From Mesoterricola silvestris (GTDB lineage Bacteria; Acidobacteriota; Holophagae; Holophagales; Holophagaceae), in contig NZ_AP027080.1 of assembly GCF_030295405.1 (NCBI RefSeq), positions 2,294,001-2,358,000 on the forward strand: a stretch of DNA of 64,000 bases. Reading direction: 5' to 3'. Positions 1-64,000 of this stretch are shown here, in pieces. The notes beneath the pieces were generated by a model. That model did not search any database. It had not been told where the DNA came from and saw nothing but the letters and a program-made list of their open reading frames with translations. The translations under genes were made by a program, and so were the position numbers. Position 1 is the first letter of the stretch; the number at the start of each line of letters is the position of its first letter.

Positions 1-425
1 AGCCCCCAGGCCCCGCGGGTGTCGGTCTTGGTGGGCGTCGCGAAGACCGGGCTCACGCCCAGGTAGTCCACGGGCTCGTCCTGGGCCCGCACCACGTCCT
101 CCCAGGTCTCCACGGAAAGGCCGATGATCGCGCCCGGCAGGAGGCGGCGCACGGTGGCGCAGGGCATGTCCTGCTGGCCCACGTGGACGCCCTCGGCGCC
201 CACCGCCAGGGCCACGTCCAGGCGGTCGTTGATGATGAGCGGGACCTTCCAGGGCGCCAGCAGGGCCTTGAGGCGCGCCGCCTCCTCCACGAAGGGGCGC
301 GTGGCCAGGTCCTTCTCCCGGAGCTGGACGCTTGCGGCGCCGCCCCGCACCGCGGCCAGGACGACCTCCTCCAGGGACCGGCCGCGGCAGAGGCCGCGGT
401 CGGTGACCAGGTGGACGCCGTTCAC
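1..425 (-). CDS. thiE: Thiamine-phosphate synthase ThiE (partial, 3' end beyond window)
   Basis: Joins the hydroxymethylpyrimidine and thiazole phosphates into thiamine phosphate in the cytoplasm. Reading the minus strand from GTG at 425 gives VNGVHLVTDRGLCRG, then VQLREKDL, then IINDRLDVALAVGAEGVHVG, then a YLGVSPVFATPTK-like stretch. These are the signature blocks of the ThiE TIM barrel: the pyrophosphate-binding QLREK, the NDR and the GVHVGQ. The GTG overlaps the thiM stop as GTGA, so the two are translationally coupled. About 141 residues are visible; the C-terminal third lies outside the window. Family assignment is firm; only the end is missing. Confidence 0.93.
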   Translation of the reverse strand, partial: MNGVHLVTDRGLCRGRSLEEVVLAAVRGGAASVQLREKDLATRPFVEEAARLKALLAPWKVPLIINDRLDVALAVGAEGVHVGQQDMPCATVRRLLPGAIIGLSVETWEDVVRAQDEPVDYLGVSPVFATPTKTDTRGAWG

Positions 426-1228
426 GCGACCTCCGCCCGCAGGCGCCCCTTGATGTCGGCCTCGGAGAGCCGGTGCAGGGCGTCGAGGAAATGCAGCTGC
501 AGGGTGCCGGGGCCGTCGGCCTTGGCCGCGGCGATCTCGCCGCAGACGCCCATGACGGCCATGGCCTGGGCCGCGGCCAGGACCGGGTCGGGGGTGATGG
601 CGGCGAAGGCGCCGCACAGGGCCGAGGCCGTGCAGCCCAGGCCCGTGACGCGGGTCATGAGGGGGTGCCCGTTGTGGATGCGCAGGGACCGGTCGCCGAT
701 GATGTAGTCGGTGGCGCCGCTGATGCACACCACCGATCCGTGGGCCTCGTAGATGGCCCGGGCCGCGGAGACGGCGTCCTGGGAGGCGTCGAGGCTGTCC
801 ACCCCCTTGGTGCCCGCCCCCGCGCCGCGAATGGCCATGATCTCGGAGGCGTTGCCCCGGATGATGGCGGGCCTGAAGGCCGCCAGGAAGTCCCGGACGG
901 TGCCGGTGCGGTAGCGGGTGGCGCCCGCCCCCACGGGGTCCAGGACGATGGGGATGCCGCGCCGCGTGGCGTGCTCGGCCGCGAGGAACATGGCCTTGAC
1001 CCACTCCCGGCTGAGGGTGCCGATATTGAGCACCAGGGCGGCGGAGATGCCCACCATGTCCTCCATCTCCTCCTCCGCGTGGGCCATCACGGGGGAGGCG
1101 CCCAGGGCCAGCAGGGCGTTGGCGGTGGTGTTCATGACGACGTAGTTGGTGATGTTGTGCACGACGGGGGATTGCGCGCGGACGGCGGTGAGGGCCTCCC
1201 AGGCGTTCAGGGCTTCGGATGCGGGCAT
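422..1228 (-). CDS. thiM: Hydroxyethylthiazole kinase ThiM
   Basis: Phosphorylates 5-(2-hydroxyethyl)-4-methylthiazole, the salvage route to the thiazole half of thiamine. The protein has 268 residues, normal for ThiM. Visible family blocks are NITNYVVMNTTANALLALGASPVMAHAEEE split over the N-terminus, IPIVLDPVGAGATRYR (the DPVGAG substrate/ATP motif), IIRGNASEI and the C-terminal TGLGCTASALCGAF, which carries the glycine-rich anion hole and the catalytic cysteine region. An AAAGGA ribosome site lies about 7 bases before the ATG. The gene starts only 14 bases after the lanB stop and overlaps thiE by 4 bases, so lanB-thiM-thiE appear to form one transcription unit. No TPP riboswitch can fit in that gap. 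Confidence 0.95.
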   Translation of the reverse strand: MPASEALNAWEALTAVRAQSPVVHNITNYVVMNTTANALLALGASPVMAHAEEEMEDMVGISAALVLNIGTLSREWVKAMFLAAEHATRRGIPIVLDPVGAGATRYRTGTVRDFLAAFRPAIIRGNASEIMAIRGAGAGTKGVDSLDASQDAVSAARAIYEAHGSVVCISGATDYIIGDRSLRIHNGHPLMTRVTGLGCTASALCGAFAAITPDPVLAAAQAMAVMGVCGEIAAAKADGPGTLQLHFLDALHRLSEADIKGRLRAEVA

Positions 1229-1242
1229 GGACGGTTCCTTTC

Positions 1243-4200
1243 CTAACCTTCCATCTTATCCCGTGCGCGCCCGACCCGCGCCAGCTGGGAACGGTACACC
1301 CGCCCCAGGAAGTCCGCGAGCACCAGTTCGTGGGCGCGGTGGGACCCGCGCATGAACCGGTTCACCTGCATGTGCACGAGGCTGGCCGCGAGGTCCTCCA
1401 GGGGCAGGGAGAGGCGGCCATGGGAGGCGGCTTCGGCCAGGCGGTGCAGGCACGTGCGCTGGCGGTGGAGGCGGGGGTCGGGGAGCGCGGGCGGGGCGGG
1501 GCGTCCGGGGACGGGGATCCAGGCCTCCAGGTCCCTTCGCAGGCTCCGGTAGCGCTCGCCGAGCTGGATGCCAAGTTCCGGGTTGAACTCGCGGCCGAGC
1601 CCGCCCCGGATGGCGTCCACGATCCTGAGCTTGGCCGTGAGGCTCAGCCCCAGGCCCGAAAGGAGCTCGTCCATGGCCTTGAAGGCGCGCTGCCAACGCA
1701 GCCCGGAGCCCTCCTCCCCGTCGCACTCATGGAGAAGATCCAGGGCCTTCTCGCTGTCCTGCTCGAACCAGGCCTCGGCGAGGAGCATGCCCTCCAGGCC
1801 CCCGTACCGCTCCAGTTCGCGCTCGTACGTGTCCACCTGGACCTTCCAGCAGGCGCCCGATTTCAGGTGCGGGGCCAGGATGCGGCGGATGAGGGGAAGC
1901 AGGTTCGAGGTGAGCTGGGTCGGGGTGCCGTGGAAGCGCAGCCGGAGGTGGGACTCGGGGTCCGCGTACCTCACGAAGAACCAGCGGTCCCAGGCCTGGA
2001 CCGTGATGCGCCGGAGGGTGTCCAGGAGCACCGCGAGGATGCGGTCCGACGCCGCGGGGCCCGCGTAGACCTTGATGTAGAGCCATTCGGACCCTGGCGG
2101 ATAGGACCGGGCCGCCTCGGCCGTGCTGGAGGGGCGCGGGGACCGCCTCGCGGGGAGAGGGGGTTCCTTCTGCTGGAAGGGGATCACCAGTTCGTGGAAG
2201 TAGCGGCCTTCGGGCCCGGCCGCGGCCAGTTCCTCCGGGCCCGGGAAGGCCTCCACAAGGGTGAAGGAAGGCCGGCTGGCCACGATGTGCTCCAGGGTGG
2301 CCGCGCGCAGCGGATCGTCCAGATCCACCCAGAGGGTGCTGTCGGCGTCCTCCAGCACCACGTGCCGGGGCAGGCGCCGCGGAGCCCGGAGGGCCTGGAG
2401 GCCTCCGGCCTCCAGTTCCCGGGCCTCCACGCGCCAGCGGGCCCGGCACAGGACGTGGCGGCCGCGGGTGACCCGGGGCAGGAAGGGCAGGGCCTCCAGC
2501 GGGCCCCAGGTCCATCCCCCGGCCCTGCCGTCCTGCTCCTGCAGGTGCGCCAGGAACCGGAAGACGGGAAGGCCCTGGGCATAGTTGTGGGCGGTGGCCA
2601 TGCGCGGGACCACTTCGCGGCCCAGCCGGATCGAGCGCAGCACGAGCCGGTCCCCCTCCAGGGCGAGGGTCAGGTCCGCGGGGGGGATCTGGTGATCCAG
2701 GGGGGCGCCGCTGGAGCCCAGGAAGGGGATCTCGAAGGCCCGCAGGCGGGGGCGGGCGATGATGTTGCCGATGCGGCCATCGGGCTGGTGCACGATCTCC
2801 GCGAAGACCGCCTCGGGGCGCCGGGCCTCCTCCACGCGCAGCAGCTCCTCCACCCGGGACGCCAGCCGCGGGTCCCCCAGGCAGAACCGCCCCAGGAGCT
2901 GGGCCCCCGATGGGCCGGAATAGGATTCCATGAGCACCTGGAAGTCCCCCCGCGCCAGGGCCTCCGGCGAAGGGGAGGCCAGGGCCGCCAGGGCCGAGAA
3001 GGTGGCGGGGAAGGGCCTCGGCCCGGGCTCGCCCAGGATGGCCAGGTCCGCGTCGTCCAGGGCCCACTCGGGGGCGTTCCCGAGGAAATGGAGGCGCTTG
3101 AGGATGTGCCGGTCCCGGGCGGTGAAGGGCGGATCGGCTTGTGCCGCGGCCTGGAAGGGAAGGCCCTGGAGGAGGGGGGATCCGTCCAGGCCCGGCGGGG
3201 GCTTGGGGCCGAAGCCGATGCCCGCCTCGGCGTCCAGGGCCTCCAGGAGGGGCACGGCGCGGGTGCCGTAGCGCTCCCGGAAGGCGTCCCGGAAACGGTC
3301 CAGGGGGCTTTCCCGCCGGTGGGGCGTGATGAGGCGCAGGCGTTCCACGGCTTCCTCCAGGGCCCGGCGCACCTCCGGGCCCAGATGGAGCTCCTCCGAC
3401 GGCTTGTGGAGATCCACCTGGAACAGGCGCCTGGGATCGGCGGGCACGGCGAGGGCCTCCAGTTCCCGGGCCAGGGCCCGGTACCTCCCGGGGGCGGCGC
3501 CCGCCCCGGCCTCGTCCAGCTCCCCCAGCTCCGTGACGATCCGTTCGAGCCGCTCCCCCAGGGGCCGGGTCCCGCCCTGGGCCTTGAGGTGGCCGGCCAG
3601 GGCCTGGAGGGGCTCCTCCCCGGTGACGGCCGGTTCCAGGTCGCTGGTGAGGATCCGCCCCTCCACCAGTTCATCCAGGAAGCCCGAGGCCTCCCCGGGC
3701 TCCACCTCCACCGCCTGGGCGAGGACCCCCGCCAGGCTGCCCAGGCCCGCCCCGCCCGCGGCGCAGGCCAGGGCTTTGTCCAGATGGCCGGTGGGCTCCA
3801 GGGCCACCAGGTGGTACTCCCGGCCCTCACCGGCGCCAAGGCGGGGCTCGGCGTAGTGCCAGCGCCCCGCGGCCAGATGGAGGCTGGTGTTGGGCCTCCA
3901 GGTGAGGAGTCCGCGCACCTCCGGGTTGCGTTCCAGATCGGCCACCAGGGCCGCCAGGTAGTCGTTGTCAAGCCGGGTGCGCCGGACGCATTGGGCCAGG
4001 GGCGGCACGCGCAGGTCGCTGACCGGGCCCCAGGCCCCCACCCCACAGCCGGCGAAGAGGCCGAAGGGCGTCGAGCGGGAACCCATGCGGGTGAGGTACC
4101 GCACGAGGCTCTGGTCCACCCGCTGGGCGCGGGCTTCCGGCAGATCGCCCCGCAGCCATGGATCCAGGGCGGTATCCAGGTCCGGGGAGGCGAGGAAGAG

Positions 4201-4332
4201 GGCTTCCCGGATTTCCGGGCGCCGCACCGCCGCGGCCAGGTGTTCCCGGGTCCAGGCCCGGGTGGGGTCCACGGGCAGGCCGGGGGTGCGGAGAACGAAG
4301 AAGGGGGCTGTGCGGACGGTGGGAGAAGGCAT
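1243..4332 (-). CDS. lanB: Full-length class I lanthipeptide dehydratase (LanB-type, with SpaB_C elimination domain)
   Basis: Class I LanB enzymes use glutamyl-tRNA to glutamylate Ser/Thr of a precursor peptide and then eliminate glutamate, giving Dha/Dhb. This 1029-residue protein has both halves. Residues about 10-700 resemble the Lant_dehydr_N glutamylation domain (N-terminal PFFVLRTPGLPV, then VRYLTRMGSRSTPFGLFAG). From about residue 748 it has the SpaB_C elimination domain: WLYIKVYAG, then WFFVRYADPESHLRLRF, then DTYERELERYGG. The length matches NisB/SpaB rather than split dehydratases. No LanC, protease or ABC exporter is adjacent. The gene is divergent from a Cys-free candidate precursor at 4553-4711, with a LytTR-like operator between them. 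thiM follows 14 bases downstream. Family is firm; the substrate is inferred from position. Confidence 0.92.
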   Translation of the reverse strand: MPSPTVRTAPFFVLRTPGLPVDPTRAWTREHLAAAVRRPEIREALFLASPDLDTALDPWLRGDLPEARAQRVDQSLVRYLTRMGSRSTPFGLFAGCGVGAWGPVSDLRVPPLAQCVRRTRLDNDYLAALVADLERNPEVRGLLTWRPNTSLHLAAGRWHYAEPRLGAGEGREYHLVALEPTGHLDKALACAAGGAGLGSLAGVLAQAVEVEPGEASGFLDELVEGRILTSDLEPAVTGEEPLQALAGHLKAQGGTRPLGERLERIVTELGELDEAGAGAAPGRYRALARELEALAVPADPRRLFQVDLHKPSEELHLGPEVRRALEEAVERLRLITPHRRESPLDRFRDAFRERYGTRAVPLLEALDAEAGIGFGPKPPPGLDGSPLLQGLPFQAAAQADPPFTARDRHILKRLHFLGNAPEWALDDADLAILGEPGPRPFPATFSALAALASPSPEALARGDFQVLMESYSGPSGAQLLGRFCLGDPRLASRVEELLRVEEARRPEAVFAEIVHQPDGRIGNIIARPRLRAFEIPFLGSSGAPLDHQIPPADLTLALEGDRLVLRSIRLGREVVPRMATAHNYAQGLPVFRFLAHLQEQDGRAGGWTWGPLEALPFLPRVTRGRHVLCRARWRVEARELEAGGLQALRAPRRLPRHVVLEDADSTLWVDLDDPLRAATLEHIVASRPSFTLVEAFPGPEELAAAGPEGRYFHELVIPFQQKEPPLPARRSPRPSSTAEAARSYPPGSEWLYIKVYAGPAASDRILAVLLDTLRRITVQAWDRWFFVRYADPESHLRLRFHGTPTQLTSNLLPLIRRILAPHLKSGACWKVQVDTYERELERYGGLEGMLLAEAWFEQDSEKALDLLHECDGEEGSGLRWQRAFKAMDELLSGLGLSLTAKLRIVDAIRGGLGREFNPELGIQLGERYRSLRRDLEAWIPVPGRPAPPALPDPRLHRQRTCLHRLAEAASHGRLSLPLEDLAASLVHMQVNRFMRGSHRAHELVLADFLGRVYRSQLARVGRARDKMEG

Positions 4333-4419
4333 GGTAGGAAAATCCGTTGGCGAGCGCGCCGATCGGCGGGCGAGGGGTTCCCCCAGCCTAGAATCGAGCG
4401 CGATTCCGGCCTGGAAATT

Positions 4420-4480
4420 TCCCTGAACGGGCGTTTTCGGGGGATGAACGGTTCGGACCCGGAATCGGCGCGTTCAGGGA
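4420..4480. promoter_or_regulatory. Symmetric four-half-site LytTR-type operator between lanB and the precursor gene
   Basis: A dyad centred on base 4450 has outer arms TCCCTGAACG (4420-4429) and CGTTCAGGGA (4471-4480) and an inner GAAC-G-GTTC. On the minus strand, ACCGTTCAT (4452-4444) and CCCGTTCAG (4431-4423) are direct repeats 21 bp apart. On the plus strand, ACGGTTCGG (4448-4456) and CGCGTTCAG (4469-4477) are also 21 bp apart. Nine-base repeats of the type [TA][AC][CA]GTTN[AG][TG] with 12-bp spacers are the known layout for LytTR regulators. One pair points each way, so one LytTR regulator could control both lanB and the peptide operon. A LytTR regulator is encoded at 5773. Confidence 0.75.
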
Positions 4481-4552
4481 TATTCTGGAGCTTCACCAAG
4501 GCCATGCCGTAAAACGGGTGCCGTGCCCCAGGGCACGCCCCAGGAGATGGCC

Positions 4553-4711
4553 ATGAAACCCCGACTTGTCCTCCGCAAGGAAACCCTTCACCTTCTCGCC
4601 TCCCCATCGCGCAGGGACGGTGCGTTGCTAGCCGGATCGCCCGGCAACAAGACTGGAGCCCATGACGCCACCGCCGCCAGCATCACGACCATCTGGACCA
4701 CGCCTTGGTGA
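4553..4711 (+). CDS. Candidate class I lanthipeptide-type precursor peptide without cysteine
   Basis: A 52-residue peptide. It starts MKPRLVLRKETLHLL, which resembles the LxLxKETLxxL leader of class I lanthipeptide precursors. A basic/glycine linker follows (SPSRRDGALLAGSPG). It ends in a Thr/Ser/Trp-rich tail, ATAASITTIWTTPW. AGGAG at 4542-4546 lies 6 bases before the ATG, an excellent ribosome site that decides the start over an upstream in-frame ATG at 4523. The tail holds several Ser/Thr but no Cys anywhere, so lanthionine rings are impossible without another thiol donor. It is divergent from lanB, and its last 50 bases overlap the start of the kinase gene. It could instead be a regulatory leader peptide of that kinase. 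The precursor role is inference. Confidence 0.6.
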   Translation: MKPRLVLRKETLHLLASPSRRDGALLAGSPGNKTGAHDATAASITTIWTTPW

Positions 4712-5768
4712 GAGGGATCCGTTCCACCCCGCCCCGAAAGGAAAGCTGGGGGAGCTCCACCTCAAGGGGTGGGTGCTCCTGTGCGTCTCCCTGCTCTTCA
4801 CGGCGGTGGCCCTCCGGGCCTACCACCGGCTCGGCGTGGCGGGCAATCCCTGGATCCTGGGATCGGCCGCGTTGCTGCCCGCGTTCCATCTGGCGACCAT
4901 CGTCCTGGCGGTGCCCATGGCCTGGCGGATCCGGGCGAGGGGCTGGCCCGTCCTCGTCTTCGCCCAGAGGCTGGTGGTGGCCCTCGCCCTCTCCGAGGCC
5001 GCCTGCGCCCTCATCGTGCTCCTGGACCTGTGGGTGCGGGGCAGGGCGGGAATGCAGACCCCGAACGCCGCGGGGGTCATGCTGTCCTATCTCTTCGTCG
5101 TGGCGCCGGCCATGACGGCCGCGGGAGGCCTCGTGGCCGCCAGAGCCAATGCAATGGATGAAAAGGAAGCCATGGTCGCAGAAGCGAACATCGCCCGGAC
5201 GCGGCTGCTCCAGAGCCAGCTCCACCCCCACGTGCTTTTCAATGCCCTCAATGGCCTGGCGGAGCTCATCCACAAGGATCCGCCCACCGCCGAGCAGAGC
5301 GTCAAGCACCTGGCCGATCTGCTCCGCAGGATCCTCCGGGCCTCGGAAACGCCGACCTTCTCCCTGGGCGAGGAACGGGCCCTGGTGGAGGATTACTTGT
5401 TCATCGAAGGGCTGCGCCTGGGCCTTCGGCTGCGCCTCCAGTGGGACTGGGATGCCAGCCTGGACGGCCAGCAGGTTCCGCCCCTGCTCATCCAGCCCCT
5501 GGTGGAGAACGCCATCAAGCACGGCATCGCCCCCAACCGGGGCGGCGGCGAGCTGCTGGTGCGGGTGGGGCGGGACGGCCGGGACCTGATCCTGGAAGTG
5601 TGGAACACCGGCGCGGCGTACGAGGCCCGGCCGGGGTCGGGCATCGGCCTGAGGAACCTGGAAGCCCGTCTGGCGTTGCATTTCGGCCTGGACACGGCCT
5701 TCAGCATCCAGCCGGACAAGGGCGGCACCCTGGCCTCCATTCGCTTGCCGGGCGTCTTGCTACACTGA
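4662..5768 (+). CDS. LytS-type membrane sensor histidine kinase
   Basis: A 368-residue kinase of the His_kinase/LytS class, which pairs with LytTR regulators. About four membrane helices lie at residues 37-53, 65-88, 98-122 and 138-160. The phospho-acceptor block LQSQLHPHVLFNALNGL follows (residues 184-200, family form PHFLFN, likely His190). The C-terminal ATPase has PLVENAIKHGI (N box) and GSGIGLRNL (G box). There is no PAS or HAMP domain, so sensing is probably by the membrane bundle, as in peptide-pheromone kinases. The ATG at 4662, with GGAG just before it, overlaps the precursor ORF. The regulator gene starts 4 bases after the stop. The context suggests that the LanB product or a related peptide is the signal; that is inference. 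Confidence 0.9.
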   Translation: MTPPPPASRPSGPRLGERDPFHPAPKGKLGELHLKGWVLLCVSLLFTAVALRAYHRLGVAGNPWILGSAALLPAFHLATIVLAVPMAWRIRARGWPVLVFAQRLVVALALSEAACALIVLLDLWVRGRAGMQTPNAAGVMLSYLFVVAPAMTAAGGLVAARANAMDEKEAMVAEANIARTRLLQSQLHPHVLFNALNGLAELIHKDPPTAEQSVKHLADLLRRILRASETPTFSLGEERALVEDYLFIEGLRLGLRLRLQWDWDASLDGQQVPPLLIQPLVENAIKHGIAPNRGGGELLVRVGRDGRDLILEVWNTGAAYEARPGSGIGLRNLEARLALHFGLDTAFSIQPDKGGTLASIRLPGVLLH

Positions 5769-5772
5769 GGGC

Positions 5773-6513
5773 ATGGACCGCCTGAACGTCGTCATAGCGG
5801 ATGATGAACCGCTCGCCCTGGAGCGCTTGGCCCGCCTGCTGAACGAGGCGGACTGCCAGGTGGTCGCTTCCCTGGAGGACGGACCCTCGCTCCTGGAGTG
5901 GGTGGCCGCCAACGGGGACACCAAGGTGGATGTGCTCTTCCTGGACATCCAGATGCCCGGCCTCAACGGGCTGGAGGTTCTGGCCGAACTCAAGCGCCCG
6001 CCTCTCACCGTCTTCGTGACCGCCCACGCCGACTACGCCATCCAGGCCTTCGAAGCCGCCGCGGTGGACTACCTCCTGAAGCCCGTGTACGAGGACCGCC
6101 TGGCCCGCACCCTCCAGCGGGTGCGGGAGCGCAAGGTGCACCGCCTCACCACCGCCGAATGGCACGCCATGCTCCCCCCCCTGGAACGGGTGCCCGTCCT
6201 GGCGGGCTTCGGCACCATCCTGCTGGACCTGAAGTTCATCACCCACTTCGAATTCGCGGACGACAAGGTGTGGGCCCACGCCCTCACCCGGCGCCACGAG
6301 ACCACCTGGGGGAGCCTGCGGGAGGTGGAGGAGACCTTCCCCGCCGCCGGCATGGTCCGCATCCAGCGCAACCTCCTCCTGCGGCCCGAGGCCGTCATCG
6401 GGGTGAGGGAACTGATGCGGGGGCGCCTGGAAGTGCGCCTGGCCAAGCACACCGAACTGATCGTCAGCCGCACCATGGCGAAGGTGCTCCGGGCACGGCT
6501 TTCCATGGATTGA
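5773..6513 (+). CDS. LytTR-family response regulator
   Basis: A 246-residue cytoplasmic response regulator. The receiver domain (1-120) has the acidic pair DDE at 10-12, the phospho-acceptor Asp58 in FLDIQMPG, Thr83 and Lys103 in LLKP. The C-terminal LytTR DNA-binding domain (about 140-244) shows FITHFEFADDKVWAHALT, then VRIQRNLLLRPEAVIGV, then VSRTMAKVLRARL. It follows its kinase by 4 bases. The operator at 4420-4480 carries repeats spaced 21 bp, as LytTR proteins prefer, so its likely targets are lanB and its own operon. Target assignment is inferred; the domain call is firm. Confidence 0.93.
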   Translation: MDRLNVVIADDEPLALERLARLLNEADCQVVASLEDGPSLLEWVAANGDTKVDVLFLDIQMPGLNGLEVLAELKRPPLTVFVTAHADYAIQAFEAAAVDYLLKPVYEDRLARTLQRVRERKVHRLTTAEWHAMLPPLERVPVLAGFGTILLDLKFITHFEFADDKVWAHALTRRHETTWGSLREVEETFPAAGMVRIQRNLLLRPEAVIGVRELMRGRLEVRLAKHTELIVSRTMAKVLRARLSMD

Positions 6514-6558
6514 CCGGGGGGCCGGCATCCAGGATCGGCCCCCCCCGCGCGGGCCGTG

Positions 6559-6584
6559 CGACTATTAACTAGACCTACTAGTCG
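6559..6584. promoter_or_regulatory. Inverted repeat upstream of the PNPOx-like gene
   Basis: CGACTA (6559-6564) and TAGTCG (6579-6584) are perfect 6-bp arms around a 14-bp spacer, which itself contains CTAG twice. It is a short AT-rich island in GC-rich DNA, 33 bases before the ATG at 6617. It could be an operator overlapping the promoter of that gene. No regulator is suggested by the sequence alone. Confidence 0.35.
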
Positions 6585-6616
6585 TCTATTCGTATCCCTC
6601 CCGGAGACCCCCGCCC

Positions 6617-7150
6617 ATGCGTACCGATGTCCGCTTCCCCCTTCGCGCCGCCCTCGCGGCCCTCCTCCTGGCCCTGCCGGCCCTGGCCGGAGCGCCGGCC
6701 AAGCCCCCGACCCGGGAGGAGACCCTGGCCGCCGCCCGGGAGCTCATGACCTCCTGCCACTATGTGGCCCTGGCCACCGTGGCGGCCGACGGCGGCCCCC
6801 AGGTGCGGACCATGAATCCCTTCCCCCCCGAGGCGGACATGTCCGTGTGGATGGCCACCAACGGCACCACCCGCAAGGTGGCCGAGTTGCGGGCGAACCC
6901 CCGGGTGACGCTCTTCTACGGCGACCTGGCCCGGGCCGAGGGCTACGTGGCCCTGCGGGGCCGGGCCCTCCTGGTCACCGACCCGGCCGAGATCAAGAAG
7001 CGCCACCGGGCCTACTGGGACCAGGCCTTCCCCGGCGGCAAGGACCTGGTCCTGATCCACGTGGTGCCTGAGCGCCTGGAGATCATCCATTACAAGTCCA
7101 ACCTAAACGGAGATCCGAAAGGCTGGGCGGTACCGGCGGTGGTGTTTTAG
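6617..7150 (+). CDS. Secreted pyridoxamine 5'-phosphate oxidase-fold protein
   Basis: A 177-residue protein with a signal peptide (MRTDVRFPLRAALAALLLALPALAGAPA, cleavage near residue 25). A split-barrel flavin-binding domain of the PNPOx/general stress 26 type follows: HYVALATVAADGGPQVRTM, then MSVWMATNGTTRKVAEL, then NPRVTLFYGD, then GRALLVTDPAEIKKRH. Family members bind FMN, F420 or haem, or lack a cofactor; which applies here cannot be read from sequence. Periplasmic export is unusual for this fold. It stands alone between the LytTR regulator and a repeat region. Function is unknown beyond the fold. Confidence 0.8.
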   Translation: MRTDVRFPLRAALAALLLALPALAGAPAKPPTREETLAAARELMTSCHYVALATVAADGGPQVRTMNPFPPEADMSVWMATNGTTRKVAELRANPRVTLFYGDLARAEGYVALRGRALLVTDPAEIKKRHRAYWDQAFPGGKDLVLIHVVPERLEIIHYKSNLNGDPKGWAVPAVVF

Positions 7151-7160
7151 GTTCGGGTAG

Positions 7161-7679
7161 CGTGGACGTCCGGGTTCCGGACCTTCGCCCTGGTTCGTCA
7201 TCGCCGGACAAGCCGGCGATGACGGGGGGGTGGGGGGGGACGATGGGGCTGTGCTACGCCCATTTTCTCCGTTGAGCGAAGGGGAGTCCGGAGCCGAAGG
7301 GCTCTCCGGGGGGGCCTGGCCTGGTGGGCGGCTGCCAAAGGGATGGTGGGCTCGCTGCGCGTGAGTCGGGTCGACGGGGGAGGGCGCCGACGCTGGTTTC
7401 CATAGCTGGCCCTCATGGGCGGAAGCATCGCGCTTTTTGACAATTCAGTGTCGGCGCCTGTCGGCACCGGGAGGTGTTACGCGAAGCGGATCCACCAACC
7501 TTTTGATTGCCGCGCACCTGGCCAGGGCCCCTCAGGAGAGCCTCCTCGCTTCGGACTTCCCTTCGCTCAACGGAGGAAATGGGCGTAGCACAGCCCCATC
7601 GTCCCCCCCCACCCCTCCGTCATCGCCGGCTTGTGCGGCGATGACGAAACGGGGCGAAGGTCGGGGACACGGACGTCTC
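7161..7679. repeat. Large imperfect palindrome filling a convergent intergenic space
   Basis: The whole gap between the genes ending at 7150 (+) and 7680 (-) is an inverted repeat with arms of roughly 230 bases. The outer ends are GGACGTCC-like sequences and each arm carries a REP-like hairpin, CGTCATCGCCGG...CCGGCGATGACG (about 7196-7222 left, about 7619-7646 right). Inward, both arms share GGGGCTGTGCTACGCCCAT and CCGTTGAGCGAAGGG. The right arm matches the element at 14440-14705. I see no gene in it; the short open frames here are frames of the repeat. It probably acts as a bidirectional terminator and is a dispersed element. Confidence 0.75.
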
Positions 7680-10115
7680 CTAGCTGGGTCCCGGCTCTGC
7701 CGGCGGCTTCACCGGGGGGAACTTCAGGGTGAGGACCCGGTCCGGCCATCCGAAGACCTTGAGGTAGCAGACGCCGGCGTCCGGAGGCGAAGGGACGGTC
7801 AGGGTTTCCCGGCCGTCCTGGATGAGGACGGCGGCCTTTTCCCAGGGGCCGGTGGCGGTGGGGGCCACGGCTTCGATCTGGTCAAGGGAGGGACCTACCA
7901 GGCGAAGGCCGGGGGCGGCGGCCTGGACGGCGGTGATGGTGGGGAGGTCCAGGAAGGTGACGGGGAGGGGGAGCCAGTCGCTGGCCCCGGCGCTGGCGTC
8001 CTGGATCTGCACCTCCAGCCGGCCCGCGGCCCTTCCGCCCAGGAGCTCGGCGGGGTTCAGGACGAAGGTGGCCTTTTGGTTGTTGCCCAGCAGGCGGATC
8101 TTGGGGGCGGGGACCACCCGCACGACGCCGGGGTCCTCGGCGTTGCGCAGGGCGGCGTGGACGGCGCCGTCCGGGGGGAAGCGGTAGCCCTTGGCCGTGA
8201 GCAGGGTCACGAGGCTGGGGCCGCCCGTGGGGGCGATGGGCAGGGCGGAGCTCATGGGCAGGCCGGTGCCCTTGCCCTCCATGGGGATGGTCTGGAGGTC
8301 CGCCAGGCGCGGCCTGGGGGGCAGCAGCACGGCGGGGCCCGCGGGGGTCTTTCCGGTGGCGAGGACCAGGGCGGCGGGCAGGGACCGGCCCACGGACCCT
8401 TCCAGGGGCTTGGTGTCCTCCGCCTTGAACCAGCGGCCCTCCGCGGCCTCCCCGTCGGGCAGGAAGCGGCGCTCGGCCAGCTCCAGGGCCTTCACCCCCT
8501 CCAGGTGGCGGCCCTTGAGGAGGATCCGCACCTCGCCCAGGCGGGCCTCCAGGCCCGCGGGTTGGGGCGGGGCCTCCAGGAGCACCAGGGGCAGGGTCCG
8601 GGCGGGCTGGCCGAAGGCGGTGACTTCCAGGGCGCCGGCCCCCGCCTGGGCGGGGGCCGTCTGGAAGACGGCCTCCCGGCCCCCGTCGGGGGCGTCCTTG
8701 AGCTGGGCCGTGAGGGGCGGCGCGCCGGCGGGCCGGAACACCACCTTTTCCACCACCCCCGCCCAGGCCGCGGGCAGCTTCAGGGAGCAGGGCCCGCCCA
8801 CCTGGAACCGCTGGCGCTCCACGGGCGTGGGCGCCCAGGCGGGGTCGACGGCCACGGGCACCTCCACGGGATCCGTGGCCATGCTGGTGAAGCCCCAGCG
8901 TCCCACCACCTTGACCTTCACGGTGGGCGCGCCCAGCTTGCGCAGGGGTTCCTGCAGCGGCGCGCAGGAGGCCACGAACGTCATGTTCGCGGGGCTGGAG
9001 GCCAGGGCCAGGGGGGGCAGCCCCGCCACCACGAGCTTCCAGTCCTGGCCGTAGAGGGCGAAGGGGGTGCGGCCCTTCTCCTTGGGGAGCACCTTCAGGG
9101 CGGCCTGGCCCTTGAGCATGGATTCGCCGGGGGCCAGTTCCAGGCCGAAGGCGGGCGGGGTCAGGTCCTCCCACTTGCCGGGGCAGCACAGGAGGGCGCC
9201 CCGGGTATCGCCCGTGGTGTGGATCCAGTCGCTGTAGTACAGCTCGGCGCCGTCCCCGTGGAAGTTGCGGGCCAGGGCGGGCAGGTAGTTGAACTGGTGG
9301 CCCGGCCAGAGGTTCTTGACGATGGCCGCCAGGTCGAAAAAGATCGAAACGTAGGCCGAGGAGGGCTTGGTGCCCACGGCCACCTGGGCCTCCACGGGGG
9401 AGGCCGTCACCGCCTCGGGGACGAGGACATTGGTCTTGCGGAACTCCTGGGTGAGGAACTGGAACTTGTCCAGGTTGGTGCGGCTCCCACCCACGAAGGC
9501 CTGCAGGTCGCCGGACACGGCGCCGCCGTAGGTGTGCAGGAAGCTCAGCACCGCGTTGTCGTACTGGGCCGCGGAAAGGTTCTTGTCGATGGCCCCCAGT
9601 TCCTCCAGGAAGGCGTCCGCCGTGGCCCGCTCCCCGGAAAGGTCGGAGATCTTGGCGCAGAGCGTGCGGAAGGCCCCCAGGTGGGCGTTCAGGTCCGTGA
9701 GGACCTTCTTCCGGCCGTTCTTGTCGGGGATGAGGAAGATCATGGGGATGGAATCGTAGGGCACCGGGATGGCGGGCGCCGACATGTGCTCGCCCTTGCG
9801 CTTCAGGCGGAAATCCACCACCCCCTGGTCCGTGGGGGCCACGGTGCGGGGCAGGAAGACCACGATGAGGGACCAGTCGGCCCGGGTCACCCGCTGGTCG
9901 AAGGCCTCCCCGGCGAAGCCCAGCTCCAGGTCGTCCCCGAAGCGCAGCACCGGCACCCGGAAGAGGGGCAGGGCGGCCTCCTCGGGCGTGCCCTTCCCCC
10001 GCACGACCCGGGCCGTCATGGCGATGGGCCCCTTCTGGAAGGCCTCCACCAGGGGCGCGCCCAGGGCCGGGGCCGCCAGGAGGGCGGCGATCAACAGCGT
10101 CTGCAAGGTCCTCAT
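7680..10115 (-). CDS. Large secreted protein of unknown function
   Basis: An 811-residue protein that I do not recognise. It starts with a signal peptide, MRTLQTLLIAALLAAPALG (cleavage near 19). No transmembrane segment follows, so it is periplasmic or surface-exposed. The N-terminal third is mixed (VVDFRLKRKGEHMSAP, then IPMIFLIPDKNGRKKVL). The C-terminal half looks like several all-beta modules, with repeated short strands and AGPAVLLPPRPRL-like linkers. Four cysteines are seen, two as CC. The start follows the methyltransferase stop by 5 bases, so the two probably form an operon with thioesterase and NifX-like genes upstream. Its stop sits at the edge of the palindromic repeat. Confidence 0.75.
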   Translation of the reverse strand: MRTLQTLLIAALLAAPALGAPLVEAFQKGPIAMTARVVRGKGTPEEAALPLFRVPVLRFGDDLELGFAGEAFDQRVTRADWSLIVVFLPRTVAPTDQGVVDFRLKRKGEHMSAPAIPVPYDSIPMIFLIPDKNGRKKVLTDLNAHLGAFRTLCAKISDLSGERATADAFLEELGAIDKNLSAAQYDNAVLSFLHTYGGAVSGDLQAFVGGSRTNLDKFQFLTQEFRKTNVLVPEAVTASPVEAQVAVGTKPSSAYVSIFFDLAAIVKNLWPGHQFNYLPALARNFHGDGAELYYSDWIHTTGDTRGALLCCPGKWEDLTPPAFGLELAPGESMLKGQAALKVLPKEKGRTPFALYGQDWKLVVAGLPPLALASSPANMTFVASCAPLQEPLRKLGAPTVKVKVVGRWGFTSMATDPVEVPVAVDPAWAPTPVERQRFQVGGPCSLKLPAAWAGVVEKVVFRPAGAPPLTAQLKDAPDGGREAVFQTAPAQAGAGALEVTAFGQPARTLPLVLLEAPPQPAGLEARLGEVRILLKGRHLEGVKALELAERRFLPDGEAAEGRWFKAEDTKPLEGSVGRSLPAALVLATGKTPAGPAVLLPPRPRLADLQTIPMEGKGTGLPMSSALPIAPTGGPSLVTLLTAKGYRFPPDGAVHAALRNAEDPGVVRVVPAPKIRLLGNNQKATFVLNPAELLGGRAAGRLEVQIQDASAGASDWLPLPVTFLDLPTITAVQAAAPGLRLVGPSLDQIEAVAPTATGPWEKAAVLIQDGRETLTVPSPPDAGVCYLKVFGWPDRVLTLKFPPVKPPAEPGPS

Positions 10116-10120
10116 TCCAC

Positions 10121-10717
10121 TCAGTCCTTAATTCCGAGGGCGAGGAAGATGGAGTAGTCCCGTCCCTCCTTGGTGGTCGTGCACGCGGTCTCCACCCGCA
10201 CCTCCCGGAAGCCCGCCTCGCGAAGCCAGGCGGCCACCCGGTCCCGCTGGAATCCCAGGTGGAACACCCCGTCGGCCCCGCCGTGGAAGCTGCCGTCCTC
10301 CACGTCCAGGTCCGCCAGGGCGACCCTTCCGCCCGGCTTCAGGTGCCTCCCGAGCCTCAGGAACAGGTCGGGCACGTCGAAGACGTGGTGGAGGGTCATG
10401 CTGCTTACGATGAGGTCGTAGGGGCCGCCCAGGTCGCCGTCCCCGTCGGGTTCCAGCTGGATCCGGGGGATGGGGGCCTTGGCGGCCAGGGCCGCGAGCA
10501 TGCCCGGGGACGTGTCCGCCCCCGTGATGGAGCCCGCCAGGGGCGCCAGCTCCAGGGTCACGAGGCCCGTGCCGCAGCCGAAGTCCAGCACCGAATCCGA
10601 CCGGGTGAGGGAGGCCTGGCTCCGCATCGCGGCGGCCACCGCCCGGGCGAGGGCCACCCGCCGGTCCTCCTGGTCCCAATCCTTGGCCGCCTTGTCGAAA
10701 TGTCCGGTGCCCGGCAT
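10121..10717 (-). CDS. Class I SAM-dependent methyltransferase
   Basis: A 198-residue methyltransferase with a Rossmann fold. The SAM-binding motif I is VLDFGCGTGLVTLEL (about 44-58). It is followed by ITGADTSPGML (motif II, acidic residue binding ribose), YDLIVSSMTLHHV (motif IV) and LKPGGRVALADLD (motif V). I chose the ATG at 10717 because GGGAGG lies 4 bases upstream; an in-frame ATG at 10735 lacks such a site. Substrate unknown; the small-molecule type (UbiE/BioC-like) is likely. It sits in a tight minus-strand run with the thioesterase (25 bases upstream) and the secreted unknown (5 bases downstream). Confidence 0.88.
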   Translation of the reverse strand: MPGTGHFDKAAKDWDQEDRRVALARAVAAAMRSQASLTRSDSVLDFGCGTGLVTLELAPLAGSITGADTSPGMLAALAAKAPIPRIQLEPDGDGDLGGPYDLIVSSMTLHHVFDVPDLFLRLGRHLKPGGRVALADLDVEDGSFHGGADGVFHLGFQRDRVAAWLREAGFREVRVETACTTTKEGRDYSIFLALGIKD

Positions 10718-10741
10718 GCCGCCTCCCAGCTCCACCCTCCA

Positions 10742-11212
10742 CTATACCTGCCCGAAGCCCTCCCGCATCTGGGCGGCCACCACCTCGCCCCGGGCCGTGA
10801 CCTTGCCCAGGGCGGACACGGTGGCTTCCACCACCACTTTCCGCCCTTCGATGCGCTTGACCCGCCCCCGCACCTCCAGTTCCACCCCCAGGGGCGTGGG
10901 GGCCAGGTAGTCCACGTGCAGGGAGGCGGTGACGAAGCGATAGGCGGGGAGGGTGTCCATGGCCCGGCCTTCCTGCCGGTACATGGCGGCGGCCGCCGTG
11001 CCCGTGGAATGGCAATCCACCAGGGAGGCCAGGAGGCCCCCGTACACGAAGCCCGGGATGGCGGTGTGCTCGGGCCGGGGGGTGAAGCGGGTGACGGACT
11101 CGTCGCCTTCCCACCGGGTGCGGATGCGCAGGCCCAGGGCGTTGAGGCTGCCGCAGCCGTAGCAGTGGGAGACGTTCTCGGGGTAGTAGTCCTGGAAGGC
11201 GGGCTCGGGCAC
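10742..11212 (-). CDS. PaaI-type hot-dog thioesterase
   Basis: A 156-residue single hot-dog domain. The active-site region IPGFVYGGLLASLVDCHSTG matches the HGGxxxxxxD pattern of PaaI/YbgC thioesterases, with Tyr in place of the usual His before GG. The N-terminal HCYGCGSLNALGL carries a CxxC seen in many PaaI-family members. It probably hydrolyses acyl-CoA or aryl-CoA thioesters in the cytoplasm. The substrate cannot be told. First of a three-gene minus-strand group with the methyltransferase and secreted unknown; a short gap separates it from the NifX-like gene. Confidence 0.85.
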   Translation of the reverse strand: MPEPAFQDYYPENVSHCYGCGSLNALGLRIRTRWEGDESVTRFTPRPEHTAIPGFVYGGLLASLVDCHSTGTAAAAMYRQEGRAMDTLPAYRFVTASLHVDYLAPTPLGVELEVRGRVKRIEGRKVVVEATVSALGKVTARGEVVAAQMREGFGQV

Positions 11213-11242
11213 GGGGGCTCCTTTGCGGGCCTCCAGCCTACC

Positions 11243-11617
11243 TCAGTGGTGGTGTCCGCCGCCGCAGGTGAATTCGCCGGAAAAGACCTCCAGGCTGCCC
11301 CCCAGGAGGGCCCCCACGGCCGCGCCCACGGTGGGCACGCCGGCCCCCCGGTACACCGCGATGCCCGCCTGGTTGAAACCCATGAGGGGCCGCTTGCCCA
11401 GGCCGCCGGCGACCAGGGCCGTCACGCCCGCTTCCGCCAGGAAGGCCACGGCCGCCAGGCATCCGCCCTGCTCGTGGGGCACCGGGGGCAGGGTGCCCAC
11501 CCGGGTGATGGCGCCGCCTTCCACGTCCACGACCGTATAGACGTCGCAGTGGCCGAAGTGGCCGTGGACCCCGGCCTCGAGGCCGCCGGGAAAGCTGGAG
11601 GGGATGGCGATGCGCAT
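11243..11617 (-). CDS. NifX/NafY-type dinitrogenase Fe-Mo cofactor-binding fold protein
   Basis: A 124-residue protein of the Nitro_FeMo-Co family, small proteins with a ribonuclease H-like fold that bind metal clusters. Visible features are MRIAIPSS at the start, HFGHCDVYTVVDV (typical xHFG), GCLAAVAFLAEAGVTALVAGGLG and a histidine/cysteine tail, FTCGGGHHH, likely for metal binding. I use the ATG at 11617 because AAGGAG lies 6 bases upstream. No nif genes are nearby, so it is one of the many orphan members, perhaps a general Fe-S or Mo carrier. A perfect palindrome TATGATCATA at 11639-11648 lies just upstream and may be its operator. Confidence 0.85.
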   Translation of the reverse strand: MRIAIPSSFPGGLEAGVHGHFGHCDVYTVVDVEGGAITRVGTLPPVPHEQGGCLAAVAFLAEAGVTALVAGGLGKRPLMGFNQAGIAVYRGAGVPTVGAAVGALLGGSLEVFSGEFTCGGGHHH

Positions 11618-11774
11618 GGGGGACTCCTTGGGGGCAATTATGATCATATGCTCTAATCACCGCAAGGCCCACCGGCGGTCGTGATGGGTATCACAGGAAG
11701 CACCGCGCGGCCCAACGTTTCCTCGCCTATCCTGGCCTTCCGGTCCGGCAATCCCGCCAACCCCTTCAAGGCTC

Positions 11775-13271
11775 ATGGAAATGAACGACCAGCTCGCCCT
11801 GAACCCCAACAAGATCGTCAAGGCCCTGCAGAAGCCGGCGGTGGATTTCACCAAGCAGGACATCGTCCGCTACATCGAGCAGAACGACATCCGCATGCTG
11901 AACTTCCGGTACGTGGCGGGGGACGGGCGTCTCAAGAAGCTGAACTTCGTCATCAACAGCAAGTCCCACCTGGAAAAGATCCTCTGCATGGGTGAGCGGG
12001 TGGACGGCTCCAGCCTCTTCCCCTTCGTGTCGGCGGATTCCAGCGATCTGTACGTGGTGCCCCGCTTCCGCACGGCCTACGTGAATCCCTTCACCGAAGT
12101 GCCCACCATCGACCTGCTGTGCAGCTTCTTCGACAACCACGGGGATCCCCTGGAGAGCGCCCCGGAGTACATCCTCCACAAGGCCCAGCGCACCCTCAAG
12201 GAGCGCACCGGCCTGACCATGGAGGCCCTGGGCGAACTGGAGTACTACCTCTTCTCGGAGATAGATTCCATCTATCCCATCGTGGAGCAGAAGGGCTACC
12301 ACGAATCCCACCCCTTCTCCAAGTGGGGCCTGGTGCGCCGGGAGGCCATGCAGGTCATCAGCGAAATGGGCGGCAACATCAAGTACGGCCACGCCGAAGT
12401 GGGCAATATCATCGCCAACGGCATGGAGATGGTGCAGCACGAGATCGAGTTCCTGCCCGTGCCCATCGAGCAGGCCGCGGACCAGATCGTCATGGCCAAG
12501 TGGGCCATCCGGGAAGTGGCCTACAAGCACAACCTGGAAGTGAGCTTCGCCCCCAAGATCATCGCGGGCCAGGCCGGCAGCGGCCTCCACATCCACACCC
12601 GCTTCATGAAGGACGGCCAGAACGCCATGGCCGACGACCAGGGCCTCACGGAAACCGCCCGCAAGGTCATCGCCGGCTACCTCATGAGCGCCGAGTCCCT
12701 CACCGCCTTCGGCAACACGGTGCCCACCTCCTTCCTGCGCCTGGTGCCCCACCAGGAGGCCCCCACCAGCATCTGCTGGGGGGACCGCAACCGCTCGGTG
12801 CTGGTGCGCGTGCCCCTGGGCTGGCAGGGGGTGGGCGACCGCATGCTCCTTTCCGCCAACCCCCAGGAACCCGCCAACGGCGTGCGGGCCTTCGAGAACA
12901 ACCAGACCGTGGAACTGCGCAGCCCCGACGGAAGCGCCAACGCCCACCACCTCCTGGCCGGCATGGCCGTGGCCGGCCGCTTTGGCCTGGAGCACCCCGA
13001 CGCCCTGCAGGTGGCCCAGGACCTCTACGTGCGCGCCGACGCCACCAAGGTGGAGGGCCTGAAGCAGCTGCCCGCCTCCTGCTTCGAGTCCGCGGACTGC
13101 CTGGCCCGGGACCGGGCCCGGTACGAGGACGGCGGCGTCTTCCCCGCCGGCCTCATCGATTCCCAGATCCGCAACCTCAAGGCCTTCGACGATCTCAATA
13201 TGAGTGAGAAGATCTTCGGACACGCGGATTCCCTCAAGGACCTCGTGAACCTCCACCTGCACTGCGGCTGA
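11775..13271 (+). CDS. Glutamine synthetase family protein
   Basis: A 498-residue glutamine synthetase, forming glutamine from glutamate, ammonia and ATP in the cytoplasm. The beta-grasp domain has MLNFRYVAGDGRLKKLNFVI and GERVDGSSLFPF. The catalytic barrel has LGELEYYLFSE (metal-binding Glu), AEVGNIIANGMEMVQHEIEF, AGQAGSGLHIHTRF (metal His), CWGDRNRSVLVRVP and VELRSPDGSANAHHLLAG. It differs from enteric GlnA in length and motifs, and I see no clear adenylylation Tyr loop, so it may belong to a divergent clade. An ATG 6 bases later is also possible. The TlpA-like gene follows after 11 bases, so the pair may be cotranscribed. Confidence 0.88.
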   Translation: MEMNDQLALNPNKIVKALQKPAVDFTKQDIVRYIEQNDIRMLNFRYVAGDGRLKKLNFVINSKSHLEKILCMGERVDGSSLFPFVSADSSDLYVVPRFRTAYVNPFTEVPTIDLLCSFFDNHGDPLESAPEYILHKAQRTLKERTGLTMEALGELEYYLFSEIDSIYPIVEQKGYHESHPFSKWGLVRREAMQVISEMGGNIKYGHAEVGNIIANGMEMVQHEIEFLPVPIEQAADQIVMAKWAIREVAYKHNLEVSFAPKIIAGQAGSGLHIHTRFMKDGQNAMADDQGLTETARKVIAGYLMSAESLTAFGNTVPTSFLRLVPHQEAPTSICWGDRNRSVLVRVPLGWQGVGDRMLLSANPQEPANGVRAFENNQTVELRSPDGSANAHHLLAGMAVAGRFGLEHPDALQVAQDLYVRADATKVEGLKQLPASCFESADCLARDRARYEDGGVFPAGLIDSQIRNLKAFDDLNMSEKIFGHADSLKDLVNLHLHCG

Positions 13272-13282
13272 GGAGCCCCCCC

Positions 13283-14302
13283 ATGAACCTGTGCTCTCTG
13301 GCTTTCCTGCTCTGCCTGCCCCTGGCGGCCTCCGATGCGGAGGCCGTGCTGGCCGCCGCCCAGGCGAAGGGCCAGGCCGTGGCCAAGGCCCGGGCCGCCC
13401 ACGTGGAGGCGGGCCGGAACTCCATGGATTTCAAGGCCGACGTGGCCAAGGAACTGGCCGGGGTCACCGCCCGCCTGGCCACCGAGACCGATCCCGCCGT
13501 CCGCCAGGCCCTCCGGGTCACCCAGCTGTACTACCTGCGCCTGGCCCGCCAGACCCCCACGGCCGAGCAGGTGGCCCTCGCCCTCAAGGAGGTGCCCCCC
13601 ACCTCGGCCGCCTGGGCCCTGGACAAGGGCCTCCTGCCGGCCCTGGGGGACTGGGCCCCCCGGGAGGCCGCGTCCTACCTGGCCGAGGCCCGGGCCCACC
13701 AGCCCGACGGCCCCACCCGCCGGAACCTCCTCTTCGAGCACTTCACCGTGGGGGTGGACACCGGCACCGAGGCGGACTGGAAGCCCTCCTTCGAGGCCCT
13801 CCAGAAGGACTTCCCCGGTTCCACCGAGGCCCTCAAGGCCCAGGACCGCCTCAAGGCCGAGCTGAAGACCGCCGTGGGCGTGCAGGCCCCCCCCTTCAGC
13901 CTCACGTCCCTGGAGGGCGCCCCCCTGTCCCTGGACACCTTCAAGGGCCAGTTCGTCCTCATCGATTTCTGGGCCACCTGGTGCCCCGACTGCCGCGCCG
14001 GCATGCCCTACCTCATGCGCGCCCAGGCCCGCTTCAAGGACAAGGGCCTGAAGGTCCTGAGCCTCTCCTTCGACCGCAAGGTGGAGCACATCGCCCCCTA
14101 CCGCGCCAACCCCGCCACCTCCATGCCCTGGACCCACGCCTTCCTCCCCCAGGGCTTCAAGAACCCCATCAGCGAAGCCTACGGCGTGCGCAGCATCCCC
14201 AAGCCCGTCCTGGTCGGCCCCGACGGCCGCATCGTCGCCACCGGCGGGGACCTGCACGGCGAGAAGCTGGAAAAGACCCTGGAGCGGATTCTGGGCCGGT
14301 AA
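13283..14302 (+). CDS. TlpA/ResA-like periplasmic thioredoxin-fold protein with helical N-terminal domain
   Basis: A 339-residue exported protein. The signal peptide is MNLCSLAFLLCLPLAAS. An Ala-rich helical region (about 20-195, TPR-like) follows. The thioredoxin domain (about 200-339) contains PPFSLTSLEGAPLSL, then VLIDFWATWCPDCRAG (redox pair CPDC) and the cis-Pro region IPKPVLVGPDG. Proteins of this class reduce periplasmic disulfides, often for cytochrome c or outer-membrane protein maturation. The helical N-domain resembles the DUF4369-type additions on TlpA relatives, though I cannot assign it. It lies 11 bases after the glutamine synthetase gene with a clear GGAG site. Confidence 0.85.
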   Translation: MNLCSLAFLLCLPLAASDAEAVLAAAQAKGQAVAKARAAHVEAGRNSMDFKADVAKELAGVTARLATETDPAVRQALRVTQLYYLRLARQTPTAEQVALALKEVPPTSAAWALDKGLLPALGDWAPREAASYLAEARAHQPDGPTRRNLLFEHFTVGVDTGTEADWKPSFEALQKDFPGSTEALKAQDRLKAELKTAVGVQAPPFSLTSLEGAPLSLDTFKGQFVLIDFWATWCPDCRAGMPYLMRAQARFKDKGLKVLSLSFDRKVEHIAPYRANPATSMPWTHAFLPQGFKNPISEAYGVRSIPKPVLVGPDGRIVATGGDLHGEKLEKTLERILGR

Positions 14303-14439
14303 TCCCCGATTCACCCGTGTCCCGGACGTAGGCCCCGTCCGTTGCCGCGGGCACGGCCCGCGTCAACGAAAAGCTCCCCCCTCCTCCCAGGGCCTGTGTT
14401 TCACCCATTGGCCCCGACCCACCCCTGGGCCTCGCTTCG

Positions 14440-14705
14440 CGTGGATTGGCGTGGCCCCATGGATCGCGCCAAAGCTGATCGGCCATTCAGCGTCGGCGCC
14501 CACCGGCGCCGTTTGGCTCAACGCGAAGCGACCCCCTCAACCCCTTGGCGCCGCCCACTCGCCAGGGCCCCCCAGGAGAGCCGCCCCGTTCCGTCTACCC
14601 ACCCGCCCAACGAAGCCAATGGGCGTAGCACAGCCCCACCGTCCCTTCCTCCCCCCCCGTCATCGCCGGCTGGGCCGGCGATGACGAAACGGGGCGATCA
14701 TCCGG
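14440..14705 (+). repeat. Dispersed intergenic repeat, second copy
   Basis: This matches the right arm of the palindrome at 7161-7679. Shared landmarks in order are CATTCAGCGTCGGCGCC, an ACGCGAAGCG box, CCAGGGCCCC-CAGGAGAG, AATGGGCGTAGCACAGCCCC, and the closing hairpin CGTCATCGCCGGCTGGGCC...GATGACGAAACGGGGCGA (about 14659-14696). It lies between convergent genes ending at 14302 (+) and 14721 (-). The remaining 14303-14440 holds no gene that I can see. Probably a terminator-like mobile repeat of this genome. Confidence 0.75.
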
Positions 14706-14720
14706 AACCCGTACCCCCGT

Positions 14721-15788
14721 TCAGCGAAGAGGCGTCAGGATTCGGATTTCCTTCACGATGCGGACGTCGCGGTCGATGTAGAAATCGCCGCGGGGGACCA
14801 CGTGGTAGCGGCCGGAGCCGGCGGGCAGTTCCTCGCCGTTGATGCGATCGGCCAGGACGGCGCCGCGGCCGTCGAAGACTTCCGTGCCGGAGTAGACGGA
14901 GCGGTAGCCGTCGGCGGCGGTGACGAGGACGCAGGTGGAGCGGGGGTCCAGGCCCGGGGGGAGCAGGGGCTTCAGGAGGGCGCCCAGGTCGGCACCGGTG
15001 GAGACGCGCAGGCCGTGGAAGCCCATGCCCTCCCCGAAGGCGGCGTCCCGGTAGGCGGCCCGGGCCGCGGCCTGGAAGCGCGGGGCGTCCAGGGGGACCC
15101 GGGCGCCGTCGGGGCCCACCAGCTCGGGGGTTTCCACCAGGGCCTTCTTGCCGGCGGCCTTGTTGGCGGTCACTTGCACACCCACCTGACGGATCTCCAC
15201 CTCCGCCACGTCCTCCACGAAGCGGCCGCCGAAGCCGTCCTGGGGGAAGACCAGGCAGAGCCCCTTGGGCATGGACAGGGCCAGGAGCTTGCCCTGCCCG
15301 TGGCAGGAGGCGCAGCTCTCCAGCTTCAGGGCGTCCCGGCCCGCGGGGGGCTGCAGGGCGATGGGATCAACGGCCGCCCGGCCCAGGGGATCGTGGTGGT
15401 GGGGCAGGAGGAAGCGGGCCTTTTCCGCCAGGAGGGGACCGCCGTCCCCCGCCAGGAAGAGCTCGCTCCAGGCGAAGAGGGCCTTGCGGCCGTCCCGGCC
15501 CGTGACGACGATGAAGGTGTCCAGGGGCCGGTCGTAGCCGTCGTCGGTCTTCTTGGCGGGCTTGAAGGCCGCCAGCACATCCTTCAGGGACCAGCCGTCG
15601 ATCTCCAGGGAGCAGCGGTAGGTGCCGTCGGCGTTCGCGATCTTCACCAGGCGCCGGTACCGGGGCAGGTTCCGGGTGGCGGCGGCGCGCAGCAGGCCCT
15701 CCCGGCCCACGCAGCCGTGGATCTGGACGGGGTGGGGGGCGGCGGCGCCCAGGGCGGCGCAGAGCAGGGGGAGCAGGGGCTTGAACAT
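14721..15788 (-). CDS. Secreted protein with two sulfite-oxidase-like domains and a CxxCH motif
   Basis: A 355-residue exported protein (signal peptide MFKPLLPLLCAALGAAA). Two copies of a fold common in molybdopterin-oxidoreductase-like proteins are suggested. The first (20-120) reads CSLEIDGWSLKDVLAAF, then TFIVVTGRDGRKALFAWSELF. The second (about 260-355) reads LRVSTGADLGALLKPLL, then CVLVTAADGYRSVYSGTEVF. Between them, ESCASCHGQGK carries a CxxCH of the cytochrome c type, so one haem may be attached. I see no clear Moco-ligating cysteine, so catalysis is unproven. It follows the TonB receptor by 9 bases with AGGAGG before the ATG, suggesting that the pair works on one imported ligand. Confidence 0.65.
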   Translation of the reverse strand: MFKPLLPLLCAALGAAAPHPVQIHGCVGREGLLRAAATRNLPRYRRLVKIANADGTYRCSLEIDGWSLKDVLAAFKPAKKTDDGYDRPLDTFIVVTGRDGRKALFAWSELFLAGDGGPLLAEKARFLLPHHHDPLGRAAVDPIALQPPAGRDALKLESCASCHGQGKLLALSMPKGLCLVFPQDGFGGRFVEDVAEVEIRQVGVQVTANKAAGKKALVETPELVGPDGARVPLDAPRFQAAARAAYRDAAFGEGMGFHGLRVSTGADLGALLKPLLPPGLDPRSTCVLVTAADGYRSVYSGTEVFDGRGAVLADRINGEELPAGSGRYHVVPRGDFYIDRDVRIVKEIRILTPLR

Positions 15789-15797
15789 GGGGCCTCC

Positions 15798-17819
15798 TCA
15801 GAAGTGGTAGCGGACATTGGCGAACCACATGCGGCCCGGGAGGGGGTAGCCGGTGGAAAGCTGGTAGGTGTGGTCGAGGATATTGGTGAAGCCGGCGTCC
15901 AGCTGCAGGGCGGCCAGGGGCTTCCAGCCCAGGCTCAGGTTGGCGGTGGTGAAGCCGCCCAGGCGCGCGGTCACGGACTGCTTGGCCAGGTTGGCGTAGC
16001 TGTCCCACAGGGCGTCCTGGCTCTGCACGGAGGCCAGCACGTGGAGGGTGGCCAGGGCCTGCACCTTCACGTAGCCCGAAAGGTGGTTGCGGGGCGTGCC
16101 GGTGAGCTTGACGTCGGGGTTGGTGACGTTGCGCCGGTCCAGGTAGGTGTAGCCCAGGCCCGCCTGCAGGATGCCGGAGGGCTTGTAGGCCACGGAAAGC
16201 TCGGCCCCCGAATGCCGCACCTCGCCGATGTTCTGCATCTGCATCTTGCCGCTGGGCAGGGGCATGCCCTGGATGAGATCCCGGATGACGCTGCTGAACA
16301 CCGCCCCCTCCACCTGGAACCAGGTGCCCAGGGCCAGCTTGGCGCCGGTCTCAAGGTTGAGGGAACGCTCGGGCGCCAGGTCCGGATTGTCGATGTAGGT
16401 GCCCAGGCGCAGGGAGTAGCGGTCCTTGAGGGTGGGGAAGTGCTCCTTCTGGGCCAGGGTGGCGTACACCTGCAGCCCGGGCGCCGCCCGCCAGAAGAGG
16501 CCGGCCTGGCCGTGGCCGTAGGCCCGGGGCCGGGGCCGCGTCCAGGCGCCGGAGGCCACCGGGCGGAGCTGGTCCCAGCCCGCCCCCAGGGACAGATCCC
16601 AGGCCGGGGCCAGGGAGATGCTGTCCTCCAGGCCGGCGGAGACGTAGTGGTCCTCGTAGTGGGTCCAGGCCGCGGTGGGGGTGAGGTCCGAATTCCCGTC
16701 CCGGTGCACGTCCGTCTTGGTCTGCAGCACCGCCCGGAGGCTGTGGGAGGGGATGAGGGTGGTCTGGAATTCCGCCAGGGCGCCGTGGGTGAAGTCCCGG
16801 TAGTAGCTTTTGCCGGTGGGCTTGAGGCTGCCGGTGGTGGCGACGGTGGTGTAGGTGCCGTCGGTGTACGCCGTGAGGGTGTTCTCGTAGGTGTCGTAGT
16901 AGGCCCGCAGCTTCAGGTCGCTCTGGCTCCCCAGGGCGGTGCGGGAGGAGAGGAAGGCGCTCTCCTTGTTCCACACGGGCCACTGCCAGTAGTTGGCCGT
17001 GATGGTGGGGTTGGTGCCCACGGGGTTGCCCTTGACGCCCCGCTGGTTCACGTAGCCCACCACGTACTCGTCCGTGGCGTTGGGGGTCCAGCCCACCTTC
17101 AGGGAGGCCTTCTTGTCGCGGGTGTAGGAATTGTCCCGCCAGCCGCCGTCCTCCCGCACCGTGGGCACGAAGCTGGAGGGGAGGCGCCAGTGGTCGCTGC
17201 TGAGGTACGAGGCGCCCGCCTGCACGTAGAAGGCCGCCTGGCGGGTGCCGGCGTTGAAGGCTGCCCGCTGTCCGCCGCCCTGGGCGAGGCCGCCCACCAG
17301 GTCCCCCTCGAAGGCCTGGGTGGGACGCCGGGTCACCAGGTTGATGGCCCCGCCCAGGGTGTTGGGCCCGTAGAGGATCGAGCTGTAGCCCTTGGCCACC
17401 TGGATCTCCGCGAGGTCGAAGGTGGTGAAGCGCCCGTAGTCCATTTCGCCGTCGTAGGGCACGTACACCGGGATGCCGTCCACGAACACGGGCACCTGCC
17501 GGGAATCGTTGCCGCGCACGTAGAGCATCTGCTCGTTGCGGGAATTCACGGTGAGGGCCACGCCCGGCAGGGCCGTGAGGGCCGCGCCCACGGTGTCGCG
17601 GTTGAGGGCGCGGATCTGCTCGGCGTCCAGGCGGGTGTTGACGGTCTCCAGGGCCTCCTGCTTGTCGGTGACCACCACGGTGACCTCCCCGAGCTTGAAG
17701 GGACTGGTTTCGGGCGCGGGCTTGGGGGCCTCCTTGGGGGGCGGGGCGTCCGCCCCCAGGCGGGCCCCGCCCAGGCACACCAGGGCGAGCATCAAATGGG
17801 AACGCGCACAAATGGACAT
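15798..17819 (-). CDS. TonB-dependent outer-membrane receptor
   Basis: A 673-residue outer-membrane transporter that takes up a ligand using TonB energy. A signal peptide covers about residues 1-22. A TonB-box-like stretch, LGEVTVVVTDK, comes next. The plug domain has LNRDTVGAALTALPGVAL, VRGNDSRQVPVFVDGIPVYVPYDG and the plug signature ILYGPNTLGGAINLVTRRP. A 22-strand type barrel follows, with the terminal GRMWFANVRYHF ending in Phe. AAGGAG lies 5 bases before the ATG. The ligand is unknown; barrel motifs are of the vitamin B12/siderophore type. It shares its upstream region with the enhancer array at 17957-18013 and may be co-regulated. Confidence 0.92.
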   Translation of the reverse strand: MSICARSHLMLALVCLGGARLGADAPPPKEAPKPAPETSPFKLGEVTVVVTDKQEALETVNTRLDAEQIRALNRDTVGAALTALPGVALTVNSRNEQMLYVRGNDSRQVPVFVDGIPVYVPYDGEMDYGRFTTFDLAEIQVAKGYSSILYGPNTLGGAINLVTRRPTQAFEGDLVGGLAQGGGQRAAFNAGTRQAAFYVQAGASYLSSDHWRLPSSFVPTVREDGGWRDNSYTRDKKASLKVGWTPNATDEYVVGYVNQRGVKGNPVGTNPTITANYWQWPVWNKESAFLSSRTALGSQSDLKLRAYYDTYENTLTAYTDGTYTTVATTGSLKPTGKSYYRDFTHGALAEFQTTLIPSHSLRAVLQTKTDVHRDGNSDLTPTAAWTHYEDHYVSAGLEDSISLAPAWDLSLGAGWDQLRPVASGAWTRPRPRAYGHGQAGLFWRAAPGLQVYATLAQKEHFPTLKDRYSLRLGTYIDNPDLAPERSLNLETGAKLALGTWFQVEGAVFSSVIRDLIQGMPLPSGKMQMQNIGEVRHSGAELSVAYKPSGILQAGLGYTYLDRRNVTNPDVKLTGTPRNHLSGYVKVQALATLHVLASVQSQDALWDSYANLAKQSVTARLGGFTTANLSLGWKPLAALQLDAGFTNILDHTYQLSTGYPLPGRMWFANVRYHF

Positions 17820-17956
17820 TTCGACTCCTTAGGGTCATGGCCTGAAAAGGTGGCCGGTTGGGATCGGGATAGTTACGTTATATCCACAAGGACACACCGT
17901 GGCCAAGCCTTTTCTTCGGCGTCCGACCTGTCCGGAAGTGGCTCCAGCTGCGCCTC

Positions 17957-18013
17957 TGTCGCGTGTCGCGCAGTGTCGCGCGGGTGTCGCCGGGACTGTT
18001 GCCGATTGCGACG
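17957..18013. promoter_or_regulatory. TGTCGC enhancer-like array (upstream activator sites)
   Basis: TGTCGC occurs at 17957, 17964, 17974 and 17985. A dyad, TGTTGC-N5-GCGACG, follows at 17997-18013. The last elements are spaced 11 then 12 bp. The same 11/12 spacing and N5 dyad occur at 21501-21540 beside the sigma-54 activator gene. It lies about 100 bp before the sigma-54 promoter at 18114. The intergenic space 17820-18357 otherwise holds only that promoter and an AT-rich leader. Confidence 0.7.
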
Positions 18014-18113
18014 GTTCGCGGGGCTGCCAGGGAAGCCGGGGGCTGTCCAAATTCAATTGTTGATTTTAAGATCGTTATCACATGGTTGGGCGGAGCCGCG
18101 GGGGTGCGGGACT

Positions 18114-18130
18114 CTGGCATAGTTGCTGCA
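18114..18130 (+). promoter_or_regulatory. Sigma-54 promoter of the DUF3034 gene
   Basis: CTGGCATAGTTGCTGCA has the -24 element TGGCAT (18115-18120) and the -12 element CTGCA (18126-18130). The GG and GC dinucleotides are separated by exactly ten bases, as RpoN promoters require. It closely resembles the promoter at 21690. The start codon at 18358 is about 228 bases downstream, leaving a long AT-rich leader. Confidence 0.65.
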
Positions 18131-18357
18131 ATTAGAGCGGCATCAAGCGACCTGAACTCCCCCTTGCAACACGCCGGTCGATCCCGTGGCCCTGATTCGC
18201 GCGTAAACAAATACGCGTGTAAAGACGCGCCAAAATGTCACAAAATCATTGGTGAACAGGAAGTACAAACATTTTTTTAAAATTTAGTAGATAAGGGTCT
18301 TAAATGACTCTTTTCTTGCCGTGCCTCCTCAACAACCCCCCTCCCAAGGAGAATTCC

Positions 18358-19212
18358 ATGAACATCCTTTCCCCCGGCAAGGCCCTCCGTCGCCCGCTTT
18401 GGCTCGCCGCCGCCCTCCTGGTCGGCCATTCCGCCCAAGCGGGCGCGCCCCTGGTGGGCCTGGACGGCGTCGGCGGCATCGCCTTCAATCCCCTGGCGTA
18501 CGTGGCCGGGACGCCGGATCCCGGTTCCTTCGTGGGCAAGCCCGTGGTGGGCATGTGGTACATCAGCCTCGGCAAGGCCGCCATCGACTGGACCACCTTC
18601 GGCGTGGCCACCTCCCTGGGCAAGCGCGTGGAGGTCTCGTACGGCTTCGAGGCCGCCGCCGTGGAGAAGCTGGAGGGCATCCACAAGAACACCTTCGCCG
18701 CCAAGGTCCTCCTCCTGCCCGAGAACACCGGCGGCGCCTGGGTCCCCGCCATCTCCGTGGGCGCCAAGCACAAGAACACCACCTTCCACGTGAGCGGCGA
18801 CACCAAGTCCGACGGCATGGACTACTACCTGGTGGCCACCAAGCTCGTCACCCAGCTGCCCAAGCCCGTGCTGCTCTCCGCCGGGGTCCAGTCCACCCAG
18901 GAGCAGGTGACCGGCCTCATCGGTTTCAACAAGGAGCGGGCGACGATCGTGTACGGCAATGTGGATGTGATTCTCGCCAGCTGGCTCTGCGTGGGCGTGG
19001 AATACCGCACGGGCCCGGACTACGGCAAGGCCGGCGGGAACTACAAGGACGCGAGCTACTACAACATCCACGCGGCGTACTTCGCCAGCAAGCAGCTGTC
19101 CTTCGCCGGGGCCTACACGAATGCCGGAAAGAACACCTGGAACGGCGGCGAATCCGGCGACAAGCTGGGATTCGGCGGCGGGTTCGTGGTGAGCATGCAC
19201 TACACCTTCTGA
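18358..19212 (+). CDS. DUF3034 family outer-membrane-type protein
   Basis: A 284-residue exported protein. The signal peptide is MNILSPGKALRRPLWLAAALLVGHSAQA. The mature start APLVGLDGVGGIAFNPLAYVAG is the signature of DUF3034. The rest is alternating short beta strands ending VVSMHYTF, a terminal Phe as in outer-membrane barrels, so a porin-like role is likely. AAGGAG lies 6 bases before the ATG at 18358. It is preceded by a sigma-54 promoter and an enhancer array identical in plan to that of the aldehyde oxidoreductase operon. This suggests that it brings the inducing substrate across the outer membrane; that role is inference. Confidence 0.82.
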   Translation: MNILSPGKALRRPLWLAAALLVGHSAQAGAPLVGLDGVGGIAFNPLAYVAGTPDPGSFVGKPVVGMWYISLGKAAIDWTTFGVATSLGKRVEVSYGFEAAAVEKLEGIHKNTFAAKVLLLPENTGGAWVPAISVGAKHKNTTFHVSGDTKSDGMDYYLVATKLVTQLPKPVLLSAGVQSTQEQVTGLIGFNKERATIVYGNVDVILASWLCVGVEYRTGPDYGKAGGNYKDASYYNIHAAYFASKQLSFAGAYTNAGKNTWNGGESGDKLGFGGGFVVSMHYTF

Positions 19213-19229
19213 GGGTGATCCCCTCTTTC

Positions 19230-19380
19230 ATCCCCTGCATCCCTTTCATCCATTCCATCCCTGTTCCAGCAGGGCCAGCGATGGGGTGGGTCGGCGCTTC
19301 ATTGATTCGCATGCGCCGACCCATCCCTGCGCTTGCCCTGCGGAAACGGGGATGGAATGGATGGAAGGGATGCAGGGGAT
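19230..19380. repeat. Palindromic intergenic repeat between convergent genes
   Basis: Left arm about 19230-19298 and right arm about 19312-19380 are near-perfect inverted copies. Outer part: ATCCCCTGCATCCCTT and its complement AAGGGATGCAGGGGAT. Inner part: GGGTGGGTCGGCGC and GCGCCGACCC. The GGGGTGGGTCGGCGCT block recurs at about 19424-19441, next to the activator stop. It lies between convergent genes ending at 19212 (+) and 19441 (-), as do the repeats at 7161 and 14440, and is probably a bidirectional terminator. No gene here. Confidence 0.75.
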
Positions 19381-19440
19381 AAGGCGTCGACCTCAGCCTG
19401 TTCTGTCGGCTTCGATCGGGACCGCTGGGGTGGGTCGGCG

Positions 19441-21390
19441 CTACCGTCCCGGGACCTTCGGCCTCCCCAGCATCCGGTAGAGCGTGCTCCGGTGCAGCCC
19501 CAGGGCCTTGGCGGCGGCGGTCATGTTGCCCTTGTTGGCGGCGATGGCCTGCTCAACGGCCTGGCGTGTCAGGGCGTCCAGGTGCAGGGGGCCCACGGCG
19601 GGAGGGGGCGGGGCCGGCGCGGGGGCTGAGGGCGGGCGGCGGTACTCGGGCGGCAGGTCCTCCACGCCGAGGAGGGTGCCGTCATCGGCCAGGGCCACGA
19701 GGGTGCGCAGGAGGTTCGCCAGCTCCCGCAGGTTGCCCGGCCAGGTGTGGGCCTGCAGCACCGCCCGGGCCTCGGGGGCGAGGTCGATGCCGCGCTCGCC
19801 GGCGCCGCTGCCCTGCAGCAGGGTGTCCAGCAGCACCGGGAAATCCGGGCGTTCCCGCAGGGGGGTGAGGCGCACGCAGAAGTGGTGGAGCCGGTAGAAC
19901 AGGTCCTGGCGCATGCGTCCGGCGGCCACTTCGGCCTCCAGGTTCCGGTGGGTGGCGCACACGGGCACGAAGTCCACCACGGCGGCCCGGCTTCCCCCCA
20001 GGGGCGCCACTTCCTTGCTCTGCAGCACCCGCAGCAGCCGGGCCTGCATGGACAGGGGCATATCGCCGATCTCGTCCAGGAAGAGGATGCCGCCGTCGGC
20101 GTCCTTGATCTTGCCGGGGCTGCCCTTCTGGCGGGCGCCCGTGAAGGCGCCGTCCTCGTAGCCGAACAGTTCGGATTCGATGAGGCCTTCGGGAATGGCC
20201 GCACAGTTGAGCATCACCAGGTTCCGGTGGCCCCGCTTGCTGGCGGCGTGGAGGGCCCGGGTGAACAGTTCCTTGCCCGTGCCGGTCTCGCCCAGGATCA
20301 TCACGGGCACGCCGGCGTTCACGGCCCGCACCGCGAGGTTGAGCTGCTCGCGGCTGGCGGCGTCCCAGTAGATCCCCGCGGGGCCACGCCGGCGCTCCGG
20401 ATCGGGGTCGGCGGCGCTCCGGCCCCGCGGGACCCTCCGGGCGGAATCGCCGGGGACGGCCCGCCCGCGGTCCGGTTCGGGCACGGCGACGGCGGGGGGC
20501 TTCTGGCTGAAGCTGCGGGCGAAGACCTTCCGGCCGTCGCGCATGACCACCGCCACCACGAGGCCCTCGGGCATGGCCCCCGCGAAGAGGTGCGCGTAGC
20601 GCACGTGCCGCAGCGATCCCCACTCCAGGCCCAGGAGCGTGATGGCGACGCGGTTGGCGGCCACCAGGACGTCCTCTTCGAACAGGAGGATGGCTTCCTG
20701 CCAGGTGCCCAGCAGGGCGGGGTTGGCGTGGAGGGTGACCATGCGGCGGCCGCGCAGGTCCAGGGAGAACCAGCGGTGCTCGATCTGGGCCACGGCCATC
20801 TGGATGAGGCCCCGGGCGTAGCCCGGCGCCAGGCGCGGATCGCTGGAGATGTCCAGCACCCCGGCCATCTCGCCCGTGGGGGTGAGCACGGGCACCGCGC
20901 TGCAGGTGAGGATCTCGTTGGATTGGCAGAAATGCTGGCAGCCGCGCACCAGCACCGAGCGGTGCTCCGTGAGGGCCGTGCCGATGGCGTTGGTGCCGCG
21001 GGCCTGCTCGCTCCAGTTCACGCCGGGCTGGAGGGCGACCTGCTCGGCCTTCTGGAGGAAATCCAGATTGCCCCGCCGCTCCAGCACCATGCCGTCGGCG
21101 TCGGTGAGGAGCACCAGGCCCGGCGTGTCCTCCATGCATTCGCCCAGGGCGTCCAGTTCGGTGGCGGCCAGGCCCAGCAGCGTTTCGCTGCGTTCCCGGG
21201 CCAGGCGGAACTCCCGCTGCATCACCGGTTCCGAGATCTCGGGCCGCTCGTGGGGAACGCCCAGGACCGCGCAGCGCTGCCAGGAACTCACCAGCGGTCC
21301 CGGCAGCCAGGGCGGTACCTCCCCGCGCTCCAGGAAGAGGAAGCGGGCCCTGCGGATGGCGGCGCTGTCGGTGGATCCAGAGGTGGGCAT
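19441..21390 (-). CDS. Sigma-54-dependent activator, AcoR-like (GAF-AAA+-Fis)
   Basis: A 649-residue enhancer-binding protein that remodels sigma-54 RNA polymerase. A GAF-type sensor domain occupies roughly 80-200 (VNWSEQARGTNAIGTALTE is typical of AcoR relatives), followed by a PAS-like stretch to about 290. The AAA+ domain has Walker A GETGTGKE (367-374), the sigma-54 loop GAFTGA (414-419) and Walker B GGILFLDEIGD. A Fis-type helix-turn-helix ends the protein (NKGNMTAAAKALGLHRSTLYRML). It diverges from the aldehyde oxidoreductase operon and sits between two TGTCGC arrays, each with a sigma-54 promoter, so it very likely controls both. The effector may be an aldehyde, alcohol or related metabolite. 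Confidence 0.93.
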   Translation of the reverse strand: MPTSGSTDSAAIRRARFLFLERGEVPPWLPGPLVSSWQRCAVLGVPHERPEISEPVMQREFRLARERSETLLGLAATELDALGECMEDTPGLVLLTDADGMVLERRGNLDFLQKAEQVALQPGVNWSEQARGTNAIGTALTEHRSVLVRGCQHFCQSNEILTCSAVPVLTPTGEMAGVLDISSDPRLAPGYARGLIQMAVAQIEHRWFSLDLRGRRMVTLHANPALLGTWQEAILLFEEDVLVAANRVAITLLGLEWGSLRHVRYAHLFAGAMPEGLVVAVVMRDGRKVFARSFSQKPPAVAVPEPDRGRAVPGDSARRVPRGRSAADPDPERRRGPAGIYWDAASREQLNLAVRAVNAGVPVMILGETGTGKELFTRALHAASKRGHRNLVMLNCAAIPEGLIESELFGYEDGAFTGARQKGSPGKIKDADGGILFLDEIGDMPLSMQARLLRVLQSKEVAPLGGSRAAVVDFVPVCATHRNLEAEVAAGRMRQDLFYRLHHFCVRLTPLRERPDFPVLLDTLLQGSGAGERGIDLAPEARAVLQAHTWPGNLRELANLLRTLVALADDGTLLGVEDLPPEYRRPPSAPAPAPPPPAVGPLHLDALTRQAVEQAIAANKGNMTAAAKALGLHRSTLYRMLGRPKVPGR

Positions 21391-21500
21391 GTCGGGTCTG
21401 CGGCCTTGAAGGAGGGCGGCTCGGAACCTGAAAGGAACATGACTGGCTGGACCATCTTATAGGCGAAAGGCCCGGGGGGGGTATCCCTGTATTTCACCGG

Positions 21501-21540
21501 TGTCGCAGGGGTGTCGCCCGGAGTGTCGCCCTTTGCGACA
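21501..21540. promoter_or_regulatory. TGTCGC enhancer array of the aldehyde oxidoreductase operon
   Basis: TGTCGC at 21501, 21512 and 21524, the last forming a perfect dyad TGTCGC-CCTTT-GCGACA (21524-21540). Spacings of 11 and 12 bp and the N5 dyad equal those of the array at 17957-18013. It lies about 150 bp before the sigma-54 promoter at 21690, a normal distance for an enhancer. The rest of the 21391-21806 gap holds no gene. Confidence 0.75.
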
Positions 21541-21689
21541 GTCCCGCGCGCCGGGCTAAACCGTTGTGCGACGGTATATTTAGATGGATACAGAGGCGCG
21601 GGGATTTCCGGGTTCGGGGGACGGCGGGTATCCCTTAATAACATGACACTTGGATCTTCTATTCGCCGAAGGGGGCCTGGGCGCGGGTC

Positions 21690-21706
21690 TTGGCACAGTT
21701 AGTGCT
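21690..21706 (+). promoter_or_regulatory. Sigma-54 promoter of the aldehyde oxidoreductase-hydrogenase operon
   Basis: TTGGCACAGTTAGTGCT contains a perfect -24 box TGGCAC (21691-21696) and a -12 box GTGCT (21702-21706), with GG and GC ten bases apart. It precedes the ferredoxin ATG at 21807 by about 100 bases. The gene for a sigma-54 activator is divergent, which strongly supports function. Confidence 0.8.
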
Positions 21707-21806
21707 GTATGAAAAGGAAATGGAATAGAACCCGAACCGGGTTCCGTACGACCAACCTGCCAACGCGCCAGGCGGACCTCGTCTGGTCAGAAAACGGGAG
21801 TGACTC

Positions 21807-22283
21807 ATGACAAAACTGCTCATGATCCATCCGGACAAATGCACCGGTTGCAAGAACTGCTCGCTTGCCTGTGTGTTCGGGCATGAGGGCCAGTTCCGCC
21901 CCGCCGGCACGCGGGTCCACGTGTACACCTGGGAGCGCGAGGGCTTCTCCGTTCCCATGATGTGCCAGCAGTGCGACGACGCCTCCTGCATGAAGGTGTG
22001 TCCCACCGGCGCCCTGCACCGGCCCCAGGGGGGCGACCTGGTGGTGTACGAGAAGGACAAGTGCATCGGCTGCCGCATGTGCACCATGGCGTGCCCCTTC
22101 GGGAACGCGGTGTACGACGGGGCCACCGGCGCCATCCTCAAGTGCGACACCTGCGGCGGCAAGCCGGAGTGCGTGCGCATGTGCCCCAGCGGCGCCCTGG
22201 AATACATCGACGACAACATCTCCACGCGATCCCGCAAGAAGTCATTCGCCGCCAAGTTCAAAGCGGCCATCCAGGAGGGCTGA
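21807..22283 (+). CDS. Four-cluster ferredoxin subunit (AorA/CooF/HycB-like)
   Basis: A 158-residue electron-transfer protein. Four cysteine groups can each complete [4Fe-4S] clusters: [35 protein letters not shown] and [14 protein letters not shown]. This is the layout of AorA of aldehyde oxidoreductases, CooF of CO dehydrogenase and HycB of formate hydrogenlyase. It is the first gene of the operon, and AOR follows after 2 bases. Expected role: carry electrons from the tungsten enzyme to the membrane hydrogenase. GGAG lies a few bases before the ATG. The assignment to AOR rather than another partner rests on adjacency. Confidence 0.92.
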
Positions 22284-22285
22284 AC

Positions 22286-24091
22286 ATGTACGGATGGGTC
22301 GGCACGGTGCTACGCGTGAACCTCACGACGGGCGCAATCACCCGGGAAGCCACCAACCCCAAGGACGCCGCGCTCTTCATCGGCGCCCGGGGCCTGGGCA
22401 CGAAGATCATGACGGACGAGGTGGATCCCAAGGTGGATCCCCTTTCCCCGGAGAACAAGCTCATCTTCGCGCCGGGGCCCTTCTCGGGCACCTTCGCGCC
22501 TTCGGGCGGGCGCTACAACGTCGTCACCAAGGGCCCCCTCACCGGGACCATCGCCGCCTCCAATTCCGGCGGCTCCTTCGGCCCCGAGCTGAAGTACGCG
22601 GGCTACGATCTGGTCATCTTCGAAGGCCGGGCCCCCAAGCCCGTCTACCTGTGGATCAAGGATGACGTGGTGGAGCTGCGGGACGCCACCCACCTGTGGG
22701 GCAAGCAGGTGCCCGAAACCACCGAGGCCCTGCGGGCGGAGACGGACGAGGAGGCGAAGGTCGCCTGCATCGGCCCCGCCGGGGAAAAGCTGGTGCTCTT
22801 CGCGGCGATCATGAACGAGATGCACCGGGCCGCGGGCCGCACCGGCGTCGGGGCGGTCATGGGCTCCAAGAACCTCAAGGCCGTGGTGGTGGTGGGCATG
22901 GGCGCCGTGAAGGTGGCCGATCCCAAGGGCTTCATGGCCGCCGTGGACAAGGCCCGGGAAGGCGTGCGCCTGCACCCGGTGGGCGGCGCGGGCCTCAAGG
23001 CCTACGGCACCGACGTGCTGGTGAACATCCTCAACGAGACCGGCGCGCTGCCCACCCGCAACTTCGACGACGGCCACTTCCCCACCGCCAATAAGGTGGG
23101 CGGCGAGACCCTCAGCGATTCGGTGCTGGTGCGGGCCAAGGGCTGCTATTCCTGCGTCATCAGCTGCGGACGGGTCACCAAGGTCTCCAACCCCAAGTAC
23201 CGGGGCGAGGGGGAAGGCCCCGAGTACGAGGCGGCCTGGGGCTTCGGCCCGGACTGCGGCATCGATGACATGGAGGCCGTCACCAAGGCCAATTTCCTGT
23301 GCAACGAGTACGGCATGGATTCCATCACCGTGGGCGCCACCATCGCCTGCGCCATGGACCTCTTCAAGGCGGGCCACCTGACCCTCAAGGACACCGGGGG
23401 CCTGGATCTGAGCTTCGGCAACGGGGCCATGATGGTGGAACTCACCCGCATGATGGGCGAGCGGGAGGGCATCGGCGACAAGCTGGCCCTGGGCTCGTAC
23501 CGCTTCGCGGAGGCCTTCGGCCACCCCGAATTCTCCATGACCGTGAAGAAGCAGGAGATGCCCGCCTACGATCCCCGGGGCATCCAGGGCATCGGCCTCA
23601 ACTACGCCACCAACAACCGGGGCGGCTGCCACGTGCGGGGCTACACCATCGCGGTGGAGGTGCTGGGCAACGGCGCCAAGCTGGATCCCCGGGTCACCGC
23701 GGAGAAGCCCTTCTGGGTCAAGCTCTTCCAGGACCTCACGGCGGCCATCGATTCCTCGGGGGCCTGCCTTTTCGGGACCTTCGGCATGGGCGGCGACGAT
23801 TTCGCGGCCATGCTCTCCACCATCACCGGCGTGCCCTACACCACGGAGGACTACCTCCGCGCCGGCGAGCGGGTCTGGAACCTGGAGCGCCAGTGGAACC
23901 TCAAGGCGGGCTTCACCCATTCGGACGACAACCTGCCGGAACGCCTCCTCAAATCCCCCATCAAGACCGGTCCCGCCAAGGGCGAAGTGAACCGCCTGGG
24001 CGAAATGCTGCCCGAGTACTACAAGCTGAGGGGCTGGGATGACCAGGGGGTGCCCACCCAGGCCAAGCTCCAGGAACTGTCGCTCGTCTGA
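22286..24091 (+). CDS. Tungsten-type aldehyde:ferredoxin oxidoreductase (AOR)
   Basis: A 601-residue enzyme that oxidises aldehydes to acids with a bis-pterin tungsten (or molybdenum) cofactor. The N-terminal cofactor domain has [13 protein letters not shown] and [17 protein letters not shown]. Iron-sulfur ligands Cys287, Cys290, Cys294 (CYSCVISC) and Cys494 (SGACLFG) are spaced as the known ligands 288/291/295/494 of Pyrococcus furiosus AOR. Glu313 and His449 fall at or next to that enzyme's catalytic Glu313/His448. This favours a true AOR over the related benzoyl-CoA reductase BamB. Gene order ferredoxin-AOR-MoaD matches aorA-aorB-aorD of Aromatoleum, but the FAD subunit is absent and a hydrogenase follows instead. 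Confidence 0.92.
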
Positions 24092-24363
24092 TGCACATCA
24101 AGTACTTCGCCGACGTCCGGCGCCTCTCGGGGTGTTTCGAGGAGACCTGGACCCTTCCCGCCGCAACGCTCGGCGAGCTCGTGAATGGGCTCGCCGGGCT
24201 GCACGGCCAGGCCTTCGGGGAGCGGGTCCAGCCCGAAGGCAAGCTCAGCAGCACCATCATCGTCCTGGTCAACGGCCAGAACATCGTGCACCTGGATGGC
24301 CTGGCCACCCGCCTCGACCCCGGGGACACCGTCGCCTTTTTCCCCATGGTCGCCGGCGGCTGA
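24091..24363 (+). CDS. MoaD/ThiS-like sulfur carrier (AorD-like)
   Basis: A 90-residue ubiquitin-fold protein ending in the required di-glycine (FFPMVAGG), which is thiocarboxylated to donate sulfur during molybdopterin synthesis. Family blocks are [14 protein letters not shown] at the start and VLVNGQNI followed by LDPGDTVAFFP. Its ATG overlaps the AOR stop by one base (TGATG). A dedicated MoaD-like protein next to AOR is known from Aromatoleum (aorD) and from archaeal tungsten enzymes. It presumably serves the tungsten pterin of the upstream AOR. Confidence 0.9.
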   Translation: MHIKYFADVRRLSGCFEETWTLPAATLGELVNGLAGLHGQAFGERVQPEGKLSSTIIVLVNGQNIVHLDGLATRLDPGDTVAFFPMVAGG

Positions 24364-24388
24364 CCGCCCCTCGCCCGGAGAACGCGCC

Positions 24389-27289
24389 TTGAACGATTCG
24401 CTCCTGATCCTCTTCCCCCTGGCCGCGCTCCTGGGCGGCATCCTCCTGCAGGGCCTGTTGGCCGGCGTCCTCTCCCCCCGGGGGAAGGGACGGCTGGCCT
24501 TCACGGCCGTGCTGGCGGCCCTGGCCGGGGTGGGGCTGGCCCTGGGCCGGGGGCGGGTGCTGGAGGCCTCCTTCGGCGCCTGGGACGGGCCCATCCGCCT
24601 GGCCTACCACGTGGACGGCCTCTCGCTCCTCTTCGCCCTCATGGGCACGGGGATCGGCGCCGCGGTGCTGCTGTACGCCGTGTCCTACATGGAGGAGGAG
24701 CGGGCCAACACCCGGTTCTACAGCCTGGTGCTGCTCTTCATCGCGGGGCTGGTGCACCTGGTGTACACCGCCGACCTCTTCCTGCTGTACGTGAGCTGGG
24801 AGGTGGTGGGCCTCTGCTCCTTCCTCCTGGTGGGCTTCTGGTACCGCAAGGAGGAGGCCGCGTACGGGGCGCGCAAGGTGCTCACCATGACCCACCTGGC
24901 CGGCTACGGCCTGCTGGCGGCGGTGATCCTGCTCTTCGCCCGCACCGGGTCCACCCTCTGGACGGACCCCCGGGTGCAGGGGGCCTTCACCACGGGGCTC
25001 TTCCTGCTGGTGCTGGGGGCCTGCCTGGCCAAGTCCGTGCAGTTCCCCCTGCACACCTGGATCCCCGACGCCATGGCCGCGCCCACGCCGGTGAGCGCGC
25101 TGCTCCACGCCGCCTGCTACGTGAAGGCGGGCGTGTACCTCATCGCCCGGCTCCACGCCTTCGGGCCCTGGCCGGTGGCCTGGGGCGCGGTACTGGCCTG
25201 GCTGGGGGCCGCCACCATCGTGGTTGGCGCCCTCCTGGCGCTGTCCCAGCGGGACCTGAAGCGCCTGCTGGCCTACTCCACGGTGAGCCAGATCGGCTAC
25301 ATGATGCTGGGGCTGGGCCTGGGCACGCCCCTGGCCGTGGCCGCCGGACTCCTGCACTGCCTGAACCACGGCCTCTTCAAGGGCGGCCTGTTCCTGTGCG
25401 CGGGGGCCGTGCAGCACGCCACGGGCACCCGGGACATGGAGCGCCTGGGCGGCCTGGGCAAGCGCATGCCCCGGACCCTGGCCCTGTGGCTGGTGGTGGC
25501 CGGCAGCATCGCCGGCGTGCCGCTGCTCAACGGGTTCGTGAGCAAGTGGCTCATCTACAACGCCGCCCTGGAGGCGGGGCAGCCCCTGCTGGCCCTGGTG
25601 CCCTGGGTGGGCAGCATCCTCACCGTGTTCATGTTCCTGAAGGCCACCACGGGCGTCTTCCTGGGGCCCGAAACCCCCGACGCGGCCCACGCCCACGAAG
25701 CCTCGGGCGGCATGCTGGCAGGCATCGGCGTCCTGGCCGCGGGGTGCGTGGTGCTGGGCACCGCGCCCCAGCTGGCCATGCGGTTCCTCATCAATCCCCT
25801 GCTGCCGGCCCTGGGCTTCGCGCCCCTCACGGGCGTGGGCTGGTTCGGGCTGGCCACGGGGCAGGGGAGCTGGTACGCCTCCGCCGGCTTCCTGCTGGGC
25901 CTGGTGGCCATGGCCTTCGGGCTGCTTGTGTTCAGCCTGGCCCGCCCCGCCCGGGGCGTCGTGGCCGCGGGAGCCTCCGGCGTCTTCACCGGCGGGGAGC
26001 CCACCGATGGGCGCCTGGGGGCGGGGGACTTCGCCCGCATCCTGGCGGACGCCCTGGGGCCCTTCTACCGCGGGGTGGACGTGGACCGCTTCTACCTGCT
26101 GCTCTGGCGCGCCCTGAACCGGGTGGGCGCGGGGCTGGACGCCCTGTCCCGGGGCGCCGAGGGGCGGGCCCCGGTCCTCCTGGCGGCCTTCTGCGTGGCC
26201 CTGGGCCTGGCCGGGGGCTTCGTGCCCAGCGGGCCGGTGCGGGAACTGCCGGTGCCCCCCTTCCTGGCGGCGGCCGTGGCCGTGGCCTGGCTGGGGCTGG
26301 CCGCCGCGGGGCGGGGCCGGGTGCCGTTCCTGCTGGCGGGTTTCCTGGCCCTGGCGGGCATGGTGCTGGCCCACGGACTGGTCCGGGGGGTGCTGCTGGA
26401 GGCCGCGGCGGTGGCCGCCCTCCTGGCCCTCACCCGGGACCAGGGTTCCCGGGCCTACCTGGCGGCGGTGCTGCTTTCCGCCGTGGGCACCCTGGGCGGC
26501 GCCCTGGCCGCGGAGCACGGGCTGCCCCGGCTGGCCATGGCCCTCCTGCTGCCGGGCCTGGGCATCAAGATCGGCCTGGTGCCCCTCTCCCTGTGGCTGA
26601 CCCGGGTGGCGGAACGGGCCCCCGTCCTGGTCACGGGCCTCATCATCGCCGTGGTGGACGTGGCCGCGCTCACGGAACTGCTGGCCGAACCCGGGCGCTT
26701 CGCCGGCCCGGCCTGGGTGGCCTTCGGCCTCCTGTCGGCCGTGGCCGGGGCGGTGCTGGCCCTGGGCACGGACAACCTCAAGCGCTTCCTCGCCTACTCC
26801 ACCGTCGTGGACATGGGCCTGCTCACCCTGGGCGTCGCCCTGGGGGCGGGGGCGCTGCCCGGGGTGGTGCTGGGGGCGGCGGTGCACGCCCTGGCCAAGG
26901 CGCTGCTGTTCGTGGCGGCCTCCGTGCCCGAGGCCGCGGGCGCCTCCCTGGCGGGGCCCCGGGGGCTGGCGGCCCGGCATCCCCTGGCCGCGGCGGGCTT
27001 CCTGGTGGGCGCCCTGTCGGTGGTGGGGGTGCCGCCCACCCTGGGCTTCGGGGCCCACTGGCGGCTCTTCGGGGCGGCGGCGGGGCATCCCTGGCTGCTG
27101 GCCGTTCTCCTGGGGGTGACCATGCTTTCCGTGGCGGTGTACGCCCGGGCCGTCACCCGCTTCTGGTGGGGCGGGGAGGCCACGGAACCCTCCATGGCCT
27201 GCCCTCCGGTGCCCCGAATCGTGATCCTCGTCCTGGCGGGCCTCCTGCTCGTCCTGGGCCTCTGCGGGAGGATGCCATGGGCGTTCTAG
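24389..27289 (+). CDS. Double-length antiporter-like membrane subunit (CooM-like, NuoL + NuoN/M modules)
   Basis: A 966-residue ion-translocating membrane subunit. Module one (about 1-520) is NuoL/HycC-like: LYVSWEVVGLCSFLLVGFW, HTWIPDAMAAPTPVSALLHA, LKRLLAYSTVSQIGYMMLG, NHGLFKGGLFLCAGA. A second antiporter-like half (about 640-966) repeats the pattern: KIGLVPLSLWLTRVAERAP, NLKRFLAYSTVVDMGLLTLG, HALAKALLFVAA, GALSVVGVPPTLGFGAHW. This is the plan of CooM in CO-linked hydrogenases rather than single-module EchA. I choose a TTG start at 24389, as GGAG lies 8 bases upstream and no ATG or GTG is better placed. The next gene overlaps its end by 13 bases. Confidence 0.87.
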   Translation: MNDSLLILFPLAALLGGILLQGLLAGVLSPRGKGRLAFTAVLAALAGVGLALGRGRVLEASFGAWDGPIRLAYHVDGLSLLFALMGTGIGAAVLLYAVSYMEEERANTRFYSLVLLFIAGLVHLVYTADLFLLYVSWEVVGLCSFLLVGFWYRKEEAAYGARKVLTMTHLAGYGLLAAVILLFARTGSTLWTDPRVQGAFTTGLFLLVLGACLAKSVQFPLHTWIPDAMAAPTPVSALLHAACYVKAGVYLIARLHAFGPWPVAWGAVLAWLGAATIVVGALLALSQRDLKRLLAYSTVSQIGYMMLGLGLGTPLAVAAGLLHCLNHGLFKGGLFLCAGAVQHATGTRDMERLGGLGKRMPRTLALWLVVAGSIAGVPLLNGFVSKWLIYNAALEAGQPLLALVPWVGSILTVFMFLKATTGVFLGPETPDAAHAHEASGGMLAGIGVLAAGCVVLGTAPQLAMRFLINPLLPALGFAPLTGVGWFGLATGQGSWYASAGFLLGLVAMAFGLLVFSLARPARGVVAAGASGVFTGGEPTDGRLGAGDFARILADALGPFYRGVDVDRFYLLLWRALNRVGAGLDALSRGAEGRAPVLLAAFCVALGLAGGFVPSGPVRELPVPPFLAAAVAVAWLGLAAAGRGRVPFLLAGFLALAGMVLAHGLVRGVLLEAAAVAALLALTRDQGSRAYLAAVLLSAVGTLGGALAAEHGLPRLAMALLLPGLGIKIGLVPLSLWLTRVAERAPVLVTGLIIAVVDVAALTELLAEPGRFAGPAWVAFGLLSAVAGAVLALGTDNLKRFLAYSTVVDMGLLTLGVALGAGALPGVVLGAAVHALAKALLFVAASVPEAAGASLAGPRGLAARHPLAAAGFLVGALSVVGVPPTLGFGAHWRLFGAAAGHPWLLAVLLGVTMLSVAVYARAVTRFWWGGEATEPSMACPPVPRIVILVLAGLLLVLGLCGRMPWAF

Positions 27290-27735
27290 AACCCATTCTG
27301 CTCCGCCTGGTGGACCGGGCCCGGCGCAAATCGGCCTGGCTCTTCCACTTCAACGCCGGCGCCTGCAACGGCTGCGACATCGAGCTGGTGGCCTGCCTCA
27401 CGCCCCGCTATGACGTGGAGCAGCTGGGCATCCGCCTGGAAGGCAGCCCCCGCCACGCGGATATCCTCTGCGTCACGGGCCCGGTCACCCGCACCACCCG
27501 GGAGGCCCTGAGGACCATACACGCCCAGCTCCCGGATCCCAAGGTGGTGGTGGCCATCGGCAGCTGCCCGGCCACGGCCAACGTCTTCGCCGGCAGCCCC
27601 GTCATCGACGGACCGGTGGACCGCATCATCCCCGTGGATCTCTTCATCCCCGGCTGCCCCCCCCGGCCCAACGCCGTCGTCCAGGGCATCGCGGAGGCCA
27701 TCGAGCTCCTGGTGGCCAAGGGGGTGGCCCAATGA
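27277..27735 (+). CDS. Group 4 hydrogenase small subunit (NuoB/CooL/EchC-like)
   Basis: A 152-residue subunit holding the proximal [4Fe-4S] cluster next to the active site. Ligands are visible as Cys30 and Cys33 (ACNGCDIE), Cys97 (GSCPAT) and Cys127 (PGCPPRP). Like other group 4 small subunits it has only this cluster and no export signal, so it faces the cytoplasm. The ATG lies inside the end of the antiporter gene, with GGAGG 4 bases upstream. Translational coupling continues with the NuoH-like gene, whose ATG overlaps its stop (ATGA). Confidence 0.92.
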   Translation: MGVLEPILLRLVDRARRKSAWLFHFNAGACNGCDIELVACLTPRYDVEQLGIRLEGSPRHADILCVTGPVTRTTREALRTIHAQLPDPKVVVAIGSCPATANVFAGSPVIDGPVDRIIPVDLFIPGCPPRPNAVVQGIAEAIELLVAKGVAQ

Positions 27736-28613
27736 CCCGCCTTTTCCTGGCCCTCCTGGTCTTTCCCGGGCTGCTCTACGCCGTGCCCATGGGCTGGCTC
27801 ATGCTGGGCAGCGAACGCAAGGTGGTGGCCCGCCTCCAGGGGCGCGTGGGGCCCCCGCTCACCCAGGGGTTCTACGATTTCGTCAAGCTCCTGGCCAAGG
27901 CCCCCGTGCCCCGGGCCGAGACCTTCCTCCTGACCCTGCTGCCCATCCTGGCGGTGGCCTCCACCCTGGGGGCCCTGGCCCTGCTGCCGGTGGGGGCCGG
28001 GGGCTTCACGGGGGACCTCATCGTCTTCGTGGGGCTGCTGGAGATGGCGCCCCTGTGTTCGGTGCTGGCGGGCTTCGCCTCCCGGTCCGTGTACGGCGAA
28101 GTGGGCGCCACCCGGGAAGCCGTCCTGGGCATCAGCGGGAACGTGCCCTTCCTGGCGGCCCTCCTGGCCCTGGCCTCCGCCGCGGGCAGCCTCCAGCTGG
28201 CCGCCGTGGCCGGGGGCGCCCCCTGGGTGGTGCGGGGTCCCGCCCTCCTGGCCCTGCTGGCCTGCCTCCCCGTGAAGCTGCGCATGAACCCCTTCTCCGT
28301 GGCCAACGCCGAGCAGGAGATCCTCGCCGGGCCCCTCACGGAAATGGACGGACCCCGCCTGGCCCTGTGGGAACTGGCCCACGCCCTGGAATGGGTGGTG
28401 CTGGCCGGCCTGGTGGCCGTGCTGGTGGTCCCGGGCCGGGGCGGGGCCTTCGTCCTGGTGTCCTTCGCGGTGGTGCCCCTGCTGGGCACCCTGGCCGCCG
28501 CCACCGCCCGCTTCAAGATCGACCAGGCCGCCCGCTTCCTCTGGATCTGGGCCGTCCTGGCCGCGGTCCTGGCCTTCTTCGCGGCCATGGCCGTCCGCCA
28601 CGGGAGCCTCTGA
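27732..28613 (+). CDS. NuoH/CooK/EchB-like membrane anchor subunit
   Basis: A 293-residue membrane protein with about eight helices. It connects the hydrogenase arm to the antiporter arm, as in complex I and Hyc/Ech/Coo hydrogenases. Family blocks are MGWLMLGSERKVVARLQGRVGPP (the conserved ERKxxAxxQxRxGP), FVGLLEMAPLCSVLAGFAS and a cytoplasmic loop MNPFSVANAEQEILAGPLTE with the conserved acidic residues thought to take part in ion movement. It overlaps its neighbours by 4 bases upstream and 1 base downstream. Confidence 0.92.
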   Translation: MTRLFLALLVFPGLLYAVPMGWLMLGSERKVVARLQGRVGPPLTQGFYDFVKLLAKAPVPRAETFLLTLLPILAVASTLGALALLPVGAGGFTGDLIVFVGLLEMAPLCSVLAGFASRSVYGEVGATREAVLGISGNVPFLAALLALASAAGSLQLAAVAGGAPWVVRGPALLALLACLPVKLRMNPFSVANAEQEILAGPLTEMDGPRLALWELAHALEWVVLAGLVAVLVVPGRGGAFVLVSFAVVPLLGTLAAATARFKIDQAARFLWIWAVLAAVLAFFAAMAVRHGSL

Positions 28614-29125
28614 TGTTCCACATCCTACGCCGGCTGGCCGGCAACCTCGCCCAGGGCCCCGTCTCCCTTCGCTTCCCCGCGGAGGTGCCGCCCCCGGCGG
28701 GCCTGCGCGGCCTCGTTCGCATCGATCCCGGCCGCTGCCTGGCCTGCGGCATCTGCTCCTACGTGTGCGTGAGCAACGCCATCACCGGCGCCGAGAGCCA
28801 GGGCGCCTACGCCTGGGCCTACGAACCGGGCCGCTGCACCTTCTGCGGCCGCTGCGAGGACCACTGCCCCGGAAGCGCGCTGTCCATGGACCCCCAGGCG
28901 CCCCCCAGCTACACGACCCCCGGGGAACTGGCCCGCACCGCCACGGTGGCCTTCCCGGCCTGTCCCGTCTGCGGCGAACCCAACCCCCACGTCACCGAGG
29001 AATGGATCGGCAAGGCCTTCGGGGCGCCCAACGGGGAGACCCGCGAACTACTCCGCCTGTGCGTGCGCTGCCGCCGCCGGCGCATCGCCCAGGGCATGAA
29101 GCAGCCCCACGGAGGCCAGCCATGA
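28613..29125 (+). CDS. Two-cluster ferredoxin subunit (CooX/NuoI/HycF-like)
   Basis: A 170-residue subunit with two [4Fe-4S] sites: Cys42, 45, 48 and 52 (CLACGICSYVC) and Cys75, 78, 81 and 85 (CTFCGRCEDHC). These pass electrons to the NuoB-like subunit. The C-terminal part has two further CxxC pairs (CPVCGEP and CVRCRRRR), probably a zinc knot, also seen in HycF-type proteins. Its ATG overlaps the NuoH-like stop by one base, and the NuoC-like gene overlaps its end by 4 bases. Confidence 0.92.
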   Translation: MFHILRRLAGNLAQGPVSLRFPAEVPPPAGLRGLVRIDPGRCLACGICSYVCVSNAITGAESQGAYAWAYEPGRCTFCGRCEDHCPGSALSMDPQAPPSYTTPGELARTATVAFPACPVCGEPNPHVTEEWIGKAFGAPNGETRELLRLCVRCRRRRIAQGMKQPHGGQP

Positions 29126-29520
29126 TGACCGAAATCCTGCGGGAACGCTGCGGCGGGGAATGGGTCCGCCGCCTTGACGGCTGGTGGCGCTGCCTGGCCC
29201 TGGAGGAGGTGGTGCCCGCGGCCCGGGCCCTGAAGGAGGGCGGCGCCCGCTTCGCCACGCTCCTGGTGCGCCCGGTGGACGGGGGGCTCCAGGTGTCCTG
29301 GCACTGGGACCTGGGGGGCACCCTGCTGTCCCTGCGCGCCACCGTGGCGGGGGACGCCGTCCTCCCCAGCCTGGGGGACCTCTGGCCCTGCACCGACTGG
29401 GCGGAGCGGGAGGCCCGGGACTACTACGCGGTGAGCTTTTCCGGCCGGGAGACCACCCCGCCCCTGATGCTGCGGGAGGGGGACGCCCCCGGCGTGCTGC
29501 TCCCCGGGAGGAACGCATGA
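29122..29520 (+). CDS. NuoC/CooU/EchD-like hydrogenase subunit
   Basis: A 132-residue soluble subunit of the NuoC family, which holds the large subunit in place. The diagnostic block is TDWAEREARDYYAVSFSG, matching the ERExxDxF motif of NuoC. The N-terminal half (WWRCLALEEVVPAARALKEGGARFATLLV) matches the usual alpha/beta start. GGAGG lies 6 bases before the ATG at 29122; an ATG 3 bases later is a weaker alternative. It ends overlapping the large-subunit ATG. Confidence 0.88.
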   Translation: MMTEILRERCGGEWVRRLDGWWRCLALEEVVPAARALKEGGARFATLLVRPVDGGLQVSWHWDLGGTLLSLRATVAGDAVLPSLGDLWPCTDWAEREARDYYAVSFSGRETTPPLMLREGDAPGVLLPGRNA

Positions 29521-30593
29521 CGTACCGTGTGCCCATCGGCCCCTACCACCTGGCCCTGGAGGAGCCCTACAAGATCGAAGTGGCGTGCGAAGGCGAGAAC
29601 GTCACCGGGGCCCGGCTCACCGTGGGCTACAACTTCCGGGGCATCGAGTGGCTGGCCGAGCACAAGAACATCACCCAGAGCATCGCCCTCATGGAGCGGG
29701 TGTGCGGCATCTGCTCCAATGTCCACTCCATGACCTTCTGCCTGGCCCTGGAGCGCATCGGCGCCCTGGAGGTCCCGGCCCGGGCCCAGCACATCCGGGT
29801 GGTCATGGCCGAACTGGAACGGATCCATTCCCACATCCTGTGGGCCGGGGTGGCCGCGGAGCTCACGGGGTTCCACAGCCTGTTCATGACCTGCTTCCAC
29901 CTGCGGGAGCGGGTGATGGACCTGCTGGAGCGCATCTCCGGCAACCGGGTGAACTATTCCATGAACCGCATCGGGGGCGTGAACCGGGACCTGGTGTGCG
30001 AAGGGGAGGTCCTGGCCGGCATCCGGGAGATCCGCGCCGGGCTCCTGGAGACCCTGATCCCCATCTTCACCACGGACCGCACCTTGGCCGCCCGGTGCGC
30101 CGGGGTGGGCCGCCTCACCCGGGAGGACGCCCTGGCCTACGGCGCCGTGGGTCCCGTGGCCCGGGCCTCGGGGGTGGACCAGGACCTGCGCCGGGACGCC
30201 CCGTACCTGGTGTACGGCCAGCTGGACTTCCCCGTGCCCGTGGGGGCCAACGGGGATGTGTTCGACCGGGTGGTGGTGCGGGCCCAGGAGCTCCTGGCCA
30301 GCTGCTCGCTGGTGGAGCAGGCCATCGAGCGCATGCCCGCCGGACCCATCCACCAGGGGGACCTGTACGCGGTGGCCCCCGGGGAAGCCGTCATGCGCAT
30401 CGAGGCCCCCCGGGGCGAGGTGTTCTACTACGTGGCCTCCGACGGCACGGACCTCCCCGCGCGGGTGAAGGTGCGCACCCCCACCTTCCTCAACATCCCC
30501 ACCGTGGTGCCCATGCTCACGGGGGCGGCCCTGGCGGACGTCCCCCTCATCCAGGGGTCCATCGACCCCTGCTACTCCTGCACGGACCGGTAG
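29517..30593 (+). CDS. Group 4 [NiFe] hydrogenase large subunit (CooH/EchE-like)
   Basis: A 358-residue catalytic subunit reducing protons to H2 (or the reverse). Both nickel-binding motifs are complete: Cys63 and Cys66 in RVCGICSNVH and Cys352 and Cys355 in DPCYSCTDR. This separates it from NuoD, which lacks them. The protein stops directly after DPCxxCTDR, so it has no C-terminal extension for a maturation protease. CooH is known to lack this tail as well. It is followed after 1 base by hypA. With the upstream subunits it forms a complete CooMKLXUH-type membrane hydrogenase. Confidence 0.94.
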   Translation: MTYRVPIGPYHLALEEPYKIEVACEGENVTGARLTVGYNFRGIEWLAEHKNITQSIALMERVCGICSNVHSMTFCLALERIGALEVPARAQHIRVVMAELERIHSHILWAGVAAELTGFHSLFMTCFHLRERVMDLLERISGNRVNYSMNRIGGVNRDLVCEGEVLAGIREIRAGLLETLIPIFTTDRTLAARCAGVGRLTREDALAYGAVGPVARASGVDQDLRRDAPYLVYGQLDFPVPVGANGDVFDRVVVRAQELLASCSLVEQAIERMPAGPIHQGDLYAVAPGEAVMRIEAPRGEVFYYVASDGTDLPARVKVRTPTFLNIPTVVPMLTGAALADVPLIQGSIDPCYSCTDR

Positions 30594-30594
30594 C

Positions 30595-30936
30595 ATGCAC
30601 GAGCTCTCCCTGATGGCCGGGATGCTGGGGATCATCGCCGGCGAGGCCCGGGGCCAGGGCTTCACCCGGGTGTCCCGCATCGTGCTGGAGATCGGCGCCC
30701 TGTCCGGCGTCGAACCCGAGGCCCTGCGCTTCGCCTTCGATGTGAGCGCCCGCGGCACCGTGGCGGAGGGGGCGGAGCTGGAGATCGAAGAGACGGAGGG
30801 GCGGGCGCAATGCGGGGCCTGCGGCCACACGGTGCCCGTGCGCGGCACCTGGGGCGGCTGCCCCGCCTGCGGCACCGACGCCCTGAAGGTCATCGCAGGC
30901 AAGGAAACGCGCGTAAAGTACCTGGACGTCGATTGA
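30595..30936 (+). CDS. hypA: Hydrogenase nickel metallochaperone HypA
   Basis: A 113-residue nickel carrier that loads Ni into [NiFe] hydrogenase. The N-terminal MHELSLM gives the nickel-binding Met1-His2-Glu3 motif. The zinc site is two CxxC pairs, CGACGHTV and CPACGTD. It starts 1 base after the large-subunit stop, so it is dedicated to this complex, as cooHypA-type genes are. No hypB-F genes are in the window; they must lie elsewhere. Confidence 0.95.
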   Translation: MHELSLMAGMLGIIAGEARGQGFTRVSRIVLEIGALSGVEPEALRFAFDVSARGTVAEGAELEIEETEGRAQCGACGHTVPVRGTWGGCPACGTDALKVIAGKETRVKYLDVD

Positions 30937-30962
30937 AAATCTCAACCTAAAGGAGGTCCCCC

Positions 30963-31181
30963 GTGATCCCTGACAAAGCCAATCCCTGCTGGCGCCACCT
31001 GGTGACCGGCAAGAACCCGCTCCAGACCGAGATGCTGGGCCTGCAGATGCTGCTCAAGCGCATGCAGCGGCGGCTGGTGGGGCCCCACACCGACGCGGAC
31101 GTCACCGCCGCGGCGGAAGAGGTCCACGGCTTCTTCCTCAAATACGAAGGCTCCCTCGCCAACGAACTCCGCCACCTCTAG
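30963..31181 (+). CDS. Small conserved-looking protein at operon end, unknown
   Basis: A 72-residue protein that I do not recognise. A very strong ribosome site, AAAGGAGGT, lies 5 bases before a GTG start. It is probably soluble and mostly helical: NPLQTEMLGLQMLLKRMQRRL, then TDADVTAAAEEVHGFFLKY. It lies 26 bases after hypA and 9 bases before the next gene, so it likely belongs to the AOR-hydrogenase operon and pairs with the 327-residue protein downstream. The strong ribosome site suggests high expression. Confidence 0.7.
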   Translation: MIPDKANPCWRHLVTGKNPLQTEMLGLQMLLKRMQRRLVGPHTDADVTAAAEEVHGFFLKYEGSLANELRHL

Positions 31182-31190
31182 GAGGCTCCC

Positions 31191-32174
31191 ATGAAGAAGT
31201 CCCTGCTCACCCCCGAGGAAACCGCGGCGCTGATCCGGACGGGGCGCTTCCTGGCCCTGGCCGCCGACGAGGCCGTGCTCCGGGCCCTGCCCCGGGGCAA
31301 CTGGGTCGGCGGCACCACCCCCTACTTCGTGGGGGACGAGGGCGGCCTCATGTCCCGGGAACGGGTGCACGTGGCCGAACTGGCCGAGGCCGGCACCGCC
31401 GCAACCCTCGTGGACTACGACCTGGCGGGCCTGACCGGCATCGCCGGGGACGGCCCCGACAACGGGTTCACCTTCGTCATCATCCCGGCCCTCAGCGCCC
31501 TGCACCAGGCCTACGCCTCGGGCGCCGACGAGTACCCCGGCATGTTCATGACCCCCCTGGTGGGCTGGATCGCCGGGGTGCACCTGGACGATCTGGGCAA
31601 GGTCAGCCCCAAGGTGATCAACGGCCTCACCGGCAAGATCTCCGACGCCATGGCCGTGGCCATGCACGTGCCCCTTCCGCCCCGCCAGCTGGCCATGGTG
31701 CGCATCCTGAACCTCTTCCACCCCGGGGACGGGGATGTGCTGACCTTCCCCGAAGGCGGCTTCACGGTCACGGATTGCTTCGTGAACGGAAAGCCCGCCC
31801 GGTTCGCCGAGTACGTGGAGGCCAACCGCCTGGACCTGGCCCGCCCCCTGGTGGCCGACTACAACGGCGCCCGCATCAACACCTCCTTCCAGGCCGTGGA
31901 GGGCGGCAAGGTGCGCTTCTACGCCCCCGTCTTCACCGGCGTGGAGTACCGCCACGCCGCCCCCGTGGGCGACTACGTCCACGAACTGGAGGCCCTCGCC
32001 GCGGACCTCCACGTGGCCCCGCGCTTCTCCTGCAACTGCATCCTGAACTACCTGTACGGCAAGCTGGAGGGCCGGAGAACCGGGGACCTCACCGGGCCGG
32101 TGACCTTCGGCGAGATCGGGTACCAGCTGCTGAACCAGACCCTCGTGTATCTTGAAGTGGTCAACAAGAATTAG
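31191..32174 (+). CDS. DUF6976-like protein of unknown function
   Basis: A 327-residue cytoplasmic protein without signal or membrane segments. It resembles, from memory, the DUF6976 family seen in anaerobes: ETAALIRTGRFLALAADEAVLRALPRGNWVGGTTPYF near the start, read in pieces, then FVIIPALSALHQAYA and the ending FGEIGYQLLNQTLVYLEVV. No cofactor motif is plain, although FSCNCILNYLYGK has two close cysteines. GGAGG lies before the ATG, and it follows the 72-residue gene by 9 bases. It is probably part of the hydrogenase operon. Its stop overlaps the convergent pepT stop by 4 bases. Confidence 0.7.
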   Translation: MKKSLLTPEETAALIRTGRFLALAADEAVLRALPRGNWVGGTTPYFVGDEGGLMSRERVHVAELAEAGTAATLVDYDLAGLTGIAGDGPDNGFTFVIIPALSALHQAYASGADEYPGMFMTPLVGWIAGVHLDDLGKVSPKVINGLTGKISDAMAVAMHVPLPPRQLAMVRILNLFHPGDGDVLTFPEGGFTVTDCFVNGKPARFAEYVEANRLDLARPLVADYNGARINTSFQAVEGGKVRFYAPVFTGVEYRHAAPVGDYVHELEALAADLHVAPRFSCNCILNYLYGKLEGRRTGDLTGPVTFGEIGYQLLNQTLVYLEVVNKN

Positions 32175-33436
32175 TCTGCCTTCTCCACCCACACGCCCAG
32201 GAGCTGCACGCACACTTCCACGGCCGCGGCCATCCATTCCAGCGACACCCACTCCTGCACGGAGTGGAAGCTCTGGCCCCCCGCGAAGATGTTGGGGGTC
32301 GGCAGCCCCATGTAGGAGAGCCGGGCCCCGTCCGTGCCGCCGCGGATGGCCCGGCGGATGGGGGTGATGCCCTGGCGGGTGACGGCCTCCAGGGCGTAGT
32401 CCAGCACCTTGGGATCCTCGGCGATCTTGTAGATCATGTTGCGGTACGATTCGCGGATCTCCAGATCCACGGCGGCGCCGGGGAAGCAGCCTTCGGCGTC
32501 CCGGGCCACCCTGCGGAGGACGTCCTCCCGGGCCGTGAGCTCCTCCTCGGTGAAGGCCCGCACCAGGAGCTTGAGCTCGGCCCGGGTCACGTCGCCCGTG
32601 AGGGCGAAGGGGTGCAGGTAGGGCTGGCGGTCCTCGGTGGTCTCCGGAAGGGCGTCGGGGGGCAGGAGCTCCATCACCTTGCCGGCCACCCGCAGGGCGT
32701 TGACCATGACGCCCTTGGCGTACCCGGGGTGCACGTCGTGGCCGGTGATGGTGAGGATGGCCGTATCCGCGCAGAAGGTCTCGTCCTCCACCTCGCCCAG
32801 CACGGAGCCGTCCAGGGTGTAGGCGTACTGGGCCCCGAAGCCCGCCACGTCGAAGTGCTCGGTGCCCCGGCCCACCTCCTCGTCGGGGGTGAAGCCGATG
32901 CGCAGCTCCCCGTGGCGGAACTCTTGGTTCCGCCGGAGCCAGGCCAGGAGCGTCAGGATCTCGGCGATGCCGGCCTTGTCGTCGGCGCCCAGGAGGGTGG
33001 TGCCGTCCGTGGTCACCAGGGTGTGGCCGACGCACTGGGCCAGGGTGGGGTTGGCGCCGGCCCGGAGGACCTCGCCGGCCCCCAGGACGATGTCGCCCCC
33101 CGGGTAGTCCCGGATGATCCGGGGCTTCACGCCGGCGCCGGGGGTGGCGTGGTAGGTGTCCAGGTGGGCGATGAAACCCACCACCGGGACCCGGGCGTGG
33201 CCCGCGGGGAGGTTGGCCGGGACCCGGGCCGTGACGTAGCCCCATTCGTCCATGGCCGCGTCCGCGCAGCCCAGGGCCCTCAGCTCCTCCACCAGGATCC
33301 GCGCGAGGTCCTTCTGCTTTTCGGTGGAGGGAAAGCAGGTGGCGTTGTCGTCGCTCTGGGTGTCCACCGCCACGTAGCGGAGGAATCGGTCCAGGAGGTC
33401 CTGCTTTTCGGAGGGGTCGAGTTTCCAGAGGGTCAT
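32171..33436 (-). CDS. pepT: Peptidase T (tripeptide aminopeptidase)
   Basis: A 421-residue M20 metallopeptidase that removes the N-terminal residue from tripeptides in the cytoplasm. Two-zinc site motifs are visible: FIAHLDTYH (His and catalytic Asp), TLLGADDKAGIAEI (bridging Asp), FTPDEEVGRGTEHFD (catalytic Glu-Glu) and IRGGTDGARLSYMGLPTPNIF with the late ligand region. An in-frame extension upstream to 33634 exists, but GGGAG before the ATG at 33436 and the normal PepT N-terminus there decide the start. Convergent with the operon-end unknown. Confidence 0.95.
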   Translation of the reverse strand: MTLWKLDPSEKQDLLDRFLRYVAVDTQSDDNATCFPSTEKQKDLARILVEELRALGCADAAMDEWGYVTARVPANLPAGHARVPVVGFIAHLDTYHATPGAGVKPRIIRDYPGGDIVLGAGEVLRAGANPTLAQCVGHTLVTTDGTTLLGADDKAGIAEILTLLAWLRRNQEFRHGELRIGFTPDEEVGRGTEHFDVAGFGAQYAYTLDGSVLGEVEDETFCADTAILTITGHDVHPGYAKGVMVNALRVAGKVMELLPPDALPETTEDRQPYLHPFALTGDVTRAELKLLVRAFTEEELTAREDVLRRVARDAEGCFPGAAVDLEIRESYRNMIYKIAEDPKVLDYALEAVTRQGITPIRRAIRGGTDGARLSYMGLPTPNIFAGGQSFHSVQEWVSLEWMAAAVEVCVQLLGVWVEKAD

Positions 33437-33689
33437 GGCGGGACTCCCGCGCCGGACCGGGCCGGCGGTTGACGGGCCCCGGGGAACCCGGGGCGAAGAC
33501 GTGGATTCCCATAGTTTACCCGGGCTCTCCGGGCGCGAGGCGGTGGAGAGCCCGGTCGAAAACCTGAAGGGATGGAAAAATCCAAGGGGAGAGCATGGGA
33601 GGAGTTGCCCCCTCCCACACGCTCCCGTTTCCACGTATCGTCTTGGCCTTCAAAGGGCGATGGATTCGTGGGTGGACGTCAAGCCCCCA

Positions 33690-34019
33690 TCACTGATAGG
33701 TGATCAAGACATTGATCGGCCGGCCGCCATGGGCCATGTCCCGGTGGACCTCGGCCGTCTTCAGGGCGTCCTCGTACCTGGCCCAGGGTGTCAGGGTCAT
33801 GCCGTACCCGCATCCAGGCTCCTTGCACCGGAGATAGAACTTCTTCTGGTGCCCGGACACTTCCTCGGCGAGCGTCCTGGATGGGTCCAGGCCCCGGAGA
33901 AGGGTGGGTCCGTCCACGGATGCGCCCTCGCCTCCGTGGCCTTCGCAGGCCTGCAATGCGCCGGCGCCCGCGCCGACGGATACGAGGGAAGAGAGGGCGA
34001 GTCGTTTCAAGAATTTCAT
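33690..34019 (-). CDS. Small secreted or lipoprotein, unknown
   Basis: A 109-residue protein starting MKFLKRLALSSLVSVGAGAGALQACEG. The stretch LQAC resembles a lipobox, so it may be a lipoprotein, although Gln at that place is not ideal. The mature part has a pair RCKEPGCGYGM and a hydrophilic end. Not recognised. AAAGGAG lies 5 bases before the ATG at 34019. The 253 bases downstream to pepT hold nothing that I can name. Confidence 0.65.
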   Translation of the reverse strand: MKFLKRLALSSLVSVGAGAGALQACEGHGGEGASVDGPTLLRGLDPSRTLAEEVSGHQKKFYLRCKEPGCGYGMTLTPWARYEDALKTAEVHRDMAHGGRPINVLITYQ

Positions 34020-34110
34020 GGCCACTCCTTTGGAGTTGCAGGGTTAATGGGAGGCTTACCCGGGGATCGGGCAGCCTTTGGCCGCACCCCGGCGGGTGGG
34101 GAACGGTGGG

Positions 34111-35124
34111 TTAGCGCCGGAACCGGAGCCTCCCGCCGGAATCGACGGTGAAGCGGAGCCGGTGCCCGGAGGCGAGGGTCCTGGGTGCGTCCCGAATCAG
34201 GTCTGCGCTGGGATTCGCCACGGTCCCCGTCATGGGATTCACGACCTTCCATATTACAGGCTCCATGGAACGGGGTTTCCCCTGGGCGGGGCCCGAGGGC
34301 CGAAGGGCGATGATCACGTGGCCTCCCGGGAGCGGCAGCAGACCATGGATGGCCGGGGGGCGGATATCGCGCCCCTCCAGGCCGCCGGGCCCCGGGGGTG
34401 AAAGCCTGATCACCGGATCCGCGCGTTTCGAGCCATCCTTGACCACCCAGAGCACCCCCGCACCGAGGGAAACGATGATGGACGCCCCCTCCACCCGGAC
34501 GGGGTGGTCCAGGAATGGCGCGAGGCCGGCCAACCTTGGGGCAAGGTCCATGACCGCGCCCTTGCGGACGCCCTTCCGGGGCAGGAAGACGGGGCCGTCC
34601 AGTTCCAGGGGCACAAGGCCCTGGGGCTTGAGCGAGGTTGCTTCGTCAAGCTTCCACAGGGAACAGGGTGAGACATCGCCATGATGCTGGAACCCCAGGA
34701 TGAAGTTGGTCGCGAAAAACCCCAGGTCCGGACCCGTCTCGTTCAGGGTCAGCGGAAGGCCTTTCAGATCGCCCTCGGCCCATGGACGGTCCAGAACGGT
34801 GGAGTGGTCCGTCCAGGTGCCATCGGGAAGCCGCCGCGCCAGGAGGATCCGTTGACCATCCAGGCGCAACGCCGAGGCCACGCCCTTGCGCATGGAGACG
34901 CCGATGGAGCCTGGAGGGGCCTCGATGGTCACAGTGTTCCCCCCCTGGCTGACTTTCATCCGTGAGCCGGGAAAGGCCGACTGCACCAGGCGGTCCCCAT
35001 CCCAAAGCACCTGGGGATGGGGAGCCGCGACGAGGTCCCGCGGCGCCGCCTGGCACACCATGGCAACCGGCAGCGCCGGAATGGCCCACAACGCGGGGCT
35101 CGGGAAAACGGATCCTTTGGGCAT
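34111..35124 (-). CDS. Secreted protein of unknown function
   Basis: A 337-residue protein with an N-terminal export signal (about 1-26, WAIPALPVAMVCQAAP). Many short beta-like segments and Asp/Gly turns suggest a beta-propeller or sandwich: RLVQSAFPGSRMKV, then GLLPLPGGHVIIALRP, then VIWKVVNPMTGTVANP. I do not recognise the family. It starts 6 bases after the stop of the small cysteine-rich gene upstream, so the two are probably cotranscribed. Confidence 0.65.
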   Translation of the reverse strand: MPKGSVFPSPALWAIPALPVAMVCQAAPRDLVAAPHPQVLWDGDRLVQSAFPGSRMKVSQGGNTVTIEAPPGSIGVSMRKGVASALRLDGQRILLARRLPDGTWTDHSTVLDRPWAEGDLKGLPLTLNETGPDLGFFATNFILGFQHHGDVSPCSLWKLDEATSLKPQGLVPLELDGPVFLPRKGVRKGAVMDLAPRLAGLAPFLDHPVRVEGASIIVSLGAGVLWVVKDGSKRADPVIRLSPPGPGGLEGRDIRPPAIHGLLPLPGGHVIIALRPSGPAQGKPRSMEPVIWKVVNPMTGTVANPSADLIRDAPRTLASGHRLRFTVDSGGRLRFRR

Positions 35125-35130
35125 GGCTTC

Positions 35131-35367
35131 TCAATCCTCGGGGCAGCGGTCAACGCAGCGGGTGTGATTGAGGATGGCCACCATGACGCACTGGTTCGCG
35201 GAATTGGCATCCCCGGGATAGAGGTCGCGGCAATCCCGGACGGCGCTGAGGTATTCCGAACGGCACTGGTCCAGGCATTCCTGGCGCGTGGTGGCCTGGA
35301 GTCCCATGCCGGCCCAGGAAAGGGCGACGAAGGTCCAGGCGCGAAGGCGGGTCTGGGTGAGGTTCAT
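35131..35367 (-). CDS. Small secreted cysteine-rich protein
   Basis: A 78-residue protein. The export signal MNLTQTRLRAWTFVALSWAGMGLQA is followed by about 53 mature residues with six cysteines: CLDQC, RDC, NQC and CVDRC. The symmetric CxxxC...CxxxC pattern suggests disulfide-linked helical hairpins, as in twin CX3C-type proteins. GGAG lies about 6 bases before the ATG at 35367. Function unknown. The downstream secreted gene follows within 6 bases. The gap 35368-35546 holds nothing clear. Confidence 0.65.
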   Translation of the reverse strand: MNLTQTRLRAWTFVALSWAGMGLQATTRQECLDQCRSEYLSAVRDCRDLYPGDANSANQCVMVAILNHTRCVDRCPED

Positions 35368-35546
35368 GATGCGCTCCAGGGATGGGTTCAGGATCCGCGA
35401 ATGGCCTCGCCATCCGGCCGTGGGGAGCGGATGGGGGTCAGCCGTCGATGCACTGAATCTGTCCCGACTGCGCACCGGGTTCCCGGGGTGGATGCCTTCC
35501 CGGATCAAGGCCCCGCCAACGGCAATGCAGGCGCTTGAACGCCCCT

Positions 35547-37316
<1,770 letters not shown>

Positions 37317-37353
37317 GAACCATTATGTCCCAGGAACCCGGGCCCAACCGTCG

Positions 37354-38571
37354 TCAGTTTTTCCGGGTCTGGATGCGCGTCCCGCCATAGATGCCCCGAT
37401 GGCCCACCAGGATGTAGGCCAGGAAGGAGGTGATCACCAGGGGCCCGGCGAATCCCCCTCCGAACAGCTCGATCCCCATGAGGGTGGAGGCGATGGGCGT
37501 GTTGCTCGCGGCGGCGAACACGGCGATGAACCCCACGGCCGCCAGGAAGGGCCCGGGCAGCCCCAGGGCCGGCGCCAGGGCGGTGCCCAGCAGGGCCCCC
37601 ATGACGAACAGGGGGGTGACCTCGCCCCCCTTGAAGCCGAAGCCCAGGGTCACCACCGTGAAGAGGAACTTGGCGGCGAAGGCCCAGGGGGGCACCGGCC
37701 CGGTCCCCTGGAAGACCCGGGGGAGCCACACCGTGCCCAGGTTCAGGAAGTCGGTGGTGCGGAAGGCCAGGGCCAGGGCGATGACGGCGCAGCCCCCCAG
37801 GCCCGCCCGTAGGTAGGGGTGGAGGGCCCGGGTGCGGGCCGCCAGGCGGTGGGTCAGCTCGGAAAAGCCGCCGGCCACCAGGGCCACCGGCACCGCGAAG
37901 AGCGCCAGCTTCACCCCCAGGGCCGGCGTGAGGCCCAGCGCCGCGGGGTGGACGTGCGGGTGGGCCGCCCCCAGCAGGCGGCAGATGCCGTCCCCGGCGA
38001 GGCTGGCCATGGTGCACACCAGGAGGCCCTCGTAGTGGATCTTGCCGATGGCGATGACCTCCATGCCGAACAGGGCCCCGGCCACCGGCGTCCCGAACAG
38101 GGACCCGAAGCCCGCGGACACGCCGGCCATGAGCAGGAGGCGCTGGCGGCTGCGGGTGAGCCGGAGCCAGGGCCAGGGGAGCTTGCCGATGGTGCGGGCC
38201 AGGCTCGCGCCCATCTGCACCGCCGTGCCTTCCCGGCCCGCGGAGCCGCCGCCCAGGTGCGTGAGCAGGGTGCCCGCCAGCACCAGGGGCGCCATGCGGG
38301 AGGGCACCCGGCCGTGGAATTCCAGCACCTCGTCCAGGATGAGGCCGCTGCCCCGTTCGGATTCCCCGCCCCAGCGGCGGTACAGCCAGGCGCTGGCGAT
38401 GCCGAAGGCCGGCAGGAGCCCCACCAGCCACAGGTGCCCCGCCCGCAGCCGCAGGGTCCCCTCCAGGAGCCACAGGAAGGCGAAGCTCGCCGTGCCGGCC
38501 AGCAGGCCCACCGCCGTGCCCATCCCCAGATCCCAGGCGATCCGCTCCGCCCTCCACCTCAGTCCGACCAT
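37354..38571 (-). CDS. CLC-F type fluoride/proton antiporter
   Basis: A 405-residue CLC-family membrane protein that expels fluoride. The pore motif GSAGREGTAVQMG keeps the gating Glu, with Thr where chloride CLCs have Pro (GREGP). The second motif, KGGEVTPLFVMGALLG, has the GGEVTP of fluoride CLCs instead of GGxFxP. ASNTPIASTLMGIELFG follows. No cytoplasmic CBS domain is present. A fluoride riboswitch lies 17 bases upstream on the same strand, which makes the fluoride assignment strong. Expression should rise when fluoride enters the cell. Confidence 0.9.
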   Translation of the reverse strand: MVGLRWRAERIAWDLGMGTAVGLLAGTASFAFLWLLEGTLRLRAGHLWLVGLLPAFGIASAWLYRRWGGESERGSGLILDEVLEFHGRVPSRMAPLVLAGTLLTHLGGGSAGREGTAVQMGASLARTIGKLPWPWLRLTRSRQRLLLMAGVSAGFGSLFGTPVAGALFGMEVIAIGKIHYEGLLVCTMASLAGDGICRLLGAAHPHVHPAALGLTPALGVKLALFAVPVALVAGGFSELTHRLAARTRALHPYLRAGLGGCAVIALALAFRTTDFLNLGTVWLPRVFQGTGPVPPWAFAAKFLFTVVTLGFGFKGGEVTPLFVMGALLGTALAPALGLPGPFLAAVGFIAVFAAASNTPIASTLMGIELFGGGFAGPLVITSFLAYILVGHRGIYGGTRIQTRKN

Positions 38572-38587
38572 GTTCCCCCCGGGCCTT

Positions 38588-38645
38588 GCAACGTAGGCGC
38601 CATCAGCCGGAAAGGGCGGTTAGAGGGTGGACACCATCACCTGAG
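38588..38645 (-). ncRNA. Fluoride riboswitch (crcB motif)
   Basis: Reading the minus strand, the leader has the hairpin GGTGATGGTGTCCACC (38641-38626), then TAACCGCCC, then GGCTGATGGCGCCTAC (about 38608-38593). These are the conserved blocks of the crcB/fluoride riboswitch: GAUGG-GU hairpin, AACCGCC and GGCUGAUGxCxCCUAC. The aptamer ends about 17 bases before the start codon, next to GGGGGGA, so control of ribosome access is likely. The downstream gene is a CLC-F type exporter, the expected target. Confidence 0.88.
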
Positions 38646-38731
38646 GGGGATTTTATACCATGGAATCCCGCCGGAAATCCCCTAAACCACCGCCCGCTTC
38701 CCCCCCTCTCAGGGGCAACAGGGAGGAACCC

Positions 38732-38956
38732 ATGACCATGCCCCCGCCGATCTCGCGTATCGCCATGGTCCTCGCCGCCTGCATGACCATCGCCTCGGCC
38801 CAGGCCCCCCGGGGGCCGCGCACCGACGCGCCCGACCACATCCGGCGCTCCGCCCGGGACGAGGCCTGGAGCCGGCGCCTGCGGATCTCCCAGGCCCGCC
38901 GCAGCGCCCTTTGGGACGCCCGGATCCGCAGGGAGCTGGGGGGGGTCCCGGACTAG
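38732..38956 (+). CDS. Small secreted basic protein, unknown
   Basis: A 74-residue protein. The ATG at 38732 has GGGAGGA 4 bases upstream. The signal peptide MTMPPPISRIAMVLAACMTIASAQ is followed by about 50 residues rich in Arg and Asp. DEAWSRRLRISQARRSALWDARIRRE is likely one long helix (given here as a description of residues 41-66). Not recognised. It is divergent from the fluoride exporter and converges with the degenerate kinase, overlapping its stop by 4 bases. Confidence 0.55.
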   Translation: MTMPPPISRIAMVLAACMTIASAQAPRGPRTDAPDHIRRSARDEAWSRRLRISQARRSALWDARIRRELGGVPD

Positions 38957-40752
38957 CCGGGTGGTCCTCCCACCGGCAGGTTCACCTTCACCGTGGTTCC
39001 CCGCAGGGGCCCGGTTTCCACCTGGATGCTGCCTCCGGCGGCTTCCACCAGGTGGCGTGCCACCGTCAGGCCGAGGCCCCGGGCGGGGGGGCGGGTGGTG
39101 AAGGTGGCGTCGAACATCCGCTCCCGCACGTGGGGGGGGATGCCGGGGCCGGTGTCGCCCACTTCCAGCACCAGGTGGGGCGGGTCGCCGGGGGCCAGGG
39201 CGGTGCGCACGAGGATCTCGCCCTGGCTGGGCAGGGCCTCCCGGGCGTTGCGCAGGAGGTTCATGAGCACGGGTTCCAGGTGGCCGGGACTGAGGGGCAG
39301 GGTGGGCAGGCCCGGCTGGAGGTCCCAGCGCAGGGTGATGCGGGGGCCGGCCAGTTCCTCGGCCCAGGGGCGGATCCGCTCGGCCACGGTGTTCAGGTCC
39401 AGCAGAAGATCGGGGGCGGGTTCCCGGAGGGCGGCCCGGGCGGCCTGGTCCAGAAGGCCGGAGAGGAGGCCTGCGCAGGCCTGGGCTTCCCGCAGGCGGG
39501 CATCCCCGGGGGGGATGGCGTCCAGGTGGGCGCGCAGGTTCTCCAGGGGCGTGCGCAGGGCCCGGGCAAAGGCGGTGGCCAGGGCGGCCGTCCAGTCCTC
39601 CCGGGCCCGGGCTTCCGCCTCCCGGCGCCCGCGGAGGTCCCCGGTGATGTCCCGGAAGGCGCCGAGGCGACGGCCCCCGGCGTCCCGGCCCAGGGTCCAG
39701 GCGGTGCGGATCCAGGCCCCGGCGGCGGTGCGCAGGCGGGCTTCCAGGGAGGCCCGGGGCGCGTCCAGGGCCGCGCGCAGGGCCGGGGCGTCCTCCGGGT
39801 GGACCAGGGCCAACAGGGCGTCCAGGCTGCGGGGCAGGTTCCGGGCCCCCAGGCCCAGCAGCCCCTGGGCGGTTTCCGAAAGCGCCACCTCCTCCCCGGT
39901 CCCGTGAAGGAGCACCAGGCCCGCGTCCGCGGCGGCCTCCAGGAAGGGGCGCTGGGCCTGGATCACCTGTTTCATGCGTTCGGCGCTGCGCTCCCGGTCC
40001 GTGACGTCCCGGAAGCTGAAGACCCTTCCCACGGTCTCGCCCCCCAGGCGGCAGGGGCGGCCCGTGCCTTCGATCTGGCGGTCCTCCAGGGATTTCAGGA
40101 GCCCCAGGGGCTCCCGGCCGGACAGGGCGCCCAGGTGCCGCACCTCGTCCAGGAAGGCGCCCGGGTCCTGGAAGTGGTCCACCAGGAACTGGATCACCTT
40201 GTCCATTTCCAGGGTGGCCAGGAGGTGCTCGGGGATGCCGCAGAGGCTCATGAACTTGCGGTTGTAGGCCGTGATGCGGCCCGCCAGGTCCTCCACGAGG
40301 ATCCCTTCGGAGGTGGCGTCCAGGACGGCCCGCAGGAGCGAACCCAGGCGCCCCCGGGCGCCCTCCGCCTCCTGGAGGGCCGCGGCGCGGCGGGCCTCCG
40401 CCAGGGCGCGGCGCACCTGGAAGGGCAGCCGGCCCAGGCGGTCCCCGGGCAGGACCTCGGTGGCGCCCGCGCGCAGGGCCTCCAGGGCCAGGTCCTCCCC
40501 GGCGCCGCCCAGCAGGAGCACCGGCACCCCCGGGTGCAGCCCCAGGGCCTCCCGGAGGGGGGCGAGGTCCTCGCGCGTCTCGAACCCCAGGAGGATCAGA
40601 TCGAAGGGGATCCCCCCCCGGAGGGCGCTCCCCAGGGCCGCGGCGTTGGCCACCCAGGTGGATTCGCAGGGAAGGTACGCCCCCTCCAGGAGGGCTGCCG
40701 CCTCCTTCGCCGCCTCCTCCCGGGGCGTCAGGTGGAGGACGCGGGCCCTCAT
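38953..40752 (-). CDS. Degenerate soluble hybrid sensor kinase (pseudo-receiver, PAS, HisKA without His, HATPase)
   Basis: A 599-residue cytoplasmic protein. An N-terminal receiver-like domain (1-115) has FDLILLGFET where the phosphorylated Asp should be, so it is a pseudo-receiver. A PAS domain follows (LLRAVLDATSEGILVEDLAG), then a second PAS-like part. In the dimerisation helix the block reads FARALRTPLENL, where active kinases have SHELRTPL: the phospho-acceptor His is Arg. The ATPase domain is intact (NLLRNAREA, GDTGPGIP, GLGLTVARH). Its ATG overlaps the stop of the Ser/Thr kinase gene (ATGA), so both are made together. It likely senses or scaffolds rather than autophosphorylates. Confidence 0.85.
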   Translation of the reverse strand: MRARVLHLTPREEAAKEAAALLEGAYLPCESTWVANAAALGSALRGGIPFDLILLGFETREDLAPLREALGLHPGVPVLLLGGAGEDLALEALRAGATEVLPGDRLGRLPFQVRRALAEARRAAALQEAEGARGRLGSLLRAVLDATSEGILVEDLAGRITAYNRKFMSLCGIPEHLLATLEMDKVIQFLVDHFQDPGAFLDEVRHLGALSGREPLGLLKSLEDRQIEGTGRPCRLGGETVGRVFSFRDVTDRERSAERMKQVIQAQRPFLEAAADAGLVLLHGTGEEVALSETAQGLLGLGARNLPRSLDALLALVHPEDAPALRAALDAPRASLEARLRTAAGAWIRTAWTLGRDAGGRRLGAFRDITGDLRGRREAEARAREDWTAALATAFARALRTPLENLRAHLDAIPPGDARLREAQACAGLLSGLLDQAARAALREPAPDLLLDLNTVAERIRPWAEELAGPRITLRWDLQPGLPTLPLSPGHLEPVLMNLLRNAREALPSQGEILVRTALAPGDPPHLVLEVGDTGPGIPPHVRERMFDATFTTRPPARGLGLTVARHLVEAAGGSIQVETGPLRGTTVKVNLPVGGPPG

Positions 40753-43097
40753 GGCCGGCCCCGGAGCCGCGCCTCCAGGGCCCGGCCCCGCACGGATCCG
40801 GGGTTGAGCTGCAGGGCCGCGTTGAGATGGGTCCGCGCCCTGCGCAGGCTGGCGGCGGCATCCTGCCCGTGGGCGGCCTCCCATGCGGCCCGCACCAGCC
40901 AGGCTTCGCAGGCGCTCTGGGAGGCCGTCCAGGCGGGGTGGTCCGTGAGGGGCACCCGGGCCAGGGCCTCGTCCAGGGAGGGCCGGGGATCCAGGTTCCT
41001 TGCGGCCTCGGCGCGGGCCTTGAGGATCAGGGCCTCCCGCCGCAGGTCCAGGAACAGGAGGGGCGCGGGATCGGGGGACCTCAGGGCCTCCCCCAGGGCC
41101 GGCCCCGGTTCCTCGCCCCGCTGGAAGGCGGCCTGGGCCTGCAGCCAGAGCACCGCCATGCGGTCGGTGGCCAGGGCCCGGGTGAGGGGCTCCTTCAGCC
41201 GCGTGCCCTGGAAGATCATGGCCTCGTCCAGGTCCCGGCGCCCGTCCTGGCCCAGGTCCCGGAGCCGCAGGACCTTGAGGATGCGCAGGCCCAGCCAGTC
41301 GTCCTGCAGCCGGGGGTCGCCGGGGTCCCGTTCCAGGGCCTGCCGGCACTGGGCCTCCCACGGGGCCAGGGTCCCCAGGCCGAGGCGGCCCTGGTCCAGC
41401 TGCAGGGCGGCCAGGTTGCGCGCCGAAACCAGGGTGGCGTGGTGGGCCAGCCCATCGCTGGGAGCCAGGGCCAGGGCCCGCCGGGCCACGTCCAGGGCCT
41501 CGTCGAACCGGGCCTGGGCCCCGGGGAAGTCCCCGCCTTCCATGGCCGCCTGGCCCAGGGTTCCGAGGCTGGCGCAGGCCAGGGCGGAAGCCTCCACCCG
41601 CCAGGGGTTCGCCTTGGCCTCGGCCAGGCCTTCCGCGGCCGCCTTGAGATCGTCCCGGCGCACCCGGGCCATGAGGGCCTGGCCGTAGGTTTCGCCCTCG
41701 CTGGCGAGGCCCCGGCCCCGGTGAAAGAGGGCCTCCAGGCGCCCGGGCTCCGGGGGCGGGCCCCCGCCTTCACCCAGGGCCGCCTCGGTGCCCAGTGCGC
41801 AGGCCAGGACCCGGGCGCTGGCGGGGCCCCGGTCGCCGGCCTCCCAGGCCTGCTCGGCCTCGGCGCGGGCCCGGCCGAAGTCCCGCAGCACCAGGCAGGC
41901 CTGGGCCAGGGCCAGGTGGCCGGGGCCGGAAGCGGCCGGTCCCAGGGCCTTCATTTCGGCCCGGAGGGCGTCCATGCGGGAGCGCACCCGGGCCAGGGCG
42001 GGCCGGAGGTCATGGGGGGGCTGGGCCCGCTCCAGGCGCAGATCCAGCTCCATCTGGCGGGTTTCCACCTGGAAGCGGTGGGCCAGGGTGGCCGCCCGGG
42101 ACTGGGCCAGGCCCAGGCCGAGGGCCGTGGCCGCGCTGCCGCAGAGAAGGCCGCCGGCGCCGAGGGCATAGGGCAGGACGGCGGCCGCGCGGGATCGCCA
42201 CCGCCGCCAAAGCCGGCCCAGGGGCCCCGGGAGGGACGCGTCCACCTTCTCTCCGTTCCGGAAGGCCCACAGGTCCTCGGCCAGTCCGGCGGCCGTGCCG
42301 TACCGGAGTCCGGCGTCGGGCTGGAGGCACTTGACGAGGATGCTCCGCAGATCCCGGGGCACCTCCCGGTTCTGGGGCAGCTCGATGGCGCGCTTTTTGG
42401 GCACCGGCCCGCCGGAGGTGGCCACGGAACCCCCCGGGGGCCGGCCGTACAGGAGGTAGTGCAGGGTTCCGCCCAGGCAGTACACGTCCGTGGCCGGGCC
42501 GATGCGGGAGCGGTCCCCCCGGAACTGCTCCGGGGCCATGTAGGCGGGGGTCCCGATGATGCCGTTGCCGGCGGTGAAGGCCGGCTCGTCCAGGGCCAGG
42601 GCCAGGCCGAAATCGCAGATGTAGGGCACCCACCGGCCGTCGTCGCCCCGCTCCAGGAGGATGTTGGAGGGCTTGAGGTCCCGGTGGATCAGCTTGAGGC
42701 GGTGGGCGGCGTGGACGCCCTCGGCCACCTGGGCCAGGAGGGTCACCGCCTCCTCCGTGGCCAGTTCCCCCCGCGCCTGCTCCAGGTTCAGCCCCCGCAC
42801 CAGCTGCATGGAGATCATGACCGTGCCGTCGGAGACCTCCACGTCGTACACCCGGCAGATGTTGGGATGGGCCACCCGGGCGTGCACCTGGGCCTCGTGC
42901 ATGAACCGGATGACCGCGGTGGGCTCCATGTTGCGCAGGACCTTGAGGGCCACCACCCGGTGGAGCACCAGGTCCCACCCCTCCATGACCTCGCCCATGC
43001 CGCCCTTGCCCAGCAGGGGGCCCAGGACGTACCGGCCCAGGCGCGGGCACTGGGCATCCAGCCACATGGGCTGCAGGTTCAGGGCAGGGGGGGGCAT
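40749..43097 (-). CDS. Membrane Ser/Thr protein kinase (Hanks type) with helical-repeat extension
   Basis: A 782-residue kinase. The catalytic domain (about 20-285) is complete: GPLLGKGGMGEV (P loop), VVALKVL (Lys), LIHRDLKPSNILLE (catalytic loop), ICDFGLAL (DFG) and GTPAYMAPEQF (APE). One membrane helix lies at about 305-330 (LPYALGAGGLLCGSAATALGLG). The rest is Ala/Leu-rich helical repeats, TPR-like, outside the membrane. The operon partner is a degenerate sensor kinase fused to a pseudo-receiver, suggesting cross-talk between one- and two-component phosphorylation. The nearest gene upstream is the chemoreceptor. Confidence 0.92.
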   Translation of the reverse strand: MPPPALNLQPMWLDAQCPRLGRYVLGPLLGKGGMGEVMEGWDLVLHRVVALKVLRNMEPTAVIRFMHEAQVHARVAHPNICRVYDVEVSDGTVMISMQLVRGLNLEQARGELATEEAVTLLAQVAEGVHAAHRLKLIHRDLKPSNILLERGDDGRWVPYICDFGLALALDEPAFTAGNGIIGTPAYMAPEQFRGDRSRIGPATDVYCLGGTLHYLLYGRPPGGSVATSGGPVPKKRAIELPQNREVPRDLRSILVKCLQPDAGLRYGTAAGLAEDLWAFRNGEKVDASLPGPLGRLWRRWRSRAAAVLPYALGAGGLLCGSAATALGLGLAQSRAATLAHRFQVETRQMELDLRLERAQPPHDLRPALARVRSRMDALRAEMKALGPAASGPGHLALAQACLVLRDFGRARAEAEQAWEAGDRGPASARVLACALGTEAALGEGGGPPPEPGRLEALFHRGRGLASEGETYGQALMARVRRDDLKAAAEGLAEAKANPWRVEASALACASLGTLGQAAMEGGDFPGAQARFDEALDVARRALALAPSDGLAHHATLVSARNLAALQLDQGRLGLGTLAPWEAQCRQALERDPGDPRLQDDWLGLRILKVLRLRDLGQDGRRDLDEAMIFQGTRLKEPLTRALATDRMAVLWLQAQAAFQRGEEPGPALGEALRSPDPAPLLFLDLRREALILKARAEAARNLDPRPSLDEALARVPLTDHPAWTASQSACEAWLVRAAWEAAHGQDAAASLRRARTHLNAALQLNPGSVRGRALEARLRGRP

Positions 43098-43219
43098 GGA
43101 AGGCCTGATGAGCTTATCATTACCCCAGTATGCTGCGAAGGAGACTCAATGCCAGCGAATTGATGGAGGCGATTTGAATTTTCCCGCGTTGAATCTGGAA
43201 TACATCGACTTATGCAAAA

Positions 43220-45448
43220 TTATGCCCTTTTGCTGAAATCCATCCGGGTCAGGAGGGCGATCACCTCCCGGGATGCCACCGTGAAATCCTTATCCAGAAG
43301 GGCTTTCGCCAGGTCCCGCTGGCCCTGGGCATGGGTGGTGAGCACCCGGGCCGCCAGGGTGTGGAACTCCGCGTGCCGGCCCCGCAGGACCGGGAAGTCG
43401 GGGAGGTGGGAGCAGCAGGCCTTGCCGGGGCCGTGGATCCATTTCCCCAGGCTGCAGCGGTCGTCGCAGCCCACCACCTCCGGGTCCAGGTTCTCGTCGC
43501 TGCGCCCGTCCAGAACGTTCCGGAGCCGCCCGGACCAGGCCTGGTGGGCCGAGACGGCCCCCAGCACGTCCAGGGTGCCGTCCCGGGATTCCTGGTTGAA
43601 CACGGAAGCCTCCTGGGCCAGGCGGTCCGAGACCTTGGCCAGGTCCGAAAGGTGGGAGATGGTCTCCTGGACCGTGGCGGCCAGTTCCACCGCGCCCGCG
43701 GCGTTCTGCTCGCTGGTGGCGCGGACGCCCTCCGTCTGGTGGGCGATATCGTTGCCCGCCTTGGCCTGCTCCCGGGACGCCAGATCGATCTCCTCCATCT
43801 GCCGGGCCAGGGTGGACACTTCCACCAGGATGCGCTCCAGCGCGGCGGAGGTGCCGGCGACCTTCGCGGCCCCGGTGCCCACGATTTCCCGGGTGTGGGC
43901 GATGAGGGCCTCGATTTCCCGGGCGGAACCGGCGCTGCGCTCGGCCAGCTTGCGCACTTCCTCGGCCACCACCGCGAAGCCCTTGCCCAGTTCGCCCGCC
44001 TTGGCCGCCTCGATGGCGGCGTTCAGGCTCAGGAGGTTGGTCTGGTTGGCGATTTCCTGGATGACCCGCACCGCCGAAACGATGCGCTCCATGGCCTGCT
44101 GGATGCCCTCCATGGCGTCGGCCGTTTCCCGGCCGTAGCCCGTGCCCAGGGCCGCTTCCGACTGGGCGGAGGCCGCCCTCACCAGGGCCTCCTCCACGGT
44201 CCTCGCCACCTGCTCCACCGAGGCGGAAAGCTGGTGGATCGCCGCGGAGGCCTGGTCCATGGCCCCCCGCTGCTGTTCGCTGCCGGAGGCCACCTGATCG
44301 GTGGCGCGCTGGGTTTCCCCGGCCCCCGCCACCAGCTGCCCCGCCAGGGTCGCCACCTGGGCCGAGGCGCCCTGGATGGAGCGGATGATGCCTCCCAGGT
44401 GGTCCTGGAAGCCGTTGAAGGCCCGGGCCAGGCCGGCGATCTCGTCCTGGCCGTCCGCGTCCAGGCGCTGGTTCAGGTCCTTGCGGTGGATGGCGTCGGC
44501 CAGTTCCACCAGGGGAAGGGTGAGGCCCGCGGCCACCGTGCGGATCAGCACCCCGGTGAGGGCCAGGACCGCCCCCACCACGGCCAGGAACACCCCCAGG
44601 GCCACCTGGGCGGAGGCGGCCTCGTCCTTCACCTGGCGCTCGAGGCGGCCGGCCATGGCCACCTCCGCGGCGCGCAGCTTGTCCATGCGCTCGGTGGCCG
44701 TCCGGAACCAGTCCGCGGCCGTGAAGGGCCAGGGCCCGGCGGGGCGTTCCAGCAGGGCCGTCCGCAGGGCCCGGAGGGGATTGCCCGCCAGGACCTCCTC
44801 CAGGTCCTTGCGGTCCGGGAGCAGGGAAGCGGCGTGGTCCAGGCGGTCCTCCTGCAGGGCGGCAAGGGCCGCCAGCCTTCCCTGGGCGGCGGGGCCCAGG
44901 GAACCGGCGGAAACCGCCGCCATGCCCGTGGCCCGCTCCTGTCCGGCGGCTTCCTTGGCCCACTGGAGCCTTTGGAGGGCCTGGGCCTCGGGTCCCGCGT
45001 GGAGAAGATCCAGCCCATCAAGCAGGGATGCGATTTCCCGGCCCAGGGCGGCGAGGGCGTCGGGGACGGCCAGGGCATGGGCATCCACCTGGGTGCGCAG
45101 GGGGGCTAGCCGCGCGGACAGGTCCGCCGCCCCGTCCCCCAGCGCCCGGAGCGCCCGGTCCGTTTCCCCCCGGGCCGCGGCCAGCTCGGCCGGGCTCGTG
45201 GACCCGGAAAGGAAGCCGGAAGTGCGCCCCCGCTCCCCCTGCAGGGCATGCACCAGGTCGCCCGTGGCCACGCACCGCAGGGCCAGGGCCCGGGTCCCGG
45301 ACGCGGCGCGGGCGCGGTTCCACAGGGTGCCCGCCCCGAAGACGGCCAGGGCCGCCAGGAGCGTCAGGATGGGCACCAGCAGGACCGCCAGCTTCCGGCG
45401 GATGGTGAAACGGCGCAGGGCTGCACGGGCAGAGGGCTTCACGGCCAT
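43220..45448 (-). CDS. Methyl-accepting chemoreceptor with NIT sensor and C-terminal CZB domain
   Basis: A 742-residue chemoreceptor. After an N-terminal membrane helix ([21 protein letters not shown]), a NIT-like periplasmic domain (RTSGFLSG and all-helical repeats) reaches a second helix ([22 protein letters not shown]). HAMP and the MCP signalling hairpin follow, with the tip [25 protein letters not shown] split by its signature. The end is a CZB zinc-binding domain: [31 protein letters not shown] receptors can sense zinc or hypochlorite. I take the ATG at 45448, with AAAGGA upstream, over 45478. No che genes are near. Confidence 0.92.
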
Positions 45449-45549
45449 GGGCGTCCTTTCGGGGTTACCTGCGGGCAAACGGGACCTGCGGAGTAATCGT
45501 TACCCCAAGGTTACATTATTCTGGATACCCATATCCGAAAATAACCGCT

Positions 45550-46440
45550 TCAGCGGGGCCACAGCAGGAGCAGGACGCTCACATCGGTGATGGCCCAGGC
45601 GGTGAGACAGCGGTACATGCCCGCCTCGTGGCGGGCCTGGGTGTACGTCCGCCACTGCGCCCACCAGGGGAGCAACACCCCGAGCCATGCGACCCCCGAG
45701 ATGAGCAAGGGAAGGGGGTTCCGGCCGGTCTGCAGGGCCCCCCAGGCGAACCACAGGTGCGCCGCCACGGCCAGCCCGGCGGCGAAGCCCAGGCTCGGTC
45801 CCTCCCCCAGGACGATGGCCAGGGTTCGGTCGCCCCGGGCCCGGTCCTCGTCGATCTGGTACAGCTGGGTGGCGGGGTACAGCGCCCCGAAGAGGAAGCC
45901 GAAGCCGATGGCCACGCTGCGCATGCCGGGGGTGACGGGCAGGCCCGTGAGGCCCCACCCGGCCAGGGGGGCCAGGGCGCCGAAGCCGACGCAATTGATG
46001 AGCAGGTCCCATCCGGCCCGGGCCTTGAGGCGGACGGGGGGGACGGAGTAGAGGACGGACATGGCCACGCAGGCGGCGTTGCTCCAGGCGAAGACCGGCG
46101 GCAGCAGGAAGCCCAGCACCAGGGAAAGGGCCAGCATCGCGGCGGACAGGTGCAGGAGGTACTTGGGCGGCCGGGGCGGGGCCTTCAGGTAGCCGATATC
46201 CCCCTCGTCCTGGTCGAAGGCGCTGTTGATGGCCAGGGTGCCGCCGTTGAGCAGGGCCACGAACACCACCCAGCCCAGGAGGGCGGCCCCGGGGGGGGTG
46301 CGCCAGCCGGCGGCCAGCAGGGCCCCCAGGAGGAAGTGGGCCGACATGATGGGCCATTCCATGGGGCGCAGGTGGAGGAGGTAGGCCGTCAGTTCGGGGC
46401 CCGCGATCCGCTCGCAGGCGCTGCGGAGGCGGTAGGCCAC
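45550..46440 (-). CDS. UbiA-family prenyltransferase
   Basis: A 296-residue membrane enzyme with eight or nine helices that transfers a prenyl chain to an acceptor. The first Mg-diphosphate motif is NSAFDQDEGD, inside LAINSAFDQDEGDIGYLK, and the second is YQIDEDRARGD. These are typical of UbiA, with the loop form seen in bacteriochlorophyll-synthase-like and menaquinone-type members. The GTG start overlaps the last base of the upstream DUF116 stop. The substrate is unknown. The link with DUF116 suggests a lipid or quinone modification. Confidence 0.85.
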   Translation of the reverse strand: MAYRLRSACERIAGPELTAYLLHLRPMEWPIMSAHFLLGALLAAGWRTPPGAALLGWVVFVALLNGGTLAINSAFDQDEGDIGYLKAPPRPPKYLLHLSAAMLALSLVLGFLLPPVFAWSNAACVAMSVLYSVPPVRLKARAGWDLLINCVGFGALAPLAGWGLTGLPVTPGMRSVAIGFGFLFGALYPATQLYQIDEDRARGDRTLAIVLGEGPSLGFAAGLAVAAHLWFAWGALQTGRNPLPLLISGVAWLGVLLPWWAQWRTYTQARHEAGMYRCLTAWAITDVSVLLLLWPR

Positions 46441-47216
46441 TAGGCGATGCCCTCCCGGCGCAAGGGGACGACCCGCTCGGCCTCCCGGGGCTCCACGAGG
46501 GTTTCCATGGCGGCCAGGAGGTGGGGGACGGAGAAGGTGGTGTCCACGCACATGCGGTGGGGCAGCTGCAGGGGGATGACGTAGCAGGGCACCTCGGGGA
46601 GCTTCACCAGCCCCTTGAAGAGCCGGTCCGTGCAGCTCACGGCCACGATGAGGTCGGGGCGGAAGGCCCGGGCCTCCCGGTAGGCCTTGTGGCTGCGGTT
46701 GGAGATGCGGGTGTCCCAGGTGCGGTTCAGATGCAGGGGCAGGAAGTCCCCCACGGGGCACAGGCCGCACTCGTAGCAGCTGGACAGGTCGGTGAGCACG
46801 TCGGCCTTGCAGCGGGCCATCTGGATGCAGTGGGGGAGCAGCACCAGGGCCCGGCGGGCCTTGGCGTCCCGGAAGAGGCCGCGCACCTTCTGGTTGTTCC
46901 AGGCGCAGAAGGAGAGGATCCAGGCCTCCTCCATGCCGATGCGCCGGAAAAGGGGGCGCAGCGCCCACACCCAGCCCGCGTCCCAGCGCTGGATGGCGGT
47001 GCGGGCCCGGGCGTAGGTCCGGCCGGTCTTGAAGGTGGGCCACACTTCGCCCAGGCAGGCCATGGCGCCCAGGACCAGCCAGCCCCGGGGCCAGCCCAGG
47101 CCCGCCGGCTCCATCACCGCCAGGACCATGAGCGCCGCGGCCAGGGTCAGGGGCACGCCCCGGCGCACGGCGATGAACAGCCGCGGGCGCTCCAGGGGCA
47201 GGGGGTGCTGCGTCAT
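46440..47216 (-). CDS. DUF116 family protein with cysteine motifs
   Basis: A 258-residue protein from the ATG at 47216. Two N-terminal membrane helices (VPLTLAAALMVLAVM and WLVLGAMACLGEVW) are followed by the DUF116 core. Its conserved cysteines are FCAWNNQ, LLPHCIQMARCKAD, CYECGLCPVGDFL and AVSCTDRLFKG. The clustered cysteines suggest a bound metal or Fe-S centre. Function is unknown in the family. It is coupled to the UbiA-like gene downstream and separated by 7 bases from the MCE gene upstream. Confidence 0.85.
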   Translation of the reverse strand: MTQHPLPLERPRLFIAVRRGVPLTLAAALMVLAVMEPAGLGWPRGWLVLGAMACLGEVWPTFKTGRTYARARTAIQRWDAGWVWALRPLFRRIGMEEAWILSFCAWNNQKVRGLFRDAKARRALVLLPHCIQMARCKADVLTDLSSCYECGLCPVGDFLPLHLNRTWDTRISNRSHKAYREARAFRPDLIVAVSCTDRLFKGLVKLPEVPCYVIPLQLPHRMCVDTTFSVPHLLAAMETLVEPREAERVVPLRREGIA

Positions 47217-47223
47217 GCGCCCA

Positions 47224-48696
47224 TTATTTCCCGATGCTGGCGAGGCCCACAAGCTTTTTGAGGTCCTCGTCCTTCCACCGGATGCCGCCGCCCACGAAGA
47301 AGGTGCGCAGGTCGGCGTTGGCGATATCCTGGAGCCCGGCCATGGCGTAGAAGCCCTTGTAGAACTGGTAGCTGGTGGTGAGGCGGTAGCGGGGGTTGGG
47401 CTTGTCGGTCCGCTTTGTGAAATCGTAGGCGAGGCCGCCGAAGCGCAGGCGGTCGTTGAAGGCCCGGAACTCGGCGCCCACGCCGCCCCGGCCTTCCACG
47501 AGGCCCGCGGTGAAGACGTAGTTCTCGGCGATGCGCTTGGCGAACTGGGCCGAAACGGTGAAGGTCTGGTCGACGTTGATGGAACGCTCGGCCACCGAAA
47601 CCTGGGTGGGGAGGCCGGTCTTGGGATCGATGACGGTGGCGGTGTGCGTGGATTCGGAGATCTTGCCGTCGGGGGTGGAGGCCAGCTCCAGGGAATACCA
47701 ATGATCGCGGGAGGGCACGATATCGATGCCGATGCCCACCTTGGAATCGCCGCGCTTGGTCCACCGGGCCCCGTTCAGGTCCAGGTTGAGGTCCATGGCT
47801 TTCCATCCGCCCAGCATGGAATTGACGTTGTCCACGGCCAGGTTGATCTTCTGGACGGTGGTCTCGTCGTTGAGCAGCTTGCCGATGGTGCCTTCGCCGC
47901 GGTTCATCTTCCCGGTGATCTGGTTGACGTTGTCCACCGTCACGTGGAGGTCGGCGGAGAGCTTGCGGACGTCCTTGAGGATGCCGTTGAGCTCGGGCCG
48001 CCCGTCGTTCACCATGGCGTTGAGGTTCTTGCCCAGGTCCTCGAACTGCTGGGCCAGCCGGGGCAGGCGTTCCCGGAGCTCGCCGCTCATCTGCTGGACG
48101 TTGGCCATGGTGGCGTTGATGGCGCCGTGGTTCTCCTGGCTCATGGCCCGGAATTCGCCGGTGAGCACGCGGATGTTGTCCACGATCTCGTCCAGCTTGG
48201 CCCGGCCCTCCTCGCCGCCGATGCTCTTGTTCAGGGCGCCGGTGATGCTCTTGACGTCCTGGCTGATGGAGCCGAGCGATTCCATGATCGTGTCCATGCC
48301 CATGCCGGCCCTGCTGGGGATGGTGCCGTCGTTGGGCAGGGGCCCGGCCTCGGGGTGGCCGGGGTCCAGCTCGATGTACTTCTCGCCCAGGATGCCGATG
48401 GAGCTCAGGGAGGCCGCGGCGTCCTTGTAGATGTGGAACTCCTGGGGCAGGGAGAGCACGACCCGGGCCGTTTTGCCCTGGAGCTCGATGGTGGTCACGG
48501 CGCCCACGGGCACGCCCGCGACCCGCACCTTGCTCTGGAGGCTCAGGCCCGCCACCTGGGCGAAGGAGGTGGACACGTGGTTCTGGCCGTTGCCGCCGAA
48601 GAGCTCGAGCTTCTCCATGCGCAGGATGAGGATGCCCAGCACGCCGATGCTCGCGACGAAGAACGCTCCGACTTTCGTTTCCAGTTTCATGCTCAT
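47224..48696 (-). CDS. MCE/MlaD lipid-transport protein with C-terminal barrel-like region
   Basis: A 490-residue protein of the MCE system that carries lipids between the membranes. One N-terminal membrane helix (VGAFFVASIGVLGILIL) anchors it. The MCE domain (35-115) has LSLQSKVRVAGVPVGAVTTIEL and SLSSIGILGEKYIELDPG. A long helical part (130-300) with VDNVNQITGKMNRGEGTIGKLL follows. The last 180 residues are beta-rich with outer-membrane-like strands (FGGLAYDFTKRT, YRLTTSYQFYKGFYAMAG). This might let one chain span the periplasm. Its ATG overlaps the mlaF-like stop. Confidence 0.9.
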   Translation of the reverse strand: MSMKLETKVGAFFVASIGVLGILILRMEKLELFGGNGQNHVSTSFAQVAGLSLQSKVRVAGVPVGAVTTIELQGKTARVVLSLPQEFHIYKDAAASLSSIGILGEKYIELDPGHPEAGPLPNDGTIPSRAGMGMDTIMESLGSISQDVKSITGALNKSIGGEEGRAKLDEIVDNIRVLTGEFRAMSQENHGAINATMANVQQMSGELRERLPRLAQQFEDLGKNLNAMVNDGRPELNGILKDVRKLSADLHVTVDNVNQITGKMNRGEGTIGKLLNDETTVQKINLAVDNVNSMLGGWKAMDLNLDLNGARWTKRGDSKVGIGIDIVPSRDHWYSLELASTPDGKISESTHTATVIDPKTGLPTQVSVAERSINVDQTFTVSAQFAKRIAENYVFTAGLVEGRGGVGAEFRAFNDRLRFGGLAYDFTKRTDKPNPRYRLTTSYQFYKGFYAMAGLQDIANADLRTFFVGGGIRWKDEDLKKLVGLASIGK

Positions 48697-49490
48697 GGGC
48701 GGGCCTCGGGCTGGGAAGGCTTCTTGGAGGGCGGCGGCGGGTCCTGCAGGAAGGGACCGTCGGCGTCGCCCCGGAGGAACTGCTGGATGACCTCGTGGGG
48801 GTTCACCCGGAAGTCGTCGGGCTTCTGCACCGCCAGGCACTTGCCCCGGAACAGCAGGGCGATGCGGTCGGCGATGGCGAAGGCGCTCTTGAGATCGTGG
48901 GTGATGGTGATGCTGGTGACGCCCAGCTCCTGCTTGAGGTCCATGATGATCCGGCCGATGACGTCGGTCATCACGGGGTCCAGGCCGGTGGTGGGCTCGT
49001 CGAAGAGGAGGATCTTGGGCTTGAGGGCGATGGCCCGGGCGAACCCCACGCGCCGCTTCATGCCGCCCGAGAGCTCCGAGGGCCGCAGGCGGTTGGTGCC
49101 CTTGAGCCCCACGAGGTTCAGGCACTCGTCCACCCGGTCCAGGATCTCGGCCCTGGTCATGGACGTGTGGCGCTTCAGGGCGAAGCCCACGTTCTGCTCC
49201 ACGGTCATGGAATCGAAGAGCGCGGCCATCTGGAAGCACATGCCGATCTCCTTGCGCGCCTCGAACAGCTGGTCGCGGGTCATGGTCTGGATGACCCGGC
49301 CGTCCATGGCCACGTGGCCGGAATCGGGCCGCAGGAGCCCCATGATGCAGCGCAGGAGCACCGTCTTGCCGGTGCCGCTGCCGCCCAGGATCACCAGGCT
49401 CTCGCCCTCCTCCACCGCCAGGTTGACGTCGGAGAGGACGGTGAGCTTCCCGAAGGACTTGGAGAGATTGACGACGTCGATGACAGGCAC
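48693..49490 (-). CDS. MlaF-like ABC transporter ATPase
   Basis: A 265-residue ATPase that powers the MCE lipid transporter. Motifs are Walker A GGSGTGKTVLLRC, the Q-loop region CFQMAALFDSM, the signature ELSGGMKRRVGFARA, Walker B KILLFDEPTTGLDP and the switch ITHDLKSA. It lies between the MlaE-like permease (7 bases upstream) and the MCE gene (4-base overlap). The C-terminal Pro-rich tail, PPPPSKKPSQPEARP, is not part of the ATPase fold. Confidence 0.95.
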   Translation of the reverse strand: MPVIDVVNLSKSFGKLTVLSDVNLAVEEGESLVILGGSGTGKTVLLRCIMGLLRPDSGHVAMDGRVIQTMTRDQLFEARKEIGMCFQMAALFDSMTVEQNVGFALKRHTSMTRAEILDRVDECLNLVGLKGTNRLRPSELSGGMKRRVGFARAIALKPKILLFDEPTTGLDPVMTDVIGRIIMDLKQELGVTSITITHDLKSAFAIADRIALLFRGKCLAVQKPDDFRVNPHEVIQQFLRGDADGPFLQDPPPPSKKPSQPEARP

Positions 49491-49497
49491 GGGCGGC

Positions 49498-50274
49498 TCA
49501 GACGAGGAGGAGCTTGGTGAGGAAGAAGTCGGTGACCAGGATCCAGAGGCTGGAGGTCACGACGCTGGAGGTGGGCGCGTTGCCCACGCCCTCGGCGCCG
49601 CCCCGGGTGCGGTAGCCCCGCCAGCACCCCACCATGGAGATGATCAGGCCGAACGACAGCCCCTTGATGAGGGCGATGATGAGGTCCCGCCCCTTGATGA
49701 GCTTGAAGAAGTCCTGGCTGTAGACGAAGGCGCTCTGGCCCTGCACCCACACCAGCAGGACGTAGCCGCCCAGGTACCCCACGTAGATGGCCAGGCCCGT
49801 GAGCAGCGGAAGCATCACGAGGCTCGCCAGCACCCGGGGAACGAAGAGGTAGTGCACGGGGTCCGTGGCCAGGCATTCCAGGGCGTCGATCTGCTCCGTG
49901 ACCTGCATGGTGCCCAGTTCGGCGGCCATGGCCGAACCCACGCGGCCGGCCATCATGAGCCCCGTGATCACCGGGGCCAGTTCCCGCACCACCGCGAGGC
50001 CCTCCACCTGGCCGGCCAGGCCCTCGGCCTGGAACTGCTTGAACCCGAAGGAGAGCTGCACCGCGAACACCATGCTCACCGCGATGGACGTGAGCACCAC
50101 CACCGGCACGGAATTGACTCCCACGGCCTGGAGCTGGTAGAGGAAATTCGGCCCGTCGAAGGGCTTGCGGAAGAAGCCCCCGAAGGTGCGGAACCCCAGG
50201 GTCACGAGGTCGCCCACTTCCTCGAGGATCTCGAGGATCTTGGCGCCGATCTGTTCAAGGAGCCTGTTGATCAT
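49498..50274 (-). CDS. MlaE-like ABC transporter permease
   Basis: A 258-residue permease with five or six helices that forms the inner-membrane gate of the MCE lipid transporter. Conserved blocks are LTSIAVSMVFAVQLSFGFKQF, then VIRELAP-like VVRELAPVITGLMMAGRVGSAMAAELGTM (read in parts), and EQIDALECLATDP, the classic MlaE EQIDAL. I start at the ATG at 50274, with AGGA 5 bases upstream, rather than the frame's first ATG at 50316. First gene of the mlaE-mlaF-mce run. Confidence 0.93.
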   Translation of the reverse strand: MINRLLEQIGAKILEILEEVGDLVTLGFRTFGGFFRKPFDGPNFLYQLQAVGVNSVPVVVLTSIAVSMVFAVQLSFGFKQFQAEGLAGQVEGLAVVRELAPVITGLMMAGRVGSAMAAELGTMQVTEQIDALECLATDPVHYLFVPRVLASLVMLPLLTGLAIYVGYLGGYVLLVWVQGQSAFVYSQDFFKLIKGRDLIIALIKGLSFGLIISMVGCWRGYRTRGGAEGVGNAPTSSVVTSSLWILVTDFFLTKLLLV

Positions 50275-50322
50275 TCGCTTCCTGGGAGGGGGCGGGTGAA
50301 GGAACCACGGTACCACTCTACC

Positions 50323-51723
50323 CTATCGCTTCGTTCCCTGCTTGATTGCCTTCAGCCGGGTCCGCAGGCGGCTGGCCCCGCCATCCCGCACGGTGAGCGG
50401 CGCCCGGGTGAGGGCGATGGCGTCCGCGGGCACGTCCTGGGTGAGCGTGGATCCGGCCCCGATGAGGCAGCCGTCGCCAAGGGTGATTGGAGCCACCAGT
50501 TGGCAATCCGAGCCCACGAACACGTCCTTCCCGATGTGGGTGCGGTGCTTGTTGAAACCGTCATAATTGCAGGTGATGAGGCCCGCGCCGATATTGGTGC
50601 GCTCGCCCACTTCGCAGTCGCCCAGGTAGCTCAGGTGGTTGGCCTTGGCGCCCGCGTGCAGGTGGGATTTCTTGGTTTCCACAAAATTGCCCATGTGCAC
50701 GCCCGCGTCCAGCACCGTGCCTTCCCGCAGGTGCGCGAAGGGGCCCACCATGGCCCCCGGGCCCACCTTGGACCGGTTGATGACGCAGTAGGGGCGCACC
50801 TCCACGCCCTCGGCGAGGGCGCTGTCGGTGATGACGACGCCCTGGCCCACCTGGGTGGAGGCGCCCACCGTCACCTCGCCCTCCAGGCGCGCGCCGGGGG
50901 CCAGGACCACGTCCTGGCCCAGCTCCACCCGGGGGCCCACCAGGGTCGCCGCCGGATCCAGGAAGGTCACCCCCGCCTCCATCCAGGCGCGGTTCACCCG
51001 CTCCTGGGCGAAGCGCTGGAGCGTGGCCTGGTCCACCCGGGAGTTCATGCCCATCATCTCGGAGGGCTCGCAGAGGTCCACGGCCACCCGCACCTTGGAG
51101 GCCACGTCCATGACGGCGTCGGTGAGGTAGTACTCGCCCTGGGCGTTGGCGTTGGTGAGCCTTCCCAGGGCCTCCCGCAGGGGGGCCCAGGGCAGCGCGT
51201 AGGCGCCGCCGTTGACCCGGCGGATGGCGCGCACGGCCTCCGGGGCGTCCTTGTGCTCCACCAGGGACCGCAGGGCGCCGTCCTCCTCCAGGACCCGGCC
51301 GTAGCCGGCGGGGTCGTCCAGGTCCATGGCCAGGATCGACCCTTCGGACCGGGCCAGGGCCGCCACGGTCTCGCGGCGGATGAGGGGCACGTCCCCGCAG
51401 AGGATCACCACGCGCTCCGCGCCCAGGCGGTCCAGTTCCGGGATGGCCCGGGCCACGGCGTGGCCGGTGCCCAGGGGCTCGCCCTGGTCCACGGTGGTGG
51501 CCGGGCAGGGCAGGAGGCCCGCCTTGGCCCAGGAGGCCAGGGCCGCCTCCACCTGCTCCTTGCCGTGGTGCACCACCACCACCGCGTGGCCCACCTCCGG
51601 CGGCAGGGCCCGGAGCACCCACAGGAGGGAGGGATCGCCCAGGATGGGGTGCAGCACCTTGGGCAGGGAGGACTTCATGCGCTTGCCGAGGCCGGCGGCG
51701 AGGATGAGGGCGAGGGTGGGCAT
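50323..51723 (-). CDS. glmU: Bifunctional UDP-N-acetylglucosamine synthase GlmU
   Basis: A 466-residue cytoplasmic enzyme that acetylates glucosamine-1-phosphate and then forms UDP-GlcNAc for cell wall and LPS. The uridyltransferase domain (1-230) has LILAAGLGKRMKSSLPKVLH, QGEPLGTGHAV, CGDVPLI and GYGRVLEEDG. The left-handed beta-helix acetyltransferase domain (about 250-450) has KSHLHAGAKANHLSYLGDCEVG and NIGAGLITCNYDG, including the catalytic His region. Normal length. It lies downstream of the degenerate PAS sensor in a minus-strand run. Confidence 0.96.
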   Translation of the reverse strand: MPTLALILAAGLGKRMKSSLPKVLHPILGDPSLLWVLRALPPEVGHAVVVVHHGKEQVEAALASWAKAGLLPCPATTVDQGEPLGTGHAVARAIPELDRLGAERVVILCGDVPLIRRETVAALARSEGSILAMDLDDPAGYGRVLEEDGALRSLVEHKDAPEAVRAIRRVNGGAYALPWAPLREALGRLTNANAQGEYYLTDAVMDVASKVRVAVDLCEPSEMMGMNSRVDQATLQRFAQERVNRAWMEAGVTFLDPAATLVGPRVELGQDVVLAPGARLEGEVTVGASTQVGQGVVITDSALAEGVEVRPYCVINRSKVGPGAMVGPFAHLREGTVLDAGVHMGNFVETKKSHLHAGAKANHLSYLGDCEVGERTNIGAGLITCNYDGFNKHRTHIGKDVFVGSDCQLVAPITLGDGCLIGAGSTLTQDVPADAIALTRAPLTVRDGGASRLRTRLKAIKQGTKR

Positions 51724-51732
51724 GGGTGGCTC

Positions 51733-53565
51733 CTACTGCAACAAGGCAAGGATACAGGCAATGAAATCGGGGCCCGGGAAGGGCCTTTCCAGCAGCACCA
51801 GGCGCCGGGGGGCGCGTTCCCCCTGGGGCAGGGGGCGCCCGTCGTCCAGGAGGAGGGCGGGGATGTTCCGGCCGGCCAGCGCGCAAAGGCGGCCCTGCCA
51901 GCGCTCCAGGGCGGGCGTGCGCTCCAGCACCAGCACGTCGGGCAGCGTCCCGCGACGGGAGGCCTTCAGGAGGTCCCGCAGCTGGCCCAGGGCCACCGGG
52001 GCGCCGCCGGCCTCGGACACCGCCGCGGCCAGGTCGGCCCGGATGGCGGGATCCCGGTGCAGGATCCAGAGGTTCCGTCCCGACAGGAGTCCCGGCGCGG
52101 CTTCCGCTTCCGCGGGAAGGCAGGGCAGCAGGGCCCGGGGCGTGAGGAAGCCGCGGTCGTCCTGGTCCAGCTCCAGGATCCCCGAGCACTCCTGGACGGT
52201 CTTGTGGAGCCAGCCCAGGCCCAGGAAGTCCCCCTCCCCGCCCGCGGCCGGTCCCGAGCGTTCCAGGCCCAGCTGCGCCCAGGGCCGCCCGGCGAGGGCC
52301 GTGGCCGACAGGGTCAGGGTCAGGGTGCCCTCCCGGAGGCCCTGGCGTCCGTGGAGCAGCATCTGGGTGGCGGCCCTGCGCAGGGGTTCCTCCTCCAGGA
52401 GGAGGGTCACGGGCTCCAGGCGCAGGGCGGCGGTGATGCCTTCGGGCAGCATCCGCTGGATCCTGGGCAGCATGGCCTCCAGGGCGGGGACGGCGGGAAG
52501 CCGGTGCGGCGCCCCGTTGCGGGCCGGGAGGGCCGGGGAATAGCGCGGCACCACGCCCTCCCCGCGCAGGGCGAGGCTTCCGGGGCCGGTGTCGGCGATC
52601 CACACCAGGGCGATGTTCCGGTCGAAGGCCACCGCCTCCAGGCGCACCGTCTGGAAACTGGAGTTCCGGCGGACCAGGGTGGCCGTGGCCTGGGCCCGGG
52701 AGTCCTGGAGGAGGTCGGCGCGCAGGCTGTCCCAGGTGGGGATCTCGGTCCCCTGGAAGAGGTCCTGGACCAGGAAGCCCTTCATCTGGTGGCGGGGCAG
52801 TCCCACCAGGCGGCTGAAGGCCGTGTTGGTCTCCAGGAGCATGCCCTTCTCGTTCACCAGGAACATGGGCTGGCGGGCCTCGATGGCGTAGGCGAGGGTG
52901 GGGCCCTCGGGAGGCCGGTCGCCTTCCAGGGCCGAAAGGGCGGTGCGGAAGCCGTCCCCGCGCCCCTCCACCCAGATGCCCTGGTCCCGGAGCCACACCA
53001 GCTGGTGGAGGGCGACCAGCCCCAGGAGGATGCCGGCCAGGAGCGAGGCGGCCCAGGACAGGGGCGGGACCCCCAGGGTGAACAGGTGGTAGATGGCCGT
53101 GGCCGTGAGGAAGGCCGCACCCCCCGCCGCGGGCATGCGGATGGAGAGCCACCGGCCCTTGGTGAGGCGGTAGCCCAGGTCCGACAGGAGCAGCCAGAGG
53201 CTGCCCTCCAGGATGGCGGTGCCCCAGAAGGCCAGGACGCTCCGCATGTCCATGCCCAGCAGGTTGCCCAGCACCCATGCGAACAGGGTGGATCCGCCCA
53301 CGCCCACCGCCAGCCGCCGCACGCCGTTGCGGCCGTCCCGGTTGGCCTGGAGGAAGAGGGTGAACCCCAGCAGGGCCCCGCCCAGGTGGGCCGAGGGCAG
53401 CCCCCGGGTGCCCAGGGCGGGCCAGGGGATGGCGAGAATGGCCAGGATGCCGCCCAGGAAGTAGCCGTAGCTGATCCCCACGCGCCCCTTCCACCGGTAG
53501 GTGAGGAAGCCCACCCAGGGCGGCACCGCCAGGAGGAGGGCCAGCAGCAGATCCTGGCTCCTCAC
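51733..53565 (-). CDS. Membrane PAS sensor with degenerate kinase and receiver-like C-terminus
   Basis: A 610-residue protein. Eight or so membrane helices (1-235) precede a PAS domain (EARQPMFLVNEKGMLLETNTAFSRLVG). I find no HisKA His block. A weak ATPase-like region follows (PLRRAATQMLLHG, then GDFLGLGWLHKTVQEC), and the end looks like a receiver (LWILHRDPAIRADLAAAVSEAGG, LPDVLVLERTP) with Glu instead of the phospho-Asp. It therefore appears unable to signal by phosphotransfer. The GTG start overlaps the pdxA stop (GTGA); this frame continues open upstream inside pdxA, but that part is antisense-like noise. Confidence 0.78.
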   Translation of the reverse strand: MRSQDLLLALLLAVPPWVGFLTYRWKGRVGISYGYFLGGILAILAIPWPALGTRGLPSAHLGGALLGFTLFLQANRDGRNGVRRLAVGVGGSTLFAWVLGNLLGMDMRSVLAFWGTAILEGSLWLLLSDLGYRLTKGRWLSIRMPAAGGAAFLTATAIYHLFTLGVPPLSWAASLLAGILLGLVALHQLVWLRDQGIWVEGRGDGFRTALSALEGDRPPEGPTLAYAIEARQPMFLVNEKGMLLETNTAFSRLVGLPRHQMKGFLVQDLFQGTEIPTWDSLRADLLQDSRAQATATLVRRNSSFQTVRLEAVAFDRNIALVWIADTGPGSLALRGEGVVPRYSPALPARNGAPHRLPAVPALEAMLPRIQRMLPEGITAALRLEPVTLLLEEEPLRRAATQMLLHGRQGLREGTLTLTLSATALAGRPWAQLGLERSGPAAGGEGDFLGLGWLHKTVQECSGILELDQDDRGFLTPRALLPCLPAEAEAAPGLLSGRNLWILHRDPAIRADLAAAVSEAGGAPVALGQLRDLLKASRRGTLPDVLVLERTPALERWQGRLCALAGRNIPALLLDDGRPLPQGERAPRRLVLLERPFPGPDFIACILALLQ

Positions 53566-54650
53566 GCGCCCCCCCTGGCCCGTGCGGCAAGCCTGATGGC
53601 CAGGTCCGCGGCCTGCAGGAAATTGGCGGGGTCCGCCTGCCACCTTCCGGCGATGGCGAAGGCGGTGCCGTGGTCCGGGGAGGTGCGCACGTAGGGCAGG
53701 CCCAGGGTGAGGTTCACGGCCGTCTCGGGTTCGAGGACCTTGACGGGGATCAGGCCCTGGTCGTGGTACAGGGCCACCACCAGGTCGAATTCGCCGCGCC
53801 AGGCCCGCAGGAAGACGGTGTCGGCGGGGTGGGGGCCGGAGAATTCCGGAACGCCGCCCCCCCGGGCGGGACGGCCCGGGTACAGCTCCCAGCCCGCGGG
53901 GGCCGGGCCCGGGGGGAAGGGGGAGGGCACATGGGCCCAGGCGCCCTCCGCGCAGGCCGCCCGGGCCCGGTCCAGGGCGCGCTCCAGGATGGCCTCCTCG
54001 TGGCCGAAGGCGCCGCCCTCCCCGGCGTGGGGGTTGAGGGCGCACAGGGCCACCCGCAGGCCGGGGCGCCCCGCGAACTGGGCGAAGCGGTCCGCGGCGA
54101 AGGAGAGGGTCTCGGCCACGGCGGCCTCGTCCAGGCCCTCCACCACCGAACGCAGGCTCTGGTGCACGGTGTGGAGCACCACGCACAGTCCGGGGCTGGC
54201 GAAGGCCATGCGCGTCAGGGGGGAGCCCGCCAGGCCCTGGAGGAATTCCGTGTGCCCGGGAATGGGGAAGCCCGCGGCGTGGGCGGCGGCCTTGGACAGG
54301 GGCAGGGTCACCAGGGCGTCGCCCAGACCCCCCTGCACCCGCAGGGCCCCGGCCCGCACCCCTTCCACCGCCGCCAGGCCCGAGGCCGCGCCGCCCTGGC
54401 CCAGCACCAGGTCCCGGGGGGTGATGTGCGGGGTGGGATCGATCCAGGGGACGCTGCATCCGCCCGTGGCGAGGCGGTCCCCCTCCCAGGCGAAGGGCAC
54501 GGGGCCCCCGGCCAGCAGGTCCACGCCGGCCCGGGCCCCGGCCACCACCAGGTCGGCCCGGGAGGCCAGCCGGGGCAGGGTGCGCAGCAGGAGCTCGGGC
54601 CCGATCCCACAGGGATCGCCCAGCGTGACGACGATGCGGGGCAGGGTCAT
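53562..54650 (-). CDS. pdxA: 4-hydroxythreonine-4-phosphate dehydrogenase PdxA
   Basis: A 362-residue enzyme of the DXP-dependent pyridoxal phosphate pathway, oxidising 4-phosphohydroxy-L-threonine with NAD. Conserved blocks are VVTLGDPCGIGPEL, VTLPLSKAAAH, IPGHTEFLQGL, LNPHAGEGGAFGHEE and LVVALYHDQGLIPVK, with the metal-binding histidines. The ATG at 54650 gives the normal N-terminus; the frame stays open to 54830, but only through the hfq gene. The start lies 2 bases after the hfq stop, so hfq-pdxA and the sensor gene are cotranscribed. Confidence 0.94.
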   Translation of the reverse strand: MTLPRIVVTLGDPCGIGPELLLRTLPRLASRADLVVAGARAGVDLLAGGPVPFAWEGDRLATGGCSVPWIDPTPHITPRDLVLGQGGAASGLAAVEGVRAGALRVQGGLGDALVTLPLSKAAAHAAGFPIPGHTEFLQGLAGSPLTRMAFASPGLCVVLHTVHQSLRSVVEGLDEAAVAETLSFAADRFAQFAGRPGLRVALCALNPHAGEGGAFGHEEAILERALDRARAACAEGAWAHVPSPFPPGPAPAGWELYPGRPARGGGVPEFSGPHPADTVFLRAWRGEFDLVVALYHDQGLIPVKVLEPETAVNLTLGLPYVRTSPDHGTAFAIAGRWQADPANFLQAADLAIRLAARARGGA

Positions 54651-54652
54651 GA

Positions 54653-55138
54653 TCAGTCGTAGAGGGGCAGTTCCACGTCGGGGGAGGACGCCTCGTCCTT
54701 CTTGCCCCCGCGGCTGCGGCGGATGCGGGGCTCCTCGTCGGCCTTGTAGATGTACTTGATGTTGTGCTTGGGGACGAGCACGTTGGGTTCCTTGACGCGG
54801 TTGATCTTCAGGCAGTGCTTGTCGTACCACTCGATGACGCCCCGGAGCTTCTCGTCGTCCTGGAGCACGATCACCATGGGGGTCTTGGACTGCATCTGCT
54901 TGAGGTAGTAGAAGCTCTCGGCGTTGGTCTGCTCGGGGGGGGCGATCTTCCGGCGGGGGCTGCCGGTGCCCTGGGGCAGGCTCGCCGCGTCAGGGCTGGC
55001 GGCGCCGTTGCCCGCGATGACCGCTTCCGCCGGCGGCTTGACGACGGTGGGCGCGTCGGCCGGGGCCTGGGCCTTGGGGGTGCGCCCGATTTTTTCCTTG
55101 ATGGCGGTCAGATTGGGGCGAATGAGCTTGCGGTTCAT
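54653..55138 (-). CDS. hfq: Hfq-like RNA chaperone with long N- and C-terminal extensions
   Basis: A 161-residue protein whose middle (about 76-135) is an Sm domain: ESFYYLKQMQSKTPMVIVL (Sm1) and NVLVPKHNIKYIYK (Sm2, with the KH of Hfq). Hfq binds small RNAs and mRNAs as a hexamer. E. coli Hfq is about 102 residues; here about 75 extra residues, Ala/Pro-rich and basic (IRPNLTAIKEKIGRTPKAQ), precede the Sm fold, and an RIRRSRGGKKDE tail follows. The N-terminal arm may add RNA contacts. The ATG at 55138 has AGGA upstream. The pdxA gene follows. Confidence 0.88.
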   Translation of the reverse strand: MNRKLIRPNLTAIKEKIGRTPKAQAPADAPTVVKPPAEAVIAGNGAASPDAASLPQGTGSPRRKIAPPEQTNAESFYYLKQMQSKTPMVIVLQDDEKLRGVIEWYDKHCLKINRVKEPNVLVPKHNIKYIYKADEEPRIRRSRGGKKDEASSPDVELPLYD

Positions 55139-55284
55139 CGTGGATCCTGAAAACACTAAAAAGACAAGGGTTGGTTAATCCTCTTTGGGAATTCCCCTAC
55201 CCTGGGCCCGAGGTCAAAAAGTAATGGCAATGTCCCACCTTCCAGGGGAATTGGCAAGGTTTTCCGGCCCCTTCGCACAAATCA

Positions 55285-56958
55285 TTATTGGTATTTTGCG
55301 ACCGGCGAAAAAGTTCCCGGAGCCAGCGGAATTTTCAGGGTCACGGTGGTGCCCGCGCCCGGGGTGCTTTTCACCTGGATGGTCCAATCCATCTGCTGGG
55401 TGAACTGGAATACCAGGCTCATGCCCAGCCCGGTGCCCTCCTCGAAGCCGCTTGAGAAAGGCATGAAGATCGTGCGGAGGCGATCCTCCGTCATGCCGCA
55501 CCCGTTGTCGGCCACCGTGGCCTCCACGAAGGCGCCCTGGAGGCGGAAGCCCACCCGGATGGCGGGCTCCGGCACGCCCCGCACCGCCTTGCGGGCGTTG
55601 CTCAGGAGGTTGGTGAAGACCTGGTGGGCCCAGGCCGGGTCGCCCAGCACCGCGGCGCCGGGGGGGTCCTCCACCTCCAGGGCGAGGCCCGCGGTGCGGG
55701 GGTCGGTTTCCCAGCTGGCCTTCAGCTCGTCGGTCACCGCGTCCAGGCCGATGGGCTGGATCCGCACGGGCCGGGGGCGGGTGAAGTCCAGGAAGTCGGT
55801 CACGATGGAACTCACGCGCTCGGATTCCCGCAGGAGGATGGTGAGGACCCGGTCCCGCATGGCCCGGGGCTGTTCGCCCTGCTTGAGGAGCTGCACGCAG
55901 CCCAGGATGGAGGCCAGGGGGTTGCGCAGCTCGTGGGCCATCTCGCTGCTGAGCTCGCCCACGGTGGCCATGCGCTCCGAGATGCGGGTGCGCTCCTCCA
56001 GGGCCTTCAGGTCGGTGAGGTCCTGGAAGACCAGCAGGTGCCCCGTGGGTTCGCCCTCGCCGCCCAGCAGCGGGGCCAGGTTTCCGCCCACGATGCGCCG
56101 GCCTCCGTCCGCGGCCTGGAAGCTGATCTCGAAGCGCTGCTCCTTGACCTGGTGCCCCAGGTCCCGCAGGTTCCCGAACCCGAAGGGCCCGATGGGCGAG
56201 CCCGGCACCAGGCTGGCATGGAGGATCTTCTCCGCGGCCGGATTGGCCGACGTGATGCGCCCCTGCAGGTCGGCGGTGATGAGGCCCGAGAACATGGACT
56301 CGAAGACCCGCCGGTACAGCGCGCTCAGCTCGTCCACCACGGCCTCGCTGCGGGTCAGGTCCGTGCGCAGCCCCTCCATGTGGCTGCGGATCACCACCAC
56401 CACCAGGGTCGCCCCGAAGATCTGCAGGGACGCGAAGCCGAGGATGTAGGCCAGCTGGTAGGGCTCCACCCCCAGGGGGCCGGAGTGGCCGAAATGCGGC
56501 AGGGTCCCGGAGGTGAAGAGCAGGACGCAGGCGATGTGGGACACGGAGCTGAGCAGGCCCACCGCGACGATCTCGGCGAGGTGCAGGTAGAACGCCGAGG
56601 CCAGCACCGGGAAGATGTAGATGGTGGCCAGGCGCTCCTGGTCCACGCCTTGGAAGGCGATGATGAGGGTCACCAGGGCCAGGTCCAGGATGAGGTTCAC
56701 GCGCACCCACACGGGGGAGGGGGTGGCGAAGGGGGCGCCGCCCAGGGTTCGGCTCCGGGCGGCCTCCCAGACGCTTTCCAGGAAGAGCGCGCCCAGCAGG
56801 GCCAGGTAGAGGCCCTCCGCCGCCGGCGCCGGCCCTTCCCCGGGCAGGGCCAGGTGCAGCACGGCCAGCCCGAAGGAGGCCGCCAGCCTGAAGGCCAGCG
56901 GAAGGAAGGGAGGGCCGGAATCCCGCGCGGCTTTGGGGGCCGTATCCTGGAGCGTCAT
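55285..56958 (-). CDS. PilS-like membrane sensor histidine kinase
   Basis: A 557-residue kinase with about six membrane helices (20-195), a PAS domain (VFESMFSGLITADLQGRITSANPAAEKIL), HisKA (SSEMAHELRNPLASILGCV, active His) and ATPase (NLLSNARKAV, DNGCGM, GTGLGMSLVF). This resembles PilS/NtrB-class kinases that pair with sigma-54 activators, but no regulator gene is adjacent. Start uncertain; I use the ATG at 56958, and the frame is open further upstream without a good ribosome site. It diverges from the Fur-family gene. Confidence 0.87.
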   Translation of the reverse strand: MTLQDTAPKAARDSGPPFLPLAFRLAASFGLAVLHLALPGEGPAPAAEGLYLALLGALFLESVWEAARSRTLGGAPFATPSPVWVRVNLILDLALVTLIIAFQGVDQERLATIYIFPVLASAFYLHLAEIVAVGLLSSVSHIACVLLFTSGTLPHFGHSGPLGVEPYQLAYILGFASLQIFGATLVVVVIRSHMEGLRTDLTRSEAVVDELSALYRRVFESMFSGLITADLQGRITSANPAAEKILHASLVPGSPIGPFGFGNLRDLGHQVKEQRFEISFQAADGGRRIVGGNLAPLLGGEGEPTGHLLVFQDLTDLKALEERTRISERMATVGELSSEMAHELRNPLASILGCVQLLKQGEQPRAMRDRVLTILLRESERVSSIVTDFLDFTRPRPVRIQPIGLDAVTDELKASWETDPRTAGLALEVEDPPGAAVLGDPAWAHQVFTNLLSNARKAVRGVPEPAIRVGFRLQGAFVEATVADNGCGMTEDRLRTIFMPFSSGFEEGTGLGMSLVFQFTQQMDWTIQVKSTPGAGTTVTLKIPLAPGTFSPVAKYQ

Positions 56959-57025
56959 GGGGTAAGGATGCCCGAATTCCCGAGAAATTTGTCTCAGGGA
57001 GCGCCTTTTTTGGCATGCTGGGACC

Positions 57026-57466
57026 ATGTCCCACGCCGACCATGCCCACCCCCAGACCCCGTCGCTAAGGGCCGCAGGCATGCGCCAGACCCCCCAGCGG
57101 GAGGCCATCCTCAAGGTCCTGCAGGCCGCGGACCGCCCCCTGCGGGTGGAGGAGATCTGGGAGCGCCTGGAGAAGGGCCGCTCCGGGATCCCCACCGTGT
57201 ACCGCAACCTGGAGCGCTTCGTGAACGAAGGCTGGGCCGAAAGCCTCATGGGCGCGGACCAGGTGATGCGCTTCGTGCTGTGCCGCTCCTCCAGCCACCA
57301 CCACCACCTCTCCTGCGAAACCTGCGGCCGGATGGTGGAGGTGGACGCCTGCGGCATCGAGACCAGCCTCGCCGGCATGGAAAAGCTCAGCGGCTACCGC
57401 ATAACTCGCCATCAGCTCAACCTTTTCGGAATCTGTCCCGCCTGCCGCCGAGCAAATGAGGGTTGA
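57026..57466 (+). CDS. Fur-family transcriptional regulator
   Basis: A 146-residue metal- or peroxide-responsive repressor. The winged-helix domain has GMRQTPQREAILKVLQAADRPL and IPTVYRNLERFVNEGWAES (Fur recognition helix). The metal-binding part has SSSHHHHLSCETCGRMVEVDACG, with the HHHH and CxxC, and a second zinc pair CPAC near the end. It could be Fur, Zur or PerR; the family member cannot be fixed. An imperfect dyad, CGAGAAATTTGTCTCAG, at about 56981-56997 lies between it and the kinase and may be its own operator. Confidence 0.9.
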   Translation: MSHADHAHPQTPSLRAAGMRQTPQREAILKVLQAADRPLRVEEIWERLEKGRSGIPTVYRNLERFVNEGWAESLMGADQVMRFVLCRSSSHHHHLSCETCGRMVEVDACGIETSLAGMEKLSGYRITRHQLNLFGICPACRRANEG

Positions 57467-57502
57467 CGTTCCCCCGGGACGTGGTAGTATTGAATTTCCA
57501 CC

Positions 57503-57577
<75 letters not shown>

Positions 57578-57581
57578 AAAA

Positions 57582-57607
57582 ATCAGGGCCTCCTCGGAGG
57601 CCCTGAT
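57582..57607 (-). terminator. Intrinsic terminator of the 57618-57815 gene
   Basis: ATCAGGGCCTCC and GGAGGCCCTGAT form a perfect 12-bp stem with a two-base loop. On the minus strand the hairpin is followed by six T (complement of AAAAAA at 57577-57582). It thus ends the small zinc-ribbon gene. It also lies just after tRNA-Gly, where it lacks a U tail on the plus strand. Confidence 0.8.
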
Positions 57608-57617
57608 CGCATTGGGG

Positions 57618-57815
57618 TCAGATCCGCCCGGGGTTCCTGGGGGGCGGCGTGTATTCCCGCGGCAGCGGCCGGTGCCCGCCCAGATCGATGCACTGGGGGC
57701 AGACGCTGACGCGGTACGTGACGTGGTACTCCCTGCGCTCCCGCATCCAGAGCGCGTTCACGTAGATTCTTCGACAGCCCTTGCATTGGACGGTTTGCTG
57801 CGAGGTACGCGACAT
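57618..57815 (-). CDS. Small zinc-ribbon-like protein, unknown
   Basis: A 65-residue protein with two cysteine pairs, VQCKGCRRIYVNALW and VCPQCIDLGG, spaced as in zinc ribbons. The C-terminus is Pro/Arg-rich (LPREYTPPPRNPGRI). GGGGAGG lies before the ATG. Function unknown; small zinc ribbons often bind nucleic acids or partner proteins. A terminator hairpin follows directly. Confidence 0.65.
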   Translation of the reverse strand: MSRTSQQTVQCKGCRRIYVNALWMRERREYHVTYRVSVCPQCIDLGGHRPLPREYTPPPRNPGRI

Positions 57816-57911
57816 GACGCCTCCCCCTACCAGACCTGCGGTGTTCCCCCAATTTAGGCAAATCGAGGGCTTACGCGAGGGGGGCGGGAAGAATTCCCGG
57901 CCCCGCGCCGC

Positions 57912-58166
57912 TCAGCTACCGTCCGCCCGGAATTCCCGTTCCGCCCGCACCCGCAGGGTGAGCCGGATGCCCTCCTCGTCCAGCCGCCGCATGGGCCCCC
58001 GCAGGCACCGTCTGTGCTCCGGCCCATCGGCCATCCCCTGCCTCCACCCCTCCACGAACCCCGCCCCATGGCAGGCCGGGCAGCCTCCCGCCTTCACCCC
58101 CTCCTCCAGGTGATAGTGCAGAAACCCTTGCCCTCCGCAGAGGTTGCACACATCCAGGACGGCCAC
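57912..58166 (-). CDS. Small DnaJ-type zinc-finger protein
   Basis: An 84-residue protein with two CxxCxGxG units, CNLCGGQGF and CPACHGAGF, as in the zinc finger of DnaJ; a single pair can form one zinc site. The C-terminal half is charged (MRRLDEEGIRLTLRVRAERE). I take a GTG start at 58166 because GGAGG lies 5 bases upstream. The frame remains open further upstream, with no ribosome site. No J domain is present. Function unknown. Confidence 0.6.
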   Translation of the reverse strand: MAVLDVCNLCGGQGFLHYHLEEGVKAGGCPACHGAGFVEGWRQGMADGPEHRRCLRGPMRRLDEEGIRLTLRVRAEREFRADGS

Positions 58167-58314
58167 GGGGACCTCCGGATCACGGGGGGATGCCCCAATA
58201 TACGTCCCTCCGCCCGTTCCCGCCCCCCAAGCCCCGCCACCAGCCCGTCGGGACATGCCCGCCCGCGAGATTGGGGGAGGCGAATCGCTCCGCCTGTGGT
58301 AACATAGCCTCTCC

Positions 58315-58389
58315 GGCGCCGTAGCCAAGTGGTAAGGCCGCAGACTGCAAATCTGCCATTCATCGGTTCGATTCCGATCGGCGCCTCCA
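58315..58389 (+). tRNA. tRNA-Cys (anticodon GCA)
   Basis: The acceptor GGCGCCG pairs with CGGCGCC, the D arm contains AAGTGGTAAGG, the anticodon loop CTGCAAA gives GCA (58347-58349), and the T arm is ATCGG-TTCGATT-CCGAT. CCA is encoded (58387-58389). A terminator follows within 20 bases. Confidence 0.97.
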
Positions 58390-58405
58390 GCAAAGGCAAG
58401 AATCA

Positions 58406-58431
58406 GGGCCATCCTAGCGGGTGGCCCTTTT
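58406..58431 (+). terminator. Intrinsic terminator after tRNA-Cys
   Basis: GGGCCATCC and GGGTGGCCC form a 9-bp stem (one G-U) with a TAGC loop, followed by TTTT (58428-58431). Right after tRNA-Cys in the same direction. The next 240 bases, to 58670, hold no gene that I can support. Confidence 0.85.
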
Positions 58432-58670
58432 GTTACTGGGTACACCGCCAGATGGACCGGTTGGGAGTGAGGGTCGTGGGAAATTGCGTGGTTTCCGGCA
58501 TTCAGTCCGGAGTGCGCCTTGGAGTGTGCTGCCTGAAGCCTGGAAATCAGGTCGAGCAGGCTCCCGCGCCGCTGGAAGAGGCTGTCCTCTGGCGCCTCGA
58601 GCATTGGCCCAAGTGGATTCTGGTGTCGCTTTGCAGCCCTGAAACGCAGGCTGTCCGTGAAAGTCGCCAA

Positions 58671-59492
58671 TCAATTTCGCGGCATCGTTTCAAGCAATGA
58701 AATTGCCTTCGAATAGTTCTGAGCTGCGGCTTTCTCTGCCCAGCCCTTGGCCGCGTTGAGGTCATGCTCTATGTATTTTCCCCTCCAAAGATATATGGCC
58801 AACGTGTATTGCGCTTCAGGAATGCCTTTGGAGGCTGCGTACTCCAAAAGCGATTTTGCAATGTACTGATCCTCGGCAGTGTGTCTTGGGCGTAGATGCC
58901 ACATTGCCAATGCATAGCATGCTTCTGGATGGCCTTGGATCGCAGCCTTTGTACTCCATTTCAGGGATTCAGGCATATCCTTTTTAACGTCAACGCCTTT
59001 TAAATATATGAGTGCCAATTGCGCCTGGGCATCCGTCTGCCACTTCCCATATCCATTATTTGCACAACGCTTAAACCAATTTACGGCCATCGAAAAGTCT
59101 TTATTGATGCCACTCCCATATAGGTACATGACGGCTAGCGAGTATTGTGCATCAGGCATATTGTGCTCTGCCGCTTTTTTGCACCACTCGTAAGCTAGTG
59201 GTAGGTTTTGGGTAATTCCAAAGTCTCCATTTGAATATCTATTTCCAATCCAATTTTGAGCATCTGGGTCACCACTTATTGCTAGTTTTTCCTGTTTGTG
59301 GAAGTTAGCGGATTGAGGATTTTCAAAATAATTGCATTTGCAACAAACAATTAACATTAATCCATAAGATATACCCCGGAAATAGTTGGGGTAGAATGTG
59401 CATGGGAGTCTATCTGAGAATAGCTGTGTTGATTTCATGATGCTATGCATTTTTTTGAACCAATTATTTAAATCAATGGTGATATAATGCAT
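58671..59492 (-). CDS. Sel1-repeat protein, AT-rich, probably exported
   Basis: A 273-residue protein with at least five Sel1-like repeats, such as AQYSLAVMYLYGSGINKDF, AQLALIYLKGVDVKKDM, ACYALAMWHLRPRHTAED and AQYTLAIYLWRGKYIEHD. These form a helical solenoid for protein binding. The N-terminus has a hydrophobic stretch, GISYGLMLIVCCKC, perhaps a signal or lipoprotein anchor; the start is uncertain, as several ATGs occur (59492, 59450, 59438). Codons are much richer in A/T than in all the neighbours, a sign of horizontal transfer. It lies in the segment flanked by the tRNA-Gly repeat. Confidence 0.85.
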   Translation of the reverse strand: MHYITIDLNNWFKKMHSIMKSTQLFSDRLPCTFYPNYFRGISYGLMLIVCCKCNYFENPQSANFHKQEKLAISGDPDAQNWIGNRYSNGDFGITQNLPLAYEWCKKAAEHNMPDAQYSLAVMYLYGSGINKDFSMAVNWFKRCANNGYGKWQTDAQAQLALIYLKGVDVKKDMPESLKWSTKAAIQGHPEACYALAMWHLRPRHTAEDQYIAKSLLEYAASKGIPEAQYTLAIYLWRGKYIEHDLNAAKGWAEKAAAQNYSKAISLLETMPRN

Positions 59493-59570
59493 GTAGCACC
59501 TTTTGGCAAATTTTCACTGTGCGTTTGACCTGTTCCTTTAATGATTTCTCATTGCCTTTTGCAGCCATTG

Positions 59571-59864
59571 CTATGATGGCATTGTTTCTAGTGTCTCCCG
59601 TATGGGGTGTTTGGCGCCGAAGAAAAACGAGTGTTCGCCGTAGACGGCTCCAATGCAGAGCAGGACAAAGACAAAGATCTTCATCGTCCCCCACCAGTCC
59701 TCCATGAGTTCACCCCGGATCATGGAGAACCAATCGGGAGTGAAGTAGAAGCGGACACATTCCCAGAAGTCGCTCCAGGTTCGAAAAATCACCCAGCCAA
59801 GTCCGAAGTACAGGGGAATGTTTAGAAAGGCGATGACCACCCAGCGGGTTATATCGTTGTCCAT
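59571..59864 (-). CDS. Small inner-membrane protein, unknown
   Basis: A 97-residue protein starting MDNDITRW. Two membrane helices are visible: VVIAFLNIPLYFGLGWVIF and TMKIFVFVLLCIGAVYG. A Trp/Phe-rich loop lies between (WSDFWECVRFYFTPDWF). Not recognised. AGGCGG precedes the ATG at 59864; the frame is open to 59933. Base composition is intermediate between the AT-rich Sel1 gene and the rest. Confidence is modest. Confidence 0.5.
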   Translation of the reverse strand: MDNDITRWVVIAFLNIPLYFGLGWVIFRTWSDFWECVRFYFTPDWFSMIRGELMEDWWGTMKIFVFVLLCIGAVYGEHSFFFGAKHPIRETLETMPS

Positions 59865-60025
59865 GTTCCGCCTCGCGAAGACCGAAGAAGGAAGGCCATC
59901 CGACTTGCTGGCCCGGTGGAAGGGGTGATTCAAAGTGAGTTGGAGGGATTACCAAGAGGGTACCACTAGGCGGGGGAATCCGCTTGCGTGATGCCTTGGA
60001 TTAATACGGAGATCCATCAGATCCT

Positions 60026-60176
60026 TCTTTTCCCAGCGCCCCAGCGAGCCCTCTGCGCCCCAGCGTTTGATTTTTTCCCGTTTTCCTTCGGCGCGATTGT
60101 AACAATCGCCCGCCAAATTTTAGAAAAAGATCAAACGCTGGGACGCAGAGAGCTCGCTGGGGCGCTGGGGAAAAGA
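60026..60176. repeat. Inverted repeat with about 47-bp arms
   Basis: The left arm starts TCTTTTCCCAGCGCCCC (60026) and runs to CAGCGTTTGAT. The right arm runs ATCAAACGCTGGG...GGGGAAAAGA (ends 60176), near-perfect complement. The middle contains a second small palindrome, CGATTGTAACAATCG. It lies in the 359-base gap 59865-60223, which holds no gene. Transcribed either way it would form a long hairpin; it may be a non-autonomous mobile repeat. Confidence 0.7.
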
Positions 60177-60223
60177 ATGACTGGCAGTCAATTGCCAGGG
60201 TGGGTTGGAGTGCCCGGTTCTGG

Positions 60224-61072
60224 CTACAAGCTGATCACCAGCGACGTCGTCAGCACCGTGTCCAGTTTCCTCAACCTCACGGGCGCCTTCCCCAAAACCA
60301 CCGGCGGGACGGCTCCGGCCTGGAGGATGTCCACCGCCAGATAGGCCGGGGCATTGTTGTACGTGCAGTCGTAGCCCACCTTCAGGGCCAGGCGCTTGCC
60401 CAGGTTCGTGGTGAAGGCGTTCTTCCACACGGCGAGGTAGGCGGAGGTGTCCTTCATGCTGGTGGACACCTCCAGGTTGGAGGTGACCAGCCCCGCCGCG
60501 CCGGCCTTCCGGGCGAAATCCACCGTGAGGTTCCAGGTGCCGAAGCTGTCCTGGAAACCCGGGGTCTCGAAGACCGGCTTGATGCGGGTGTAGCCGCCCC
60601 CCAGGTCCGTGCGGAAGCGCAGGGCTTCGGTCTTCACCCACGCGTAGCCCATGCCCGCCGAGGTGACGGTGCGGCTGGAGATGCCGGAGGGGACGTTGCG
60701 GTCCCAGCCCAGGGCCCCGAAGGCGAAGAAGGCCGTGTCGATGGTGTGGTCGTACCGCCCGTTGGCGAGGTAGCTTTCGGCGGTGGTGACGGTGGTGCGG
60801 GTCTCCTTCACGTCGTACTGGGTGGGCGAGGTGCCAACGGCCGAGTAGGCGATCGTCGTGGTGGACACCCGCACGGCCCCGGCGTTGAAGGCGAAGGAGG
60901 AGACCGGCCCGGTGTACTTGAACTCGTTGGAAAGCCCCAGGGTCTGGCCCTGGGCGTTGCCGGACAGGGACACCATGGAGAGGCTGGCCTTGTCGGTCCA
61001 GGGCTGGGCGGGGGGCTCGGCGGCGGCCAGGGACAGGGAGACGAGGAGGAGGGGCAGGGCGGTGCGTGGCAT
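60224..61072 (-). CDS. DUF481 family outer-membrane beta-barrel protein
   Basis: A 282-residue exported barrel. The signal is MPRTALPLLLVSLSLAAA. The mature part resembles DUF481/YdiY: ASLSMVSLSGNAQGQTLGLSNEFKY near the start (in pieces), GRYDHTIDTAFFAFGALGWDRN, then LRFRTDLGGGYTRI and KRLALKVGYDCTYNN. Alternating strands are seen to the end. GGGAG lies 5 bases before the ATG at 61072. Function in the family is unclear; members are salt- or acid-induced in some bacteria. Confidence 0.82.
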   Translation of the reverse strand: MPRTALPLLLVSLSLAAAEPPAQPWTDKASLSMVSLSGNAQGQTLGLSNEFKYTGPVSSFAFNAGAVRVSTTTIAYSAVGTSPTQYDVKETRTTVTTAESYLANGRYDHTIDTAFFAFGALGWDRNVPSGISSRTVTSAGMGYAWVKTEALRFRTDLGGGYTRIKPVFETPGFQDSFGTWNLTVDFARKAGAAGLVTSNLEVSTSMKDTSAYLAVWKNAFTTNLGKRLALKVGYDCTYNNAPAYLAVDILQAGAVPPVVLGKAPVRLRKLDTVLTTSLVISL

Positions 61073-61257
61073 GGCGGCTCCCATCGTGGATTCACGGACC
61101 TTACCCCGTAACGGACGAGTTGGCAAATTCCGCCCCGCGGGGGTTTGGGGGGCGGGGGAATAAATATGTCTGAACACACAATTGGAAATTGCCAAATATT
61201 CCACTCGTTCCGGTGCTTCCGGTGGATCGTGCCTATAATTCTTCAATCGATTGGATG

Positions 61258-61277
61258 AAATCCCTTCACCCGGTCCA
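61258..61277 (+). repeat. Right copy of the tRNA-Gly 3' direct repeat
   Basis: AAATCCCTTCACCCG-G-TCCA matches 57558-57577 at 19 of 20 bases, in the same orientation. It lies 23 bases before the CHASE kinase start, outside any tRNA. It is probably an attR-like scar; the 3.7-kb interval keeps two small genes, tRNA-Cys, the Sel1 gene and a barrel. Confidence 0.6.
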
Positions 61278-61299
61278 CTCCGCCCGAGCGTGAACAACC

Positions 61300-63723
61300 A
61301 TGGTTCCGGCCGAACCCCATCCCCCCGCGCGCCCCCCCAGGTTCTTCCGGCCCCTGGCGGGATTCCTTTGCGGGGTGGCGATCACGGCGGGGGTGTGGTC
61401 CCTGACCCAGCGCACCGAGGAACGGCGCATGGCGGATCTCCAGGCGGCCCAGGCCCGGGACATGACGGGCCAGTTGCAGAGCCGCATGAAGAGCCTGGAG
61501 GAGGTGCTGCTGGGAACCAGCGGGTTCCTGGGGCGGGGGCCCCTGCCGACCCGGGAGGAGTTCCGGGACTACGTGGAGGGGTTGCGCCTTCCGGTGCTCT
61601 ACCCGGGCGTCCAGGGGCTGGGGTTCGTGGCGTGGAATCCGGAGCCGGGCCCGGAGGGCCGCAGCGCCATCCTCTACCTGGAGCCCGCGGATGACCGGAA
61701 CCTGCGGGCCCTGGGCCGGGAGATGCTGACCGATCCGGTGCGGCGCCAGGCCATGGTCAAGGCCCGGGACCAGGGGATCCTGGCCCTGTCGGCGCCGGTG
61801 GTGCTCTACCAGGAGACGGGCACCGACGTGCAGACCGGAACCGTTCTCTACGCGCCGGTGTACGACCGCCGCCTGCCCCGGGAGACCCTGGCCCAGCGCA
61901 GGGCCGCCTTCCGGGGGTGGACCTCCATCCCCTTCCGCATGGGGGACCTGGCCCGGGCGGCCCTGGCCCGGGACCTGGCGCTGGGCGACTTCTCCCTCAC
62001 CGACGCCGGCGCGGGCGGGCCCGGGCAGCTGCTCTACGAATCCCGTCCCGGCGCCGGCGGAATGGGGCTGGGGGGCCGGGTCAGGGTGGGCGACCGGGAA
62101 TGGACCCTGCGGGTGCGTTCGGGCCCGGCCTTCTTCGCGGCCACGGGCCACCGGAACCATTGGGAGATCCTGGCTGCGGGCCTGGTGCTGAGCCTGGGGC
62201 TGGGCGCCGTGCTGGCCCTGTACCAGGGCGCGGAGGACCGCGCGCGGCGCAGGGCCGAAGCCATGGCCCGGGAACTGCGGGACACGGAGGCGCGGTTCCA
62301 GACCGTCTTCCGCAAGGCCCCGGTGGGCATGGCCATCGTGGACACCGCCACCGGGCGCTTCCTGACCGTGAACCCGCGCCTGGAGCAGATCCTCGGGTAC
62401 TCCTCCGCCGAGCTGAAGGAGCGCACCTTCCTGGCCATGACCCACCCCGACCACGTGGCCTCCGACCTGGTCTCCATGGCGGAGCTGATCTCCGGGGCCG
62501 TGGAGGAGTACGCCAAGGAGAAGCGCTACCTCCACCGGGACGGCCACGTGGTCTGGGGCCGGGTGCGGGTGGCCCGGCTTCCCCGGGAGGAGGGGGCGGA
62601 TCCGCGCCACCTGGCGCTGGTGGAGGACATCACGGACCGCATCCAGGTCATGGAGAGCCTGCGCAGGGACGAGGCCCGCTTCCGGAACCTGGTGGAGAAC
62701 GCCGTGGACCCCATCGTCCTCTTCGATGCGGAGGGCCGTATCCTCCTCGCCAACGGGGAAGCCTCCAGGCTCACCGGATACTCCCGGGAGGAATTCGCGG
62801 AGATGCGGGTGCAGGACCTGTCTCCGGAGATGCCCATGGAGGAGTACGCCCGCATCTGGAACGGCCTGGATTTCGGCGAATCCCGGCGCTTCGAGGGGCT
62901 CACCCGGCGCAAGGACGGCACCACCTTCCCGGTGGAGGTGCGCATCGGCCTCCTGGAGCCCGGGGAGCCGCGGCAGATCCTCTCCATGGTGCGGGACCTC
63001 AGCGCCGTGGACCTGGCCGCCCAGAGCGAGGCGCGGGCCCGCAAGGCCGAAAGCCTCGTGCTCATGGCCGGCGGCATCGCCCACGACTTCAACAACGTGT
63101 TCCAGGCCGTGCAGTCCAACCTCGAGATCGCCGGATTCCTCACCCGGGGCAAGGACGACCTCACCCAGGTGCTGGACCAGGCCCGCCTCGCCCTGGGCCG
63201 GGCCGTGGTCCTGGCCCGCAAGATGCTCGACTTCTCGGGGCGCGGCATCGTGCGCCCCGTGCCCCTGGACCTGGCGGCCCTGCTGGAGCGCATCCCCGCG
63301 GTGCCGGGCCTGGAGGTCCAGCGGGACTTCCTGCCCGTGCCCCAGGTCCTGGGCGATGCGGGCAAGCTCGAGCAGGTGGTGACGGCCCTCCTGGAGAATG
63401 CCCGGGAGGCCGGCGCCTCCCGGGTGCAGCTGCAGCTCCGCACCCACACCGGCGCGGAATCGGCCGCAGACCAGGGCTTCTGGGCCCTGTCCCGGTTCCA
63501 CGGCGCCGGCGCGGTGTGCCTGCGGGTGCGGGACGACGGCCCCGGCGTGCCCCCGGAGCGCCTGAGCCTGGTGTGCGACCCCTTCTACACCACCCGCGAA
63601 CCCGGCCGGGGCCTGGGGCTGGCGGCGGCGGTGGGGATCCTGAAGGCGCACCGCGCGGGCTTCCACCTCCGGAACGGGGAGGACGGGGGGCTCGTGGCGC
63701 GCCTGTTCTTCAGGCAGGCCTGA
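61300..63723 (+). CDS. CHASE-PAS-PAS sensor histidine kinase
   Basis: An 807-residue membrane kinase. A first helix (FRPLAGFLCGVAITAGVW) is followed by a periplasmic CHASE domain (about 45-270; YPGVQGLGFVAWNPEP, then RRQAMVKARDQGILALSAPV). The second helix is ILAAGLVLSLGLGAVLALY. Two PAS domains (about 330-450 and 465-570; VFRKAPVGMAIVDTATGRF and DPIVLFDAEGRILLANGE) lead to HisKA with GGIAHDFNNVFQAVQ (active His) and ATPase (LLENAREAGA, RDDGPGVP, GRGLGLAAA). No receiver or regulator is adjacent. The ATG has a weak upstream site. Confidence 0.9.
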   Translation: MVPAEPHPPARPPRFFRPLAGFLCGVAITAGVWSLTQRTEERRMADLQAAQARDMTGQLQSRMKSLEEVLLGTSGFLGRGPLPTREEFRDYVEGLRLPVLYPGVQGLGFVAWNPEPGPEGRSAILYLEPADDRNLRALGREMLTDPVRRQAMVKARDQGILALSAPVVLYQETGTDVQTGTVLYAPVYDRRLPRETLAQRRAAFRGWTSIPFRMGDLARAALARDLALGDFSLTDAGAGGPGQLLYESRPGAGGMGLGGRVRVGDREWTLRVRSGPAFFAATGHRNHWEILAAGLVLSLGLGAVLALYQGAEDRARRRAEAMARELRDTEARFQTVFRKAPVGMAIVDTATGRFLTVNPRLEQILGYSSAELKERTFLAMTHPDHVASDLVSMAELISGAVEEYAKEKRYLHRDGHVVWGRVRVARLPREEGADPRHLALVEDITDRIQVMESLRRDEARFRNLVENAVDPIVLFDAEGRILLANGEASRLTGYSREEFAEMRVQDLSPEMPMEEYARIWNGLDFGESRRFEGLTRRKDGTTFPVEVRIGLLEPGEPRQILSMVRDLSAVDLAAQSEARARKAESLVLMAGGIAHDFNNVFQAVQSNLEIAGFLTRGKDDLTQVLDQARLALGRAVVLARKMLDFSGRGIVRPVPLDLAALLERIPAVPGLEVQRDFLPVPQVLGDAGKLEQVVTALLENAREAGASRVQLQLRTHTGAESAADQGFWALSRFHGAGAVCLRVRDDGPGVPPERLSLVCDPFYTTREPGRGLGLAAAVGILKAHRAGFHLRNGEDGGLVARLFFRQA

Positions 63724-64000
63724 TCAATCCACCGAGTAGCCGCGCTGCTCCAGGTAGGACCTCAGGGCCTTGTGGTAGGCCCGGCGGGCCCTGGGGGTGC
63801 CGGGGTCGGAGGGATCGCTGTAGGCCGGGTCGTAGCCGCTGACCTTGCGGGCGTAGCGCTGGGCGTCGGCGCGGTCCGCCTTCATGCGCTCGGCGCTCTG
63901 GCCTTCCCGGGGGCTCACCAGGAGGGCGTCGTGCTCGGGGGCCGGGGGGGCCTCCCGGGGGAATTCGTCCCGGTCGGGGGGATCGGCCACCGTGTAGCCG
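63724..64000 (-). CDS. C-terminal part of an unknown protein (partial at window edge)
   Basis: An open frame that runs off the window; about 91 residues are visible. A GTG at 63990 is possible, but the frame stays open through 63999, so the gene probably starts outside. The visible part is hydrophilic and charged, with RMKADRADAQRYARKVSGYD and ARRAYHKALRSYLEQRGYS near the end. Not recognised. It converges with the CHASE kinase, whose stop codon (63721-63723) is immediately adjacent with no gap. Confidence 0.5.
   Translation of the reverse strand, partial: GYTVADPPDRDEFPREAPPAPEHDALLVSPREGQSAERMKADRADAQRYARKVSGYDPAYSDPSDPGTPRARRAYHKALRSYLEQRGYSVD

Follow-up and report, generated by a model that had tools for sequence, protein, structure and literature searches.

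The window analysed here, a stretch of 64,000 nucleotides belonging to a 4.99-Mb single-contig genome, carries a small cassette in which a lanB gene and an operon for a precursor peptide, a LytS-type histidine kinase and a LytTR response regulator are read away from a common intergenic gap (see table). In line with the original prediction, the regulator is encoded in the peptide operon, and Pfam recognizes both its Response_reg and its LytTR domain. The kinase ORF overlaps the peptide ORF, and the kinase start codon is uncertain.

The precursor has an RKET leader motif and a Thr-rich C terminus and contains no Cys. Precursors were recovered at 25 of the 28 Holophagaceae loci that have the mirrored layout described below (missing for L173, L188, and L190); all 25 lack Cys, share a leader motif of the RKES/RKET type, and for the most part end in a Thr/Ser-rich stretch. 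A search of NCBIfam with six precursors returned no family even at an E value of 10. Among the neighbors of the cassette that were scanned, which were some of them only, no LanC or transporter was recognized in the gene calls, and the one LANC_like match in the genome lies 2.1 Mb from the cassette. Since the precursors are without Cys and no LanC was recognized beside the cassette, the product is likely a dehydrated, ring-free peptide. Elsewhere in the window, spurious ORFs at 7198-7644 and at 14451-14684, whose peptides are nearly identical (e.g., MGVAQPHRPPPPLRHRRLVRR), point to a repeated intergenic DNA element.

Table. Features of the cassette and its control region (positions in the window)
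Feature	Position	Strand	Basis
lanB, full-length dehydratase	1243..4332	-	Pfam Lant_dehydr_N and Lant_dehydr_C, 1.4e-156 and 6e-58
Putative -10 of lanB, TAGGCT	4385..4390	-	Fixed distance common to dispersed copies
Outer LytTR half-site, lanB-directed pair, CCCGTTCAG	4423..4431	-	Sequence; conserved in relatives
Inner half-site, lanB-directed pair, ACCGTTCAT	4444..4452	-	Sequence; AACNGTT core in 28/28 loci scored
Inner half-site, peptide-directed pair, ACGGTTCGG	4448..4456	+	Sequence; GTT core in 28/28
Outer half-site, peptide-directed pair, CGCGTTCAG	4469..4477	+	Sequence
Putative -10 of peptide operon, TAAAAC	4510..4515	+	Equal distance; CANAAC at same place in relatives
5'-leader hairpin just upstream of peptide RBS	4522..4537	+	Conserved stem in relatives, weak covariation
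Precursor peptide, 52 aa	4553..4711	+	ORF read; homologous ORFs in relatives
LytS-type histidine kinase	4662..5768	+	PF06580, 4.2e-18
LytTR response regulator	5773..6513	+	PF00072, 7.5e-24; PF04397, 1.1e-10

Geometry of the mirrored repeats

Direct reading of positions 4423-4477 bears out two 9-12-9 direct repeats on opposite strands, mirrored about base 4450, as had been proposed. On both strands, the half-sites within a pair are 12 bp apart, with a period of 21 bp, and both pairs thus have the form of a LytTR direct-repeat operator (two half-sites of about 9 bp, 11 to 13 bp apart). The element had been described as a quadruple of half-sites; the two mirrored pairs stand, but the inner 9-mers share 5 bp (4448-4452) and form a single central dyad, AACGGTT, readable on both strands, so that there are not four separate sites. 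Hence, the element consists of two outer half-sites and one central dyad of the general form AACNGTT. The 34-nt arms of the mirror are 74% complementary (25/34), a palindrome score that none of 2,000 dinucleotide shuffles of the 220-bp gap reached. Likewise, the quadruple core AAC-N18/19-AAC-N-GTT-N18/19-GTT scores 12/12 in this gap, and 0 of 2,000 such shuffles did as well.

The two directions are not equivalent. At the peptide-side outer half-site the family consensus is ACCGTTCAT, present in 20 of 28 loci, and both peptide-directed half-sites of this genome (ACGGTTCGG and CGCGTTCAG) fit the consensus poorly, this pair having diverged here. Model R2, which represents the peptide side and was built from relatives, found no match at E <= 0.001 in this genome or in its close relative G005. 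Furthermore, the central base is asymmetric in 27/28 loci, with ACCGTT on the lanB strand versus ACGGTT on the peptide strand. Such an asymmetry is consistent with an inner site shared by both pairs but favoring that of lanB, and it argues against four equivalent half-sites; the peptide side may make a weaker or different inner contact.

On either side, the distance between the outer half-site and a -10-like hexamer is exactly 32 bp, which divides into roughly 10 bp, a -35-like hexamer, and roughly 16 bp. Both -10 hexamers are weak matches, and the promoters are putative; relative to them, each repeat lies just 5' of the -35 and within the 31 to 33 bp or so from the -10 at which LytTR operators are placed. 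In the LytTR autoregulatory promoters of Streptococcus mutans, the available text of one report puts the repeats 4 to 11 bp upstream of the -35 (PMC6193735), and the 32-bp spacing seen here fits that geometry. In the leader of the peptide operon, a stem-loop (alignment A3, window 4510-4552) has 93.6% of its cells paired, with three pairs changed on both sides, a covariation equaled in 17 of 500 shuffles; it may be a 5'-terminal mRNA hairpin.

Conservation in Holophagaceae and dispersed copies

A LanB match was present in 34 of the 77 genomes of the family survey. Loss of the half-sites in syntenic relatives had been named as the outcome that would speak against the original prediction; the sites are kept, the mirrored layout occupying the expected gap in 28/30 Holophagaceae LanB loci with at least 11 of the 12 core letters (a set from which the LanB matches G085:C1:2039072, G072:C18:137693, and G015:C213 were left out). 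Of the other two, L168 carries the layout some 500 bp upstream of lanB, and in G015 it shares a separate contig with the kinase gene. Across the 28 loci, the AACNGTT core is invariant and the half-site period is 21 or 22 bp. Seven of the 28 cassettes were shuffle tested, all with the quadruple, and its score was reached by 0, 0, 4, 0, 4, 1, and 1 of 2,000 shuffles. The right pair has 24 invariant columns among 25 aligned sequences, and in 24 of 25 its outer GTT is exactly 80 bp from the peptide start codon; in the window this distance is 75 bp, or 81 from the second ATG. The complementarity of the arms in relatives resides in the outer half-sites (128/180 positions) and the inner core (60/60), with the spacers near chance (109/339, or 0.32, versus 0.23 expected from composition). 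In G005, LanB (C27) is 81% and the regulator 83% identical to those of the window, and the cassette regulators form one clade (support, 0.89).

The quadruple goes with the kinase-regulator pair. In the 600 bp upstream of LanB genes without such a pair, none of 13 distinct loci scored above 9/12, a level to which shuffles rise as well (L144, a LanB fragment lacking its start, is not among the 13, and L242 and L246 repeat L141 and L142). L143, L248, and L249, where the kinase is present, score 11/12; L143 and L249 lie outside the 30-locus set. G008 and G065 keep kinase and regulator with no lanB found; both have an intact right pair and have lost the mirror's inner AAC. In G025, the lanB match is truncated and the outer left core is altered. 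Separately, L136 (G004) contains, at 7972-9060, a LanB remnant that consists chiefly of the C-terminal portion, with no kinase or regulator called beside it; it still carries a site about 75 bp upstream, and G004 also has a complete second cassette, L135.

Sites of the lanB type also occur far from the cassette. The pattern TGAACG-N14..16-TGAACG has 16 matches in this 5.0-Mb genome versus 0 for a reversed-pattern control, which places the left pair in a dispersed family whose spacer is conserved too. Most copies have a TANNNT-like hexamer at about the same distance as in the cassette. A fuller pattern, with up to 3 mismatches, gave 11 matches versus 0 for the reversed control; by genome, the six of the genus gave 11 (G000), 5 (G005), 1 (G002), 1 (G004), 0 (G001), and 0 (G003). 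At E <= 1e-4, model R1 matched in 5 of 60 genomes (12 in this genome, 6 in G005, 3 in G004, and 1 each in G008 and G002), and these 23 matches partly restate the model, as 15 are rows of R1 itself. All five genomes hold the kinase-regulator pair.

Three of the dispersed sites (L145, L148, and L150) precede proteins in which Pfam finds RHS_repeat. These came from longer frames (RHS_repeat in 3/10), the first, cut reading frames beside the sites having yielded no Rhs family. L146 and L147 are also Rhs, with 99 to 100% identity to the L145 kind over the N-terminal 453 residues; three of the dispersed Rhs sites belong to duplicated genes that are almost identical, and these are taken as a single case. 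Of 10 Rhs promoters checked (Rhs matches L230 and L234 excluded), 5 in this genome and G005 match at 14/14 and that of G004 at 12/14, with 10/14 or less at both G001 loci, one short frame of this genome, and one G005 locus. In G001, a cassette-free sister genome, LanB has no kinase-regulator match beside it and the Rhs genes lack the site. For the other targets of dispersed sites (711, 1,375, and 253 aa), Pfam recognized nothing beyond a SHOCT domain in the 253-aa protein. Given the site family and its co-occurrence with the kinase-regulator pair, the cassette regulator probably activates the promoters with lanB-type sites in this genus, including those of Rhs-repeat genes. Among the g4 and g11 genomes with an R2 match, each has a single site apart from G025 and G096, which have two. 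The wider regulon therefore seems to be particular to this genus.

Some sites have other surroundings. In L137 (G005), a second lanB-type site lies at 9746-9772, just downstream of the regulator gene, and no counterpart was found in the window. L163, from G008 (a genome without lanB and peptide), has a separate lanB-type pair near 7640-7666, before a small unrelated ORF (R1 E value, 1.5e-5). The site in L153 (5453-6205) is just 3' of another response-regulator gene and precedes the 1,375-aa protein of no known family, and a weakly matching site in L164 (4940-5635) is likewise just downstream of another response-regulator gene.

Proposed control and alternative readings

On the strength of these sequence comparisons, we consider it probable that the element is the operator of the LytTR regulator of the cassette and provides compact, bidirectional, autoactivating control. 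One 9-12-9 repeat would be directed at lanB and the other at the peptide-kinase-regulator operon, and the phosphorylated regulator would activate both directions, its own operon included, giving positive feedback. The closed autoregulatory circuit of the original prediction is well supported by conservation and by linkage to the kinase-regulator pair, although as a prediction it is unproven. It had further been suggested that one dimer or two would drive lanB and the peptide operon together. Simultaneous binding of two dimers is doubtful in view of the overlap. Because both pairs share the central dyad with overlapping half-sites, we propose instead that occupancy of one pair by a dimer probably keeps a second dimer off the other, so that the directions would be used alternately and not by four monomers at once.

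An operator of another LytTR protein, such as a paralogue acting as a global regulator, is the alternative that survives best, and we regard it as unlikely. Five other LytTR paralogues in this genome match nearly the whole regulator at 43 to 52% identity, and dispersed sites far from the cassette would suit a global role. Against this, the quadruple accompanies the kinase-regulator pair and is absent from all 13 LanB loci without one, the cassette regulators form a clade of their own, and single R2 sites are the rule in g4 and g11 genomes. Moreover, when the 3.7-kb paralogue loci L002 to L006 were searched for GTT or AAC pairs, the only ones lay in coding regions, in L004 and L005 (genes were called with a simple in-house program that got L002 and L006 wrong).

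Considerably less probable is the relic of a mobile or repeated element (a REP or the end of an insertion sequence) in which the motif occurs by chance. The 16 dispersed copies, with the spacer conserved in most and common flanks in three, are what such an origin might leave. However, the flanks are mostly unrelated, and the three alike ones are Rhs genes 99% identical in the stretch compared; the dispersed copies keep a fixed distance from a -10-like hexamer, and in different genera the cassette copy keeps both its position and its geometry. Unrelated flanks and fixed promoter spacing thus argue against a mobile repeat. Plasmid records compared with window positions 4330-4560 in "distant" mode gave no match. 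Least probable of all, and rejected, is a cruciform or RNA hairpin (terminator, attenuator, or processing site) in place of a protein operator: the complementary arms and one Rfam match, to neisseria_FSE, would be in its favor, but that match is far below the cutoff (20.4 bits, where the gathering score is 50; E value, 0.068), complementarity in relatives is concentrated in the half-sites, and the element is located upstream of both proposed start sites.

Relation to known peptide circuits

Autoinduction is familiar from class I lanthipeptides such as nisin, whose two-component system is NisRK, NisR being an OmpR-type regulator. Like nisin, the cassette has its own two-component system alongside a peptide modified by LanB, and its LanB dehydratase has both Pfam domains in full length. 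In contrast to nisin, no LanC cyclase, transporter, or protease was recognized beside the cassette, the precursor is free of the Cys that lanthionine rings require, and the regulator is of the LytTR type. The other comparison is with agr, in which the maturation enzyme is AgrB and the locus is marked by an AgrB-type protease and a thiolactone peptide. In this genome and its relatives, we find the makeup of an agr-type divergent locus, namely, a peptide, a maturation enzyme, a kinase, a LytTR regulator, and divergent putative promoters. Here, however, the enzyme is LanB and not AgrB, the precursors are without Cys (25/25), and the operon is paired with lanB and not with RNAIII as in agr. By analogy, the cassette may work like agr, but it is not an agr locus.

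Between agr P2 and P3 of Staphylococcus aureus, the LytTR protein AgrA binds direct repeats lying between divergent promoters and activates its own operon, and as here, peptide, kinase, and regulator belong to one circuit; the available text describes separate P2 and P3 repeats with SarA sites between them, as opposed to the shared central dyad of the cassette (PMC4227749). The sil system of Streptococcus (SilA; P3/P4 and P5/P6) also has divergent promoters with LytTR direct repeats, together with bacteriocin-like peptides and a transporter, and further sites were found by a chromosome-wide search; it differs in its 10-11-10 repeats, which come in two separate sets (DR1 and DR2), and in having a transporter gene, and LanB is not mentioned in the part of the report available (PMC2766830). 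The LytTR Regulatory Systems HdrRM and BrsRM share 9-12-9 repeats upstream of the -35 and positive autoregulation, whereas, as far as the accessible text goes, they have a single promoter and a membrane inhibitor protein in place of a kinase (PMC6193735). As these sources describe them, agr and sil are close in logic to the cassette and differ in their separate repeats, chemistry, and targets or regulon. The original prediction knew of no described LanB system with this exact layout. Divergent LytTR autoinducing promoters are known, as agr and sil illustrate, and to that extent the layout has precedents; for the shared central half-site, the LanB with a Cys-free peptide, and the Rhs targets, we found no description in the literature searched, nor did we find one of the cassette itself, including in the available portions of PMC10352776 and PMC7268733.

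With its Cys-free precursor, LytS-type kinase, and LytTR regulator, and with no LanC or transporter recognized beside it, the cassette resembles an Agr-type autoinduction module more closely than it does a lantibiotic cluster. The ring-free product and the overlapping kinase suggest that the peptide is an autoinducing signal. More tentatively, and as a possibility that we hold with some doubt, the cassette could be a stand-alone Gram-negative pheromone system that joins a ring-free LanB dehydropeptide, sensing by a LytS-type kinase, a mutually exclusive, see-saw LytTR operator, and Rhs wiring at the level of the genus.

In summary, the element provides a peptide circuit of a phylum that has received little study with a proposed operator that is well defined and can be tested, and it presents a LytTR control region with a half-site common to two divergent promoters. 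The dispersed sites are a candidate regulon that would tie the peptide circuit to Rhs-repeat genes, and the cassette as a whole suggests that a lanthipeptide-type dehydratase can serve signaling without ring formation.

Follow-up and report, generated by a model that had tools for sequence, protein, structure and literature searches.

The question raised by this locus is whether an aldehyde oxidoreductase (AOR) that is encoded together with a complex-I-like hydrogenase in Mesoterricola silvestris could pass its electrons directly to that hydrogenase. Within the window (i.e., the whole stretch of 64,000 nucleotides analyzed), ORF and Pfam analyses recovered ten genes (21807..30936, + strand) in the order given by an earlier note on this DNA (Table 1). 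Since their spacing ranges from -13 to 25 nt (2, -1, 25, -13, -4, -1, -4, -4, and 1 nt, 5' to 3'), the ten genes constitute a tight operon. The earlier note had described them as an overlapping series, which is accurate regarding the packing but not for the junctions of 2, 25, and 1 nt; the antiporter gene it reported is present, but its start was corrected to a TTG at 24389. Judging from the encoded proteins, we consider it likely that this operon specifies an H2-evolving, energy-conserving aldehyde hydrogenlyase, assembled as a membrane complex. That no complex of such composition had been described, as was claimed, is consistent with a 2026 classification of 4,064 WOR gene neighborhoods (PMC13328260) and a 2025 review of tungsten oxidoreductases (PMC12096430), both of which contain no hydrogenase-linked class.

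Table 1. Features of the AOR-hydrogenase locus, with predicted functions
Feature	Position	Strand	Basis or remark
Divergent GAF-sigma54-Fis activator, probable operon regulator	19441..21390	-	Pfam
Candidate activator site TGTCGC-N5-GCGACA	21524..21540	+	Single case, weak
Candidate sigma-54 -24/-12 element TTGGCACAGTTAGTGCTG	21690..21707	+	Similar elements upstream in L006, L007, L077
WorS/AorA-type four-[4Fe-4S] subunit, electron relay from AOR	21807..22283	+	Fer4 repeats
AOR/WorL, tungstopterin aldehyde oxidoreductase large subunit	22286..24091	+	AFOR_N + AFOR_C
MoaD/ThiS-like protein (WorX), pterin cofactor synthesis; C-terminal GG	24091..24363	+	ThiS PF02597, NCBIfam MoaD family
CooM-like double antiporter subunit, 966 aa, ion translocation	24389..27289	+	Proton_antipo_N/M, two stretches
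NuoB/CooL/MbhJ-like small hydrogenase subunit, proximal [4Fe-4S]	27277..27735	+	Oxidored_q6
NuoH/CooK-like membrane anchor	27732..28613	+	NADHdh
NuoI/CooX/HycF-like 2x[4Fe-4S] subunit, proposed WorS-AOR docking site	28613..29125	+	Fer4
NuoC/CooU-like subunit	29122..29520	+	Complex1_30kDa
NuoD/CooH-like [NiFe] large subunit	29517..30593	+	Complex1_49kDa + NiFeSe_Hases
HypA nickel metallochaperone	30595..30936	+	PF01155 (Pfam HypA); TIGR00100 above cut-off

The AOR has both AFOR domains (N and C) and, as the earlier note had stated, retains its four Fe-S cysteines (C287, C290, C294, and C494) and active-site Glu. More specifically, T242, E315, Y428, and H449 are equivalent to Thr243, Glu313, Tyr427, and His448 of PfAOR, and these residues, like the four cysteines, are invariant in an alignment of 15 hydrogenase-linked AORs, as expected of AORs sensu stricto. 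Its top PDB match is 9mqx_D, from an entry that we take to be AmWOR1, followed by 1aor, and its metal is probably tungsten. The product of the first gene had been regarded as a four-cluster ferredoxin; its 16 cysteines, every one invariant in 14 aligned homologs, bear out the cluster number, but its top PDB matches (AmWOR1 small subunit 9mqx_E and AorA 8c0z_C) reveal a dedicated AOR small subunit of the WorS/AorA type, and a CooF- or HycB-like ferredoxin was rejected on these grounds. AmWOR1 and ElWOR1 (Class IV WOR, WorLSABC) are the closest solved relatives of both proteins, yet their output is HydABC-like (Fd/NAD) rather than a membrane hydrogenase. AorABC of Aromatoleum (Class III), for which H2-dependent activity is known, has homologs here of AorA and AorB, whereas its FAD/NAD subunit AorC is missing; indeed, the ten-gene operon encodes neither FAD (AorC) nor HydABC-like output subunits.

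The hydrogenase genes encode the same six subunit types (antiporter and NuoH-, NuoB-, NuoI-, NuoC-, and NuoD-like) as the CooMKLXUH enzymes of Rhodospirillum rubrum and Carboxydothermus, and their assignment to the CooMKLXUH type therefore stands in this respect, though the order is M-L-K-X-U-H and differs from R. rubrum cooMKLXUH. All four Ni ligands claimed for the large subunit are indeed kept, in CGIC and the C-terminal CYSC, thus excluding a complex-I relic devoid of a Ni site. The protein terminates in ...DPCYSCTDR without a C-terminal extension, which CooH also lacks; its top PDB matches are MbhL and HycE, and those of the small subunit are MbhJ (6cfw_J) and then HycG. Both systems combine a low-potential oxidase with a dedicated multi-cluster Fe-S protein and expected ion pumping, but here AOR and WorS replace CODH and CooF, and the ten-gene operon contains AOR-WorS where CooF-CooS would be co-encoded.

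A block comprising the four-cluster Fe-S subunit, AOR, antiporter, hydrogenase, and usually MoaD was recovered from 15 complete loci in four phyla, as well as from one further locus divided between two contigs. Chance adjacency of the AOR and hydrogenase genes is ruled out by conservation of the same block order across four phyla. The block is rare and patchy (5/396 Acidobacteriota and 1/400 Chloroflexota genomes sampled). Hosts include Edaphobacter aggregans and Ornatilinea apprima, and five plasmids in four Azospirillum strains also carry it, with the antiporter subunit annotated there as two separate genes. Cultured hosts include Azospirillum lipoferum 4B, Azospirillum sp. B510, E. aggregans, and O. 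apprima; in A. lipoferum the block is present twice. It is conceivable that CO or formate is the donor for the hydrogenase, or that it has none, and that the AOR is an operon passenger, given that related hydrogenases in L008, L010, L012, and L058 have no AOR. We regard this explanation as highly improbable, because WorS, the conserved first gene of the block in other loci, and AOR lie 5' of the antiporter gene, whether or not MoaD intervenes, in all complete loci with a linked AOR, the linked WorS and AOR have been retained as a clade, and the window operon contains neither CODH nor formate dehydrogenase.

The linked AORs form one supported clade (95/99), within which a single unlinked duplicate falls. 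AORs at least 68% identical are linked, apart from that duplicate, and those examined that are at most 55% identical are unlinked. In the large-subunit tree, from which R. rubrum CooH was left out, AOR-linked and CODH-linked hydrogenases interleave: two of the closest relatives of the window enzyme, in L008 and L010, are encoded directly downstream of CO dehydrogenase. A single clade of AOR-linked hydrogenases was rejected (AU test, p-AU 0.001), and with it one origin of the AOR-linked form; the root fits either partner first. Distances between AORs and between large subunits are correlated (r 0.90; r 0.69 for 8 representatives, 11/10000 permutations). Given the CODH-linked close relatives and the AU result, the sequences indicate that oxidation modules have been exchanged on one hydrogenase platform, and this comparison upholds the suggestion of a Coo-type hydrogenase in which AOR has replaced CODH.

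We propose, by analogy with formate hydrogenlyase, that such modules dock on the NuoI-like subunit, which carries a C-terminal Cys quartet of the HycF type (C117, C120, C150, and C153). In E. coli formate hydrogenlyase (FdhF-HycB-HycCDEFG), the HycF quartet lies at the HycB/FdhF interface and contacts HycB near FdhF (PMC9474812). The two systems have in common a pterin oxidase, a four-cluster relay, a HycF-like subunit with this quartet, a [NiFe] site, and the same oxidation-to-H2 logic; however, here a W/Mo enzyme of the AOR family stands in place of an oxidase from the DMSO reductase family, the NuoC- and NuoD-like subunits are separate, the large subunit lacks a C-terminal extension, and AOR and WorS occupy the place of FdhF-type formate dehydrogenase and HycB in the ten-gene operon. 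The quartet is invariant in the 15 aligned NuoI-like sequences with a linked AOR or CODH, and missing in both partnerless loci, L012 and L058. As these two loci are sisters, few independent losses underlie this association. The best PDB match of the predicted NuoI-like fold, obtained from an alignment from which plasmid-encoded sequences were left out, is HycF 7z0s_F, and confidence in the docking model is moderate (pLDDT 76, pTM 0.59).

A soluble AOR-WorS could instead reduce free ferredoxin, and a co-expressed but separate ferredoxin-dependent, ion-pumping hydrogenase would then yield the same net H2. In P. furiosus, aldehyde electrons likewise can reach H2 via a group-4 hydrogenase, and its AOR and MBH, which share no operon, are generally thought to be coupled by free ferredoxin. 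Moreover, a near-identical (85%) AOR-WorS-MoaD copy occurs without a hydrogenase in L077, so the AOR does not need one, and elsewhere WorS-AOR pairs also function together with NAD modules or with free ferredoxin; the two-subunit WORs of Class II are listed as dependent on ferredoxin (PMC13328260). Nevertheless, ferredoxin-dependent MbhN aligns with the NuoI-like subunit only as far as the second cluster and an Ech-like NuoI from Butyrivibrio has no C-terminal quartet, whereas all partner-linked NuoI-like subunits possess it, every complete locus has a dedicated WorS, and CODH- and AOR-linked forms interleave within one hydrogenase clade. A separate, soluble AOR-WorS is thus unlikely in our view.

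In the favored dedicated complex, AOR would convert aldehyde and H2O to carboxylic acid, and electrons would pass from its [4Fe-4S] cluster through four WorS clusters, two in the NuoI/CooX-like subunit, and one in the NuoB/CooL-like subunit before reaching the NuoD/CooH-like subunit, at whose [NiFe] site H2 would be released. WorS-AOR would dock on the HycF-like C-terminal domain as HycB-FdhF does, with no free ferredoxin, and the NuoH-like and antiporter subunits would mediate outward ion movement. The main role may be disposal of aldehydes (from alcohols, sugars, and amino acids) with energy conservation once electron acceptors are exhausted. Computed with potentials from general knowledge, the reaction yields about -32 kJ/mol for acetaldehyde, compared with -20 for CO and -3.5 for formate.

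Operation mainly in reverse, with H2 and ion-motive force driving carboxylic acids to aldehydes and on to alcohols, would be in keeping with the reversibility of group-4 hydrogenases and AORs and with the use of H2 by AorABC to reduce acids (PMC9295118; PMC12096430). It would, however, be uphill by about 32 kJ/mol under standard-state conditions, and several hosts (Azospirillum and Edaphobacter) are generally known as mainly aerobic. We know of no acid-to-alcohol fermentation in these genera, and consider this direction improbable as the principal one.

If the forward reading is correct, aldehydes join formate and CO as substrates of H2-forming complex-I-like hydrogenases and release more free energy than either of them, and aldehyde detoxification becomes energy conservation; in reverse operation, H2 could serve to convert acids to aldehydes. 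With somewhat less assurance, we think it probable that the dedicated aldehyde complex represents a sixth tungsten-oxidoreductase class and, next to the formate and CO systems, a third hydrogenlyase type, spread horizontally to soil and plant bacteria that are mainly aerobic as well as to strict anaerobes, and supporting aldehyde-driven proton respiration in anoxia. Modular evolution becomes testable, with one hydrogenase platform, exchangeable input modules, and the Cys-quartet domain as candidate docking site, and experiments are feasible now because there are cultured hosts. Aldehyde-derived H2 could also be formed by another route, as the M. silvestris genome encodes a group-1-like [NiFe] enzyme along with several [FeFe] hydrogenases.

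Regarding maturation and metal supply, HypD is present in 13/13 genomes tested, and hyp genes lie downstream of the operon in L006. The WtpA family, used as a tungsten marker, has no match in the M. silvestris genome. In one isolate, Edaphobacter, the operon is surrounded on a single 50-kb contig by genes for TupABC, a WtpA-like protein, MoaA, two MoeA, and HypABDEF (TupA scores 239 bits, against an NCBI cut-off of 400 bits); the nearby TupABC offers indirect support for the predicted W-bis-pterin and aldehyde oxidation. The candidate sigma-54 element is no more frequent than chance across the whole 64,000-nt window and was rejected as proof of regulation, serving as a lead only. Where the Coo system has a CooA-type regulator, none was seen here; the operon is probably regulated by the divergent GAF-sigma54-Fis activator, and a 66% identical regulator is likewise divergent from the second AOR copy, in L077.

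Ten open reading frames, all in the same direction and joined by junctions of -13 to +25 nt, lie on the single 4.99-Mb contig of the genome, whose best relatives mark it as an acidobacterium near Holophagaceae. They agree with the ten-gene series described in the earlier note, and Pfam and NCBIfam bore out each of its gene assignments in kind. The first gene, previously read as a ferredoxin, is instead the small subunit (WorS) of the aldehyde oxidoreductase (AOR), as its best PDB relatives by sequence are 9mqx_E (in our reading, the small subunit of AmWOR1) and AorA (8c0z_C), both above HycB (7z0s_B). The AOR keeps all four Fe-S cysteines, as claimed, and also T242, E315, Y428, and H449, the second-shell positions singled out in PMC12096430 and PMC13328260. 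Likewise, the NuoD/CooH-like large subunit has both expected Ni-binding motifs (CGIC and CYSC), and it ends in SCTDR, so a maturation protease is not expected.

Positions of features in the window and in two compared loci
Feature	Location	Positions
Operon, WorS to HypA	window	21807-30936
-24/-12-like candidate site	window	21690
DUF6976 protein, directly downstream of HypA	window	31191-32174
WorS-AOR-MoaD set, second AOR copy of the L006 genome	L077	4489-7045
Nitrospiraceae hydrogenase of this clade	L011	1356-2362

The suggestion that AOR stands in place of CO dehydrogenase (CODH) gained support from the nearest non-AOR hydrogenases (L008 and L010), which have CODH upstream and the same hydrogenase gene order as AOR-linked loci; L010 additionally encodes a CooC-like ATPase. 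Two further Coo-type hydrogenases (L012 and L058) are partnerless, with no recognisable partner gene at the locus. In the large-subunit tree, which is unrooted as to gain versus loss and from which the order of partners is not read, AOR-linked L009 groups as sister to CODH-linked L010 (100/98); a single clade of AOR-linked large subunits was rejected (p-AU 0.001). AOR distances correlate with large-subunit distances across linked loci, a pattern that shared ancestry alone could give. The common Acidobacteriota group-4 hydrogenases (L059-L073; 45-49% identity) have three antiporter-like genes and no AOR, and some carry CICC or CFSC at the C-terminal site instead of CYSC.

A C-terminal cysteine quartet of the NuoI-like subunit (C117, C120, C150, and C153) is invariant in 15/15 aligned AOR- or CODH-linked sequences and missing in both partnerless loci, which count as one evolutionary event; it is also missing in relatives that have three antiporters and no partner, and in an Ech-like protein from Butyrivibrio. 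The predicted fold (pLDDT 76, moderate) best matches HycF, over its full length, beating complex I by four orders of magnitude in E-value. In formate hydrogenlyase of E. coli, the HycF counterpart of this quartet touches HycB close to FdhF (PMC9474812). Because the quartet is conserved or lost with the partner and the fold matches HycF, we infer that WorS-AOR would dock at the quartet region.

Among plasmid-collection AORs, only the five from Azospirillum reach at least 60% identity (68-69%), and 5/5 are hydrogenase-linked; the remainder are at about 52% or lower. All Acidobacteriota AORs of at least 69% identity are linked except one duplicate carried by the L006 genome (L077; 85%), which lacks a hydrogenase. 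The G203 AOR (66%) is arranged as in Class III, with a pyridine-nucleotide oxidoreductase; AORs inspected at 55% or below are unlinked. Linked AORs and the duplicate form one clade (95/99). The duplicate set adjoins convergent NuoF/HydB-like and HydC-like genes and has a sigma54 regulator of the operon's type; thus, this genome seems to offer the AOR module to two different outlets.

The earlier note had proposed looking for the gene block elsewhere, and it was recovered from genome contigs, an Acidobacteriota survey, and plasmid records. Large-subunit scans of contigs found it in a Holophagaceae MAG (L006), Edaphobacter aggregans (L007), a Thermoleophilia MAG (L009), a Chloroflexi MAG (L013), and Ornatilinea apprima (L014), and the survey added G193, G296, G272, and G364. 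Plasmid records gave five Azospirillum loci, in A. lipoferum 4B (twice, on AZO_p2 and AZO_p4; L087 and L089), A. thermophilum, Azospirillum sp. B510, and A. oryzae. These loci encode the antiporter as two genes, and their hypA sits either before or after the block. The block is divided between two contigs (L015 and L076) in a peat-bog MAG binned as Hyphomicrobiales, and L055-L057 have a MoaD after the hydrogenase, with a ThiF-like gene ahead of it in L055. The system is rare, occurring in 5/396 Acidobacteriota and 1/400 Chloroflexota genomes, and the L009 genome is the sole match among 346 surveyed from its phylum. The hydrogenase was not found at the survey threshold in a same-genus relative (G097). 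In L011, ThiF and MoaD follow the hydrogenase as in L055 before the contig ends, and this is probably another AOR-linked operon. Comparison with other operon loci turned up no DUF6976 gene there.

With commonly used potentials, acetaldehyde conversion to acetate and H2 was calculated to yield about -32 kJ/mol with H2 at its standard state and -55 kJ/mol with H2 at 10 Pa (CO to H2: -20 and -43), and on this calculation the yield is enough for ion translocation. CODH/ECH lets facultative anaerobes survive acceptor limitation (PMC13077300), which may parallel the role proposed for the AOR-hydrogenase. None of five classes defined from 4,064 WorL neighbourhoods in a 2026 analysis is named as hydrogenase-linked (PMC13328260), and the AOR section of a 2025 review lists no such type (PMC12096430). 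Open-licence full-text searches returned no report of the pairing, although absence there is no proof; these sources agree with the view that no such complex has been described. We regard the operon product as a putative hydrogenlyase whose input module is new.

HypD was present in 13/13 genomes tested, and genes for HypF, HypD, and a HypE-like protein follow the L006 operon. In Edaphobacter aggregans, from a genus regarded as aerobic, one 50.7-kb contig (C39; L139 and L140) holds the operon together with tungstate uptake genes (TupA/B, an ABC ATPase, and a WtpA-like protein; TupA and TupB score below NCBI cut-offs, and no substrate-specific model matches better), cofactor genes (two MoeA, ThiF, and MoaA), and hydrogenase maturation genes (HypABDEF). 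Such an island in a supposedly aerobic organism argues for a W- and Ni-dependent function. The contig also encodes a prismane/Hcp protein.

A divergent GAF-sigma54-Fis activator gene precedes the operon, and -24/-12-like sites similar to the candidate in the window occur in L006, L007, and L077; the frequency of this motif alone is not above chance, and sigma54-type control is a lead. The window's genome also gave several matches of [FeFe]-hydrogenase type, along with one group-1-like [NiFe] enzyme, and its H2 metabolism is therefore redundant.
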